Part shown: positions 1-51,847 of the stretch, piece by piece | Position numbering within the stretch: the first letter of the stretch is position 1 | Layout: each line of letters starts with the position of its first letter | Assembly: GCA_903901975.1 (NCBI GenBank) | Contig: CAIUTB010000169.1 | Location: 1-51,847, forward strand | DNA: 51,847 bases | Source of the DNA: an uncultured Bacteroidales bacterium | Lineage (GTDB): Bacteria > Bacteroidota > Bacteroidia > Bacteroidales > Paludibacteraceae | Direction: 5' to 3' | Translations under genes and position numbers: made by a program | The notes under the pieces: generated by a model | Told to the model about the DNA's origin: nothing | Seen by the model: the letters and a program-made list of their open reading frames with translations, nothing else | The model's database searches: none

Positions 1-1
1 C

Positions 2-112
2 AACACTTTACTGCTGGAAAGATTTATTGAGATGTTTGCCATTAAACCATACTTACTCAAAAATAGCCAAAATGTCAAAGAGCTACTATTATACGGCACT
101 ATTGCCGCTTAA
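2..112 (+). CDS. possible C-terminal end of a gene running in from the left edge
   Basis: This frame is open from the first bases of the window for 36 residues and ends with LLLYGTIAA and a TAA. I do not recognise the family. An open stretch this short can arise by chance in AT-rich DNA, and it competes with the small reading frame at 72-287 in another frame. Only sequence to the left of the window can settle which one is real. Confidence 0.25.
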   Translation, partial: NTLLLERFIEMFAIKPYLLKNSQNVKELLLYGTIAA

Positions 113-287
113 TGTTAATGAAAGATTAACGAACTATTGTCTAGGTGTTATAGTCATTAATTTCGTTTATAAACGAAAATTGGATTCTAAAATAAAGTCC
201 AAAATTGAAGTTGTTGATGTGCAAAATGACAGTATAAATAACGTACAGGATAGCATGGCAATGGAAAAAGCTATGAACAATCAATAG
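72..287 (+). CDS. small hypothetical protein (71 aa)
   Basis: From the ATG at 72 this frame encodes 71 residues: one short hydrophobic stretch (YCLGVIVINFVY), then a charged, Asn/Gln-rich tail. A TTG at 27 would extend it to 86 residues. No family is recognised and no clear TAnnTTTG box lies just upstream. It precedes the amidotransferase by about 50 bases on the same strand. It may be a real small membrane-anchored protein or a chance frame; I lean slightly to chance. Confidence 0.25.
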   Translation: MSKSYYYTALLPLNVNERLTNYCLGVIVINFVYKRKLDSKIKSKIEVVDVQNDSINNVQDSMAMEKAMNNQ

Positions 288-336
288 TTCAGTCCGAATT
301 ACAAAATAAAGCGATTACTGACAAATTCCCAATTCC

Positions 337-1044
337 TTGAAAAAACTCACCCTACACACTTTAATGCATGTGCCTTACGAAGGCTTAGGTTGCATAGAAA
401 CCTGGATTAGTAAGAATAATCATTCTGTTAGCTATACAAAATTATACGAAGGCATCAAACTTCCGGAATTAGAAGATTTTGACTGGCTAATTGTGATGGG
501 TGGTCCTATGGGTGTATATGACGAATCAAATTTCCCCTGGTTGAAAGCAGAAAAGAAATTCATTCGTCAGGCTATAGATTCAGGCAAAACAGTGATTGGA
601 ATTTGTCTTGGGTCACAGCTTATAGCCGAAGTGCTTGGTGCAAAGGTTTATCCAAACAAGCAAAAAGAAATTGGTTGGTTTGAGATACAACAAGTGTTTG
701 AAAATAGGAATCATCCGATTTTAAAGAGCTTTATTCCTAAATTTCCTGTATTTCACTGGCACGGCGACACCTTTGATTTACCCACCGGAAGTATTCGGTT
801 GTTTGAGTCTGAAGGATGTACGAATCAGGCTTTTATCTACCATGAAAATGTTCTCGGACTTCAGTTTCATTTCGAAGTAACGGCTGAGACTATGAAAGAA
901 ATGCTGGAAAATGGAAAAGAAGAACTTGTGAAAAATCAAACCATTCAGTCGGCCGACGAAATTATACATCATGCAGCCAATATTGAAGTCAACAATCAAA
1001 GAATGTTCAGTATTTTAGACTATTTTTACAAAAAAAACCTCTGA
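337..1044 (+). CDS. class I glutamine amidotransferase (GMP synthase-like)
   Basis: This 235-residue protein has the class I glutamine amidotransferase fold. The nucleophile-elbow motif GICLGSQ carries the catalytic Cys near residue 90, and LQFHFE carries the catalytic His near residue 179. It ends without a synthetase domain, so it is a stand-alone amidotransferase-like hydrolase rather than GuaA. Family members begin with a short beta strand before HVPFEG; here that is LTLHTLMHVPYEG, which supports the TTG start at 337 over the internal ATG at 364. Substrate is unknown; such proteins are often annotated as GMP synthase-like or gamma-glutamyl hydrolase-like. It converges on dapA, and a shared hairpin terminator separates them. 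Confidence 0.85.
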   Translation: MKKLTLHTLMHVPYEGLGCIETWISKNNHSVSYTKLYEGIKLPELEDFDWLIVMGGPMGVYDESNFPWLKAEKKFIRQAIDSGKTVIGICLGSQLIAEVLGAKVYPNKQKEIGWFEIQQVFENRNHPILKSFIPKFPVFHWHGDTFDLPTGSIRLFESEGCTNQAFIYHENVLGLQFHFEVTAETMKEMLENGKEELVKNQTIQSADEIIHHAANIEVNNQRMFSILDYFYKKNL

Positions 1045-1068
1045 CCACAAGTTCTGGTAAGAGGTTTT
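1034..1068. terminator. bidirectional hairpin terminator between the amidotransferase gene and dapA
   Basis: A 9-bp perfect stem (AAAACCTCT / AGAGGTTTT) begins just before the amidotransferase stop codon. A- and T-rich flanks sit on both sides, so it can end transcription from both converging genes. Confidence 0.7.
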
Positions 1069-1105
1069 CCTGATTTCAGAATATTCTTTTAAAAATTTAA
1101 ACGGT

Positions 1106-1999
1106 TCAACACTTGATATTTAACTCATTCAGAACAATCCGTATTTTTTCATAAGTTTTGATTGTATTTGGAACAAGTGGCAATCGTAATTTATTCTCAA
1201 TAAATCCCATCACAGCGAGCATACTTTTCACTCCTGCAGGATTACCTTCAACAAAAAGCAATTCAATCAATTCTGTAAAATGGTGATGAATCTGACGTGC
1301 ACTGGCATAATCACCTTCAAGCGCTAAGCGCACCATGCGGCTGAATTCTTTTGGAAAAGCATTGCCAATAACTGAAATAACGCCCACGGCTCCCAAGGTA
1401 ATTAACGGAAAGGTAATGCCATCGTCACCCGAAATTACCATAAAGTCTTTTGGTTTATTTTTTATAATATCGTCAATTTGCGTAAAATTACCGGATGCTT
1501 CTTTTACGGCACAAATTATCGGAAATTCTTTTGCCAAACGCAAAGTTGTATCTGCAGTCATATTTACGCCGGTCCGCCCAGGCACATTGTATAAAATAAC
1601 GGGTAGCGGACTTGCTTTAGCAATGGCAGCATAATGCTGATAAAGGCCTTCCTGCGAAGGTTTATTGTAGTATGGTGTTACCGACAAAATAGCATCGATA
1701 CCATGGAAATCAGAATTTTGAAGTTTGTCGACAACTGCTTTGGTATTATTACCACCAACGCCAAGTACAATGGGTAATCTTCCGGCATTACATTTCAGAA
1801 CAAAAGCAGTAATTTCTTCTTTTTCCTGTTCGGTAAGTGTTGGTGTTTCGGCAGTAGTACCACAAACAACAAGGTAGTCCGTGCCACTCTTTATTTGGTG
1901 ATCGACTAAATGTGCTAATGCATCAAAATCAATCGTTTCATCACTTTTAAATGGGGTTATCAAAGCAACACCCATTCCTGTCAGTTTATTATTAATCAT
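1106..1999 (-). CDS. dapA: 4-hydroxy-tetrahydrodipicolinate synthase
   Basis: DapA condenses pyruvate with aspartate semialdehyde in the cytoplasm, the first committed step of the lysine and meso-diaminopimelate pathway. The 297-residue TIM-barrel protein shows the GTTAETPTL pyruvate-binding loop (GTTGE in many homologues), YYNKP, the tyrosine of ILYNVPGRTG, and the Schiff-base lysine in AVKEASG (about Lys166). A TTG start at 2014 is possible in frame. However, the TACTTTTG box at 2023-2030 puts transcription start at about 2015, so the ATG at 1999 is preferred. It has its own promoter although it follows the DUF6913-like gene and ligA on the same strand. Confidence 0.96.
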   Translation of the reverse strand: MINNKLTGMGVALITPFKSDETIDFDALAHLVDHQIKSGTDYLVVCGTTAETPTLTEQEKEEITAFVLKCNAGRLPIVLGVGGNNTKAVVDKLQNSDFHGIDAILSVTPYYNKPSQEGLYQHYAAIAKASPLPVILYNVPGRTGVNMTADTTLRLAKEFPIICAVKEASGNFTQIDDIIKNKPKDFMVISGDDGITFPLITLGAVGVISVIGNAFPKEFSRMVRLALEGDYASARQIHHHFTELIELLFVEGNPAGVKSMLAVMGFIENKLRLPLVPNTIKTYEKIRIVLNELNIKC

Positions 2000-2022
2000 C
2001 GGTAAAATATACAATTTGGATG

Positions 2023-2030
2023 CAAAAGTA
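2023..2030 (-). promoter_or_regulatory. -7 box (TACTTTTG) of the dapA promoter
   Basis: It matches the Bacteroidota -7 consensus TAnnTTTG exactly and lies 24 bases upstream of the dapA ATG. No good TTTG is seen at -33. Confidence 0.55.
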
Positions 2031-2035
2031 CAGTT

Positions 2036-2632
2036 TTAATCTTTAGTTTGTATACTTTTCAGGTAAAAAATTATCTGATTAAACACGTAAGTTTCGTCAA
2101 CCAAAATTTCAGCTGGCTCATCAATTTCAGTTTTTTCAGCCGGTGTCATCAAGCTTTCAACATCCAACACAAAATCAAAGATATCCTGATCCGATTTATG
2201 AATAGCAGTTTTGAAAGCAGTTTTAGCATACATAGCAATGTATTGCATTGGAATTAAAGGCCTTAGCGTTAAATCGATCAACAAGTCATACTCATTATTT
2301 TCAAGTTCATTGAGGTACGAAATAAGCGGTTTACGAAAAAAATCCGTTTGATCATTATTCAGGATTCTAAAATCCGGAAAAATGGCTGTATTGATAAGCT
2401 TTTTATCAATATAACCCCAGGCTGAGACTTTTTTAGCATCAGCTTGTAAAGAATTAATGATTTTTCGAATCGCATAATTTTTCTCCGAATAATCACTTTC
2501 GAACAAAATAAGTATTGTTCGGGCTTTATCATATGTTACAAATCTCGGTTCGCGAGCCAAGGTACTTAAATACAGATCAGCCCGTTTAGCAAACAAGTAT
2601 GCATTTAATTTAGAAAATGTAAATAATTTCAT
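2036..2632 (-). CDS. conserved hypothetical protein, DUF6913-like
   Basis: This is a 198-residue soluble protein with no signal peptide. It has a basic N-terminus, a central strand-rich segment (ARTILILFESDYSEKNYAIRKIINSL) and a YDLLIDLTLRPLIPMQYIAMYAKTAFKT segment. Small proteins of this kind sit between ligA and dapA in other Bacteroidales; DUF6913 is my best family guess and is not certain. The function is unknown. It lies 18 bases downstream of ligA and is probably co-transcribed with it. Confidence 0.75.
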   Translation of the reverse strand: MKLFTFSKLNAYLFAKRADLYLSTLAREPRFVTYDKARTILILFESDYSEKNYAIRKIINSLQADAKKVSAWGYIDKKLINTAIFPDFRILNNDQTDFFRKPLISYLNELENNEYDLLIDLTLRPLIPMQYIAMYAKTAFKTAIHKSDQDIFDFVLDVESLMTPAEKTEIDEPAEILVDETYVFNQIIFYLKSIQTKD

Positions 2633-2650
2633 TAAGGCTATAATTTAGTA

Positions 2651-4660
<2,010 letters not shown>

Positions 4661-4689
4661 TCAATACCTGCCAAATCGTTTAGATTTTG

Positions 4690-4697
4690 CAAAAGTA
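4690..4697 (-). promoter_or_regulatory. -7 box (TACTTTTG) of the ligA promoter
   Basis: It is an exact TAnnTTTG match, giving a short 5' leader of about 25 bases for ligA and the DUF6913-like gene. No convincing -33 TTTG was found. Confidence 0.5.
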
Positions 4698-4721
4698 CAA
4701 AAAATCGAGTATCTCTTATGC

Positions 4722-4768
4722 GGTTGATTGGTTAATTGGTTAATTGGGAATTGAAAATTGGTAATTGG
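4722..4768. repeat. intergenic ggttaattggttaattg simple repeat
   Basis: Short words of the type ggttaattg and gaaaattggtaattgg are repeated head to tail between ligA and the aldehyde dehydrogenase gene. Similar degenerate intergenic repeats occur at 14120-14150 and 51633-51660. Confidence 0.6.
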
Positions 4769-4776
4769 CACCCTTC

Positions 4777-6153
4777 TTACAGAATTTTCCTGACCCATTT
4801 AAAGAACCTGAACGGTACATATTTCACCGGCAAATCAAACCAGGTAGGTGAAGTTACAAGTGCACGGGCATTGCTAAAAGCCATAAAGCTTTCACGACCG
4901 TGGTATTTGCCCATACCGCTGTTTCCCACGCCGCCAAAAGGCAAATGATGGTTCGTGATATGCAAAAGAGTATCGTTAATACAAGCTCCACCCGATGAGG
5001 TTTGCAGAAAAACAGGGTTGGCTGTGTGTTTTTTGCCAAAATAATAGAATGCCAACGGTTTTTCGTGATTATTGATATAATCGACAACGGTTTCTATTTT
5101 TTTAAAAGTCAGTACCGGTAAAATAGGTCCAAAAATTTCTTCCTGCATGATTGGATAATCGGGCTGAACGTTGTCAATAATGGTAGGTGAAAAATAACGG
5201 TCGGAATCATCCGTATTACCTCCAAAAACGATATCACCGTGAAGTAACAGTTTTTTCAAGCGTTTCATAGCATTATCATTCACAATACGTGGAAAATAAG
5301 CACTCTCCTGAGGATTTTCGCCGTACCATTTGGTAATATTCCTGCCGATTTTCAGCAATAATTCCTTCTTCACCGATTCGTGCACAAATAAATAATCGGG
5401 TGCAATGCAGGTTTGCCCTGCATTAATCAGTTTTCCCCAGGCTATTCGCCTTGCAGCCATATCTATATTGGCACTTGAGTCGACAATACAAGGGCTTTTA
5501 CCACCAAGCTCTAACACTATAGGTGTAAGAAATGCCGCAGCAGCTTTCATCACAATTTTCCCTAAATCAGGACTTCCGGTAAAGAAGATGATATCGAAAC
5601 GATGTTCGAGCAAAAGAGAATTCACTTCTCTCCCACCCTGAACAACGGAAATATATTCTGTTGAAAAAGTTTCACGGATCAGATGTTCCATCACGGCAGC
5701 TACCGTGGGAGTGTAAGGCGATGGTTTCAGTACAGCACAGCAACCGCCAGAAATTGCTCCCACCAGGGAATTCATCAACAACTGAAACGGGTAATTCCAG
5801 GGAGCAATAATGAGTGCCACACCCAAGGGTTCATACAAAATCTTGCTCGACGAAGGCAACAAATGTAGCGGAGTAGGAACAGTTTTAGTTTTTGCCCATT
5901 TTTTCAGATGCTTGATATGATTATCAATTTCCTGAAGCACAATACTTATTTCAGTAAGATAAGCTTCTTCCGGCGATTTATGCAAATCCTGCCAAAGTGC
6001 ATCTGTAATTTGCTGTTCGTTTTTCTGAATGTTTTTTTTAAATTTCCAAAGATTTTCGAGTCTGAAATTTAAGTCCTTCGTTTTATGGGTTGCAAAAAAA
6101 TCGCGATGTGCCTGAATCTGTGATTCAATAACTGTGGCTGATGTATTTTCCAT
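4777..6153 (-). CDS. aldehyde dehydrogenase, class 3 type
   Basis: This 458-residue NAD(P)+-dependent aldehyde dehydrogenase oxidises aldehydes to acids. It shows the Rossmann/active-site landmarks of the superfamily: APWNYPFQL, FTGSPDLGK, VLELGGKSP with the general-base Glu, and GQTCIAPDY with the nucleophilic Cys, then EIFGPILPV. The short length and C-terminal hydrophobic tail (YVPFRFFKWVRKIL) fit the ALDH3 group, which includes long-chain fatty aldehyde dehydrogenases. The frame is open further upstream to 6336, but that part overlaps the SDR gene. The ATG at 6153, 7 bases after the SDR stop, gives the normal N-terminus. It forms an operon with the SDR gene. Confidence 0.93.
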   Translation of the reverse strand: MENTSATVIESQIQAHRDFFATHKTKDLNFRLENLWKFKKNIQKNEQQITDALWQDLHKSPEEAYLTEISIVLQEIDNHIKHLKKWAKTKTVPTPLHLLPSSSKILYEPLGVALIIAPWNYPFQLLMNSLVGAISGGCCAVLKPSPYTPTVAAVMEHLIRETFSTEYISVVQGGREVNSLLLEHRFDIIFFTGSPDLGKIVMKAAAAFLTPIVLELGGKSPCIVDSSANIDMAARRIAWGKLINAGQTCIAPDYLFVHESVKKELLLKIGRNITKWYGENPQESAYFPRIVNDNAMKRLKKLLLHGDIVFGGNTDDSDRYFSPTIIDNVQPDYPIMQEEIFGPILPVLTFKKIETVVDYINNHEKPLAFYYFGKKHTANPVFLQTSSGGACINDTLLHITNHHLPFGGVGNSGMGKYHGRESFMAFSNARALVTSPTWFDLPVKYVPFRFFKWVRKIL

Positions 6154-6160
6154 TTTTTCT

Positions 6161-6961
6161 TTATGTTCGTCCGGTAAAATGATCCATAGTTTTATAAATT
6201 TGGAGTACACTTCCTGCCACCCAATCGAACAATTGAATGGACAATAATCCTTGACAAATGCGGATAAAGTGCATACTGAATGGCATACTAATGAGAACCC
6301 GGTTTCGCTCAATTCCGTTAACAATTCTAATTGCAACTTTATCGGGTTTCAATAAAGGTATCAATGATTTCACACCGGCAAACATACCGGTACTGATATA
6401 ATAAGGAGTTACAGTAGAAACATTTACGCCTGTTTTGCGCATCTTCATTTCAAGCCTTAGACTATCCGACCAGCCGATTACCGCCCATTTACTGGCCGCA
6501 TATACCGACATACGCGGGTTGGAAATAAATCCTGCCGACGAAGCTATGTTACAAATATGACCTGATTTTTGTATTATCATTTGGGATAGAAATTCGGCAG
6601 TAACATACATTGGCGCACTGGCATTGATATCCATCGTGCATTTTATATCTGCGGTGCTATGATGGTCGAAGTATTTGCCAACCACAATACCGGCATTATT
6701 AATCAAAATATCAACCGTACCACACTCTAATTTTACTTTGGTTGCTATGGTTTTAATTTGGTCAATGTCAGAAATATCAACTACATAAGCAGTCACTTTT
6801 CCTAAATGCTGCAATTCAGTGACTGTTTCCTCAATCGACTGCGGATTAATATCCCAAATAATCAATTCAGCTCCTTTTTCTAAAGCCAGTTTTCCCATAA
6901 TTCTTCCAATACCCGATGCACCACCGGTTATCAGTACACGTTTGTTTTTAAATCTGCTCAT
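6161..6961 (-). CDS. short-chain dehydrogenase/reductase (SDR)
   Basis: This is a 266-residue classical SDR oxidoreductase. Visible motifs are the nucleotide-binding TGGASGIG, NNAG, the catalytic Ser in NIASSAG and YAASK (Tyr-x3-Lys). The acidic residue in IIWDIN suggests NAD(H) preference. A hydrophobic C-terminal segment (LLSIQLFDWVAGSVLQIY) resembles retinol/fatty-alcohol type SDRs that touch the membrane. The ATG at 6961 is chosen over the TTG at 7000, because a TATATTTG box at 6998-7005 would put transcription start downstream of 7000. Co-transcription with the adjacent ALDH3 suggests a two-step alcohol to aldehyde to acid conversion of a lipophilic substrate; this is inference. Confidence 0.92.
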   Translation of the reverse strand: MSRFKNKRVLITGGASGIGRIMGKLALEKGAELIIWDINPQSIEETVTELQHLGKVTAYVVDISDIDQIKTIATKVKLECGTVDILINNAGIVVGKYFDHHSTADIKCTMDINASAPMYVTAEFLSQMIIQKSGHICNIASSAGFISNPRMSVYAASKWAVIGWSDSLRLEMKMRKTGVNVSTVTPYYISTGMFAGVKSLIPLLKPDKVAIRIVNGIERNRVLISMPFSMHFIRICQGLLSIQLFDWVAGSVLQIYKTMDHFTGRT

Positions 6962-6997
6962 AATTTTACGTATTGATTTGGTTCGAAGTATTGATTG

Positions 6998-7005
6998 CAA
7001 ATATA
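6998..7005 (-). promoter_or_regulatory. -7 box (TATATTTG) of the SDR/ALDH operon
   Basis: It is an exact TAnnTTTG match 37 bases upstream of the SDR ATG, and it rules out the longer TTG start. Confidence 0.55.
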
Positions 7006-7189
7006 TAAACTTTTAGATAGAAATACTTCTTTTTATACTAAAATACTAAGTTTACCTGTTGTTGATACAAGCCTGGTAGTTAATCAACAGATAAAATGCT
7101 ATAAAAAACAAAAAACATGAACAGCCAAACACAGAACATATTGGTCATTCGTGCAATCGGAATAACCCAAGCAGAATTAGCTCAGTACT
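7006..7189. other. intergenic stretch without a convincing gene
   Basis: This stretch separates the SDR start from the ahcY terminator. It contains only a 27-codon frame (7117-7200, plus strand) that runs into the terminator stem. No RNA gene or family is recognised. Confidence 0.4.
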
Positions 7190-7230
7190 ATAAAAATTGA
7201 GGGCTTCACCTGGTAGTGAAGCCCTCAATT
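7190..7230 (-). terminator. terminator of ahcY
   Basis: A 15-bp perfect stem (arms 7195-7209 and 7216-7230) with a 6-base loop is followed on the minus strand by TTTTTAT. It lies 50 bases beyond the ahcY stop codon. Confidence 0.8.
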
Positions 7231-7279
7231 AATTTAATCAAATACATTCTGTGTTTATTTATAAACTATTGACGATAAA

Positions 7280-8692
7280 CTAGTATCTGTAATGTTCAGG
7301 TTTATAAGGTCCTGCAGCAGCCACACCAATGTAAGCAGCCTGATCGGGAGTCAGAACAGTGAGTTTAACGCCTAATTGTTCAAGGTGTAAACGTGCCACT
7401 TCCTCATCCAGGTATTTTGGCAAACGATATACATCAATAGGATAATCTTTGGTATACAATTCAATCTGTGCCAGTGTCTGGTTGGTAAATGAATTACTCA
7501 TTACAAATGACGGGTGACCTGTAGCACAACCCAGATTCACCAAACGACCATCAGCCAGCAATAGTACGCTATGACCATCAGGGAAAATATATTTGTCAAC
7601 CTGAGGTTTGATATTTACCAGTTTAATACCCGGATAATTTTTGAGTTTTTCTACCTGAATTTCATTGTCGAAATGACCTATATTGCAAATGATAGCACCA
7701 TCTTTCATTTTTGCGATATGCTCAATTCGGATAATATCTTTATTTCCGGTTGTGGTAACATATAAATTACCTTCAGCCAGGGCATCTTCCACGGTTGTTA
7801 CTTTGAAACCTTCCATCGAAGCCTGTAGCGCACAAATCGGATCAATTTCAGTAACGATAACACGAGCTCCATAAGCCAACATTGATTTCGCACAACCTTT
7901 GCCGACATCACCATAACCACAAACTACCACCACTTTTCCGGCAAGCATCACGTCAGTGGCACGTTTGATTCCATCAGCCAATGATTCACGACAACCGTAT
8001 AAGTTATCAAATTTCGATTTGGTAACAGAGTCATTCACGTTGAAAGCAGGGAACAACAATGAACCTTCTTCCAGCATTTGGTACAAACGGTGAACACCGG
8101 TAGTCGTTTCTTCCGAAACACCACGAATTCCGGGAATCATACGACCCCAGATACCCTTATCTTCAACTAATACATCTTTCAGGATGGCATACAACAACCG
8201 TTCATCGTCAGTTCCGGCAGCTTTATCAAGCACATTGACATCTTTTTCGGCAACACCACCCACGTGAATCATCATGGTAGCGTCACCGCCATCATCTACA
8301 ATCACGGTTGGTCCATTGTGACCTTCAAAAGTCAAGGCTTGAAGCGTACACCACCAGTATTCTTCGAGTGATTCGCCTTTCCATGCAAAAACAGGTACTC
8401 CGGCAGCAGCAATAGCAGCAGCGGCGTGATCCTGTGTAGAATAAATATTACAACTGCACCAGCGCACTTCTGCACCCAGTTCAACTAAAGTCTCAATCAG
8501 AACGGCAGTTTGTATGGTCATGTGAAGCGAACCCATGATGCGGGCACCTTTCAGTGGTTTTTGCTGTCCGTGTTTTGCACGCAAAGCCATCAAACCCGGC
8601 ATTTCTTTTTCGGCCAATTCAATTTCTTTCCGACCAAAATCGGCCAACGACATATCGGCTACTTTATAAGCTAAATTGCTGAATAATTCCAT
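7280..8692 (-). CDS. ahcY: S-adenosylhomocysteine hydrolase
   Basis: AhcY (SahH) splits S-adenosylhomocysteine to adenosine and homocysteine, relieving product inhibition of methyltransferases and returning homocysteine to the methyl cycle. The 470-residue protein carries [16 protein letters not shown], the substrate-binding DDGGDAT, the NAD-binding [15 protein letters not shown] (glycine-rich loop at 259-266) and the C-terminal KPEHYRY, where Lys and Tyr cap the NAD of the neighbouring subunit. The ATG at 8692 follows TAGGAGTAAA, an unusually good Shine-Dalgarno site for this genome. It is monocistronic, with its own promoter and terminator. Confidence 0.98.
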
Positions 8693-8738
8693 TTTACTCC
8701 TATTTTATTGTGTTTATTATTATTTCATATTGGGAGTG

Positions 8739-8746
8739 CAAAGATA
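8739..8746 (-). promoter_or_regulatory. -7 box (TATCTTTG) of the ahcY promoter
   Basis: It is an exact TAnnTTTG match, predicting a 5' leader of about 40 bases. I saw no SAH riboswitch-like structure in that short leader. Confidence 0.6.
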
Positions 8747-8813
8747 ATACAATTAAATCAAAAATTATTCAGTTGAACTATGAATAATCAAGAGCTGATA
8801 CAAGTTAATTTTG

Positions 8814-8821
8814 TATCTTTG
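8814..8821 (+). promoter_or_regulatory. -7 box (TATCTTTG) of the TatD-family gene
   Basis: It is an exact TAnnTTTG match 28 bases upstream of the ATG at 8850. Confidence 0.55.
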
Positions 8822-8849
8822 TTCGTTGTACTTAATCAGACAGAAATAA

Positions 8850-9497
8850 ATGATTGTCGATATTCATACTCATAGATTCTACCCATCAGAATTTCTGTGC
8901 ATCCAAAATCTCAGCATTCAGGATGCAGCAACTATCCTTTCTTCGTCTGAAAACGGCTTCTTTTCAGTTGGAATTCATCCATGGGATGCACATATACCGT
9001 CGGAGAATGAGTTTTCAGATTTAATAAAATGGGCAGCTGACAAGCGGATATTAGCTATTGGCGAGTGTGGTTTAGACAAAAATAGTACAGCAACACTCCC
9101 AAGCCAACTTCTGATTTTCAAAAAACAAATCGAACTTTCGGAAAAATTTCAAAAACCCTTGATTATCCATTGCGTTGGCTGTTATAATGAACTTTTCCAT
9201 CTTAAAAAGGAATTAAAACCAACTCAAGTCTGGATAATTCATGGTTTTCGAGGTAAAGCTGAACTAGCTTCTCAGGCTTTGAACAATGGTTGTGCCTTAT
9301 CTTTTGGAGAGAATTTCAATGAAAAATCAGTTCGCCTCACTCCTATCGATAAATTATTTATCGAAACAGATGAAAGCTCACTCACAATAGATACTATGTA
9401 TGAAAAAATAGCTTTTATCAAAGCTGTAAATGTCCGGGAAATCGTTGCAGGAGCGAAACTTATAGAGCAAATTGCAGGCCGTCTATCTCAAATTTAG
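8850..9497 (+). CDS. TatD-family metal-dependent hydrolase
   Basis: This 215-residue protein belongs to the amidohydrolase-superfamily TatD group of Mg-dependent DNases and related hydrolases. Metal-binding landmarks are DIHTHRF near the N-terminus, IGECGLD, LIIHCVG, WIIHGFRG and FIETDESS. It is shorter than canonical TatD (about 260 residues), as is common for the Bacteroidales paralogue, because loops after SSSENGFFSVGIHPWD are trimmed. Proposed roles are DNA repair or quality control; the physiological substrate is not evident. It has its own promoter and stands alone. Confidence 0.88.
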   Translation: MIVDIHTHRFYPSEFLCIQNLSIQDAATILSSSENGFFSVGIHPWDAHIPSENEFSDLIKWAADKRILAIGECGLDKNSTATLPSQLLIFKKQIELSEKFQKPLIIHCVGCYNELFHLKKELKPTQVWIIHGFRGKAELASQALNNGCALSFGENFNEKSVRLTPIDKLFIETDESSLTIDTMYEKIAFIKAVNVREIVAGAKLIEQIAGRLSQI

Positions 9498-9572
9498 TCG
9501 CTTAGAACACAAAATAATTGAAAACATGGTAATAATTCATCATCAGGTATGAATTATTAGTTGTTTAAATTG

Positions 9573-9580
9573 TATCTTTG
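9573..9580 (+). promoter_or_regulatory. -7 box (TATCTTTG) of the S41 protease gene
   Basis: It is an exact TAnnTTTG match 29 bases upstream of the ATG at 9610. Confidence 0.55.
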
Positions 9581-9609
9581 CTATCCAAAAAATTAATTTG
9601 TAATATTTC

Positions 9610-11193
9610 ATGAAAAAAATAATCTTTCTGTTTGTTCTGAGCACATTCAGTTCTCTGATTTTCGCACAAGGAATATCTACCTTGCAACAACACAAACTGA
9701 CAAATGCGCTGACAGTCATATCCAATTTATATGTTGACAGTATCAACGATAAGAAACTGATTGAATCAACGCTTGAATCTGTTCTTAAGGCACTTGATCC
9801 ACATTCGTCGTACATTCCCAAAGAAGAAATTGAGCGAATTAACGAGCCTTTGGTTGGCAGTTTTTTTGGCATTGGTATTCAGTTTCAATTAATGGAAGAT
9901 ACGCTTTTGGTGGTTCAGACTATTTCCGGTTGTCCGGCTGAAAAAGTGGGTGTTTTGCCGGGTGACAGAATAATTTACATCGATAATAAACTCGTTGCGG
10001 GGATTAAAATACAAAATTCAGATGTTTTCAAACGCTTACGTGGTCCAAAAGGCACTGAAGTAACTATCAAAATACGTCGAGGTTCAAAACCCGAACTCCT
10101 GGAATTCAAAATTATACGGGATAAAATTCCAATTTTCAGTGTGGATGCAAGCTATATGATTGGAAAAGATATCGGGTATATCAAAATCAATAATTTTGGC
10201 AGTTCTACAGTACAGGAATTTGAAAAGTCTTTTGCCATTTTACAAAAAAGAGGTATGAAACAACTTATTGTGAGCCTTCAGGGCAATGGTGGCGGATACC
10301 TTAATGCAGCCAAAATGCTCGCAGATGAATTTCTGTCGACAAACAAATTGGTGGTTTATACACAGGGACTAAATCAACCTAAGTACGTTGAAACTTCCAC
10401 AGCGAGTGGCGTATTTGAAACGGGTAAATTAATTTTCCTGGTTGATGAGTATTCAGCATCTGCCAGCGAAATTGTTTCAGGTGCTTTGCAGGATTGGGAT
10501 CGGGCTATTATTGTTGGTCGCCGCACGTTTGGAAAAGGATTGGTTCAAAATCAGTTCCCACTAATCGATGGATCGATGATGCGCCTTACAATTGCACGTT
10601 ATTATACTCCGACAGGACGATGCATTCAGAAATCATATAAAGGTGGATACGACAAATACGAACATGACCTGATTGATCGTTACAAAAAAGGGGAATTTCT
10701 TCATGCAGACAGTATTCATTTCCCCGATTCACTGAAATATCATACAATGAATCTGAAACGCACCGTGTATGGTGGAGGTGGTATTATGCCCGATATTTTC
10801 GTTCCACTGGACACTACTAAATACACTTTGCTACACCGGAAACTGGTTGCTCAAGGTATTGTAAATAAGGTTTGTATGCAGTTTATTGATAAAAACCGTG
10901 CCGACCTGAAGAAAAAATACAGCAGCTTTGATAAATTTAAAAAAGAATTCGAAGTGGACGAAACATTCTTCAGTCAACTGATTAGCGCAGCTGAAAAGGA
11001 AAAAATAAAAATTGATACTGTTCAGCTGGCGACTTCAAAATCACTGATTAAACTTCAGCTTAAAGCATTGGTTGCACGTGATTTATGGGAAATGAATGAG
11101 TATTATCAGATTATGGATGCTGACAACGAATCCTTGCAGAAAGCCGTAGAAATTCTCCAGACACCCGGAACATACGAAAAAATATTAAAATGA
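9610..11193 (+). CDS. S41-family C-terminal processing peptidase
   Basis: This is a periplasmic serine protease of 527 residues. A signal peptide (MKKIIFLFVLSTFSSLIFAQ) precedes the N-terminal region, a PDZ domain (about 85-165, with GIGIQFQ and GVLPGDRII) and the S41 catalytic core. The core holds the Ser-Lys dyad in EYSASASEI (Ser within 282-286) and TFGKG (Lys309). CtpA/Prc-type enzymes cleave proteins from exposed C-termini and tune envelope proteins and peptidoglycan hydrolases. The final 130 residues form a helical C-terminal domain typical of Bacteroidales homologues. Which substrate it processes cannot be read from the sequence. Confidence 0.93.
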   Translation: MKKIIFLFVLSTFSSLIFAQGISTLQQHKLTNALTVISNLYVDSINDKKLIESTLESVLKALDPHSSYIPKEEIERINEPLVGSFFGIGIQFQLMEDTLLVVQTISGCPAEKVGVLPGDRIIYIDNKLVAGIKIQNSDVFKRLRGPKGTEVTIKIRRGSKPELLEFKIIRDKIPIFSVDASYMIGKDIGYIKINNFGSSTVQEFEKSFAILQKRGMKQLIVSLQGNGGGYLNAAKMLADEFLSTNKLVVYTQGLNQPKYVETSTASGVFETGKLIFLVDEYSASASEIVSGALQDWDRAIIVGRRTFGKGLVQNQFPLIDGSMMRLTIARYYTPTGRCIQKSYKGGYDKYEHDLIDRYKKGEFLHADSIHFPDSLKYHTMNLKRTVYGGGGIMPDIFVPLDTTKYTLLHRKLVAQGIVNKVCMQFIDKNRADLKKKYSSFDKFKKEFEVDETFFSQLISAAEKEKIKIDTVQLATSKSLIKLQLKALVARDLWEMNEYYQIMDADNESLQKAVEILQTPGTYEKILK

Positions 11194-11211
11194 AATTTGT
11201 TTTTTTATGTA

Positions 11212-11280
11212 TTTGTTGAGTTGGATATCTCTTAGGTGATGATTATCTAAAAAATAAGCTTAAAAAGCCATCTCAACAAA
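11212..11280 (+). other. inverted repeat in the leader of pnuC
   Basis: TTTGTTGAG (11212-11220) and CTCAACAAA (11272-11280) can pair around a 51-base internal region upstream of the pnuC ATG. No T-tract follows, so it is not an obvious terminator. It could be a leader structure or a decayed intergenic repeat. Confidence 0.35.
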
Positions 11281-11306
11281 TTAGCAAATCAACAAATAAC
11301 CATACA

Positions 11307-11915
11307 ATGATTCAAAATTACCTGCAAATCCACTGGATCGAAATAATTGGTGCTATTTTAAGCCTGATTTACTTATACTTATCCATTAAGGCAAAAGTGA
11401 GTTTGTGGTTCTTCGGTATTATTTCGTCGCTTTTTTACATTGTGGTATTTTATCAGACAAAGTTTTATGCTGATATGAGTCTGCAGTTTTATTACGTTTT
11501 TATTAGCATTTACGGTTGGAGAAACTGGAAAAAAGGTGGGAACGGAAACCTTGAATTGCCCACCGCAAAACTGACCGCAAAACTTAGCCTGATTCTTTTT
11601 TGGGCTACTATCCTAATCTATTTCATTTACTTCTTGATATTGAGCAGGTTCACCGACTCTACAATACCTAAATCTGATGCACTTGTTGGTGCGTTAAGTG
11701 TGGTTGGTACCTGGATGCTGGCTAAAAAACTGATTGAAAACTGGTTGGTGTGGATAGCTGCTGACGCACTGTGCGTTGGACTTTATATTTACAAAGAGTT
11801 GTACCCGACGGCGATATTATTTATAATCTACAGCGTGATGGCCATAGTTGGTTATTGGCAGTGGAAAAAAAAACTTAAAATCTGCCAAAATGTCAATTTG
11901 ATAATGTGCCAATAA
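11307..11915 (+). CDS. pnuC: PnuC-family nicotinamide riboside transporter
   Basis: PnuC is an inner-membrane facilitator for nicotinamide riboside; trapping depends on its phosphorylation inside the cell. The 202-residue protein has about seven hydrophobic segments and the family hallmarks WxxxxGxxxSxxY (FGIISSLFYIVVFY), YADMSLQFYYVFISIYGWRNW and the C-terminal YxxW segment (VGYWQWKKK). A thiamine-specific PnuT is possible in Bacteroidota, but a NadR-type ribosylnicotinamide kinase gene 0.8 kb away points to NAD salvage. The last 12 residues are encoded by one arm of an intergenic inverted repeat, so the C-terminus may have been altered by repeat insertion. Confidence 0.9.
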   Translation: MIQNYLQIHWIEIIGAILSLIYLYLSIKAKVSLWFFGIISSLFYIVVFYQTKFYADMSLQFYYVFISIYGWRNWKKGGNGNLELPTAKLTAKLSLILFWATILIYFIYFLILSRFTDSTIPKSDALVGALSVVGTWMLAKKLIENWLVWIAADALCVGLYIYKELYPTAILFIIYSVMAIVGYWQWKKKLKICQNVNLIMCQ

Positions 11916-11971
11916 TCATTTTTGAATTTAAAAAAAATTGGCATATTGTCAGACTATCAGATTGACAAATT
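11881..11971. repeat. degenerate inverted repeat overlapping the pnuC stop
   Basis: The left arm (11881-11916) contains tgtcaatttgataatgtgcc. The right arm (11938-11971) contains the near reverse complement, read as gtcaatctgatagtctg on the minus strand. It covers the 3' end of pnuC and ends at the PAP2 stop codon. It could act as a bidirectional terminator-like hairpin or be a mobile intergenic repeat. Confidence 0.5.
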
Positions 11972-12599
11972 AAAGATATGCCTGCAATCCTATCAACTTT
12001 TTATTTTGTTGCTTTTTCCAAAACCAGTTATTGATTAGATAAGTAACATACGCACTTCCTGCGCCCACAATAGCTCCTGCCAGCACATCTGAAGGGTAAT
12101 GAACACCCAGATTCATGCGGGAATAACCCACCGAACATGCCCACAACATACTGGGTGCAATCACATACCAAGTTGGATATTTCAGACATAAGGCGGTGGC
12201 AGTGGAAAAAGCCAGCGAAGTATGACCCGAAGGAAACGAAAGAGAAGTTTCGAAGGCATAAGCAGTAATATCAGGATAGCTAACATAAGGTCGTGGTCGG
12301 TTTATGCCGTATTTCAAACCCTGAGTAATTACGCCACCCACACCAACACTGACGGCTATATACAGTGCATTTTTCAACAAATCATCATCTTTTTCAATTA
12401 GGCCAACAACTCCCATAACAAGTGGTACTCCAATAGATACTTCTGTGGTGGTATTTGAAATCAGTTTAGAGAAACCAATGGTCGATGTATTGCTATTCAG
12501 ACTACGTAAAATATCAATGTCTGCATTTTGTGCCTTAAGTTCTGTACTAATTACAGAAAAGCTACAGCAAAGCAGAATAATTGTCGTAAATTTGCGCAT
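11970..12599 (-). CDS. PAP2-superfamily membrane phosphatase
   Basis: This 209-residue protein has an N-terminal signal/anchor (MRKFTTIILLCCSFSVISTELKAQ) and several transmembrane segments. It carries the three PAP2 phosphatase motifs: KYGINRPRP (K-x6-RP), SFPSGHTS (PSGH) and SRMNLGVHYPSDVLAG (SR-x5-H-x3-D). Homologues dephosphorylate phosphatidic acid, undecaprenyl diphosphate or lipid A from the periplasmic side; this one cannot be assigned a substrate. The ATG at 12599 is preferred to an in-frame TTG at 12635, which lies upstream of the predicted transcription start. It is read opposite to, and between, pnuC and the NadR-type kinase gene. Confidence 0.9.
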   Translation of the reverse strand: MRKFTTIILLCCSFSVISTELKAQNADIDILRSLNSNTSTIGFSKLISNTTTEVSIGVPLVMGVVGLIEKDDDLLKNALYIAVSVGVGGVITQGLKYGINRPRPYVSYPDITAYAFETSLSFPSGHTSLAFSTATALCLKYPTWYVIAPSMLWACSVGYSRMNLGVHYPSDVLAGAIVGAGSAYVTYLINNWFWKKQQNKKLIGLQAYL

Positions 12600-12614
12600 A
12601 TTTTTATTTTCTGA

Positions 12615-12622
12615 CAAAGATA
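12615..12622 (-). promoter_or_regulatory. -7 box (TATCTTTG) of the PAP2 phosphatase gene
   Basis: It is an exact TAnnTTTG match 16 bases upstream of the ATG at 12599, which also argues against the longer start. Confidence 0.55.
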
Positions 12623-12685
12623 TAAAAAAAGTCACAGGGAAAACCCTATGTGTACTGGTTTAGCTGTTTACTTGTTTACTGATTA

Positions 12686-13216
12686 ATGATAAGAATTGCA
12701 ATCCTCGGACCAGAATCGACCGGGAAATCAACACTGGCAGAGACTTTATCCGAACATTTTAAAGAGCCGTGGGTTCCCGAATATGCCCGTAAATACATTG
12801 AGAATCTGCTGATGCCATACACATTCGACGATGTCTGTACTATAGCACGGAAACAAATTGAGCTAGAAAAGTTTTATGAAGAATCAATATCAAATGATAA
12901 ACTGGTTTTTTTTGATACTGAACTGATTATCACAAAGGTGTGGTTTGAATATAAGTATAAAACTGTTCCTGAATTTGTTACAGAAAGAATGAAATGCGGT
13001 TTTTTCGATTTTTATTTACTTTGTGCTCCCGATTTAGCCTGGGAAGCTGATTCGGTTAGAGAACACGGAACGGATCGGGAATTCTTTTTCGATTGGTACA
13101 AAAAAGAGATTGAACAAAGGGGGAAACCCTATGGAATTGTTGAAGGTGTAGGTGAAAAGCGATTTCAGAATGCACTTGAGAGTATTAATACCCATTTTCA
13201 GAAATTCATACAGTAA
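12686..13216 (+). CDS. NadR-type ribosylnicotinamide kinase (AAA-like P-loop kinase)
   Basis: This 176-residue P-loop kinase begins almost at once with the Walker A motif GPESTGKST and continues with VPEYARKYIE, FFDTELIITKVWFEYKY and YLLCAPDLAWEADSVREHG. These match the ribosylnicotinamide kinase domain of NadR. It lacks both the HTH and the adenylyltransferase domains of full-length NadR, so it should only phosphorylate nicotinamide riboside to NMN. Placement near pnuC suggests a transport-and-trap pair for pyridine salvage. It leads a probable two-gene operon with the serine acetyltransferase gene, 14 bases downstream. Confidence 0.88.
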   Translation: MIRIAILGPESTGKSTLAETLSEHFKEPWVPEYARKYIENLLMPYTFDDVCTIARKQIELEKFYEESISNDKLVFFDTELIITKVWFEYKYKTVPEFVTERMKCGFFDFYLLCAPDLAWEADSVREHGTDREFFFDWYKKEIEQRGKPYGIVEGVGEKRFQNALESINTHFQKFIQ

Positions 13217-13230
13217 TTTTCATTTGATTT

Positions 13231-14103
13231 ATGAATAAAATCATAGCTGACACAATAAATAAACTTTCCCAAGCCGAAGGATTCAGGGATGTATGTCACG
13301 AATGCGGGACAAAAGATTCCATGCCTTCAACAGATATTTTGAGAGAAATTGTTCAAATTTCACGTTCCATTTTATTCCCCGGATATTTTGGTGACCCGGA
13401 AGTGAACGAGCTTACTATGAAATATCATATTGCTGTGAATGTTGAGCAATTACAAATTTTGTTATATCAACAAATTAAAGCCGGAATTTGCTTTAGTTTT
13501 AATGGCGAGTCTCACGATATGAAAATAGTTGAAGAACAGGCAGCCGAAAAATCGAGCTATTTTATTACACAATTGCCCGACATCCGTGAGAAACTGCATA
13601 CTGACGTTATAGCTGCTTATAATGGCGATCCTGCCGCTAAAAGCTTTGGTGAAATCATTTTCTGTTACCCGAGCATTCGAGCCATAAGCAATTACCGAAT
13701 AGCACACGCCTTGTTGGAACTTGAAGTTCCACTTATTCCACGTATTATTACCGAAATGGCTCATTCCGAGACTGGTATCGATATACATCCCGGAGCTACA
13801 ATAGGCAATTATTTTACTATCGACCACGGTACCGGTGTGGTAATTGGAGAGACAGCTACTATTGGAAACAATGTAAAAATGTATCAGGGAGTTACCCTGG
13901 GTGCAAAAAGTTTTCCGCTGGATGAAGATGGCAACCCCATAAAAGGTATTCCACGCCATCCACACATTGGAAACAACGTAATAATTTATTCCAATTCTAC
14001 GATTCTGGGAACAATAACCGTAGGCGACGGAGCTATAATCGGCGGTAACCTTTGGGTAGATACCGACGTAGCTGCCGGAGCAAAATTGTCACAGAGAAAA
14101 TAA
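13231..14103 (+). CDS. cysE: serine O-acetyltransferase
   Basis: CysE acetylates L-serine with acetyl-CoA to O-acetylserine, the precursor used for cysteine synthesis. The 290-residue protein has an N-terminal helical domain with the conserved DPAAKSFGEIIFCYPSIRAISNYRIAH and a C-terminal left-handed beta-helix of hexapeptide repeats (about 185-285). This includes TGIDIHPGATIG, DHGTGVVIGETA and QGVTLGAKS. The catalytic Asp/His pair lies in the FTIDHGTG region. The length and long N-terminus match the Bacteroidales enzyme. The start ATG at 13231 lies 14 bases after the kinase stop. Confidence 0.94.
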   Translation: MNKIIADTINKLSQAEGFRDVCHECGTKDSMPSTDILREIVQISRSILFPGYFGDPEVNELTMKYHIAVNVEQLQILLYQQIKAGICFSFNGESHDMKIVEEQAAEKSSYFITQLPDIREKLHTDVIAAYNGDPAAKSFGEIIFCYPSIRAISNYRIAHALLELEVPLIPRIITEMAHSETGIDIHPGATIGNYFTIDHGTGVVIGETATIGNNVKMYQGVTLGAKSFPLDEDGNPIKGIPRHPHIGNNVIIYSNSTILGTITVGDGAIIGGNLWVDTDVAAGAKLSQRK

Positions 14104-14119
14104 TAGTATAATGGTCAAG

Positions 14120-14150
14120 GATTAATGATTAATGGTTAATGATTAATGAA
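14120..14150. repeat. intergenic gattaatggttaat simple repeat
   Basis: Four imperfect copies of gattaatg/gttaatg run head to tail between cysE and the methyltransferase gene. The composition resembles the repeat at 4722-4768. Confidence 0.6.
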
Positions 14151-14167
14151 CGATAAAAAAGAAAAAT

Positions 14168-15331
14168 ATGGAATTTGAAATGATTGCGAAAACCTTTCGT
14201 GGGTTGGAAGAAGTATTGGCTACTGAACTGGTAAACATGGGTGCTAATAACGTTCAACTGCAACGCAGGGCAGTGAGTTTTACAGGCGATAAAGCATTGA
14301 TGTATAAAGCTAATTTATGTAGCCGTACAGCTTCACGCATACTAAAACCGATTCTGACTTTCGACGCTTCCAATGCGGACGAAGTTTACGATCAAGTCAA
14401 AAAAATCAACTGGAGTGATTATATGACCGTTGATAGCACGTTTGCGATTGATTCCACTATTTTTTCAGAAGAATTTCGTCATTCAAAATTTGTTGCTTAT
14501 CGGGTAAAAGATGCGATTGCCGATTGGTTTATGGAAAAATTCGAGAAACGACCTTCAGTTCGGTTGGATAGTCCGCAAATTATGATTAATATTCATATTG
14601 CAGAACGAAAATGCACACTTTCGTTGGATAGTTCCGGCGAATCACTTCACAAACGTGGTTACCGAGTTGCACAAACCGAAGCACCACTTAATGAAGCCCT
14701 GGCAGCCGGAATGCTACTGATGGCTGATTGGAAAGGTCAATCCAACTTTGTTGACCCGATGTGTGGGTCAGGAACACTCTTAATCGAAGCAGCTTTGATA
14801 GCACTTAATATCCCACCCGGAATATATCGCTCATCATTTGCTTTTGAAAAATGGAACGATTTTGATGTAGAACTTTTTGATACACTTTATAACGACGACT
14901 CCTACGAACGACCCTTTAACTTCAAAATTTATGGTTCTGATAATTCTCAACATGCCATAAAAATTGCCGAACAAAACATAAAAAGCACGGGACTGAGTAA
15001 ATACATTGAGTTACAGCTTATGCCGGTTCAGAAACTCGAAGCACCTGCTGAAAACTGTATGATTGTGACCAATCCTCCTTATGGTGAACGCATTACATCC
15101 GACGATATTTACGGATTATATGCCGCTCTCGGTACCACGGTGAAACATAAATTTGCCGGAAGTACGGTTTGGGTAATCAGTTCACACGAAGAATGTCTGG
15201 ATAAAATAGGACTCAAACCAACCGAACGAATTCGACTTCTGAATGGATCATTGGATTGTTGGTATTGCAAATATGACATTTTTGCGGGGAAGCGGAATGA
15301 TTTTGTGGCCAAACGAAAAGGGAACACATAA
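14168..15331 (+). CDS. RlmL-like 23S rRNA (guanine-N2) methyltransferase with THUMP domain
   Basis: This 387-residue SAM-dependent RNA methyltransferase starts with FRGLEEVLATEL and a THUMP RNA-binding domain (about 45-155). A Rossmann methyltransferase domain follows with FVDPMCGSGTLLIEAAL (SAM binding) and the catalytic motif IVTNPPYGERI (NPPY), which targets an exocyclic amino group of guanine. This is the RlmL/RlmK/TrmN family; single-domain Bacteroidales members most resemble the RlmL half that makes m2G2445 in 23S rRNA. The exact base is inferred. A strong terminator follows. Confidence 0.92.
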   Translation: MEFEMIAKTFRGLEEVLATELVNMGANNVQLQRRAVSFTGDKALMYKANLCSRTASRILKPILTFDASNADEVYDQVKKINWSDYMTVDSTFAIDSTIFSEEFRHSKFVAYRVKDAIADWFMEKFEKRPSVRLDSPQIMINIHIAERKCTLSLDSSGESLHKRGYRVAQTEAPLNEALAAGMLLMADWKGQSNFVDPMCGSGTLLIEAALIALNIPPGIYRSSFAFEKWNDFDVELFDTLYNDDSYERPFNFKIYGSDNSQHAIKIAEQNIKSTGLSKYIELQLMPVQKLEAPAENCMIVTNPPYGERITSDDIYGLYAALGTTVKHKFAGSTVWVISSHEECLDKIGLKPTERIRLLNGSLDCWYCKYDIFAGKRNDFVAKRKGNT

Positions 15332-15356
15332 TTTAAAAATTAAAAGAATATTATTC

Positions 15357-15396
15357 GGCTACATTCGTATATTTTACGGTATGTAGCTTTTTTTTT
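15357..15396 (+). terminator. terminator of the RlmL-like gene
   Basis: GCTACAT (15358-15364) pairs with ATGTAGC (15381-15387), and a nine-base T-tract follows at once. This separates the housekeeping block from the polysaccharide locus. Confidence 0.85.
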
Positions 15397-15448
15397 GAAA
15401 ATAATATTACTTTTACCAAAAAAAATCAGGATACTAAATCCATTCAAC

Positions 15449-16447
15449 ATGCAAAAAATCCTACTTATAATTGCTTGTTTGCTCATAATCAATGTGTCTT
15501 CTGCATCAATAAAACCTGAACTATCATTTCAAAAAAACGGGAAGTTCAGAATAGTTCAATTCACTGATATTCATCACAAAGTTGGTAATCAGTCCTCAAA
15601 TGAAGTGATTTCAAAATTATCCATACTGTTGGATTCAGTTAAGCCTGATTTGGTCTTTTTTACGGGTGACATTGTTATTTCGAAAGAAATGCAACGTGGT
15701 TGGGATGAGGTGTTGAATATGGCTATTTGCCGTCATATTCCCTGGACAGTGGTTTTTGGAAATCATGACGATGAGCAGGGATGGTCCAGAGAGCAAATAA
15801 TGAAATACATAACTACAAAACCCTACTGTATGGCTGAAAGAGGACCAACCAATATACAAGGTGTGGGAAATTATGTATTGAGAATTAAAAAATCAACCGG
15901 CAAGCAAATAGCTGCGGTTCTGTATGGATTGGATTCAAATGCCTATTCAAAGGGATATGGATCAGAAAAATATGGTTATTTCGATTTTAATCAAGTGAAT
16001 TGGTTCCTCGAAACAAATAAAAAACTATCTAAAAGAAATAAAAACCAACCTTATCCGGCTCTGGCATTTTTTCATATTCCATTGAGAGAATATGGTTTAC
16101 TTAAAGATTCTATCACTTTTAATAGAATTGGTCAACGAAATGAAGTTGAATGTTACGGTGCACTCAATACAGGTATGTTTGCCGCTATGCAACTTAGCGG
16201 AAGTATTATGGCAACTTTTACGGGACATGACCACAACAACGATTATATTGGGAAGTTATACAATCTATGTTTAGCTTATGGTCGGTTTTCGGGCGGATCT
16301 ACGACTTATGGAAAAATAACATGCGGAGGGAGGGTAATCGAATTAACAGAAAATATCACAGGTTTTTCAAGTTGGATTTATACTTCAAAGTATGAGATTT
16401 CTGACTGCGTTGAATTTGATGCTAAAACACTTATTTTAAAACATTAG
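15449..16447 (+). CDS. secreted calcineurin-like metallophosphoesterase
   Basis: This 332-residue protein has a signal peptide (MQKILLIIACLLIINVSSAS) and the full set of metallophosphoesterase motifs: FTDIHH, FFTGDIV, FGNHDDE, FFHIP and TGHDHNND. It belongs with periplasmic PAP-like phosphodiesterases/phosphatases often found at the edge of Bacteroidota polysaccharide loci. The ATG at 15449 starts the signal peptide; an upstream ATG at 15395 would add 18 residues within the T-rich tail of the terminator and is unlikely. It is read in the same direction as the esterase and PUL genes; whether it is functionally part of the locus is unclear. Confidence 0.88.
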   Translation: MQKILLIIACLLIINVSSASIKPELSFQKNGKFRIVQFTDIHHKVGNQSSNEVISKLSILLDSVKPDLVFFTGDIVISKEMQRGWDEVLNMAICRHIPWTVVFGNHDDEQGWSREQIMKYITTKPYCMAERGPTNIQGVGNYVLRIKKSTGKQIAAVLYGLDSNAYSKGYGSEKYGYFDFNQVNWFLETNKKLSKRNKNQPYPALAFFHIPLREYGLLKDSITFNRIGQRNEVECYGALNTGMFAAMQLSGSIMATFTGHDHNNDYIGKLYNLCLAYGRFSGGSTTYGKITCGGRVIELTENITGFSSWIYTSKYEISDCVEFDAKTLILKH

Positions 16448-16551
16448 AACAAAAAATCAAGACAAAAGACACTTTATACAAAACACGGAACAAGAAAAAT
16501 GAAACGTGAAAGATTATGATAATTAGCGTATTTTCAAAAAAAAAGTTTACT

Positions 16552-17844
16552 ATGAAGAGATTATTTATACTTTATTATCTGATAATTTCAGTTAGTATCG
16601 TTAAGGCTGCTAATCCAAGCGAAAAGGCCATAAAAATAATACTTAGTCCCAATCATGCCGATTGGAATTATGCTTGTGGAGAAAATGTGATTTTTAATTT
16701 AGATATTAAAAAGAATGCGGCCATTATTCCCAATATTGAGATTTCCTATCAATACGGACCCGAAACCCAAAAGCCGTATAAAGAAGAAAAGCTATTCTTG
16801 AAAGATGGTTCAACGAGTATAAATGCCGGAACTATGACCAATCCGGGATTTTTAAGAATTCATGTAAAAACACACTATGAGAATAATTTAATAGAAGGTT
16901 TTTGTACGGTTGCTTTCAGTCCATTGATGATTAAACACACTGTGGATATGCCTTCGGATTTTTTGCAGTTTTGGAACAATGCGATTGAGAAAAACAAGCA
17001 AATTCCTTTAAATCCAACCTATGAACTTCAGCCCAATCAATGTACTGACAAAGTGAATGTTTATCATGTAAGTTTCCAGAGTTACAGGTTAAATTCACGG
17101 ATTTTCGGTTGGATGGCTGTGCCAAGAAAAATGGGTAAATATCCAGCCATAATTCAATATCCCGGTGCCGGTGTTTGGAAAAAACAAGCTGATACAAATA
17201 CGGCTGCTAAAGGCTTTATCACATTGAATGTTTTCATACATGGCATTCCGCTCACAATGCCCGATTCAATTTACGATATTTTAAAGAGTTCGGCATTGAA
17301 TCAGTACTATTTGTACGGCATTGACGATGTGGACAGATATTATTACAAAAGAGTGATACTGGGATGCATACGTGCGATTGATTTTGTAAGTCAACAAACT
17401 CAATACGATGGCCAAAACTTGGGAGTAACTGGTCAAAGCCAGGGTGGTGCTTTGTCTGTTATAACTGCTTCGTTGGATAAACGGGTAAAAGCTTTAGCCG
17501 TTTATCATCCAGCACTATGCGATTTGACTGGGTATTTACACGATCGTGCAGGCGGATGGCCCGGAATTTTCAGGTATTATAGTACAATGACTCAAAATGA
17601 CATAGTTGCAAAAAAAACGCTAACGTCCTATTACGATGTGGTTAATTTTGCAAAATTTATTACTCAACCTATTTATTTTTCAGGTGGTTACAACGATGAG
17701 GTTTGTGCGCCAACATCTTATTATTCAGCATATAACAGAATAACTTCCCCCAAAACAATTAGCATTTACAAAGAAACCGGCCACTGGGTACTCCCCGAGC
17801 AACAAAGAAACGCCCAGGAATGGTTATTGAATCAAATTAAATAA
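16552..17844 (+). CDS. CE7-family acetyl (xylan) esterase, secreted
   Basis: This 430-residue protein has a signal peptide (MKRLFILYYLIISVSIVKA), an N-terminal beta-rich domain of about 120 residues, and an alpha/beta-hydrolase domain of the acetyl xylan esterase/cephalosporin deacetylase family (CE7). The catalytic triad is visible: Ser in GQSQGG, Asp in GGYNDEVCAP and His in TGHWV. The HGIP and DDVDRYYYKRVILGCIRAIDFV segments match the family. It should remove acetyl groups from plant polysaccharides or oligosaccharides. Next to a mannan locus the likely substrate is acetylated glucomannan. An in-frame ATG at 16516 lacks a signal-like sequence, so 16552 is chosen. Confidence 0.9.
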   Translation: MKRLFILYYLIISVSIVKAANPSEKAIKIILSPNHADWNYACGENVIFNLDIKKNAAIIPNIEISYQYGPETQKPYKEEKLFLKDGSTSINAGTMTNPGFLRIHVKTHYENNLIEGFCTVAFSPLMIKHTVDMPSDFLQFWNNAIEKNKQIPLNPTYELQPNQCTDKVNVYHVSFQSYRLNSRIFGWMAVPRKMGKYPAIIQYPGAGVWKKQADTNTAAKGFITLNVFIHGIPLTMPDSIYDILKSSALNQYYLYGIDDVDRYYYKRVILGCIRAIDFVSQQTQYDGQNLGVTGQSQGGALSVITASLDKRVKALAVYHPALCDLTGYLHDRAGGWPGIFRYYSTMTQNDIVAKKTLTSYYDVVNFAKFITQPIYFSGGYNDEVCAPTSYYSAYNRITSPKTISIYKETGHWVLPEQQRNAQEWLLNQIK

Positions 17845-18198
17845 TCATTTTTATTAATATTCAATTGTGTTGTAAATCGGAAATAAATCAGATTTATGAC
17901 ATGGAATGCAATACAGCTTCCTAATATAATTTATCCTACTGATATTCTGCACATTATATAATTTTATTTTGCAGAATTAATCATTCACAAGATCCTCCTC
18001 ACTTTTCACAAAAACACTTAATCTTTTAATTATCAGTATTTAATGTATTTTTTGTTATAAATTATAGCTGTTAGAATTGCACTGCAACTAGCTAATATAG
18101 TATTTATATAGTATAATAAAACAGTCTATTTTTGCATCGAAGGAAAACTACTTGATATTAATTTATTTACTTTGCAGACTATTCAAAAATCTTAAAAA
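17845..18198. other. AT-rich intergenic region upstream of the AraC regulator gene
   Basis: These 354 bases hold no gene. I see a short inverted repeat (ATTCTGC at 17944-17950 with GCAGAAT at 17971-17977) and a likely promoter for the regulator near 18127. Nothing else stands out. Confidence 0.5.
18127..18134 (+). promoter_or_regulatory. -7 box (TATTTTTG) of the AraC/PUL promoter
   Basis: It is an exact TAnnTTTG match about 65 bases upstream of the araC-type gene. Only 32 bases separate that gene from the SusC-like gene, with no internal promoter seen. This promoter could therefore drive the whole locus. Confidence 0.5.
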
Positions 18199-19086
18199 AT
18201 GAAAAATAATAGTTGCTTCAATGAAGTTACACCTTTATCAGAAAAAGACTGTTTTTATATAGTCGAACGATATAAAAAAGAATTTACATATCCTCTACAT
18301 ATTCATGAGGAATGTGAACTTAATTTTATTGAAAATGCACAAGGTGCTAATCGAATAGTAGGAGATTCCATCGAAAAGATAGAAAATTACGAACTGGTGT
18401 TGATTACAAGTAAGGACCTGGAGCATACTTGGGAACAGAATAACTGCAGTTCAAAAAACATTCGAGAAATCACTATACAGTTTTCACCTAAACTATTTCC
18501 GACAGAATTAATTGAAAAAAATCAATTCAGTTCTATCAACGAAATGTTTGAACAGGCCAAAAACGGATTAGTATTTTCATTAGGATCCATTATGAAGATA
18601 TACAGTCAGTTAGATAGTTTAGTATCGGAAAAAGAACAAGGTTTCTATACTGTATTAAAATTTCTGACCATTATGTACGAACTTTCAATGTTTACTGATT
18701 CACGACAGCTCTCGTCCAGTTCCTTTGCCAAGCGAACACCATTGATTGATAGTAGAAGAATTTTAAAAGTGCAAAGTTACATTGATAATAATTTTAGTAA
18801 AGAAATAAAATTAGATGAATTGGCAACTCTTGCCGGTATGACAAAGACTCCTTTCTGTCGCTTTTTTAAATTACGAACGGGTCGAAGCGTTATCGATTAT
18901 GTTTTGACTGTCCGTTTAGGACATGCTTCCAGATTATTGTTGAATACCACTAATTCTGTGATTGAAATTGCCTACGAGTGTGGGTTTAACAATCAATCGA
19001 ATTTCAACAGGATTTTTCGTAAAAAGAAAGGAGTTTCGCCTAAAGAATTTAGAGAAAACCATAAAAGAATAAGGATGCTAATTTAG
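18199..19086 (+). CDS. AraC-family transcriptional regulator of the mannan locus
   Basis: This 295-residue regulator has an N-terminal cupin-like sensing domain (YPLHIHEECELNFIE, with the HxHxxxE-type signature) and a C-terminal AraC double helix-turn-helix (about 195-290: LDELATLAGMTKTPFCRFFKLRTG and VIEIAYECGFNNQSNFNRIFRKKKGVSPKEFR). It lies directly upstream of the SusC/SusD genes and probably activates them in response to an imported mannan-derived sugar. Most Bacteroides mannan loci use hybrid two-component systems or SusR types, so an AraC-type sensor is a modest variation. It may also autoregulate. Confidence 0.92.
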   Translation: MKNNSCFNEVTPLSEKDCFYIVERYKKEFTYPLHIHEECELNFIENAQGANRIVGDSIEKIENYELVLITSKDLEHTWEQNNCSSKNIREITIQFSPKLFPTELIEKNQFSSINEMFEQAKNGLVFSLGSIMKIYSQLDSLVSEKEQGFYTVLKFLTIMYELSMFTDSRQLSSSSFAKRTPLIDSRRILKVQSYIDNNFSKEIKLDELATLAGMTKTPFCRFFKLRTGRSVIDYVLTVRLGHASRLLLNTTNSVIEIAYECGFNNQSNFNRIFRKKKGVSPKEFRENHKRIRMLI

Positions 19087-19118
19087 TATTACAGAAATAC
19101 TTATATGAATTTAATATT

Positions 19119-22100
19119 ATGAATAAAAAACGTCTAACTTTCCTTTTACTTTGCCTTTTGATGGCATTTCATCAAGTTTTATTTTCACAAACAGTTAATA
19201 TCAGTGGAAACGTTATTGGTGAATCAGACAAAGAACCAATAATTGGGGCATCTGTCATGATAAAAGGTTCTTCTCGAGGAACTACAACTAACATCAATGG
19301 TAAATATAATATTCAGGCGAAGAAGGGAGAAATTATCGTCTTTTCATTTTTAGGAATGGAATCTGTTGCTGCTGCAGTTGGTAAAGATCCAACAATAAAT
19401 ATAACTATGAAAACATCATCCATTGAGATTGATGACATTGTTATTGTAGGTTATTCGGCTGTTAAAAAAAGTGACTTGACAGGAAGTGTTCAGGTGGTAA
19501 AAAACGAGGAATTTATGAAAAGTTCCCCCGTCAGTTTTGAGCAGGGACTTCAGGGCAGATTGGCCGGTGTAAATATTATTAAAAACGATGGCGCTCCAGG
19601 AGGTGGCATAAGTGTACAAATTCGTGGTACGAACTCGTTTATGGGTAGTACTGAACCTTTGTATGTAATTGATGGAGTCCCGCTAACCATCTCAAACTCA
19701 AGCGAAACTGTAAGTTTTGACAATAACGAAGTAACATTCCGCAATGCGTTAGCATTTCTCGATCCGAATGACATTGAATCGGTGGAAGTGCTTAAAGATG
19801 CTACAGCTACGGCAATCTATGGTTCTCGTGGTTCAAATGGTGTAGTTATGATAACAACAAAAAGCGGCAAAAAGGGAAAAGATAAAATTAATTTTGGTGC
19901 CAGTTCAAGCTTTGGTTTAGTTGCGAACAAAATCAGATTACTTACCGGAGCAGAATATGCCGAATATCGTAATCAGTCTTATATCAACACGCAACTAATT
20001 ACAAATGGCACATTTAATCCACAGGGTTTGCCTTATTTGGGAGCTATTGGACCTTTGGGAACATATGTAAATGGTCCCACTGATTTTGACAATGACCCAT
20101 ATTATTGGCAGGATCAGATTTTCAGAACAGCAGTAACACAAAATTACAATCTTGGCTATTCGGGAGCAAGCGAAAATGGAGATTATTCTTTGGGATTAGC
20201 TTATTTAAATCAAAAAGGTACGGTGGTCAATTCAGGATATAGTCGTATTTCATTCAACCTAAAATTAAACCGTCAACCTAATAAATGGCTGAAATTTGGA
20301 AATACCATTAATGTTTCTGTAGCCAATTCAGACATGATAAAATCCGCTACTAGTAATCAAAATAATGGCGATGAAGGAGTTATTCGTTCGGCTTTATATT
20401 TTCCTTCCATTTACAGAATGGAAGATAATGCTGGATACGAAGATTACCAGATTGTTACAAACCCGATTGATTACGCTAATGCTTTGAACAAAAACAAAAA
20501 CTACAATATTTACAACTCAAACTACATGAATATAAGTCTTATTAAAGGACTGATATTCAGAACCGTATTTTCTTATAGTTCATCAATCAATTTTGCAAAC
20601 CGCTATTTTTCAAAACGCTTGTACGAAGGTCGCACAGTGGGAGGGCAATCTTTAGCCGGCGACACACAGAATCAGACCACCGTTTGGGATAATTTATTCT
20701 TGTATAACGGTACATTTGGTAACCATAATATTAGTGCTACGCTCGGAACAAGCTGGGAAGCAAATGAGTATTACAGCAAACAAGTATTAACAAATGGCTT
20801 TGGTTCCGAAACCAACAACGGGTGGATACTCAATGAAGGTACTGATCCACAAACCCCTCGTTCAGTCAAACAAGAGTCGACACTCTTCTCGCTGATTGCG
20901 CGTGCAGCCTATTCATATAAAAATACATATTTTCTAACTGGAACATTTCGCCGTGATGCTTCCAGCAAATTTGCCGAGAATAATAAAGCAGCTTATTTCC
21001 CTTCGATAGGTATTGCATGGAAACCGACTGCAGAAGATTTTTTAAAAGACTCCGAGCTAGCCAACAATTTAAAATTACGATATAGTTATGGAACTTCTGG
21101 TAATGCTGGAATTGGTCCTTACGGTTCATTACCTTTATTTACAGGTGCTAACTATCCTTTTGGAACAAATGTGTTGTCGGGTTATGCGCCTGATCCATCT
21201 AAGCCCGGAAATGCTGATCTTAAATGGGAAACCACCTTTCAAAATGATATAGGATTAGATGCAACCCTATTAAAAGGATTAAATTTTGAATTTGACTATT
21301 ATGTCAAAACTACCAAAGATTTAATTCAGAACATGGAATTGGCCCCAAGTACTGGATTCAATACCGTATATGCGAACATAGGTGAAGTCATGAATAAAGG
21401 ATGTGAATTTACGCTTAATTATAAGTTAATCGACAAAAAAAACATACAACTTTCGATAGGAGGCAATCTTTCCTTTAACGACAACTTAGTTACTTCATTG
21501 GGTGCCGGAAGCAAAAAAATATTTCCGAATAATCTATGGAACGATCTGCGACCATTTATAATTTCTGAAGGCCATCCAATAGGTCAATTATATGGCTATA
21601 CCGAAAATGGCATATGGAACTCAAGAACCGAAGTTATTGAAAGTCCTCTATTTCAGAAAGTATACCCTGGTTATACTGTAAACAGCCAAACTGCTGCCAC
21701 CGAAAAAATTATCAAGGAGCGCTGGATTGGCGAAATAAAAATTAAAGATTTGAACAATGATGGTTCAATCACCGAAGATGATCAGGATTATATAGGTAAT
21801 GTAAATCCATCGTTCCTTTATGCTTTTAATATGAATTTTTCGTGGAAAGGTTTTGATTTTTCAGTTCTTTTCAACGGAGTGAGCGGAAATGATATTATAA
21901 ATATGAGCAGTTTGCGGTTTCAGAATCTAGGACAAACAAGAAATATACCTAAAGACGTACTTGATAATGCCTGGAAACCAGAGAGTGGGGGTACAAATCC
22001 TAAAATTTTTACTACCAATGCACGCGATATTTATTTTACAAGACGATATATCGAAGATGGTTCCTATTTAAAACTCCGCAATATTTCGGTAGGATATAGC

Positions 22101-22295
22101 TTTAAAAAACCGTTTAAGCAAATTGAATCGATTCGGATTTATGCAAATGGGAATAATCTGCTTACTTTCAGTAAATATTCCGGCTATGACCCCGAAGTGA
22201 ATGCCTTTGGTTCAAATCCATCGAGCAGAGGTGTTGACGCAGGTGGTTACCCACAATCGAGAGAAATTAATTTTGGTATTAACGTTTCATTGTAA
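19119..22295 (+). CDS. SusC-like TonB-dependent outer-membrane transporter
   Basis: This 1058-residue outer-membrane transporter imports oligosaccharides with its SusD partner. Order: a signal peptide (to about residue 24), a carboxypeptidase-regulatory-like N-terminal domain (ISGNVIGESDKEPIIGASVMIKGSSRGTTT), a TonB-box region (IDDIVIVGYSAVKKSDLTGSV), the plug domain (about 115-235, with RGTNSFMGSTEPLYVIDGVP and AIYGSRGSNGVVMITTKSG) and a beta-barrel ending in EINFGINVSL with a terminal aromatic-type signature. The adjacent SusD and mannan enzyme genes suggest manno- or glucomanno-oligosaccharides as cargo. Confidence 0.97.
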   Translation: MNKKRLTFLLLCLLMAFHQVLFSQTVNISGNVIGESDKEPIIGASVMIKGSSRGTTTNINGKYNIQAKKGEIIVFSFLGMESVAAAVGKDPTINITMKTSSIEIDDIVIVGYSAVKKSDLTGSVQVVKNEEFMKSSPVSFEQGLQGRLAGVNIIKNDGAPGGGISVQIRGTNSFMGSTEPLYVIDGVPLTISNSSETVSFDNNEVTFRNALAFLDPNDIESVEVLKDATATAIYGSRGSNGVVMITTKSGKKGKDKINFGASSSFGLVANKIRLLTGAEYAEYRNQSYINTQLITNGTFNPQGLPYLGAIGPLGTYVNGPTDFDNDPYYWQDQIFRTAVTQNYNLGYSGASENGDYSLGLAYLNQKGTVVNSGYSRISFNLKLNRQPNKWLKFGNTINVSVANSDMIKSATSNQNNGDEGVIRSALYFPSIYRMEDNAGYEDYQIVTNPIDYANALNKNKNYNIYNSNYMNISLIKGLIFRTVFSYSSSINFANRYFSKRLYEGRTVGGQSLAGDTQNQTTVWDNLFLYNGTFGNHNISATLGTSWEANEYYSKQVLTNGFGSETNNGWILNEGTDPQTPRSVKQESTLFSLIARAAYSYKNTYFLTGTFRRDASSKFAENNKAAYFPSIGIAWKPTAEDFLKDSELANNLKLRYSYGTSGNAGIGPYGSLPLFTGANYPFGTNVLSGYAPDPSKPGNADLKWETTFQNDIGLDATLLKGLNFEFDYYVKTTKDLIQNMELAPSTGFNTVYANIGEVMNKGCEFTLNYKLIDKKNIQLSIGGNLSFNDNLVTSLGAGSKKIFPNNLWNDLRPFIISEGHPIGQLYGYTENGIWNSRTEVIESPLFQKVYPGYTVNSQTAATEKIIKERWIGEIKIKDLNNDGSITEDDQDYIGNVNPSFLYAFNMNFSWKGFDFSVLFNGVSGNDIINMSSLRFQNLGQTRNIPKDVLDNAWKPESGGTNPKIFTTNARDIYFTRRYIEDGSYLKLRNISVGYSFKKPFKQIESIRIYANGNNLLTFSKYSGYDPEVNAFGSNPSSRGVDAGGYPQSREINFGINVSL

Positions 22296-22304
22296 TCTAA
22301 AAAT

Positions 22305-23951
22305 ATGAAAAAACATAGTGTAATACTTTTGATACTTAGCATTTTCAGTTGCACTTCATGCGACTTTAGTTTGGTGGAACATCCTTATAGTACCGGAGGT
22401 GATATGATTAATAGTTCCGGAGGTGCAAATCAGATGGTAACTGCTATTTATAATGTGTTTTGGTCATCAGAATTGATGAAAAAATCTTATATGGAAACGG
22501 TTGATATGGATCATGATCATGCAGCAGCTCCAACTTGGGTAGTGAGTGGTGCAGGCGAAGGAAATATGACAACTCATTGGTCGTATAATACGGCTTCAGA
22601 TCCATTCAATGCCTTTTATCGTATTATAAACCGTGCAAATTACGCCATTGAAAATTTGCCTTTGGTAAAAGATACAACCGATAATTTAGTAGGTCAATAT
22701 ATGGGTGAAGCCAAATTCTTGCGAGCTTTTGCATACTTCCATTTGGTTAGAATGTATGGTGGAGTTCCATTAAGAGTAAGCTATGAAAGTCCCTTAGACA
22801 TGAAACGTTCATCAGTTATGGAAGTTTACGCGCAAATTGAAAAGGATTTACTTGAAGCTTCGGTAGTGTTACCATGGAAAACTGAAGGTGACAACTGGGG
22901 AAGAGCTAATCGTACTGGAGCAAAACTATTATTGGCACGTGTTTATGCCTCTATCGGTTCAGCCGCTTTAGCCGGCAAAGTAAATATGGAGGTTGATATT
23001 AAAGGTCTGATTCAAACTTTTGCGACAGATTCAGTGGCGGGTTTCAGTAGAGTTGATGCCAGTGTCTATTACGCAAAAGTAAAAGATTTGTGCGACGAAA
23101 TTATTACCACCAGAGGAATTTATTACGATTTACGCCCATCTTTTAAAGACATATGGGGTGGTGCAAATGTTCGTAACAACGAATTCGTGTGGGGAATTTC
23201 AGGTAATTCTCAGTTAGACTACACAACATTGCATCTTGGTTATTACTATTCTGCCATTCCTTACAATGGCCGTGGATGGGCTGGTATGTCTGAACATGCC
23301 TATGGCTTGTATGGCGATTCCGATGAACGCGGAATACATGGAATTTTCCATTTTGTGAAACAATCTTTTACAGCGACTTCTGCTTATGTTCGGATTCCAG
23401 ATGATGCAACAAAATATCCTACCGGTCCCGATGGAGTAGCCTCACGTGCTGTGGCAGATTACTATAATATTATCTTTCCAACCAAATGGTATATGGGCGA
23501 TGTTGTGAGTCCAAAACCGGTTACCGTGGACCCCGGATATGCTTATCAGGCACAGGATGTAATCATGATTCGTTTTGTAGAAGCATATTTACTCAGAGCT
23601 GAAGCACGAAACGAATTAGAAGATCCACTCGGAGCTTTGGACGATTTGGACATTGTCAGAAAAAGAGCCAAAGCAGGACCATTCGAACGTTATACAAGCA
23701 ATAAAATTACTGTTCGAAGTTTAGTGATGGAAGAAAGAGCTCTGGAATTTGTGCAGGAATTCAACCGTAAATTTGACTTACTTCGTTGGGGTTTATATTT
23801 AAAAGTAATGAATTCTGTTGGGTCAGTGAGAGTGCAAGGTACTGGATTAACTATTACTAAAACTCGCGAACCACGAAGTTTATTGTATGCAGTACCGTTG
23901 AATGAAATTAATATCAACAAGAAATTTGGTACGAATAATCCTGGATGGTAA
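22305..23951 (+). CDS. SusD-like surface glycan-binding lipoprotein
   Basis: This 548-residue lipoprotein (RagB/SusD family) closes over the SusC barrel and captures glycan. The signal peptide has candidate lipobox cysteines at 16 and 19 (IFSCTSCD). The N-terminal TPR-like region contains NRANYAIENLPL and GEAKFLRAFAYFHLVRMYGGVPL, a hallmark of the family. The C-terminal RAEARNELEDPLGALDDLDIVRKRA and EERALEFVQEFNRKFDLLRWG complete the fold. It lies 9 bases after the SusC gene and is surely co-transcribed with it. Confidence 0.96.
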   Translation: MKKHSVILLILSIFSCTSCDFSLVEHPYSTGGDMINSSGGANQMVTAIYNVFWSSELMKKSYMETVDMDHDHAAAPTWVVSGAGEGNMTTHWSYNTASDPFNAFYRIINRANYAIENLPLVKDTTDNLVGQYMGEAKFLRAFAYFHLVRMYGGVPLRVSYESPLDMKRSSVMEVYAQIEKDLLEASVVLPWKTEGDNWGRANRTGAKLLLARVYASIGSAALAGKVNMEVDIKGLIQTFATDSVAGFSRVDASVYYAKVKDLCDEIITTRGIYYDLRPSFKDIWGGANVRNNEFVWGISGNSQLDYTTLHLGYYYSAIPYNGRGWAGMSEHAYGLYGDSDERGIHGIFHFVKQSFTATSAYVRIPDDATKYPTGPDGVASRAVADYYNIIFPTKWYMGDVVSPKPVTVDPGYAYQAQDVIMIRFVEAYLLRAEARNELEDPLGALDDLDIVRKRAKAGPFERYTSNKITVRSLVMEERALEFVQEFNRKFDLLRWGLYLKVMNSVGSVRVQGTGLTITKTREPRSLLYAVPLNEININKKFGTNNPGW

Positions 23952-23977
23952 TACAAATTTTTACAAAAATTTAAGAC

Positions 23978-25129
23978 ATGAGAAAAATAACACATATACT
24001 ATTAGCCGGATTTTCACTCTTTTGTATTAATTCATGTGATAAGTACAAAGATGTTCCATTTTACGAAGAAAATCAATTACCTGTTATCAGTGGGATAGCT
24101 GATGCAGTAGGCAATGAAGCTATTGATTCTGTTACTATCGGACAAATGATAAAGATTGGTGGACAGTATTTTAATTTAATAGATACGGTAAAAATTAACA
24201 ATGTGGAAGTTCCAATGAGTAAAATTACCCGTCTACGCGATGCGCTTTACTTCTCCATGCCCCGTATTCCACGTTCATCGGCCAATAATCTAATTCTTAA
24301 AAGTAAATTAGGAGAAAAAGTGTTTCCAATTAATGTAAAATATCCACCTTTTGGTATTACCGGAATTTTAAATGAATATTCTCCGAGAGGTCAGGAGTTA
24401 ATAATTTTGGGCGAAAGCATGGATTTATACGCCACAGTGGGAGTATCTAAAGTTATTTTCAGCAATTCAGAATCAGGCGTTTCTGCCGAAAATACGGTTA
24501 CTTACGTGAGCCAAAACAAGCTTAAAGTAATAGTACCTGATAATGCACCCGATAAAGCAACAGTGACATTTTATTCCACCGAAGCTGGTAACAGAGTCTG
24601 TCCGGTTAAATATCGGGATTGTGAATTCTTAATTGAAAATTTAGAAATTGGAGGTCAGGCAACCCGATATCCTGAATGGGTTGTACCGAATACAACTTAT
24701 CCTTTGCCACTCAATCCACTTCCAACCGAAGGTGAAAGATATAGTCACATTAATAAAATTTCGACAACTGCCGGAACCACACTCAATTTTATTGGAAATT
24801 ACAACGTGACCATACCAAGCACTTATTACGATAATGGTGAACTTTACGATTTAAAGTTTGAAATATTAACTGTTCAACCTATAAAATACCGTATTGCAGT
24901 TTCAGTAAATTGGGGTACGACCTGGATACCATTAGGTCCAAGCACTCAAAGCACAGATTCAACACTCTGGTTCACAACCAATAAACAATGGCAAACCTAT
25001 TCTATTCCTATGGCAACATGGAAAAATAAAACAGGTGAAAAAAAGATGAGAGTTTGGAATACACTTCCAGCAAATGTGCTTTACGATGTATGTTTTGACA
25101 ATTTCCGTATTCAACAAAAAGCAAAATAA
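23978..25129 (+). CDS. surface glycan-binding lipoprotein with IPT/TIG-like domains (SGBP-B type)
   Basis: This 383-residue lipoprotein follows SusD, the usual place of the second surface glycan-binding protein. It has a lipoprotein signal (MRKITHILLAGFSLFCINSCDK, probable lipid Cys20), then two IPT/TIG-like beta-sandwich segments (about 35-125 with VTIGQMIKIGGQYF, and 125-215 with EYSPRGQELIILGESM). A C-terminal jelly-roll region (about 215-383) ends in YDVCFDNFRIQ, as in glycan-binding modules. No catalytic motif is visible. It probably presents mannan at the cell surface. Confidence 0.88.
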   Translation: MRKITHILLAGFSLFCINSCDKYKDVPFYEENQLPVISGIADAVGNEAIDSVTIGQMIKIGGQYFNLIDTVKINNVEVPMSKITRLRDALYFSMPRIPRSSANNLILKSKLGEKVFPINVKYPPFGITGILNEYSPRGQELIILGESMDLYATVGVSKVIFSNSESGVSAENTVTYVSQNKLKVIVPDNAPDKATVTFYSTEAGNRVCPVKYRDCEFLIENLEIGGQATRYPEWVVPNTTYPLPLNPLPTEGERYSHINKISTTAGTTLNFIGNYNVTIPSTYYDNGELYDLKFEILTVQPIKYRIAVSVNWGTTWIPLGPSTQSTDSTLWFTTNKQWQTYSIPMATWKNKTGEKKMRVWNTLPANVLYDVCFDNFRIQQKAK

Positions 25130-25142
25130 ATATTGACCTACG

Positions 25143-25844
25143 ATGATTAAAAAACGAGTATTTCAACATAATTTACTTTTTAAAACAATGATATTTCTCA
25201 TTGTTAGTTTCTTTCTGAGCTTATCGGTTTTAGCACAAGATTCTGTATATTTCCGTGCAAAAGAGTATAAAGATCAGCTAGATGCCTACTACAGAGAAGA
25301 TGTCAAAAAGTTCCCCGAAAAAGGTCAAATCTTATTTGTTGGAAGCTCATCTTTCAAAATGTGGAAAAATCTTCCCTCCTACTTTCCAAAACATAAAGTG
25401 CTGGCAAGAGGATTTGGTGGAAGTCGTATGAGCGATGTACTTTTTCATATTCAACGTTTGGTAATCGATTATCGTCCTTCACAAATTGTGCTGTATTGCG
25501 GCGAAAATGATATTTCAAACGGTGTTTCGCCACAGGATTTGGCTGATGATATTAAAGCATTTGTTCGTATTGTAGAACTTCAGTTACCCGGTGTTCCTAT
25601 TCTCATTTTATCCATAAAACCAAGCCCCATGCTCTTTAAGCTCATAAAGAAACAACAGGAAGCTAATAGGTTAGTGTATGAATATACTCAACGAAAAAAT
25701 TTTGTAAAATATATTGACATAACTATGTTAATGACCGACGATAATGGCATACCAAAAGGTAGTCTTTATTTAGATGACCAGTTACATTTAAAAGTAGAGG
25801 CATATTTATTATGGGCAAAAGCTATTGAACCGCATTTAAAGTAA
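25143..25844 (+). CDS. secreted SGNH/GDSL-type esterase
   Basis: This 233-residue protein has a signal peptide ending LSVLAQD and the four SGNH blocks: GSSSF (Ser nucleophile), RGFGGS (oxyanion Gly), YCGENDI (Asn) and DDQLHLK (Asp/His). Compact SGNH enzymes of this kind in polysaccharide loci are commonly carbohydrate acetyl esterases. Deacetylation of acetylated mannan or its oligosaccharides is the inferred job. It lies 13 bases after the glycan-binding lipoprotein gene in the same operon. Confidence 0.87.
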   Translation: MIKKRVFQHNLLFKTMIFLIVSFFLSLSVLAQDSVYFRAKEYKDQLDAYYREDVKKFPEKGQILFVGSSSFKMWKNLPSYFPKHKVLARGFGGSRMSDVLFHIQRLVIDYRPSQIVLYCGENDISNGVSPQDLADDIKAFVRIVELQLPGVPILILSIKPSPMLFKLIKKQQEANRLVYEYTQRKNFVKYIDITMLMTDDNGIPKGSLYLDDQLHLKVEAYLLWAKAIEPHLK

Positions 25845-25879
25845 TATATATAATTAATAATCATTTAAAAATTAAAGCA

Positions 25880-27334
25880 ATGAAAAAATTAAACTCATTT
25901 TTTTCCGTAAGTAAGGGTTTAAAACTCTTAGTGGCATTTAGTCTATTTTCTCTTTTTGCAGTGGCAAGTATGAATCCTGTTCGTATCAATTTTTTTTATG
26001 TTGCGAGCACAGTTACTAAAGTTAATCCAGATACTTTTCCAGGTTGGAATACAGTATCTTTTCATCAGGGTTGGAGTTCACGATCAGGTCTTACAAACAT
26101 GAAAGACATGACAGGAGTTGCTACAAAACTGCGAATTAAAGTTACAACTGATTTTTTTGGTTATAACACTTCTGGCGCGAGTTCAAGAACAATGGGAATG
26201 ACTGACTCCGTTTCGAAAAGTAATTTCTATGGAAACTCAACCTACAAAGGCGGCGTAACTCTTTACGCATTAGATCCGACTAAAGCCTACAAAATTTCAA
26301 TTTTTGGTTCCAGAAATGGTACCACATCAACCGCCGATGTTGTATATACTCTTAATGATGCAGTTGCGAGTAAATTGGTACTAAGTTGTGCAAATAACGT
26401 AACCGGATTGGCTATTTTCAATAATATCATACCTAATGCGGACAGCACATTGGTTATTAGTTTAGATAAAGGGCTTTCCAATACTATTGGTTATACTTAT
26501 CTGGCAGCCATGAAGGTAGAAGAAACGACTGCAACTCCAGTATCATTTTCACCGGTTATGATTAATTTTGGACCCACTTCTCCGGCAGGTTGGAATACAT
26601 TAACAACTTATACTACTACCGGTGCGCCATTAACCAATTTGATTGACACAGGAGGAAATACGACTAATGTTGGTATAAAAGTAGCCACAAGTTTTAGTGG
26701 CATTATTGGAACTACAGGTATGGCTTCGACAACTACAGCACTTAATATGTCCGATGAAGTTTCTCAATCGAACATATTTAAAACCACTAGCGGTGGTGCA
26801 TTATCAATTACAGGTCTACCACCTGCGAATAAATACAAATTAACTATTTTTGGTTCCAGAGGTGGATTGACTGAAGTTCGCAATGTCGATTATGTTTTAA
26901 CTGGAGTTGCTTCAAATACTGTTACTCTAGATGTTGCTAATAACGCAACCAATGTAGCCGTTTTTGATAATATTACAACAAATTCAGAGGGAGGTTTAAA
27001 TCTTACCTTGAATTTTGGGCTTAATAATACTACTTATACATACATCAATGCTATGAAAATTGAAACTGTAAGTCCTACTACAGTAATTTCATTAGTTGAT
27101 ACAAACAATAAATTAACAGTTTATACTGTCGGAAGTAAGTCTGTACGTGTAATTTGGGACAACGGTAAAGACGCCAATTCTTTGGTACGGCTTTATAACG
27201 CACAAGGCAAACTACTTCAAAATGTTTCAGTTAGTAATTCAAATTGCGTAGACCTAAATGTTGATAATAGCGGAATGTATATAGTAAAAGTACAATCCGG
27301 CAAGAATATCTGGCTAACCAAATTTGTAAAATAA
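25880..27334 (+). CDS. T9SS-exported protein with two copies of an unassigned beta module
   Basis: This 484-residue secreted protein has no recognised catalytic domain. After a signal peptide it has two tandem modules of about 170-180 residues (34-214 and 226-396) and a type IX secretion C-terminal sorting domain (402-484, ending MYIVKVQSGKNIWLTKFVK). Both modules share an opening FG-type strand, GWNT, a central IFGSR motif (141-145 and 323-327) and a closing YTYxxAMKxE. One further copy occurs in the next gene, fused to an SGNH esterase. The layout resembles malectin/CBM-like binding modules, but I cannot assign a family. The likely role is surface glycan binding in the mannan locus. Confidence 0.75.
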   Translation: MKKLNSFFSVSKGLKLLVAFSLFSLFAVASMNPVRINFFYVASTVTKVNPDTFPGWNTVSFHQGWSSRSGLTNMKDMTGVATKLRIKVTTDFFGYNTSGASSRTMGMTDSVSKSNFYGNSTYKGGVTLYALDPTKAYKISIFGSRNGTTSTADVVYTLNDAVASKLVLSCANNVTGLAIFNNIIPNADSTLVISLDKGLSNTIGYTYLAAMKVEETTATPVSFSPVMINFGPTSPAGWNTLTTYTTTGAPLTNLIDTGGNTTNVGIKVATSFSGIIGTTGMASTTTALNMSDEVSQSNIFKTTSGGALSITGLPPANKYKLTIFGSRGGLTEVRNVDYVLTGVASNTVTLDVANNATNVAVFDNITTNSEGGLNLTLNFGLNNTTYTYINAMKIETVSPTTVISLVDTNNKLTVYTVGSKSVRVIWDNGKDANSLVRLYNAQGKLLQNVSVSNSNCVDLNVDNSGMYIVKVQSGKNIWLTKFVK

Positions 27335-27341
27335 TCCAATT

Positions 27342-27391
27342 ACAAGGGCTTACTTGAAATACAAATTTAGAAAGTAAGCCCTTGTTGTTTT
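27342..27391 (+). terminator. intra-operon hairpin terminator
   Basis: ACAAGGGCTTACTT (27342-27355) pairs perfectly with AAGTAAGCCCTTGT (27372-27385) and is followed by TGTTTTT. It sits between the two T9SS-protein genes. It may lower expression of the downstream enzymes relative to the SusC-side genes. Confidence 0.8.
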
Positions 27392-27403
27392 TAATCAGCA
27401 AGC

Positions 27404-28909
27404 ATGTCGAGTAGTAAAAGGCGATTCATATTTCTCTTGATTTCTATTTTCCTGACATCTTATGCCCTTGCCGGTATTAAGATAGTTGTTTTAGGTTCAT
27501 CTACTGCAGCCGGTAGTGGGCCTGTAAATATAAATAATTCCTGGGTAATACGTTATTCAACTTATTTACATTCAATAAATGCAGCTAGCTCAGTACTAAA
27601 TTTAGCCAAAGGAGGTTATGTTACATTTCAGGCAATGCCAAGTGATTATGTACCTCCCACAGGTATTACTTTTTTACCGGACACCTTACACAATATTACA
27701 AAAGCGCTTTCATTATCTCCCAATGCGATTATTATAAATTTTCCATCAAATGATGTTTCGAATGGTATTTCGATAGACCAACAAATTGCGAACTACAATG
27801 TAATGATAAGCAAAGCAAATGAAATGAAAGTACCGGTATGGATATGTACTTCGCAGCCGGTAAACTACGGGACTTCACAAATTTCGCGCGATAAAATTAA
27901 AGCATTAAAAGAACGCATTCAGACAGAATACAAAGATATGTCAATTGATTTCTACACAGGGCTTTGTGATGAAACAGGAAAAATACTTACTCAATACGAT
28001 TCGGGCGATGGACTCCATTTGAACGATGTAGCGCACGCAATACTTTGCCAAAGAGTGGTGGATGCCAATATTTTCAGCAAAATTGGATATGACCCCGAAA
28101 CGGGAACACAATTGCTCCAAAATCCTGTTTTAATAGATTTTGGTACCGATATTTCAGCAGCTCCCTGGAATAATATCACCAACAATATTGCCAGTGGAAT
28201 TGGTGCTAAAGTTGATAATTTAAGTGATATTAATGGAAACTCTACTGGTATAAGTATAGAAGTTTCGAAGAGTTTCTATGGATTGAATACTTATGGCCCT
28301 ACAATTACGACTACTTCATTAAATATGCCGGGTACGGCTTCATCCGACAACTTTTATACCGGTGGTGGTTTTGGTGAGTTGTTGTTGACCGGTTTAAGTA
28401 CGAATCAAGTTTATACTTTCACGTTTTTTGGCTCACGCACAGAGATTGGAGGGCTTAGTCGCGAAACAAAATATACCGTACGTGGAAATAGCACATCTAG
28501 TGGTATTCTCGAAACCCTGAATAATATTTCGAAGGTACTCGTATTGAGCGGAATTAAACCGGCTAGTAACAAATCTTTTACCATAGAAGTTACAAATGGT
28601 CCCGCTAATCTGAATAGCTCTAAATACAGCCATATAAGTGCGCTGAAAATTATGGCAGAAATTATTAACACTGTAGATGAACAAAAACTTCAATGTTTTA
28701 ATGTATGGAACAATAACGGAAAGGTGTATACTTCTTTTACAGGAAAAGGGACAATTGAAATTTATAATTTAACCGGCAAATTAAATTATACCCGAACATT
28801 TTCAAACACTACTTCTGAGACTATAGAGCTTAACCCAAGGGCAAAAGGGATATTGATTGTATTATTCAAATCAGATGCCGCAATCATTGCACGAAAAGTG
28901 TTTTTTTAA
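27404..28909 (+). CDS. SGNH esterase fused to the unassigned module and a T9SS sorting domain
   Basis: This 501-residue protein combines three parts after a signal peptide. The first is an SGNH hydrolase domain (about 24-225) with VLGSSTA (Ser32 or Ser33), LAKGGY, FPSNDVS (Asn116) and GDGLHLN (Asp202/His205). The second is one copy of the module seen twice in the upstream protein (241-418, with PWNN, FFGSR and YSHISALKI). The third is a type IX sorting domain (423-501). It should be an extracellular or cell-surface carbohydrate esterase whose module tethers it to the glycan. A terminator hairpin separates it from the upstream gene. Confidence 0.82.
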   Translation: MSSSKRRFIFLLISIFLTSYALAGIKIVVLGSSTAAGSGPVNINNSWVIRYSTYLHSINAASSVLNLAKGGYVTFQAMPSDYVPPTGITFLPDTLHNITKALSLSPNAIIINFPSNDVSNGISIDQQIANYNVMISKANEMKVPVWICTSQPVNYGTSQISRDKIKALKERIQTEYKDMSIDFYTGLCDETGKILTQYDSGDGLHLNDVAHAILCQRVVDANIFSKIGYDPETGTQLLQNPVLIDFGTDISAAPWNNITNNIASGIGAKVDNLSDINGNSTGISIEVSKSFYGLNTYGPTITTTSLNMPGTASSDNFYTGGGFGELLLTGLSTNQVYTFTFFGSRTEIGGLSRETKYTVRGNSTSSGILETLNNISKVLVLSGIKPASNKSFTIEVTNGPANLNSSKYSHISALKIMAEIINTVDEQKLQCFNVWNNNGKVYTSFTGKGTIEIYNLTGKLNYTRTFSNTTSETIELNPRAKGILIVLFKSDAAIIARKVFF

Positions 28910-28921
28910 AATATCATCAAT

Positions 28922-30022
28922 ATGAAGTTAAAATATCTGATAACATTATCACTCTTAACATTAGTAATTGCCATGCAAGCTCAGCAACCCATCGATAAAA
29001 ATACTACCAAAGAAACAACAGCATTGTATCGGCAATTATTGACTCTAATCCAAAAAAAGCAAATCCTTTTCGGTCAACAAGATGCTACCGCTTATGGTCT
29101 CGATTGGAAAAGTGAAAAAAATCGCTCTGACATGAAAACTGTTTCGGGCACTCATCCGGCTATTTATGGCTGGGATGTTGGTGGTATTGAAAAGGAGTCG
29201 AAAAAAAATTTGGATGGAGTTGATTTCAACGAAATGCGAATTTTAATAAAAGAAGCATACCAACGTGGAGGTGTGAATACTATCAGTTGGCATTTAATCA
29301 ATCCGGTAAGCAATCAGTCGGCCTGGGATACAAAAACCGTTGCAAGTATTGATTCAATTCTGCCCGATGGTGCATATAACGCTAAATATAATGCGTTTTT
29401 AGACAGGTTAGCCACTTTTTTAGGCACTTTAAAAACAGATGATGGGATTTTCATTCCAATCATTTTTCGGCCGTATCACGAAAATACTGCCGATTGGTTT
29501 TGGTGGGGTTCTCAAAATTCGGTTGTCAGTTATGTTAAATTATGGCGATATACTGTGACTTATCTGCGCGATACAAGAAACCTTCATCACTTACTTTATG
29601 CCTATTCGCCCGACAAAACATCTTCGCACGAAAAATATTTTGAACGTTACCCCGGCGATGATTTTGTGGATGTTTTAGGTCATGATTGCTATCATTTTGG
29701 AGGCGTGGCTACTGCAAATGCTTACTTAACCAAAACACGCGAAATGTTATTATACATTGCAGAAAATGCAAAAAAACGAGGAAAACCTACTGCCTTCACT
29801 GAAACAGGTTTGGAAACAGTAAATCAGAATGATTGGTGGACAAATGTACTTTATAAAACCATTGATAATGTACCGATTGCATACGTTTTGGTGTGGCGCA
29901 ATGCAAATAATCGTCCCAATCATTTTTATGGTCCTACACCCAATCATCCTGCCAATCAGGATTTTATGAAATTTATAGGAAAATGTAATATAATTACCGG
30001 AAATAAACTTACACAACAATGA
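28922..30022 (+). CDS. GH26 endo-beta-1,4-mannanase
   Basis: This 366-residue secreted GH26 enzyme cleaves beta-1,4-mannosidic bonds in mannan or glucomannan. The signal peptide ends near residue 20 (AMQAQQ). The acid/base Glu187 sits in FRPYHENTADWFWWG and the nucleophile Glu294 in AFTETGLE; the 107-residue spacing is that of GH26 mannanases. GVNTISWHLINP and SPDKT are also typical. Its stop overlaps the start of the phosphorylase gene (ATGA), implying translational coupling. It is the enzyme that produces mannobiose for the downstream epimerase-phosphorylase route. Confidence 0.95.
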   Translation: MKLKYLITLSLLTLVIAMQAQQPIDKNTTKETTALYRQLLTLIQKKQILFGQQDATAYGLDWKSEKNRSDMKTVSGTHPAIYGWDVGGIEKESKKNLDGVDFNEMRILIKEAYQRGGVNTISWHLINPVSNQSAWDTKTVASIDSILPDGAYNAKYNAFLDRLATFLGTLKTDDGIFIPIIFRPYHENTADWFWWGSQNSVVSYVKLWRYTVTYLRDTRNLHHLLYAYSPDKTSSHEKYFERYPGDDFVDVLGHDCYHFGGVATANAYLTKTREMLLYIAENAKKRGKPTAFTETGLETVNQNDWWTNVLYKTIDNVPIAYVLVWRNANNRPNHFYGPTPNHPANQDFMKFIGKCNIITGNKLTQQ

Positions 30023-31230
30023 TAAACTTCTCTGACAAACTCACCACTATTTTAGATGAATACGAAAAGTTTGTATCCATCAAGAACGAAAAAGTGGAAC
30101 AAAATAATGGAATATTTACCCGTTACAAATATCCCGTACTTACCGCCGACCATACTCCGGTAATCTGGCGTTACGACCTAAATCCAAATACCAATCCCTT
30201 TGCACTTGAAAGAATAATGATGAATGCCACATTTAATGCTGGTGCTATAAAATGGAATGGAAAATACTTGTTAATGGTACGAGTAGAAGGAGCTGATCGT
30301 AAATCGTTTTTTGCCATTGCCGAGAGCGAAAATGGAGTAGATAACTTTCGTTTTCGGGACTTTCCTGTTGAGCTACCCGAAGCAGATGCCTCCGAAGTAA
30401 ATGTATATGATATGCGGCTTACTGCACACGAGGATGGTTGGGTTTATGGCATTTTTTGTAGCGAACGTAAAGACCCCAATGCACCAAAAGGCGATTTGTC
30501 ATCAGCTATTGCTTCAGCGGGAATTGTGCGTACTCTCGATTTCGAAAAGTGGGAAAGAATGCCCGATTTGAAATCAAAAAGTCAACAACGAAACGTGGTA
30601 CTTCACCCTGAATTTGTTCAAGGAAAATATGCACTTTACACCCGCCCACAGGACGGATTTATCGATACCGGAAATGGTGGTGGAATTGGTTGGGCATTGA
30701 TTGATGATATAACTAATCCGGAATTAATAGAAGAAAAAATAATTGACCACCGCTATTATCACAGTATAAAAGAAGTGAAAAACGGCGAAGGTCCACAACC
30801 TATTAAAACTGAAAAAGGGTGGCTGCATTTAGCACACGGAGTGCGTGCTTGTGCTGCCGGTTTACGTTATGTTTTATATGTATATATGACTTCATTGGAT
30901 AATCCTTCGCAATTAATAGCTACGCCGGGTGGATATTTTATGGCACCTGAAGGCAATGAGCGAATTGGCGATGTTTCGAATGTTGTCTTTTCAAATGGTT
31001 GGATTGCTAACGAAGATGGAACAGTTTATATATATTATGCTTCGAGTGATACCCGTTTGCATGTGGCTACATCTACTGTCGAGATATTAGTGGATTACTG
31101 TTTGAACACTCCCGAAGATGGGCATTTTTCTAAAACTTCTGTTCTAACGATCCAAGAGTTAGCTTCTAAAAACTTGGTCTATCTCAATGAAAAAAGCGAG
31201 AATAAATTTGAGAATGTACGAACAAGCTAA
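30019..31230 (+). CDS. GH130 4-O-beta-mannosyl-glucose phosphorylase
   Basis: This 403-residue cytoplasmic protein has no signal peptide. GH130 mannosylglucose phosphorylase splits mannosyl-beta-1,4-glucose with phosphate into alpha-mannose-1-phosphate and glucose. It has ERIMMNATFNAGAIKWNGKYLLMVRVEG and EVNVYDMRLT, where Asp131 corresponds to the catalytic acid of the Bacteroides fragilis enzyme. The phosphate-binding Arg/His residues lie in the VVLHPEF and HGVRACAAGLRY regions. The gene overlaps the GH26 gene by 4 bases. The order GH26, GH130, symporter, epimerase matches the mannan catabolic operon described in B. fragilis. Confidence 0.95.
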   Translation: MINFSDKLTTILDEYEKFVSIKNEKVEQNNGIFTRYKYPVLTADHTPVIWRYDLNPNTNPFALERIMMNATFNAGAIKWNGKYLLMVRVEGADRKSFFAIAESENGVDNFRFRDFPVELPEADASEVNVYDMRLTAHEDGWVYGIFCSERKDPNAPKGDLSSAIASAGIVRTLDFEKWERMPDLKSKSQQRNVVLHPEFVQGKYALYTRPQDGFIDTGNGGGIGWALIDDITNPELIEEKIIDHRYYHSIKEVKNGEGPQPIKTEKGWLHLAHGVRACAAGLRYVLYVYMTSLDNPSQLIATPGGYFMAPEGNERIGDVSNVVFSNGWIANEDGTVYIYYASSDTRLHVATSTVEILVDYCLNTPEDGHFSKTSVLTIQELASKNLVYLNEKSENKFENVRTS

Positions 31231-31336
31231 TGTGTAAATAAGTCAATTTGCCAATAAGCCTGCTCGCCTCATGATAAATCGGGACAAGTTTTGTTGCTTG
31301 GCTTGCCAAAAATTTGAAAATTAATAAAACAATTAT

Positions 31337-32731
31337 ATGGAATCTCAAAAAGTAACCCTGAAGGAAAAAATAGGGTATGGATTAGGTGATGCAGCATCTT
31401 CTATGTTTTGGAAGTTATTTGGCATGTATCTACTTTTCTTTTATACTGACATTTACGGATTGCCTGCAGCAGTTGTTGGAACTATGTTTCTAATAACCAG
31501 GGTTTGGGATTCATTTTTCGATCCAGTAGTGGGAGTTATTGCCGACCGAACCAATACCCGATGGGGTAAATTTCGTCCATATATTTTGTACTTTGCTGTA
31601 CCGTTCGGATTGATTGGTGTTCTAACCTTTTCTACTCCGGCTTTTGGTGTTTCGGGAAAAATCATTTATGCTTATATCACTTATTCGTTGATGATGATGA
31701 TATATTCGATGATAAATGTGCCTTATGCTTCATTATTGGGAGTTATGACATCCGACACAAGCACCCGAACACAATTATCATCGTACCGAATGGTTTTTGC
31801 ATTTGCAGGAAGTCTTGTGGCGTTATTACTCATTCAACCATTGGTCGATTTCTTTTCAGGTGGTTCTTCCCAAATCACTGATTTACAAAATGGTTGGCGA
31901 TGGTCCCTGGTTGTATTTGCTGTAATTGCTGCCGTGTTTTTCATTATAACTTTTTCATGGTGCAAGGAACGGGTAAAACCAATAAAAGAAGCGTCAAACA
32001 CCCTGAAAGAAGATATAAAAGACTTGTTTGCAAACCGCCCGTGGTGGATATTGCTCGGTGCAGGTGTGTCAGCTCTAATTTTCAATTCCATTCGTGATGG
32101 TGCGGCGGTATATTATTTTAAATATTTTGTATCGTATAAATCAACTTTTAGTTTGCTCGGACTTAATATACCACTCACACTTACAACACTTTATCTTGTG
32201 ATAGGTCAGGGTGCAAATATTGTAGGAATTTTACTTATCAGCCCGATATCCAAAAGAATCGGAAAAAAAATGGCTTATCTTGGTTCAATGGCAATAGCAA
32301 CCGTGTTGAGTATCACATTTTATTTTATAGGAAAGAATGATATTACAATGATGTTTATCATTCATTTTCTGATTAGTATGTGTGCAGGTAGTATTTTTCC
32401 TTTATTATGGTCGATGTATGCCGATACAGCCGATTACTCTGAACTCAAAACCGGGAGGAGAGCTACCGGATTAATCTTTTCTTCTTCATCCATGTCCCAA
32501 AAATTCGGTTGGTCATTAGGAGGCGCGCTAACCGGATGGTTATTAGGTTATTATGGATTTCAGGCAAATATCTTACAAACTGCCGAAGCCACCACCGGTA
32601 TTAAAACAATGATGAGTTTATTACCTGCAGCCGGTACAATTCTGTCCGTTATTTTTATTTTCTTTTATCCATTAAGTGAAAAGAAAATGAGCGAAATAGA
32701 AACGCAACTTACTAATTTACGAAAAAAATAA
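31337..32731 (+). CDS. GPH-family (MelB-like) sugar:cation symporter
   Basis: This 464-residue inner-membrane transporter has about twelve hydrophobic segments. GPH/MelB hallmarks are visible: EKIGYGLGDAASSMFW, FYTDIYGLPAAVVGTMFLITRVWDSFFDPVVGVIADRT, RWGKFRPYIL and MCAGSIFPLLWSMYADTADY. In this context the substrate should be mannobiose or mannosylglucose, imported from the periplasm with Na+ or H+. It lies 106 bases after the phosphorylase gene and before the epimerase gene. Cation and sugar specificity are inferred. Confidence 0.93.
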   Translation: MESQKVTLKEKIGYGLGDAASSMFWKLFGMYLLFFYTDIYGLPAAVVGTMFLITRVWDSFFDPVVGVIADRTNTRWGKFRPYILYFAVPFGLIGVLTFSTPAFGVSGKIIYAYITYSLMMMIYSMINVPYASLLGVMTSDTSTRTQLSSYRMVFAFAGSLVALLLIQPLVDFFSGGSSQITDLQNGWRWSLVVFAVIAAVFFIITFSWCKERVKPIKEASNTLKEDIKDLFANRPWWILLGAGVSALIFNSIRDGAAVYYFKYFVSYKSTFSLLGLNIPLTLTTLYLVIGQGANIVGILLISPISKRIGKKMAYLGSMAIATVLSITFYFIGKNDITMMFIIHFLISMCAGSIFPLLWSMYADTADYSELKTGRRATGLIFSSSSMSQKFGWSLGGALTGWLLGYYGFQANILQTAEATTGIKTMMSLLPAAGTILSVIFIFFYPLSEKKMSEIETQLTNLRKK

Positions 32732-32780
32732 GTTGTTATATCAAATTGTATATCCGTAACATAACGAATTCCCTATCATT

Positions 32781-33980
32781 GTGGAACATCAAAACAAGAT
32801 TACTACTTTACAGTCTGAAGTTTACGAAGAACTGACCAAAAATATCCTACCTTACTGGATGAATATGATTGACACCGAAAATGGTGGATTCTACGGACAA
32901 GTTGACGCACAAAACATACTCCATAAACACACCGATAAAGGTGGAATTTTACATGCCCGAATTTTATGGACCTTTTCGGCGGCATACAGGTTGCTAAAAG
33001 ATAAAAAATATCTCCACACAGCCACAGTTGCTAAAAATTACCTGATTGATAAATTTACGGACAATGAATTTGGTGGAATTTACTGGAGACTTGATTATCT
33101 AGGAAATTCGGTTGACACAAAAAAACAGATTTATAACCTGGCTTTTTCAGTTTATGGACTGAGTGAATACTACAGAGCCACGGGGGACAAATCAGCTTTG
33201 GATTATGCGATTCAACTTTTTTATTTGATAGAGAAATATAGTTTTGATCGGGTTAATAATGGATATTTCGAAGCATTCACACGTGAATGGCACGAGATTG
33301 GCGATATGCGTTTGAGCACAAAAGATGCCAACGAAAAGAAAACAATGAACACTCACCTCCATATTCTGGAGGCCTATACCAATTTGTATAAGGTTTGGAA
33401 ATCGCCCAAACTGAAAAAGCAATTGATAAACTTAGCGGAAGTTTTTATCGATAAAATAATTGATAAGTCGACCAATCACTTAGGATTGTTTTTTGATGAA
33501 ACATGGACACCAAAATCAGAAACTATTAGTTACGGACACGACATTGAAGCTGCATGGTTGATACTTGAAGCTGCCAGAGAAACACAAGACAAAATTTTAC
33601 TGGAACGAACTATTCAATTTATTTGTCAGATTGTAGATGCTGCAATGGAAGGTTATCATCCAGATAAAGGTTTTGATTATGAGCATGAACCAAAGACAAA
33701 TCATACCGACAAAGAAAGACATTGGTGGGTACAGGCCGAAGCGATAGTCGGTGCATTGGAAGCTTTTCGAATATCGAATAATGAAAAATATCTTGATATA
33801 GCCTTATCGACCTGGCAATATATTAAAAATCAGTTGATTGACCATAAACATGGTGAGTGGTATTGGAGCCGATTAGAAAACGGTGAAACAAATACCGAAC
33901 AGGATAAAGCCGGTTTTTGGAAATGTCCGTATCATAATGGTAGAATGTGTATGGAAGTGCTTAAATTTAAAATCCTATAA
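32781..33980 (+). CDS. AGE-family cellobiose/mannobiose 2-epimerase
   Basis: This 399-residue N-acylglucosamine/cellobiose 2-epimerase family enzyme converts beta-1,4-mannobiose to mannosyl-glucose. It forms an (alpha/alpha)6 barrel with catalytic His residues in typical places: SYGHDIEAAWLI, HWWVQAEAIVGAL and CPYHNGRMCMEVL. NGGFYG and KGGILHARILWTFSAAYRL near the N-terminus are family signatures. The start is a GTG at 32781, giving MEHQNK; no nearby ATG gives a better N-terminus. As the last gene of the locus it supplies the substrate of the GH130 phosphorylase. Confidence 0.94.
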   Translation: MEHQNKITTLQSEVYEELTKNILPYWMNMIDTENGGFYGQVDAQNILHKHTDKGGILHARILWTFSAAYRLLKDKKYLHTATVAKNYLIDKFTDNEFGGIYWRLDYLGNSVDTKKQIYNLAFSVYGLSEYYRATGDKSALDYAIQLFYLIEKYSFDRVNNGYFEAFTREWHEIGDMRLSTKDANEKKTMNTHLHILEAYTNLYKVWKSPKLKKQLINLAEVFIDKIIDKSTNHLGLFFDETWTPKSETISYGHDIEAAWLILEAARETQDKILLERTIQFICQIVDAAMEGYHPDKGFDYEHEPKTNHTDKERHWWVQAEAIVGALEAFRISNNEKYLDIALSTWQYIKNQLIDHKHGEWYWSRLENGETNTEQDKAGFWKCPYHNGRMCMEVLKFKIL

Positions 33981-34069
33981 GAAATACTATTATTTTACTA
34001 TCAAAGTGCTGGCTTTCAATTTATTTTAAACGATTAATTGAAAATTCTCAATTATTCATTAATTTATAA

Positions 34070-34100
34070 TTTGTAGTTTCCGAAAATTTCCTTACTTTTG
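34070..34100 (+). promoter_or_regulatory. promoter of tRNA-Leu
   Basis: TTTG (34070-34073), a 19-base spacer and TACTTTTG (34093-34100) form a full Bacteroidota promoter, about 10 bases before the mature 5' end. Confidence 0.8.
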
Positions 34101-34110
34101 TGCCACAATT

Positions 34111-34194
34111 GCCCAGATGGCGGAATTGGTAGACGCGCTGGTCTCAAACACCAGTGGATTCACTTCCATGCCGGTTCGATCCCGGCTCTGGGTA
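34111..34194 (+). tRNA. tRNA-Leu (anticodon CAA)
   Basis: This is an 84-base class II tRNA. The acceptor stem is GCCCAGA/TCTGGGT with a G-U first pair, followed by discriminator A. The D-arm region contains GGTAGACGC, the anticodon stem CTGGT/ACCAG holds the loop CTCAAAC (anticodon CAA, reads UUG), a long variable arm follows, and the T-loop is GTTCGATC. The CCA is not encoded. Its 3' end (from 34183) is the attachment core of the downstream element. Confidence 0.95.
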
Positions 34195-34198
34195 CTTT

Positions 34199-34244
34199 AA
34201 ACCCCTGATAAATGCCTTTATATCAAAGGATTATCAGGGGTTTT
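34199..34244 (+). terminator. terminator of tRNA-Leu carried by the integrated DNA
   Basis: AAACCCCTGATAA (34199-34211) pairs perfectly with TTATCAGGGGTTT (34231-34243), with a small inner hairpin and a following T-run. It lies inside the att repeat, so integration replaces the tRNA terminator together with the tRNA 3' end. Confidence 0.8.
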
Positions 34245-34251
34245 CTATTTC

Positions 34252-34273
34252 TTACTGGAACATTACTGGAACA
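34252..34273. repeat. left arm-type repeat pair of element A
   Basis: Two abutting copies of TTACTGGAACA lie 57-78 bases inside the core. Matching pairs occur at 40038-40061 and 43246-43267. Such flanking tandem sites are typical of integrase arm binding; the function is inferred. Confidence 0.6.
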
Positions 34274-34339
34274 TTTTACTTTTTTGCTCTATTTTCTGCC
34301 TTTTTATAGTGTGAAAATACTCTTCATTTTTTCTTTTTA

Positions 34340-34843
34340 TTACCAGTTATCAGTATTTTTATTTTCTTTCTTAATATCACTAATATATAAATCAACAATT
34401 CTTTGCAATTCAGCCATCAAATTATCATATAATTTAAGTGGATTCTCTTTCTTTGTTGGTAATTTTAAATAGCCACTCCACAAACTATCAGTTGAAATAT
34501 AACTGTCGTATGCAACTTCATTCAAAACAAATTTGTATTTATTGTCTTTGAATTTAAAATCAATTATATAACTGTAAAGTATATAAAAACTAACACTTCC
34601 CATAACTTTGGCTGGGACTTTTGCAATACCTTTAATCAAAATATGTCCTGATTCTTTGTCATCAATTTGTGTTACTGCTTTCCCTGATTCCCATGTTTTT
34701 GCAATAAAAATTTTTGTATCATTATATAACACAGTTTTTGTTTTTGCCACACTGTCTATTACAGTCCAATTATAGTTTTCCTGTGAGAAACTTTGTAGAA
34801 AAGCACAAAACAAAATTGATAAAAACAAAATTATTTTTTTCAT
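34340..34843 (-). CDS. secreted DUF4468-like protein
   Basis: This 167-residue protein has a signal peptide (MKKIILFLSILFCAFLQSFS). The rest resembles the DUF4468 (TBP-like fold) group of Bacteroidota exported proteins, with HILIKGIAKVP, IIDFKFKDNKYKFVLNEVAYDSY and a C-terminal amphipathic helix. The function of the group is unknown. The ATG at 34843 is chosen because it begins a clean signal peptide and a TAGTTTTG promoter box lies 27 bases upstream. The longer frame to 34930 crosses that promoter. It is the last gene of element A and is separately transcribed, so it may be cargo. Confidence 0.7.
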   Translation of the reverse strand: MKKIILFLSILFCAFLQSFSQENYNWTVIDSVAKTKTVLYNDTKIFIAKTWESGKAVTQIDDKESGHILIKGIAKVPAKVMGSVSFYILYSYIIDFKFKDNKYKFVLNEVAYDSYISTDSLWSGYLKLPTKKENPLKLYDNLMAELQRIVDLYISDIKKENKNTDNW

Positions 34844-34869
34844 GATTATTGATTTAAAATTAGTTACGA

Positions 34870-34877
34870 CAAAACTA
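34870..34877 (-). promoter_or_regulatory. -7 box (TAGTTTTG) of the DUF4468-like gene
   Basis: It is an exact TAnnTTTG match upstream of the ATG at 34843. It suggests that this gene is expressed independently of the element's replication genes. Confidence 0.5.
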
Positions 34878-34934
34878 AATATAATTTCATATAATACCAA
34901 TTTATTAAAACAATTTCTGAAATATATCACTGAA

Positions 34935-35555
34935 TTAAAATTTCAATCCCTTCCTTTTAAGCCAGTAGTACATTGTTTGAGTTGATATATTATCAAGCCA
35001 TTCCACTTTCCTTTCCAGTGCTTCTAATTTTAGATTGTGTTTTGTTGGTTTCCCCTTGAAAGTTGTTTGTTTCCTTCTTTTTGACAAATATAATTTTTCC
35101 AGTTTGGCTTCGGCTGTTCTATATCTTTCACTTGTTACATATAATTTTGAAGCCAGTTGACTATCATAATAGATTCTTCTTTTGTATGCTTCCCTTGATT
35201 TGAAATAGTGGCTTCCATAAGTCCGATACAATGTTCTGCTTTTTTTGTGTGTGAAGGGACAAATGAAATACAATACATTTCCTTTTCCCAAATTGGAAGG
35301 AACTCTTTCAATCCATACCTTATAATTAATATCTGTTTTTTCCCCTGAATAATTGTCTGTTATTGTATAAATAAGCCTGATAGAAGATTCTTCAAGTTGA
35401 TTGACTACTTCCATACTTATTCTGCTTCCACTTGTCCAGCTTAATGTTGAATTATAGTTTGCATATTTTTTGAAATAGCCCCACTTAATAAGGTCTTTCA
35501 TTTCAATTCTATTAATACCATAAACAGTATTTGCACCAGTGCTATTTCTTCCCAT
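34935..35555 (-). CDS. hypothetical protein of element A (206 aa)
   Basis: I do not recognise this basic 206-residue protein. It begins MGRNSTGANTVYGINRIEMKDLIKWGYFKK. It contains VLYFICPFTHKKSRTLYRTYGSHYFKSREAYKRRIYYDSQ, which looks like a short beta hairpin with a single Cys followed by a basic helix, and ends with a charged helix. No signal peptide or membrane segment is present. It follows the replication-gene group (39 bases after the Trp-repeat gene). The basic character suggests nucleic-acid contact, but that is only a guess. Confidence 0.6.
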   Translation of the reverse strand: MGRNSTGANTVYGINRIEMKDLIKWGYFKKYANYNSTLSWTSGSRISMEVVNQLEESSIRLIYTITDNYSGEKTDINYKVWIERVPSNLGKGNVLYFICPFTHKKSRTLYRTYGSHYFKSREAYKRRIYYDSQLASKLYVTSERYRTAEAKLEKLYLSKRRKQTTFKGKPTKHNLKLEALERKVEWLDNISTQTMYYWLKRKGLKF

Positions 35556-35594
35556 ATCTTGCTTTCAAGTTATAATAACCTAAATTGTTAGTAC

Positions 35595-35792
35595 TTATTT
35601 TCCTTTTTTGATTGTCTTTTTGTTGTTCTTTTGTCTACTGTAGCCACTTTCGGCACTGTTTTGATTATCCCACATTAATTCAGGTATTTCCCAGTCGGTT
35701 TCAAGTGAAGTCCAATCAACTTCAAGTGCTTTCCAATCAACTTCAAGTGCCTTCCAGTCTGAATTCATTTCATTATCTGATTTCTTCTTCAT
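35595..35792 (-). CDS. 65-aa protein with Trp heptad repeats
   Basis: This small acidic protein has Trp at residues 13, 20, 27, 34 and 41, exactly every seven residues, in repeats WKALEVD, WKALEVD, WTSLETD, WEIPELM. A basic tail follows (NNKKTIKKGK). The DNA repeat unit is 21 bp, and copies 1 and 2 are nearly identical at the base level, indicating recent duplication. It starts 5 bases after the stop of the putative replication initiator gene, so the two are probably translated together. The function is unknown; a heptad of this kind could make a short amphipathic helix with a tryptophan face. Confidence 0.6.
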   Translation of the reverse strand: MKKKSDNEMNSDWKALEVDWKALEVDWTSLETDWEIPELMWDNQNSAESGYSRQKNNKKTIKKGK

Positions 35793-35797
35793 AATAC

Positions 35798-36742
35798 TTA
35801 ATTATTCAGGGCTTCAGCCAGTTGTTCGGATATATCAAATTCATTCATTTCTGAAGAATGTACTTTTGCCAGCATTGATTTTATTTGTTTTCTTCGGGCT
35901 TTTTTATCTTCAGAATTCAATACTTCTTCAGGGATTGCCTTGATATAATTATCTATAAGCTTTTTCAGGTCTTTCCCTTGATTTAAGGCTATTTCAGCCA
36001 GTGCCAGCAATATGATATTGCCCGAAGATAATTCTTTCTTAGTGGAAGGGATTTCAATCGATTTCATTTTTTCAATTCTTTGATATTGGTTATATAAATC
36101 TGATTTAAGAAGTTTTTCAAATGAAGGGATAAGCATATCCGACAAAGAAAAGCCTTTCCCATTATTCAGGCTTAAATGTGGTTTTTTATAATGTGATTCA
36201 AACTTCAGAAAATTATCTTTCGGATTCCAGCCAGCTTCCCGAATAATATCTTTCATTGTCAAGCCTTGTTTATGCTGAATGTTAGTTCCAGCATTATACA
36301 ATTTCAAAGATACATTGCTATCATTAAAGTATCTGATATTGCTTTTATCCTTTGTTCTTTCTTCCATTGTCAAGCCATTACCAGCCAAGTGTCCTGATAT
36401 AATTCTTTGGGGCTTTGATTCAATCTTCATAATTTTTCCATATTCAAACTTATCCACTACACTATCAAATAAATTCAGGCTCAAAAGTTTTTCAATGTAC
36501 CTGATTGCTTCAGTGAATGTTTCCTTCTTCCATGTGAAATTATGTCCCTGAATGAAGTACAAAGGGCTACCTTTAAGCCTTATGAAATTCAATGAAGGAT
36601 TGTATTGTAATTCCATATTTCTGCACCCATTGACAAAGAATTTTTGCAGTCCCGAAGCATATTCAGCTTCATGTTGCAAATGTCCCAAATTCAATGTATC
36701 TTTGCACTGAAGATGTTTGGTTACTTCTATATAATCAATCAT
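35798..36742 (-). CDS. putative replication initiator, filamentous-phage gene II/X (CRI)-like
   Basis: This 314-residue protein begins MIDYIEV. It contains NFIRLKGSPLYFIQGHNFTWKKETF (QGHN at residues 65-68), which resembles the conserved N-terminal segment of phage CRI/gene II-X rolling-circle initiators (a KFxQGHNxxG pattern). FLKFESHYKKPH lies further on, where those proteins have an R/K-F-E motif. I cannot place the catalytic tyrosine with confidence. The ATG at 36742 sits inside the GGATATTAAAATG start signature shared by several genes of the element; a TTG at 36754 is less likely. The assignment rests on motif resemblance only. Confidence 0.5.
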   Translation of the reverse strand: MIDYIEVTKHLQCKDTLNLGHLQHEAEYASGLQKFFVNGCRNMELQYNPSLNFIRLKGSPLYFIQGHNFTWKKETFTEAIRYIEKLLSLNLFDSVVDKFEYGKIMKIESKPQRIISGHLAGNGLTMEERTKDKSNIRYFNDSNVSLKLYNAGTNIQHKQGLTMKDIIREAGWNPKDNFLKFESHYKKPHLSLNNGKGFSLSDMLIPSFEKLLKSDLYNQYQRIEKMKSIEIPSTKKELSSGNIILLALAEIALNQGKDLKKLIDNYIKAIPEEVLNSEDKKARRKQIKSMLAKVHSSEMNEFDISEQLAEALNN

Positions 36743-36758
36743 TTTAATATCCAAACTG

Positions 36759-36788
36759 AAAGGGGGCTACTGTGAAGAAGCCCCTTTT
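36759..36788 (-). other. GC-rich hairpin between two genes of element A
   Basis: AAAGGGG(G)CT and AGCCCCTTT arms form a stem of about 9 bp between the 158-aa gene and the putative replication initiator gene. No T-tract follows on the minus strand, so it may be a processing site or a weak attenuator. Confidence 0.45.
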
Positions 36789-36792
36789 CTGA

Positions 36793-37269
36793 TTAATTGA
36801 TTCTTTTGTACAAAAATTCCATTATGCTTTCCAGTTCCATTACACTACCAGCAAAATAATAGATAGTAATTTCTTTCCAGTCTTTTGTTGCGGTGTGAAG
36901 CACTATCAAGTCCCCAGTATCTGATTGCCTATCTATCTTCCCCAGTTGATTTGATATTCCAATAGTGCCATATCCAATGAAGGAAGGAAAAGATTCCATT
37001 TGCCATAAGTTTGTCCGAAGTTGAAAGGGCTTATTCAATTTTAGTGGGCTTGATTCATTCTTTTTGAATGTTCCCATTATTTGACCTATAATTTTATGAA
37101 GTGGATTTCTTCCAGTGTGGCTTGTTTCCCTCATTTCTGATTCCTTACTGATTGAAAGTCTATCAGGAAGTAATTTTGCACCAGTAGCCCAGTAGTAAGA
37201 TGTTGCAGTGCCTTCTTTCCTTTGATATGTGGCACTTTGTTTGATTGCTTCTATAAATTGCTCATTCAT
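36793..37269 (-). CDS. hypothetical protein of element A (158 aa)
   Basis: I do not recognise this soluble 158-residue protein. It has the segments SATYQRKEGTATSYYWATGAKLLPDRLSISKESEM, a basic central part and a C-terminal TATKDWKEITIYYFAGSVMELESIMEFL. The regular alternation of hydrophobic residues suggests a small alpha/beta fold. The ATG at 37269 lies in the GGATATTAAAATG start signature with AAAGGG upstream. It is 18 bases downstream of the HTH gene and leads into the replication-initiator gene, so a role in replication or copy control is possible. Confidence 0.6.
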   Translation of the reverse strand: MNEQFIEAIKQSATYQRKEGTATSYYWATGAKLLPDRLSISKESEMRETSHTGRNPLHKIIGQIMGTFKKNESSPLKLNKPFQLRTNLWQMESFPSFIGYGTIGISNQLGKIDRQSDTGDLIVLHTATKDWKEITIYYFAGSVMELESIMEFLYKRIN

Positions 37270-37287
37270 TTTAATATCCCTTTAAAA

Positions 37288-37593
37288 TTAGTACTTAGAT
37301 TCAATGTAATGTGATAGCATAAACTTTTCGAGGTCTGCTCTTTTCACAAAAATTTTAGATCCAATCTGACTGAAAGGGATTATTCTTTTATCCCTGTATG
37401 TTTGCCATGTCTTTTGACTTATGCCAAGTTGTTTGGGAATTTTTACGGATTCAATCCACTGTGAATTGATTTCGGTTTCTGACTTATCCCGAAGGATTGA
37501 TTCAAGTTTTTCCAGTTTTTCTTCCATCTTATTCAGGAAGTTTTGTGGCACTACTGCCATTTGAAGATTCATTTCATTTGATTGCATAAGCAT
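37288..37593 (-). CDS. excisionase-like helix-turn-helix protein
   Basis: This 101-residue protein has an N-terminal coiled-coil-like segment (NFLNKMEEKLEKLESILRD) and a C-terminal winged HTH of the MerR/excisionase type: VKIPKQLGISQKTWQTYRDKRIIPFSQIGSKIFVKRADLEKFM. Such helix-turn-helix 17 proteins accompany tyrosine integrases in many Bacteroidota elements and act as recombination directionality factors or regulators. It is the first gene after a TACCTTTG promoter box and probably heads the operon down to 34935. Confidence 0.82.
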   Translation of the reverse strand: MLMQSNEMNLQMAVVPQNFLNKMEEKLEKLESILRDKSETEINSQWIESVKIPKQLGISQKTWQTYRDKRIIPFSQIGSKIFVKRADLEKFMLSHYIESKY

Positions 37594-37634
37594 TGAATTA
37601 TAAAATTGATTTTAAATAGTTTCAATTAATAGTT

Positions 37635-37642
37635 CAAAGGTA
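37635..37642 (-). promoter_or_regulatory. -7 box (TACCTTTG) of the HTH/replication operon
   Basis: It is an exact TAnnTTTG match 42 bases upstream of the HTH gene and directly downstream of the large hairpin at 37678-37712. Confidence 0.5.
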
Positions 37643-37677
37643 ATGCATTGTAATATAGTGATTTAGAAAACATAATA

Positions 37678-37712
37678 GGGAAAATATCAGGTTTTCCCCC
37701 TGTTATTTTCCC
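37678..37712. other. large hairpin, candidate origin or operator of element A
   Basis: Arms 37678-37691 and 37699-37712 pair at 13 of 14 positions around a 7-base loop in a gene-free gap. No T-tract follows on the minus strand. In a small element with a possible rolling-circle initiator this is a plausible double-strand origin or regulator site. It could also simply end transcription of the 249-aa gene. Confidence 0.5.
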
Positions 37713-37749
37713 CATTAGTTATCAGTAACTTATATATTTATAGTCTAAT

Positions 37750-38499
37750 CTATTCCCATAATTTTTTTGATTGCCTTTCGTATGCTTCAAAATAGTATTT
37801 TATTTTGTCATATTTTTCCTTGTTATCTTCAATTTCAGGAAGTGCTTTAAACTTAACCAAACAGTCATAAATAAAACAATACTCATTTGTTATGCCTTCG
37901 GCTTTTCCACCAGAAATTTTTGATTCTTTTTTGGCTTTAAAAATCCCCCTTTCTTCTAATTCTATATAAATTATATTTAAATATTGTCCTGCTCTTCCCA
38001 GACCTTTGATATTTTTATTTACTTCTTTTTTTAATCTTGAAAAGGATTCCATTATAGCATATTGAACTTCAGTTATTATGTTCAATTCATCTTCTAAACA
38101 GAATATATCTTCAGATATTTCAAGTTTTTCTAATTCCGATATATTAAATAACTCTTTTGCATGACATAATAATTCAATTAAATATGTTTCTGAAATTTCA
38201 ATTTCTAAGGGAACACCTTTTATTTGTCCTTCTCTGGGGTTGGTTATTGTTCCACTAAGTTTGATTTTACTATTCTGACAATCATGAATAAATAAAATTA
38301 TATCTTCAGGTCTATTCATAATATTATAAACTGGTTCTATATTAAGAATATTGGATCTACACAAATGAAGGTTTTCAATTAGCAAATCAAGATTTATGGT
38401 TGATATGTCAAAGTCATATTTTTTGAATAAATTAGATAGTGAAAATTTTTCTTCTTCCCAGTAGTTTTCTGCTTCTTTTTCTTCAATTTCTTTTTCCAT
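37750..38499 (-). CDS. hypothetical protein of element A (249 aa)
   Basis: I do not recognise this acidic, mostly helical 249-residue protein. It starts MEKEIEEKEAENYWEEEKFSLSNLFKKYDFD. It has a central strand-rich part (IKLSGTITNPREGQIKGVPLEIEISETYLIELLCHAKELF) and a charged C-terminal half without membrane segments. Its ATG is in the GGATATTAAAATG start signature with an upstream AAAGGA. It lies between the integrase and HTH genes. Confidence 0.6.
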   Translation of the reverse strand: MEKEIEEKEAENYWEEEKFSLSNLFKKYDFDISTINLDLLIENLHLCRSNILNIEPVYNIMNRPEDIILFIHDCQNSKIKLSGTITNPREGQIKGVPLEIEISETYLIELLCHAKELFNISELEKLEISEDIFCLEDELNIITEVQYAIMESFSRLKKEVNKNIKGLGRAGQYLNIIYIELEERGIFKAKKESKISGGKAEGITNEYCFIYDCLVKFKALPEIEDNKEKYDKIKYYFEAYERQSKKLWE

Positions 38500-38542
38500 T
38501 TTAATATCCTTTAAATGATTTATAATATTATGATTAAGAGTT

Positions 38543-38576
38543 TAGCAAAAGGGAAAAAATCTTCCCCTTTTTGCTA
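38543..38576 (-). terminator. hairpin downstream of the integrase gene
   Basis: AGCAAAA(A)GGG(G)AA pairs with TTCCCTTTTGCT around a T-rich loop, 25 bases after the integrase stop. The stem is long, but the T-tract lies in the loop rather than after it. Termination is likely but not certain. Confidence 0.55.
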
Positions 38577-38600
38577 ATAGAAAGAGGGTACTAAGTTTTT

Positions 38601-39992
38601 TCAATCCTTGAAGTATTGTTTTAATGCTTCTATTTCTTCAGGATTAAATTTTTTCAGCATTGATTTTACTTTCTTAGGTTGTTCTTTCTTGCCAAATATA
38701 GAAGCCATTACATTGTCAGTGGCTTCGGTTTCAAAACTTCCCATATATCCTTCAGTTACTTTTATATTTGAATGTCCAAGTAGTTCTTTCAAGTGATTAT
38801 TATCCACTTTGTTATCCTTTGCCACCTTTGCAAATGAATGTCGGGCTATATGGAAGGAAACATTTTTCTGAATTTTGGCTTCAGTGGCTATTTTCTTCAG
38901 GTACTTATTTATAAGTGAATTTTTAGCCCCTACTGTATTATTCAGCTTCATAATTAAATCAGGGGGCAAAGTGGCTTTCTGTTCTTCAGTGATTGCCTTA
39001 GCAAAAGGGGCTTCATTGTCCAGTAGTGGGAAAATATAATCTGAAAGTTTGCTTCCTTCTTTGTAATATAGTTTCAGAATATCCAATGGTTTTTGGTGTA
39101 ATTTCATGTTGCGGTCTTTCTTTGTTTTTGCCATACGATATTCAATTCTATTTTCTGAAGTTACATTCAGCCACCTTAATTGTATCAAGTCCCCAGCCCT
39201 GATTCCAGCCAAATAGAAAGAAAATAGAAAGTAATTTCTACAGTGCCACATCAAACTACCTTCAGGCAAAGGAAGTTCTTCTATAAGCCTTATTTCAGCT
39301 TCATTCAGCTTTTCTTTTATGGTGTTTGTGGATTTGTCGTACTTATAGCCCAAAAAGGGATTATTTTCAGGCTTGATTTTCTTATCCAATTCAATAGCCC
39401 TATTAATAAGAGTTTTGAAGATATTCAAATTTACTGCTAAGGTGTTCGGGTGCAAAGTGGCTTCAGAATTTCTTTCATTCCGAAGGGTGTGAAGGTATGT
39501 TTCAAATTTTGAAAGGAAGGAAGAAGTAATTTCAGAAAAAAGAATGTCGGTTTTATTGTTGGATTTTATAAAGCCTTCCAGCTTATTGCAAAAACCATTA
39601 TACTTTTTATAATTTCTGTAGCCACCTTCATTGTAAATATCTTTTGTTCTTTGCTTTGCATACTCTAAAAATGAAGTTGATACTATTGAATTCTGAATTG
39701 TGGCTTTGATAAGTTCCTTTGTAGCCATGCCATCTTCCCCAAGTTCCCGAAAAGTTGTTTTTGCTTTTTCAAGTTCTTTTTCAAGTGCCTGATTCCATAC
39801 TTTGTGATTTGATTCAGATGTTCTTATCCAGTTCCCTTGTTTGGCTTTCGGATTAAAGTCCCCTACCTTATTGACTTCAATAGAAGATTTAATTCTTTTC
39901 TTCTTTCTGTTTTGAGTTATCCGAAGATAGATTGAATAAGTGTTTTTTCTTGAAGGCTTATTTGTTACTTCAAAATTGAATGTAGTTCCCAT
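38601..39992 (-). CDS. tyrosine recombinase (integrase) of element A
   Basis: This 463-residue phage-type integrase should insert the element into, and excise it from, the tRNA-Leu 3' end. An N-terminal Arm-binding-like domain (about 1-100) and a SAM-like core-binding domain (about 105-205) precede the catalytic domain. The catalytic set is present: Arg265 (LAGIRAGDLI), HxxR (His381, Arg384), His407 (LLGHSNI) and the nucleophile Tyr416 (EGYM). The gene sits next to the right attachment core and is read away from it, the normal arrangement. A 12-residue leader frame overlaps its start codon, so translation may be regulated. Confidence 0.95.
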   Translation of the reverse strand: MGTTFNFEVTNKPSRKNTYSIYLRITQNRKKKRIKSSIEVNKVGDFNPKAKQGNWIRTSESNHKVWNQALEKELEKAKTTFRELGEDGMATKELIKATIQNSIVSTSFLEYAKQRTKDIYNEGGYRNYKKYNGFCNKLEGFIKSNNKTDILFSEITSSFLSKFETYLHTLRNERNSEATLHPNTLAVNLNIFKTLINRAIELDKKIKPENNPFLGYKYDKSTNTIKEKLNEAEIRLIEELPLPEGSLMWHCRNYFLFSFYLAGIRAGDLIQLRWLNVTSENRIEYRMAKTKKDRNMKLHQKPLDILKLYYKEGSKLSDYIFPLLDNEAPFAKAITEEQKATLPPDLIMKLNNTVGAKNSLINKYLKKIATEAKIQKNVSFHIARHSFAKVAKDNKVDNNHLKELLGHSNIKVTEGYMGSFETEATDNVMASIFGKKEQPKKVKSMLKKFNPEEIEALKQYFKD

Positions 39993-40003
39993 AAGTGTAT
40001 CAT
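39965..40003 (-). CDS. 12-aa leader peptide overlapping the integrase start
   Basis: The ATG of the GGATATTAAAATG signature upstream of the integrase is not in the integrase frame. It opens a 12-codon frame (MIHLWELHSILK) that ends 28 bases inside the integrase gene. In the other genes with this signature the same ATG is the true start. Ribosomes loading here would compete with, or couple to, integrase initiation at 39992. The frame is short enough to be chance. Confidence 0.35.
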   Translation of the reverse strand: MIHLWELHSILK

Positions 40004-40017
40004 TTTAATATCCGATA

Positions 40018-40025
40018 CAAATATA
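40018..40025 (-). promoter_or_regulatory. -7 box (TATATTTG) of the integrase promoter
   Basis: It is an exact TAnnTTTG match. It places transcription start close to 40010, just before the leader ATG at 40003 and 26 bases before the integrase ATG. Confidence 0.5.
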
Positions 40026-40037
40026 AGCATAATAATT

Positions 40038-40061
40038 TTACTGGAACATTTTACTGGAACA
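40038..40061. repeat. right arm-type repeat pair of element A
   Basis: Two copies of TTACTGGAACA (40038-40048 and 40051-40061, 2-base gap) lie 118 bases inside core 2 and upstream of the integrase promoter. Confidence 0.6.
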
Positions 40062-40063
40062 TT

Positions 40064-40094
40064 TTTGTTATTTAATTACTTTTATATACCTTTG
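40064..40094 (+). promoter_or_regulatory. outward-facing promoter at the right end of element A
   Basis: TTTG (40064-40067), a 19-base spacer and TACCTTTG (40087-40094) form a perfect Bacteroidota promoter on the plus strand, where no coding gene follows. Transcripts would cross core 2 and stop at the hairpin at 40199-40240. Confidence 0.55.
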
Positions 40095-40178
40095 CATTTG
40101 TTTTTAAAACTGATAATATGCTGATATAATGGTATTTTATATATAATTCAAATATACTGAAATATAAAGTAGGTAGTT

Positions 40179-40191
40179 CGGCTCTGGGTAC
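40179..40191. repeat. attachment core 2
   Basis: This is an exact copy of the 13-bp tRNA-Leu core cggctctgggtac. It forms the right end of element A and the left end of module B. Confidence 0.85.
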
Positions 40192-40198
40192 AAAAAGA

Positions 40199-40240
40199 AA
40201 GGCTAAACAGTTGATTTTCAACGTTTAGCCTTATTTTTTT
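40199..40240. terminator. bidirectional terminator at the left end of module B
   Basis: Two segments, AAGGCTAAAC and GTTGA, pair with TCAAC and GTTTAGCCTT (one bulged base). A T-run follows on the plus strand and TTTCTTTTTG on the minus strand. It ends the nuclease-like operon and stops leftward-to-rightward read-through. Confidence 0.85.
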
Positions 40241-40254
40241 GTCCGTTTTTGTCC
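40236..40254. repeat. left arm-like repeat pair of module B
   Basis: TTTTTGTCC occurs twice with a 10-base period just inside core 2. The position parallels the element A left arm pair. Confidence 0.4.
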
Positions 40255-40278
40255 ACAAACTGACCATTTGATTTTTTT

Positions 40279-41394
40279 CTACGCTATTTGGAGTACTTTT
40301 TGACGTTTTATCTGATTGAATTTTCTTCTGTTTTTATGTACAAGTTCAATTATTCTATCGTGATATTCTGTATTGGAGTTTTGAAGACCTCTACATTGTA
40401 ATACTTTGAAGTTTTTAAGTGATACTTCTACCGTTTCAATAGGTTCATCGTTTATTCGTGCGGAGAGAATAAGGGATTCAGGTTTTGCAAAATAATCACT
40501 TGAATAAACACAATGCTTCAATTTCTTACCTTCTGCTTTGTAGGCTTCAATACTTTCAAGTACAATTATCTGGATAAGACTATCGGAAAACTTCAATCCA
40601 AAATACTGACTTTTGATTTCAGTAAAGATTTTCATGTTCTCTTCGTATTTTTGCTGTTTTCTGATTTCTGCTTCAATTAAACCGAGTTCTCTTTTATGCT
40701 TTAGAATTTCCAACATATCACTTTTAAAGCTTTTTACTTCGTCTTCATTTTTCTTGAACATTTCGAAATCTTTTAAATGATCTCCAAGACCACATTTACC
40801 TTTTATTGAATCCTCTGCATATTTTAATTCAAAAATTACAATTTTGGGAGTGTATTTTTTTTGAAGCTTGCGAGATGTTGAAGATGCTTCCCATTCTATT
40901 GCAACTATATCAAATTTCTTACCATGTTTTGTTTGATATTCTGTATCAATAATAAAATAATCAGTTTGATCTGCTTTATTTGTAAAGTTATTCTCTCTTA
41001 CAATATGTTGCCTTATTTCGTTTTCTAAGGAAAATCGTACACGGTCTTTATTATCAAGTCTAATACCCCCAAAATATAAATCAATAATATATTTAAATTG
41101 AGGAATATATTTATCCAAATCTTTAATCGAAGGTTTTGTATATTCTTTCTTTTTGGGATTATAGTTGTCATCTCCAGAAAGAAATTCATAGGAATTTTTA
41201 CTTTTCTCTTTAACCTCTAATAGTTTTCCACCGCGATAATAAATAATAATGCTTGTCTTACGAAACTCTAAATCAAGCGTATCATCACTTTTAACATATT
41301 CTAAAATTTCAGATAATTCACCTTGAAGTAAATCATTAATAAACTCATCACTAATTCTTCTGGCCATATTACTATAATTTGTTGTTAAATACAT
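40279..41394 (-). CDS. PD-(D/E)XK nuclease-like protein with PcfJ-like C-terminal domain
   Basis: This 371-residue protein seems to join two parts. The first is a restriction-endonuclease-like fold: an upstream Glu in SLENEIRQH (124/126), Asp162 in KKFDIVAIEW and the E-x-K pair Glu189/Lys191 in IVIFELKYAED, a PD-(D/E)XK pattern. The second (about 275-360) matches the PcfJ pattern: AEGKKLKHCVYSSDYF, ETVEVSLKNFKVLQCRGLQN, with conserved HC and Q-x-RG. An early YYRGGKLLEV segment is also distinctive. The ATG at 41394 follows TTTTAAA; Met10 at 41367 is an alternative. It lies 20 bases after the 117-aa gene, in an operon headed by a WYL regulator. DNA cleavage in defence is inferred. Confidence 0.65.
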   Translation of the reverse strand: MYLTTNYSNMARRISDEFINDLLQGELSEILEYVKSDDTLDLEFRKTSIIIYYRGGKLLEVKEKSKNSYEFLSGDDNYNPKKKEYTKPSIKDLDKYIPQFKYIIDLYFGGIRLDNKDRVRFSLENEIRQHIVRENNFTNKADQTDYFIIDTEYQTKHGKKFDIVAIEWEASSTSRKLQKKYTPKIVIFELKYAEDSIKGKCGLGDHLKDFEMFKKNEDEVKSFKSDMLEILKHKRELGLIEAEIRKQQKYEENMKIFTEIKSQYFGLKFSDSLIQIIVLESIEAYKAEGKKLKHCVYSSDYFAKPESLILSARINDEPIETVEVSLKNFKVLQCRGLQNSNTEYHDRIIELVHKNRRKFNQIKRQKVLQIA

Positions 41395-41414
41395 TTTAAA
41401 ACATTACTTAGCCT

Positions 41415-41768
41415 CTACATATAATCCATAAAATTGCTTTTATCAATCTTCCTTTCTTTCAACATAGAATCCATGTCGTCGTAAATGAAATCAGCTATAA
41501 GTTTCCATTCGCATTGGATTGTATCGTTGTATTTTAGCTCCAATAAGCCCCATTTGTTGTCCTTATTTAAACAAAGATAAGATAGGCCAGTACTGGTATT
41601 CAATGGAACGACTTCAATAAAATCGAAGTCAAAGACCTTGTTGTTATAATCCGCTTTACCCATGCCATGAACCTTTGAGATGGCAAATATATCCCATTTG
41701 TTAGATTTGTTGGATAATGCAATCATAGCTGTTATACTTGCATCGATACAATGAATTAGTTTTTCCAT
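41415..41768 (-). CDS. hypothetical protein of module B (117 aa)
   Basis: I do not recognise this 117-residue protein. It has no signal peptide or membrane segment. Its central part (FIEVVPLNTSTGLSYLCLNKDNKWGLLELKYNDTIQCEWKLIADFIYDDM) has the look of a small beta sheet with an NKWGLLEL strand, as in WG-type repeats. The last 20 residues are charged. It lies between the WYL regulator (46-base gap) and the nuclease-like gene (20-base gap), so it could be a partner, inhibitor or sensor for the nuclease-like protein. Confidence 0.6.
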   Translation of the reverse strand: MEKLIHCIDASITAMIALSNKSNKWDIFAISKVHGMGKADYNNKVFDFDFIEVVPLNTSTGLSYLCLNKDNKWGLLELKYNDTIQCEWKLIADFIYDDMDSMLKERKIDKSNFMDYM

Positions 41769-41814
41769 TTGAGTAATTGATTAAATGATTTTAAGAAGTT
41801 AACACATTACAAAT

Positions 41815-42714
41815 CTACAGATAATACTTTGATATTTTGCGAATTATACTTGCCAATTTTTCACGAACTGCTTGAGGTGATACAACTTCCATATATTCCC
41901 GCTTTCGTAGAATTTCCTGATAAAAATCGTCAGTAGGTGAAAGCCAATAACTGAAAATAGTGTAATCATTGGTTGATTCAACTACTTTTTGTGAATGATG
42001 CAATGGTAATACAAGTAGATATTGTGTTGTTTCAGCATAAGCCTTGATTTTGATTTCACAGGCATTGTCCGTATCGGTTTTCATAATTCCAATTGAAGCA
42101 TTCAGAAATTCGGCAGCAACAAAACCAACTGGAAAAACAAACCTTCTATTTGTCGTGGTCAGGTTTTTAATCCTATCAAGGGCATACACTTTCAACTTAT
42201 CTTCTGTTTCGGTTCTTCCATAAACATACCAGCGTCGGTTGAATAGTTTTACGAAATAGGGATAGAGTTCAATTTCAAGTGGCGTTGCGCTCCAAAATGG
42301 ATGATAGGTCATTATCAGGATATTGTTTTCTCTAATTGCCTTTATTATTTCAGCTAAAAACGATTGAGCCGATGGCACTTCATCAAATATGATTCTGTCT
42401 TTTATATCTTTACTTTCCTGAATGATATTACTAATTGAAAAGCTGTTTAAAAGCCATTTAATTAGTTCGTTCTTACCAAACTCTTCAATGTCTTCAATAT
42501 AATACTCATTGGTGATAGGATTACACCCAATATTTATATCAAAAATTTCTTCAATTGCTATTTTGTGATTATGAAATGTTCTGCGAGTCAACGGTTTTCC
42601 ATTAGACAAACTACTTTGAAACCACTTAGAATTAATCTCTTTTAGTGATATCCTTTTGGCACTATAAATAGTATCAGCAAGCCAGATATATTTATTTAGA
42701 ATATTTTGAGCCAT
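41815..42714 (-). CDS. WYL-domain transcriptional regulator
   Basis: This 299-residue protein has an N-terminal winged-HTH region (about 1-75: NKYIWLADTIYSAKRISLKEINSKWFQSSLSNGKPLTRRTFHNHKIAIEEIF). The WYL domain follows (about 130-190: YHPFWSATPLEIELYPYFVKLFNRRWYVYGR, VYALDRI), then a WCX-like C-terminal part. WYL proteins repress or activate genes on sensing nucleic-acid-type ligands, and many control anti-phage systems. The frame is open to 42846, but the family N-terminus (M-x-x-N-x-x-x-x-Y-I-W-L) begins at the ATG at 42714. Two similar palindromes upstream are probable operators. Confidence 0.9.
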   Translation of the reverse strand: MAQNILNKYIWLADTIYSAKRISLKEINSKWFQSSLSNGKPLTRRTFHNHKIAIEEIFDINIGCNPITNEYYIEDIEEFGKNELIKWLLNSFSISNIIQESKDIKDRIIFDEVPSAQSFLAEIIKAIRENNILIMTYHPFWSATPLEIELYPYFVKLFNRRWYVYGRTETEDKLKVYALDRIKNLTTTNRRFVFPVGFVAAEFLNASIGIMKTDTDNACEIKIKAYAETTQYLLVLPLHHSQKVVESTNDYTIFSYWLSPTDDFYQEILRKREYMEVVSPQAVREKLASIIRKISKYYL

Positions 42715-42849
42715 TCGATAATTGAATTTGAGTGTAAAGAAAATATATAGGTGAGCAAAATTGTTGCACAAGGTAGGAATAATATTTATAACTTCACCAT
42801 TATAACAATGTGGACTATATAGAATTATACCAATGTAATAATCCAAAAA

Positions 42850-42865
42850 TCACATTATATTGTGA
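42850..42865. promoter_or_regulatory. palindrome 1, probable WYL-regulator operator
   Basis: TCACATTATATTGTGA is an imperfect 16-bp palindrome just downstream of the predicted start point. It is near-identical to palindrome 2, centred 61 bases upstream. Confidence 0.55.
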
Positions 42866-42880
42866 AATATGCTAGTTTTT

Positions 42881-42888
42881 CAAAATTA
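42881..42888 (-). promoter_or_regulatory. -7 box (TAATTTTG) of the module B operon
   Basis: It is an exact TAnnTTTG match; a weak TTTC lies 18 bases further upstream at the -33 position. It predicts a leader of about 160 bases before the WYL gene, flanked by the two palindromes. Confidence 0.5.
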
Positions 42889-42910
42889 TATCTGTTATTT
42901 TGCACCGAAA

Positions 42911-42926
42911 TCACAATATATTATGA
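42911..42926. promoter_or_regulatory. palindrome 2, probable WYL-regulator operator
   Basis: TCACAATATATTATGA is an imperfect palindrome next to the -33 position of the predicted promoter and similar to palindrome 1. Confidence 0.5.
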
Positions 42927-43177
42927 TTATTGACATAACAAGATCAAAAATAGATTGAGATTTAAATTGTAATAGCCTTATAAATCCAAATTTCATTTGA
43001 TTTCAGACAGAATTTCGATTTGCACCATATTTGCACCATTTACTAAAAATGAGTGAAATAGAATGAAACTTTTTGAAATGTAAATTTTGAAGTAATTGAT
43101 TGAAAATAAATCATTAAGACATTAATGAGTTTGTGGGATAAATAGTTATAAAATGGTCAAATTTTAGTTAATACGCA
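42927..43177. other. gene-free right end of module B
   Basis: No reading frame is convincing here. The notable content is the TTTGCACCAT pair at 43019-43039; the rest is AT-rich without clear structure. Confidence 0.4.
43019..43039. repeat. right arm-like repeat pair of module B
   Basis: TTTGCACCAT occurs twice with an 11-base period, 139 bases inside core 3. Spacing and layout match the right arm pair of element A (11-bp units, 118 bases inside core 2), but the sequence is different. Confidence 0.45.
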
Positions 43178-43271
43178 CGGCTCTGGGTACAGTAAACCCC
43201 TGATTAAGCCTTTATATCAAAGGATTATCAGGGGTTTTCTAATTCTTACTGGAACATTACTGGAACATTTT
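43178..43271. repeat. third attachment region (core 3, hairpin, arm sites)
   Basis: Core 3 (43178-43190), a hairpin and a TTACTGGAACA pair (43246-43267) repeat the left end of element A almost exactly. Beyond about 43271 the similarity stops and chromosomal sequence leads to the HIT gene. It looks like the left end of another copy of the element whose body has been lost. Confidence 0.8.
43194..43240 (+). terminator. hairpin of the third attachment region
   Basis: AAACCCCTGAT pairs with ATCAGGGGTTT. This is the counterpart of the tRNA-Leu terminator at 34199-34244, now without a tRNA in front of it. Confidence 0.7.
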
Positions 43272-43406
43272 TCTCTTTAGCTATTATTTTGGCACTAAAT
43301 ACGACCTTGTTTATTTCCAATTAATACTATTAAATTGGGTATTTCAACTTTTTTTGAATGTTTTTTTGAGAACGAAAATATCCTAAGAGTAAATCCTTTT
43401 TTTAAC
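43272..43406. other. junction between the integration hotspot and the HIT gene
   Basis: These 135 bases have no gene, repeat or clear terminator. The end of the deleted third element must lie here or very near. Confidence 0.4.
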
Positions 43407-43796
43407 TTATAAATTTAGTTTTATTTTATCTGCAATTTCAGTCATTTCATCCGAACTTAATTTCATTTTTTGGTTTTTGAAATTCATGTCCGATTCTTTC
43501 GTAATCGGAATTAAATGAATGTGTGCATGAGGCACTTCCATTCCGATTACTGCCATTCCTATACGAATACAATCAACACTTTTCTCAATTGCTAATGCCA
43601 CTTTTTTAGCGAAAATAATCATGTCACCCAGCAATTCATCGTCCAGATTAAACAGGTAATCTTCTTCTGTTTTCGGTATTACCAGGGTGTGACCCTTGGT
43701 CAAGGGGTTGATATCCAAAAATGCATAAAACTGATCATTTTCTGCAATTTTATAACAGGGTATTTCTCCGGCTATTATTCTACTGAAAATTGTCAT
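43407..43796 (-). CDS. HIT-family nucleotide hydrolase
   Basis: This 129-residue histidine-triad protein is of the HINT branch, small cytoplasmic hydrolases of nucleoside phosphoramidates and related AMP conjugates. The N-terminus IFSRIIAGEIPCYKIAENDQFYAFLDINP is the standard opening. The active-site triad HAHIH is at residues 90-94. The family C-terminus is intact. It lies 15 bases after greA on the same strand and is probably co-transcribed with it, a common pairing in Bacteroidales. Confidence 0.95.
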   Translation of the reverse strand: MTIFSRIIAGEIPCYKIAENDQFYAFLDINPLTKGHTLVIPKTEEDYLFNLDDELLGDMIIFAKKVALAIEKSVDCIRIGMAVIGMEVPHAHIHLIPITKESDMNFKNQKMKLSSDEMTEIADKIKLNL

Positions 43797-43811
43797 TTGC
43801 TGATTTATTTC

Positions 43812-44282
43812 TTACAAACTAATCTCAATTACTTCAAACTCCATAACGCCCGATGGGACTGAAACGGTTGCCTTTTGTCCGATTTTTTTTCCTAACAAAC
43901 CTTTAGCAATAGGGGTTGTGACAGAAAGTTTGCCTTCTTTAAGATTGGCTTCACTTTCAGAAACAATCATATAAGTCATAATCTGATTTGTTTTCGTATT
44001 TTTTATTTTCACACGCGTCAGAATTTGTACCTGATTCGTGTTAATTTTAGTTTCATCAATCATTCTGGCAGATGCAACAGTTTCTTTTAGCAATGAAATT
44101 TTCATTTCAAGCATACCCTGTGCTTCTTTTGCAGCATCATATTCTGCATTTTCAGATAAATCACCTTTGTCACGCGCTTCAGCAATAAGTTTGGAGATAG
44201 CAGGGCGTTGAACGCTTTCCAGTTCATTCAAATCTTCTACCAATTTTCTATAACCTTCAGCGGTCATATATGTTACTGCCAT
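43812..44282 (-). CDS. greA: transcription elongation factor GreA
   Basis: GreA binds the RNA polymerase secondary channel and stimulates cleavage of backtracked transcripts. The 156-residue protein has the N-terminal antiparallel coiled coil (1-75) with the conserved acidic tip GDLSENAEY (Asp41, Glu44) and the C-terminal globular domain with PIAKGLLGKKIGQKATVSVP. The ATG at 44282 gives the standard MAxTYMTxEGxxKL start. The predicted leader of about 95 bases contains a full intrinsic terminator, suggesting attenuation. Confidence 0.97.
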   Translation of the reverse strand: MAVTYMTAEGYRKLVEDLNELESVQRPAISKLIAEARDKGDLSENAEYDAAKEAQGMLEMKISLLKETVASARMIDETKINTNQVQILTRVKIKNTKTNQIMTYMIVSESEANLKEGKLSVTTPIAKGLLGKKIGQKATVSVPSGVMEFEVIEISL

Positions 44283-44317
44283 AGTCGTATTCTTTAAAAT
44301 TGTATTTTGAATTATAA

Positions 44318-44351
44318 AACAAAAAGAATTCCGACAAGAAAGCCGGAACTC
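44318..44351 (-). terminator. intrinsic terminator inside the greA leader
   Basis: On the minus strand GAGTTCCGGC and GTCGGAATTC pair over 10 bp (two G-U pairs) around TTTCTT, followed by TTTTTGTTTT. It lies between the greA promoter box at 44383 and the greA ATG, with no other gene upstream on this strand. Confidence 0.7.
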
Positions 44352-44382
44352 TAAATAAGTGTCTGTTTTTTATTATGTTTGG

Positions 44383-44390
44383 CAAATATA
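44383..44390 (-). promoter_or_regulatory. -7 box (TATATTTG) of the greA promoter
   Basis: It is an exact TAnnTTTG match, about 100 bases upstream of greA and on the far side of the leader terminator. Confidence 0.55.
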
Positions 44391-44485
44391 CAAGCTTTTT
44401 TTTAGTTACAATCCAGAAAAAGCTTATTTAACAGTTATCAAAGTTGATTTTCACATTCAAAAATCTAAAAAACAACAGATTATAT

Positions 44486-44566
44486 ACAAAAACAATGGGT
44501 AACTTCACAGCCACCCATTGCACATTTTAACCTAAACCTTAACTATGAAAAATTTATCTGTTTGTT
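44486..44566 (-). ncRNA. candidate small RNA upstream of greA
   Basis: On the minus strand a CATATTTG box (44574-44581, one mismatch to consensus) is followed by about 45 bases. A hairpin then forms (CAATGGGT 44493-44500 with ACCCATTG 44513-44520), with TTTTTGT after it. That makes an isolated transcript of about 80 bases without a reading frame. No known RNA family is recognised. Confidence 0.35.
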
Positions 44567-44581
44567 TACTCTGCAAATATG

Positions 44582-44761
44582 AGAATAATTTTTTAAACAT
44601 GCAAGTCATTTCGACATATTTATTCAAATATTCTTAAAATGACAGTTCAATTAATCTACAAATTAGCTTTAATTTACTCATTATTAGTTATGTGTGTAAA
44701 TGACAATTAGTTGGTTAAAAAATGCAAAATTGGAATCCTTTCATATTTTGATTATATGATG
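44582..44761. other. AT-rich spacer between the candidate RNA and miaB
   Basis: I see no gene or structure here. A 31-codon frame starting at 44545 on the plus strand reaches into it but looks like chance. Confidence 0.4.
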
Positions 44762-44769
44762 TACCTTTG
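44762..44769 (+). promoter_or_regulatory. -7 box (TACCTTTG) of the miaB promoter
   Basis: It is an exact TAnnTTTG match 26 bases upstream of the miaB ATG. Confidence 0.55.
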
Positions 44770-44795
44770 TAAAGTAAAAATAAGACAAGTATAGA

Positions 44796-46169
44796 ATGAA
44801 TTCAAATGAACAATCTGTTGCTTCGACGGACTTTAAATCCGCTTTGAACGACAAGAAACTTTTTATCGAAACTTACGGCTGCCAAATGAATGTAGCCGAC
44901 AGTGAGGTAGTAGCCTCGATTATGCAAATGGATGGGTTTGCTCTAACGGATAAAATAACCGAAGCTGATGCCATTTTTGTTAACACCTGTTCTGTACGTG
45001 ATAATGCAGAGCAGAGAGTAATTCAGCGTTTAAAGTATTTTCAGTCACTGAAACGCAAGAAGAAGAAACTCGTAATTGGCGTAATAGGTTGTATGGCTGA
45101 ACGGGTAAAAGAAGAGCTGATTGATGAGCATGGCGTTAATATTGTAGTTGGTCCAGATGCATATCTGGATATACCACACTTGATTAATGATGTTGAAAAT
45201 GGCCAAAAAGCCATAAATGTGGAACTTTCTAAAACCGAAACATATAAAGATGTACTTCCAACCCGAATCGGAGCATCTATCTCCGGGTTTGTTTCCATTA
45301 TGCGTGGTTGCGATAAGTTTTGTACCTATTGCATTGTGCCTTATACCCGTGGGCGTGAGCGAAGCCGGGATGTGGAAAGCATTTTGAAAGAAATCCACGA
45401 TTTGCAATCAAAGAATTACAAGGAAGTGACTCTACTGGGACAAACGGTCAACTCATACTCATATAGCAAAGAAGATGGAAGTGTAATTGATTTTCCGGAA
45501 CTCTTGAAAATTGTTGCCGAAGCTGCTCCTGAAATGCGTATCCGATTCACATCGCCTCATCCAAAAGACATGACTGATGAAACACTGGAAATGATGGCAC
45601 GTTATCCTAATATTTGCCGCTACATTCATTTACCTGTTCAATCGGGTAGCAACAAAATTCTTACATTAATGAACCGCAAATATACCCGTGAGTGGTATTT
45701 GAATCGTGTTGAAGCTATGCGTCGCATTATGCCTGATGTGGCTATTGGTACGGATATTTTCTGCGGTTTCCACGACGAGACAGAAGAAGATCATCAGGAA
45801 TCGTTATCGTTGATGCGCGAAGTAAAATTCGACATGGCTTTTATGTTCAAATATTCCGAACGACCGGGAACCGTTGCTGCCAAACGCATGCCCGACAATG
45901 TACCCGAAGAAGTAAAATTACGTCGTTTAGCCGAGATCATTGACTTACAGCAGACTATAGCAAACGAGAGTAACCAGAATGATATTGGTAAAACCTTTGA
46001 AGTTTTGGTGGAAGGTTTTTCGAAACGATCGAAAGAACAAATGGTTGGACGAAGTTCGCAGAGTAAGGTTATCATTTTCCCCCGTCTGGGCAGACATATC
46101 GGCGAAACAGTTCGTGTAAAGGTAAATAGTGCATCTTCTGCAACACTTATTGGGGAGGTGGTGGATTGA
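44796..46169 (+). CDS. miaB: tRNA-2-methylthio-N6-dimethylallyladenosine synthase
   Basis: MiaB is a radical-SAM methylthiotransferase that adds the 2-methylthio group to i6A37 of tRNAs reading UNN codons. The 457-residue protein has the N-terminal UPF0004 domain with three auxiliary-cluster cysteines (Cys29, Cys65, Cys99). The radical-SAM motif is CDKFCTYC (Cys172, Cys176, Cys179) in MRGCDKFCTYCIVPYTRGRERSR, and a C-terminal TRAM domain (about 395-455) follows. The conserved IHLPVQSGSNKIL is MiaB-type rather than RimO- or MtaB-type. It is monocistronic with its own promoter. Confidence 0.97.
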   Translation: MNSNEQSVASTDFKSALNDKKLFIETYGCQMNVADSEVVASIMQMDGFALTDKITEADAIFVNTCSVRDNAEQRVIQRLKYFQSLKRKKKKLVIGVIGCMAERVKEELIDEHGVNIVVGPDAYLDIPHLINDVENGQKAINVELSKTETYKDVLPTRIGASISGFVSIMRGCDKFCTYCIVPYTRGRERSRDVESILKEIHDLQSKNYKEVTLLGQTVNSYSYSKEDGSVIDFPELLKIVAEAAPEMRIRFTSPHPKDMTDETLEMMARYPNICRYIHLPVQSGSNKILTLMNRKYTREWYLNRVEAMRRIMPDVAIGTDIFCGFHDETEEDHQESLSLMREVKFDMAFMFKYSERPGTVAAKRMPDNVPEEVKLRRLAEIIDLQQTIANESNQNDIGKTFEVLVEGFSKRSKEQMVGRSSQSKVIIFPRLGRHIGETVRVKVNSASSATLIGEVVD

Positions 46170-46223
46170 TATTATAGTGTTGTATTGAATGCTTTTTTAA
46201 TTAAAGAATTTTTTCCGTAATCA

Positions 46224-46255
46224 TTTGCGTGATTAAAATCTATTGCTTACTTTTG
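46224..46255 (+). promoter_or_regulatory. promoter of the frdCAB operon
   Basis: TTTG (46224-46227), a 20-base spacer and TACTTTTG (46248-46255) match the full Bacteroidota consensus. The predicted leader is about 85 bases. Confidence 0.75.
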
Positions 46256-46348
46256 TGGAACTTTTCAAAAAAAGAAACAAACTCTCACAAAATACTTATA
46301 TTCAACGAATTACAATCTATCAAGTAATATAAATTAAAACAAAAATCT

Positions 46349-47026
46349 ATGTGGTTAATTGATTCCTCTATTGGGCGAAAGCTTATTATGAGTATCACGG
46401 GTACATTTCTCGTGTTGTTTTTGCTTTTTCACAGTTGTATGAACATTGTGGTGATTATCTCGCCAACAGCTTATAATGCAATATGTGCATTTTTGGGAGC
46501 AAACTGGTATGCGGTTGCAGGAACAAGCGTATTGGCATCGGGTTTTGTAATTCACATTTTGTATGCTTTGTTTCTGACGTATCAAAATAAGCGTGCCCGT
46601 GGTGCAGAACGCTATGCAGTAAGTAAAACCCAAAAAGGTGTTGATTGGTCATCGCAAAATATGTTCGTGTTGGGAACTGTTATTTTTGGTTTTCTGGCTT
46701 TACATATGTACAATTTTTGGTTCAAAATGCAATTTGCCGAACTCACCGGAATACATACCGGTGCATACGACCCATCGAAAGGTGCTGAATATGTGAAAGA
46801 TTTATTTAGCAACTGGATTTATTGTGCAGTATATATCGTTTGGTTATCAGCACTTTGGTTTCACCTGACTCATGGAGTTTGGAGCGCATTGCAAACTGCC
46901 GGTTTGAACAATAAAACATGGTTGCCACGTGTAAAAGTAATATCAAACATCATCTCTACGATTGTAGTTTTGATGTTTATGGCAATTCCTGTTTATTACC
47001 TGATTAGCAACTGTTCTTGCTGCTAA
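46349..47026 (+). CDS. frdC: succinate dehydrogenase/fumarate reductase cytochrome b subunit
   Basis: This 225-residue, five-helix membrane protein anchors the complex and carries b-type haem for electron transfer between menaquinone and the flavoprotein. Hydrophobic segments and His residues fit the Bacteroidota single-subunit type: FHSCMNIVVIISP, LASGFVIHILYALFL, ALHMYNFWFKMQF, ALWFHLTHGVWSALQTAGLN. In anaerobic Bacteroidales the complex works mainly as a fumarate reductase in succinate/propionate-forming metabolism. It is the first gene of the operon. Confidence 0.94.
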   Translation: MWLIDSSIGRKLIMSITGTFLVLFLLFHSCMNIVVIISPTAYNAICAFLGANWYAVAGTSVLASGFVIHILYALFLTYQNKRARGAERYAVSKTQKGVDWSSQNMFVLGTVIFGFLALHMYNFWFKMQFAELTGIHTGAYDPSKGAEYVKDLFSNWIYCAVYIVWLSALWFHLTHGVWSALQTAGLNNKTWLPRVKVISNIISTIVVLMFMAIPVYYLISNCSCC

Positions 47027-47060
47027 AGCTAACTTGTAACATAAAAAAGTAAAGAAGAAT

Positions 47061-49037
47061 ATGGCAAAGAAACAAGAATCTACCACGGTAGAAGCAACTA
47101 AAATAGATGCCCGGATTCCAGCGGGACCTTTAGCTGAAAAATGGAGTACTTTCAAAGCAACTCAAAAACTTGTAAATCCGGCTAACAAACGCCGGTTGGA
47201 TATCATTGTGGTTGGAACTGGATTAGCCGGTGCTTCGGCAGCTGCTTCATTAGCTGAATTGGGATTTAATGTACTGAATTTTTGTATTCAGGATTCACCA
47301 CGCCGTGCTCACTCGATTGCAGCTCAGGGTGGTATTAATGCAGCAAAGAATTATCAAAACGATGGTGACTCTGTTTACCGTCTTTTCTATGATACAATTA
47401 AAGGTGGTGACTACCGTGCCCGGGAAGCCAACGTTTATCGTTTGGCTGAAGTATCGAATAGTATCATCGACCAATGTGTGGCTCAGGGGGTTCCTTTCGC
47501 TCGTGAATACGGTGGTCTGTTAGATAACCGTTCATTTGGTGGAGCGCAGGTTTCACGGACGTTCTACGCTAAAGGACAAACCGGACAGCAATTATTACTC
47601 GGTGCTTATTCAGCGTTGAGCCGTCAGATTGGCAAAGGTGCTGTAAAATTATACTCGCGCTACGAAATGCTGGATGTAGTGGTTATTGAAGGCCGTGCCC
47701 GTGGTATCATTGCCCGCAATCTGGTAAGCGGAAAAATTGAACGCTTCTTTGCTCATGCTGTAGTAGTTGGTTCTGGAGGTTACGGAAATGCATTTTTCCT
47801 TTCGACCAATGCGATGACTTCAAATGCTTCGGCAGCTATTCAGATGTATAAAAAAGGAGCCTACTTTGCAAATCCTGCTTATGCTCAAATTCACCCAACA
47901 TGTATTCCGGTTCACGGTGAAACTCAATCGAAACTGACCTTAATGTCCGAATCATTGCGTAACGACGGTCGGATATGGGTTCCTTTGAAAAAAGAAGATG
48001 CTGAAGCAATCCGCGCCGGAAAGAAAAAAGCAACTGACCTGAGCGAAGATGAACGCGATTATTATCTGGAGCGTCGTTATCCTGCTTTCGGGAATCTTGT
48101 TCCACGCGATGTGGCATCACGTGCTGCAAAAGAACGGTGTGATGCCGGTTTTGGCGTTGGAAATACAGGATTGGCAGTTTACCTCGATTTTTCTACTGCT
48201 ATTGACCGCTTAGGTGAAAATACCATTCGTTCACGCTACGGAAATCTTTTCCAGATGTACGACAAAATTGTTGATGAGAATCCATATAAAACTCCGATGA
48301 TGATTTATCCGGCTATTCACTACACTATGGGTGGTGTTTGGGTGGATTACGAACTACAAACTTCGATAAAAGGCCTTTTCTGTATTGGTGAAGCCAATTT
48401 CTCGGATCATGGTGCAAACCGTTTGGGAGCATCAGCATTGATGCAGGGCTTAGCTGACGGATATTTCGTTTTGCCATATACTATTCAGAATTATCTAGCC
48501 GATCAGATTCAAACTCCACGTATGAGTACCGAATTGCCTGAGTTTGAACAGGCCGAAAAAGACATTCATACCAAAATCGAAAAAATCATGAAAATTCAGG
48601 GCGATAAGACGGTTGATTCTATCCACCGTGAACTTGGCTTGATTATGTGGGATTTCGTAGGTATGGGTCGTAACAAAGCTGGACTGGAATTAGCTCTGGA
48701 AAAAATTAAGGCTGTTCGTCATGAATTTTGGACCAAAGTATACGTTCCGGGTGTAAGCGTCGATTTGAATGTTGAATTGGAAAAAGCCCTTCGCGTGGCC
48801 GACTTTATCGAAATTGGTGAACTGATGGCTCGTGACGCACTGATGCGTGAAGAATCGTGTGGCGGTCACTTCCGTGAAGAATATCAAACACCGGATGGTG
48901 AAGCTCTCCGAAATGACGAAGAATTCTCATTTGCTTCTTGCTGGAAATTTGCCGGCGAAGGTAAAGAACCTGAATTATTGAAAGAAGCATTGGATTATGA
49001 GTTTATTCACCGTCAACAACGTAATTATAAAGCTTAA
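47061..49037 (+). CDS. frdA: fumarate reductase/succinate dehydrogenase flavoprotein subunit
   Basis: This 658-residue flavoprotein contains covalent FAD and the fumarate/succinate site. The N-terminal dinucleotide-binding motif is [19 protein letters not shown], the FAD-linking His84 is in [15 protein letters not shown], and substrate-site segments are [20 protein letters not shown] and [16 protein letters not shown]. The 40-residue extension before the Rossmann motif is typical of the Bacteroidota enzyme. The stop codon at 49035-49037 is followed directly by the target-site duplication of the inserted cassette. The ancestral spacing to frdB was only about 15 bases. Confidence 0.97.
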
Positions 49038-49040
49038 TAA
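49033..49040. repeat. left target-site duplication of the S23 cassette
   Basis: CTTAATAA here and at 49548-49555 are exact direct repeats bordering the inserted DNA. The left copy includes the frdA stop codon. Confidence 0.75.
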
Positions 49041-49069
49041 GTTACGAGTTACAAGTTACGAGTTACAAG
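49041..49069. repeat. left inverted repeat of the S23 cassette
   Basis: Four 7-bp units alternate gttacga and gttacaa. They are complementary to the right repeat at 49519-49547 and would fold into a long stem in the frd mRNA. Confidence 0.8.
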
Positions 49070-49114
49070 AAATTTAGTGATAAGTAATTTAAGAAATAGA
49101 TAAAAGGGGCGAAA

Positions 49115-49489
49115 ATGACGAGTCATAAGGATTTAAAAGTTTGGATAAAAGGAATTGAATTAGTGAAATCGATTTATGAAATCACAAATCTCTTTCCTTC
49201 AAACGAACAATTTGGATTGACTTCGCAAATGAGAAGAGCAGCCGTTTCAATTCCTTCTAATATTGCAGAAGGATGTGGACGAAATTCCGATAAAGAATTG
49301 ATTCATTTTCTTTACATTTCGTTAGGTTCTGCTACTGAATTAGAAACTCAAATAATTATTTCCAAAGATTTAGGTTTTTTGGAAAATGAAAAATCAGAAC
49401 AATTACAGAGTTTGATTTTTGAAATAATAAAAATGACTTCTTCTCTGATTAAATCTATTAAAACTCGTGACGATAAATCAAACAATTAA
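49115..49489 (+). CDS. S23/four-helix-bundle (intervening-sequence) protein
   Basis: This 124-residue helical protein belongs to the family first seen in intervening sequences of bacterial 23S rRNA and related to the Avd protein of diversity-generating retroelements. The signature is complete: HKDLKVWIKGIELVKSIYEITNLFPSNEQFGLTSQMRRAAVSIPSNIAEGCGR, then FLYISLGSATELETQIIIS. The molecular role is unknown; homologues form pentameric rings with a basic face that suits nucleic-acid binding. It is the only gene of the inserted cassette, in the same direction as the frd genes, so it is probably expressed from the frd transcript. Confidence 0.93.
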   Translation: MTSHKDLKVWIKGIELVKSIYEITNLFPSNEQFGLTSQMRRAAVSIPSNIAEGCGRNSDKELIHFLYISLGSATELETQIIISKDLGFLENEKSEQLQSLIFEIIKMTSSLIKSIKTRDDKSNN

Positions 49490-49518
49490 TTTACTAACAA
49501 AGGTTCCTGTTTCGGTTC

Positions 49519-49547
49519 TTGTAACTTGTAACTCGTAACTTGTAACT
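49519..49547. repeat. right inverted repeat of the S23 cassette
   Basis: Units gtaactt and gtaactc alternate and are complementary to the left repeat. Confidence 0.8.
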
Positions 49548-49555
49548 CTTAATAA
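49548..49555. repeat. right target-site duplication of the S23 cassette
   Basis: This is an exact copy of CTTAATAA, followed by ATC and the frdB ATG. Confidence 0.75.
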
Positions 49556-49558
49556 ATC

Positions 49559-50314
49559 ATGGAAAAAAGTATTAATATATCGCTGAAAGTATGGCGTCAG
49601 GCAGGTCCGAAAGTAAAAGGTGAATTCGAGACCTATAAATTAGATAATGTGTCAACCGACAATTCGTTTCTGGAAATGTTGGATATTCTGAATGAAGGAT
49701 TAATCAACCATCGCAAAGAGCCCATCGTTTTTGATCACGATTGTCGCGAAGGTATCTGTGGTATGTGCAGTTTGTATATCAACGGTCATCCACACGGACT
49801 TGACGGTGAAACCACAACTTGCCAGCTTCACATGCGTCGTTTCAAAGATGGCGAAACCATAACTGTTGAGCCATGGCGTTCAGCAGCATTTCCGGTTATC
49901 AAGGATTTGATGGTTGATCGTGGTGCTTTCGACAAAATTATTCAGGCAGGTGGTTATGTATCTGTAAATACCGGTGGAGTTCCCGACGGCAATGCTATCC
50001 CGATTTCGAAAGTTGATGCTGACGAAGCGATGGATGCTGCCTCCTGTATCGGATGTGGTGCCTGTGCTGCAGCTTGTAAAAACGGTTCAGCGATGTTGTT
50101 TGTTGCAGCTAAAGTAAGTCAACTGGCATTATTACCACAAGGCCGCATTGAAGCAGCACATCGCGCAAAAGTGATGGTTGCCAAAATGGATGAGCTTGGA
50201 TTTGGTAACTGTACCAACACAGGTGCATGCGAAGCTGAATGTCCAAAAGCAGTTTCTATCTCTCACATTGCCCGTCTGAACCGCGAGTTTTTGAGTGCAA
50301 AATTCAAAGATTAG
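49559..50314 (+). CDS. frdB: fumarate reductase/succinate dehydrogenase iron-sulfur subunit
   Basis: FrdB relays electrons between the cytochrome b and the flavoprotein. The 251-residue protein has the [2Fe-2S] cysteines in CREGICGMC (Cys62, 67, 70) with Cys88 in TTTCQLH. The [4Fe-4S]/[3Fe-4S] cysteines are in [16 protein letters not shown] and [13 protein letters not shown]. Start and length are as in Bacteroides homologues. It is now separated from frdA by the S23 cassette, but reading direction and operon integrity are kept. A strong terminator follows. Confidence 0.97.
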
Positions 50315-50332
50315 ACTAATTTATAATAATTT

Positions 50333-50370
50333 AAAAAACTCCGCTAAATTCAAATTAGCGGAGTTTTTTT
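50333..50370 (+). terminator. terminator of the frd operon
   Basis: AAAAACTCCGCTAA pairs with TTAGCGGAGTTTTT around a short loop and runs into a long T-tract. Confidence 0.9.
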
Positions 50371-50451
50371 TAACTGAATAATAAGATAACCTAAATTATC
50401 TCTCAGACTAATTATGATTTTAATTTGTCCAAACAATTTGATAACAGTTTA

Positions 50452-51495
50452 TTAGTGTATATTTAAGTCATTCAGTTTTTTCTGATATTTCTTTGCATTT
50501 TCGAGATGTTCAGCCCAATTGGTTGCAAATTTATGTTCTCCATTCAAGGTTTCGGATGCACACATATAAATGTAGTTGTGATGGGCAGAATTTAACACTG
50601 CATCAATCCCACTTTCCGAAGCAACTCGAATTGGTCCCGGTGGTAATCCTTGATTACGATAGGTATTATAGGGCGAAATAAACAGTATCTGTTTAATTCC
50701 AATACGTTTCAGACTAAAATCACCCACTGCAAATTTCAGAGTTGGGTCAGCCTGAAGTGGCATAGCTTTTTTCAAGCGATTTAGGTACAATCCCGCCACT
50801 TTGGGACGGTCAGCCTTATTATTCGTTTCCTCCTCAACGATTGATGCCAAAATTCCTACTTCAACGGGTGTAAGTGAAATAGCAGCAGCTTTTGCTTTGC
50901 GTTCAACGGTCCAGAATTTGTTATATTCCTTATTCATTCGTTCGAAAAGTTGTGTAGCATTCATATTCCAGAAAACTTCATAGGTATTCGGTATGAAAAG
51001 CGAAACGGAAGTAGCCGGATTCAGCTTATAGTTGGCCAGAAACTCAGAATCATTCAGTAATTTAAGAATACTCACCGAATCGGCCATCAATTGCATACTT
51101 ATGCGTGCAGCTAATTGTTCTTTGGTACGGATATTATTAAAGGTCAATCTTACAGGTGCTTGCCTGCCACTACGCAACAAGCGCACCAGCTGAAAGTTAT
51201 TCATATTGGCTTTTAACTCATACCGACCGGCACGAATTCGTTCGCCATAATGCAACATAGAGGAAACCTGTTTAAAAGCTGACTCATTGAGCACATTTGC
51301 CTCTTTTTCCAATAAATGTACAACCTCAGTATAGGAACTATTTTCGGGAATGCAGAGAAATGTTTTTTCAGCAGAATTCGTAAAAACATTGGGTACAAAC
51401 AATATATAGGTAGCATACAGAAAAACTGCAACCAACATAATTACTATCCAACTACCAATTTTAAATGTCCGTTTTTTCTTTTTAGTCTTTTTCAT
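50452..51495 (-). CDS. mltG: endolytic transglycosylase MltG (YceG-like)
   Basis: MltG is an inner-membrane lytic transglycosylase that cuts nascent glycan strands and sets their length. The 347-residue protein has a basic N-terminus, one transmembrane segment (WIVIMLVAVFLYATYILFV), a LysM-like region and the YceG catalytic domain with Glu221 in GILASIVEEETN. LFIPNTYEVFWN, LQADPTLKFAVGD, SPYNTYRNQGLPPGPI and the C-terminal HKFATNWAEHLENAKKY are typical. The ATG at 51495 is preceded by a long A-rich leader and a TATTTTTG box. Confidence 0.95.
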   Translation of the reverse strand: MKKTKKKKRTFKIGSWIVIMLVAVFLYATYILFVPNVFTNSAEKTFLCIPENSSYTEVVHLLEKEANVLNESAFKQVSSMLHYGERIRAGRYELKANMNNFQLVRLLRSGRQAPVRLTFNNIRTKEQLAARISMQLMADSVSILKLLNDSEFLANYKLNPATSVSLFIPNTYEVFWNMNATQLFERMNKEYNKFWTVERKAKAAAISLTPVEVGILASIVEEETNNKADRPKVAGLYLNRLKKAMPLQADPTLKFAVGDFSLKRIGIKQILFISPYNTYRNQGLPPGPIRVASESGIDAVLNSAHHNYIYMCASETLNGEHKFATNWAEHLENAKKYQKKLNDLNIH

Positions 51496-51529
51496 AAATC
51501 AGGTATAAAGTCGTTATAAAATAAAGTGA

Positions 51530-51537
51530 CAAAAATA
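51530..51537 (-). promoter_or_regulatory. -7 box (TATTTTTG) of the mltG promoter
   Basis: It is an exact TAnnTTTG match 35 bases upstream of the mltG ATG. Confidence 0.5.
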
Positions 51538-51632
51538 CGGATTTGTTTTGAAAATGGAAAAGTAAATGATGAATCAAGATGTTTAATTTCTTTTTTTTGT
51601 TATAAATATCAGATTCTCAAGTATTAAATTAT

Positions 51633-51660
51633 AAATTGAAAATTGAAAATTGAAAATTTT
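51633..51660. repeat. aaattgaaaattg simple repeat
   Basis: Three head-to-tail copies of the 8-mer aattgaaa form an intergenic repeat of the type also seen at 4722-4768. Confidence 0.6.
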
Positions 51661-51672
51661 CAAAAAAACGGT

Positions 51673-51703
51673 TTTGATAATCAAAAACTCTTTGTTATAT
51701 TTG
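51673..51703 (+). promoter_or_regulatory. promoter of tRNA-Ser
   Basis: TTTG (51673-51676), a 19-base spacer and TATATTTG (51696-51703) match the Bacteroidota consensus, 26 bases before the mature tRNA. Confidence 0.8.
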
Positions 51704-51728
51704 CACTCGCTAAAGTAAAAATGTGAAG

Positions 51729-51818
51729 GGAAGTTTGGGTGAGTGGCTGAAACCACCAGTTTGCTAAACTGACGTACGGGCAACCGTACCACGAGTTCGA
51801 ATCTCGTAGCTTCCGCCA
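51729..51818 (+). tRNA. tRNA-Ser (anticodon GCT)
   Basis: This is a class II tRNA. The acceptor stem GGAAGTT pairs with AGCTTCC (one G-U). The D-arm region contains GGGTGAGTGGCTGAAACC, the anticodon loop TTGCTAA carries GCT (reads AGC/AGU), the variable arm is long (CGTACGGGCAACCGTACC) and the T-loop is TTCGAAT. Discriminator G is followed by an encoded CCA, unlike the tRNA-Leu in this window. Confidence 0.94.
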
Positions 51819-51847
51819 GATAATCAGCAAGTTAGAGTGCCTGTAAG

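Follow-up and report, generated by a model that had tools for sequence, protein, structure and literature searches.

S23 genes flanked by inverted arrays of short tandem units: clade-specific repeats suggest that S23 proteins recognise their own arrays

Genes encoding S23 proteins were found to be flanked by inverted arrays of short tandem units (arms) in 124 of 232 full-length cases, compared with 19 of 1392 controls in which flanks were swapped between loci. The anatomy of these cassettes and its generality can be taken as almost certain. The repeats are clade-specific, which suggests that the S23 protein recognises its own repeats and that both spread together. The window (the whole stretch of DNA that was analysed) comprises 51,847 nt of an uncultured Bacteroidales bacterium (Paludibacteraceae; GCA_903901975.1, contig CAIUTB010000169.1, positions 1-51,847, forward strand) and contains one such cassette in the frd operon.

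The S23 cassette at the frdA-frdB junction

The upstream host gene, frdA (47061..49037, + strand; NF005749, 1150 bits), encodes the flavoprotein subunit of fumarate reductase/succinate dehydrogenase, and the downstream host gene, frdB (49559..50314, + strand; NF005746, 420 bits), encodes the iron-sulfur subunit; both were identified as open reading frames (ORFs). Between them, two copies of CTTAATAA were read from the sequence, a left copy that includes the frdA stop codon (49033..49040) and a right copy (49548..49555). The insert between both copies (49041-49547, 507 bp) contains one S23 gene (49115..49489, + strand), which encodes a 23S rRNA-intervening-sequence protein of 124 aa belonging to the four-helix bundle family. 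The original prediction had described a 507-bp insert with an S23 gene between these two host genes, and the ORFs and the match to PF05635 agree with it. The upstream arm (49041..49069, + strand) is composed of four GTTACRA units, whereas the downstream arm (49518..49547, - strand) is composed of about four units that are inverted relative to the upstream arm; both were delimited by sequence, inverted-match and TRF analysis. The arms are 96% complementary over 28 nt in one register and 91% over 32 nt in another, and their period of 7 was also called by TRF, which bears out the inverted terminal repeats of 7-bp units that had been described. The best ungapped inverted match between the 250-bp flanks was 25, whereas swapped flanks gave a median of 8 and reached at least 14 in 13 of 744 pairs. 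A long stem had been proposed to be possible in the frd mRNA, and a long terminal stem is predicted in the fold of the RNA from 49033 to 49555 (z=-5.15), with none of 100 shuffled sequences being equally stable. No second ORF of at least 60 aa was present inside the cassette in the ORF list, in agreement with the proposed discrete minimal cassette.

The S23 protein of the window is a member of its family according to PF05635 (E=1e-40, 138.7 bits, cut-off 33.8) and TIGR02436 (E=2.2e-40, 137.2 bits, cut-off 24). Two solved homologues, 2gsc and 2rld, each with five chains, were found by sequence, and S23p of Xanthomonas is described as a homopentamer (PMC4990558). The same source describes S23 proteins as having no known function. 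S23 proteins are under strong purifying selection (median dN/dS 0.07 in 50 pairs), and the four intact S23 genes at the frd junction differ at 45-62% of synonymous positions, with few amino-acid changes. Of 296 genomes taken from the phylum, 232 had an S23 match, and the richest genomes contained at least 15 matches each.

Among 40 relatives, frdB was found in 36, and the junction was read at 30 loci, the window's own locus included. Relatives without the insert exist, as had been expected: seven genomes (G021, G011, G004, G025, G006, G003 and G010) have frdA-frdB gaps of 1-9 bp and no cassette. An intact S23 gene is also located at this junction in G016, G018 and G022, with the same unit type as in the window, and CTTAATAA is absent from the junction in all three. 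Alignment of three of the frd cassettes showed that the upstream arms remain similar while the spacer diverges. The junction of G012 contains the 3' part of an S23 gene at a contig edge, with 8-bp units, and that of G023 (224 bp) contains arms of related units without an intact S23 gene. In six relatives (G017, G015, G014, G008, G005 and G007) the junction is 18-26 bp long, and unit fragments found there in all of these except G014 look like scars. In five genomes (G002, G013, G020, G001 and G009; L044, L046, L054, L056 and L058) the junction is occupied by another type of inverted-repeat insert, 115-152 bp long, whose ends are CCCCTCC-like and GGGGGCT-like. The remaining six junctions, from more distant genomes, measure 28-579 bp. 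The junction of G039 (L068) is 262 bp long and contains inverted AGCTTTT-type heptads with no S23 gene.

Several other tandem arrays were observed in the window. Solo arrays of 7-8 bp units (GGTTAATT, TTAATGA and AAATTGA) are located at 4719-4752, 14113-14151 and 51622-51664, with no S23 gene nearby. A weak TGTTTACT array (12649-12680) resembles the CGTTTACT unit at the frd junction of G012, and short tandem arrays at 34252-34275, 40035-40065 and 43246-43269 have the common core TTACTGGAAC.

Inverted arms and their units across S23 genes

An S23 gene was scored as armed when the best ungapped inverted match between its 250-bp flanks was at least 14, and flanks swapped between loci served as the control. 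Rows shorter than 95 aa, rows incomplete against the profile and rows with a flank below 150 bp were excluded from the arm statistics. A first set of 153 distinct S23 rows gave 124 genes, and a further 124 rows in 110 loci gave 108, making 232 in total. Arms were found in 80 of 124 genes of the genus and order (13 of 744 swapped pairs), in 35 of 78 genes of named genomes from several phyla (4 of 468) and in 9 of 30 genes of the phylum (2 of 180); both of the latter sets are non-random, the named genomes being the top 80 of 586 candidates and the 30 phylum loci ranking among those with the highest scores. The threshold was missed by 108 of the 232 genes. Six of 104 small ORFs of G016 were armed, three of them being S23 genes by their coordinates; as six of the 104 are S23 genes, arms occurred at 3 of 98 non-S23 ORFs.

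The best period of the arms in the 124 armed loci was 7 in 79, 8 in 21, 9 in 9 and another value in 15. The upstream arm contained more G than C in 104 of these loci and less in 12. Arms of 4-5 units made up 64 of 107 upstream arms and 55 of 111 downstream arms. Mismatches between arms showed no excess of G-U in the sense RNA (100 versus 88), and thus gave no signal for a stem of sense RNA. On plasmids, mostly cyanobacterial, 8 of 12 S23 genes were armed, with units such as GGGAACA and GGGAGTA; their swapped control (132 pairs, median 8, highest 25) is less clean because plasmid units resemble each other.

Thirteen rows of the window's own genome matched PF05635; two of these rows belong to a single broken gene. 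In 12 of the 13 rows the flanks gave an inverted match of at least 13, with units that differ from each other, and L013 had none. The AGTTACR units predicted at further S23 loci of this genome were not recovered there: a search with two units matched the frd locus only. A terminal unit common to the S23 genes of this genome was accordingly rejected, the other S23 loci having other units. Two cassettes of different clades, L004 and L006, lie about 1.6 kb apart on contig C85 of this genome (G000; at about 18.7 and 20.7 kb), and one of the two has internal stop codons.

The unit tracks the protein clade, even at unrelated sites. Among pairs of cassettes at different sites, the unit was shared by 68% of 22 pairs with more than 70% protein identity, 34% of 58 pairs with 60-70% identity, 4% of 381 pairs with 50-60% identity, and 0-1% below that. 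Unit and protein identity were correlated (Mantel r 0.20, 0 of 999 permutations). The tie persists at sites whose neighbouring proteins, when compared, are unrelated, as in the CAAGAAC/CAAGAGY cassettes L020, L022, L023, L024 and L074. Arms matched better within a cassette than between clade members in 130 of 155 pairs at different sites (the reverse in 22) and in 112 of 148 pairs at the same site (the reverse in 27). The two arms of a cassette remain matched to one another as cassettes diverge. A cognate link of the S23 protein with its own repeat is considered likely.

Insertion sites and dispersed arrays

Orientation was scored where both neighbours have an ORF of at least 300 nt, which applied to 111 of 124 armed genes and 97 of the 108 others. 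Of these 111 armed cassettes, 103 were in sense with two co-directional neighbours and 2 were opposed to both; the baseline from crude ORF triplets of G016 was 367 of 584 (63%). The armed plasmid cassette L429 is antisense to both neighbours.

The exact direct repeat of 8 bp reported at the frd insert is real, CTTAATAA being present on both sides, but for the class such repeats do not exceed chance: direct repeats of at least 8 bp near the arm edges were found in 3 of 124 armed loci and 8 of 992 swapped pairs, which is the control level. Its reading as a target duplication was not sustained, given its absence from the other three intact carriers, the lack of enrichment at the borders of the class and the irregular plasmid sites. 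A target duplication of fixed length was therefore rejected as a feature of the class. The original prediction had held that a lack of terminal repeats and duplications at other S23 loci would speak against it; the repeats are present there and the duplications are absent.

Six insertion sites on plasmids were compared with alleles that have no S23 cassette. The cassette allele is 36-42 bp short at the TraM site (C052, N. edaphicum versus C057; flanks 87-96% identical), 11 bp short at an integrase site (Calothrix brevissima versus N. carneum and Tolypothrix; 86-96%) and 13 bp short at an RNR site (N. edaphicum versus Calothrix 4105; 85%). One junction of a Nostoc plasmid operon (93-95%) shows an overlap of just the ATG (3 bp) between the pieces. 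At the next junction of this operon (90-97%), comparison with one allele gives an imperfect 10-bp repeat on either side and comparison with another a loss of 16 bp, so that a decayed duplication is possible there. The border at the cas6-cas4 site (99%) is unreadable because Dolichospermum has another insert there. The inserts measure 418-518 bp, and 849 bp at the cas site.

The same plasmids provided several side observations. At the cas6-cas4 site (L432, L434 and L442, on plasmids of Pseudanabaena galeata, Anabaena sp. 90 and Dolichospermum sp. UHCC 0315A), S23 cassettes with differing units are present in two cyanobacteria, and a near-identical operon has an insert without S23. In the Nostoc plasmid operon (L431, L443, L446, L447 and L454), one plasmid has the cassette in one junction, others have it in the adjacent junction, and two further C052 plasmids have it in neither. 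L449, at the TraM site of Nostoc sp. ATCC 53789 pNsp_c, has a 237-bp insert that lacks an S23 gene and whose AGGGAAC-type arms are degenerate, and related plasmids have an S23 cassette there.

Arrays also occur away from S23 genes. A scan of 800 kb of G016, a complete genome, gave 31 arrays with a period of 6-9, of which 5 lie at S23 genes and 26 elsewhere; merging of two overlapping rows reduced the latter to 25 solo arrays. Arms of the genome's own cassettes were matched by 13 of the 25, the next best genome set (G022) giving 8, and 12 matched none of its own cassettes. The association of units with S23 clades was assessed by exact counting across 30 genomes of the genus, with carriers taken among the S23 matches listed, the cassettes' own arms included and phylogeny left uncorrected. 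Of the genomes that carry the cognate clade, 6 of 8 had GTTACRA arrays, as did 3 of the 22 others; the corresponding figures were 6 of 6 and 7 of 24 for GTTYCGY and 8 of 9 and 8 of 21 for GTTRATTR (rank-sum p from 2e-4 to 4e-4 for the three). CAAGARY arrays did not track their clade (8 of 10 carriers and 13 of 20 others, p=0.11); as to dispersed cognate repeats tied to the gene, a trait of RAYT/REPIN, three of the four units were associated with their clade and one was not. Strong exceptions are G009 (55 hits) and G336 (25) for GTTYCGY and G007 (30) for GTTRATTR, and G005 has 159 CAAGARY hits without the cognate clade. Read backwards, the GTTRATTR pattern also gives matches, at a lower level, in G005 and G009. 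One cluster of CAAGARY arrays in G005 (loci L383-L402) spans about 320 bp (L390, 1448-1767). After removal of the listed arms of the frd cassettes, the GTTACRA hits that were left numbered 11 of 15 in G000, 23 of 25 in G016, 24 of 27 in G018 and 2 of 4 in G022. The genome nearest to G000 by frdB (G002, 94%) has neither an S23 gene of the GTTACRA clade nor GTTACRA arrays, which counts against a reading by shared ancestry alone. Of 49 CAAGARY solo arrays, 42 are in sense relative to the gene upstream of them, whereas GTTACRA solo arrays are about balanced.

Proposed explanation and comparison with known systems

We favour, as a rather probable reading, an S23 cassette that has the architecture of the S23 intervening sequence (IVS) of 23S rRNA but sits in an mRNA, in sense within a tight operon junction, and whose protein reads its own repeats. 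The S23 ring would bind its own tandem units, perhaps with one subunit per unit and most likely as RNA. In the transcript the arms would base-pair, and an RNase III-type enzyme could cut the long stem so formed; such cutting would allow the cassette to be tolerated inside an operon, as the S23 IVS is in Coxiella 23S rRNA. The chances that the stem is processed in RNA appear evenly balanced in this analysis. A cassette or array bound by S23 would be copied or inserted elsewhere by an enzyme of the host or of another element, insertion often would cost a few target bases, and solo arrays would be non-autonomous copies or relics. Movement as a protein-bound nucleic acid is put forward tentatively. 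Under a wider reading, more speculative still, a large class of heptad arrays dispersed in bacteria would have S23 as its trans-acting partner. Each pentamer would read the units of its own clade in RNA, and protein and array would spread via transcripts with no transposase of their own; the 23S rRNA IVS, the operon cassettes and the arrays of heptads in Cyanobacteria, Xanthomonas and Bacteroidota would then all belong to one kind of element.

The arms and solo arrays may instead be moved in trans as DNA, in the manner of RAYT/REPIN, with S23 as a DNA-binding accessory. A gene with its own repeats and dispersed cognate copies, each gene type being single per genome, resembles that system (PMC3116915), and the absence of both a regular target duplication and a G-U asymmetry is consistent with it; nevertheless, the sense position in operons (103 versus 2 opposed) and the G-rich polarity of the upstream arm (104 versus 12) point to the transcript, and the known S23 IVSs act in RNA (PMC4990558), which makes this explanation rather improbable. 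It is unlikely that S23 is chiefly a post-transcriptional (or transcriptional) regulator, with heptad arrays as its binding sites in operons, autoregulatory arms at its gene and mobility as a secondary matter. Such a role would leave unexplained the coming and going of cassettes in foreign junctions and the inverted arms on both sides of the gene, and it fits neither the balanced orientation of the GTTACRA solo arrays nor the CAAGARY hits that G005 keeps without the clade. The strong purifying selection, the presence of about one gene per clade per genome among the S23 matches listed, the sense bias of the CAAGARY solo arrays and the regulatory role proposed for TAACTGA heptads (PMC4679880) argue in its favour.

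The version given in the original prediction, a miniature transposon that a classical transposase moves in trans, that ends in inverted repeats and that duplicates 8 bp of its target, is now very improbable. The inverted ends, the exact CTTAATAA around the frd insert and the imperfect 10-bp repeat at one plasmid site agree with it. However, direct repeats are at the control level in the 124 loci, none is common to the other carriers at the frd junction, target bases are missing at three plasmid sites, and the ends vary by S23 clade, which does not correspond to the terminal repeat of one transposase. Ordinary repeats, generated around any small gene through slippage or as palindromes resembling terminators, with S23 as an incidental passenger, would account for the short tandem arrays that are common without S23 and for the palindromic flanks at some other small ORFs. 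Arms are, however, far more common at S23 genes than at other small ORFs or in swapped flanks, and the unit tracks the protein across different sites, so that this explanation is hardly credible either.

Of the known systems, a transposon or MITE differs from the S23 cassettes in that a target duplication of fixed length is absent here and the ends are not common to the copies, the units differing by clade. No Y1 (HUH) transposase family was found in the Pfam and NCBIfam scan of the cassette's single protein. Avd of diversity-generating retroelements shares a weak protein profile similarity with the S23 protein of the window (PF22296 and NF033474, E about 2e-5), but the scores are far below the cut-offs for membership (25.5 of 40 bits and 25 of 80 bits, respectively), and the neighbours are frdA and frdB, with no reverse transcriptase adjoining.

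The S23 IVS of Coxiella 23S rRNA has terminal inverted repeats and is excised by RNase III, and its 5' end contains tandem GACAGAT heptads, the number of which varies among strains (PMC4990558). The 23S rRNA IVS and the window insert are alike in having an S23 gene in sense in the transcript, terminal inverted repeats that can form a long stem, a length of about 0.4-0.5 kb and tandem heptads, whereas the insert is located in a protein operon (frdA-frdB), outside 23S rRNA. A blastn search with E. coli rrlB detected no 23S rRNA among the S23 loci covered, and the rRNA case is that of PMC4990558. The general, clade-specific arms of tandem units shown here were not found in the accessible part of that source.

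Dispersed heptads have been described as GGGAATC in Xanthomonas and GGGGA(C/T)T in Nostoc (PMC4692102), and as TAACTGA in Beggiatoaceae, Cyanobacteria and Bacteroidetes (PMC4679880). They resemble the present arrays as 7-bp tandem intergenic units, and two Xanthomonas have 70 and 75 inverted pairs (PMC4692102), but the arrays described here are tied to S23 genes. The terms S23, four helix, 23S rRNA and intervening are absent from the main text of both papers, and no paper that ties S23 genes to heptad arrays was found in the open-licence literature. Dispersed heptad arrays have been reported from several phyla without a mechanism, and the tie of unit to protein clade provides a predicted ligand for each S23 protein.

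RAYT/REPIN comprises a gene flanked by its own repeats, dispersed cognate copies, an apparent co-evolution of both and a gene type that is single per genome (PMC3116915). S23 is a small four-helix bundle rather than a Y1 transposase, its repeats are tandem 7-bp arrays rather than REP palindromes, and the association is incomplete. The repeats at the S23 gene, their dispersed cognate copies and the apparent co-evolution of gene and repeat are shared, and RAYT/REPIN is the closest parallel for a gene with its own repeats and dispersed copies.
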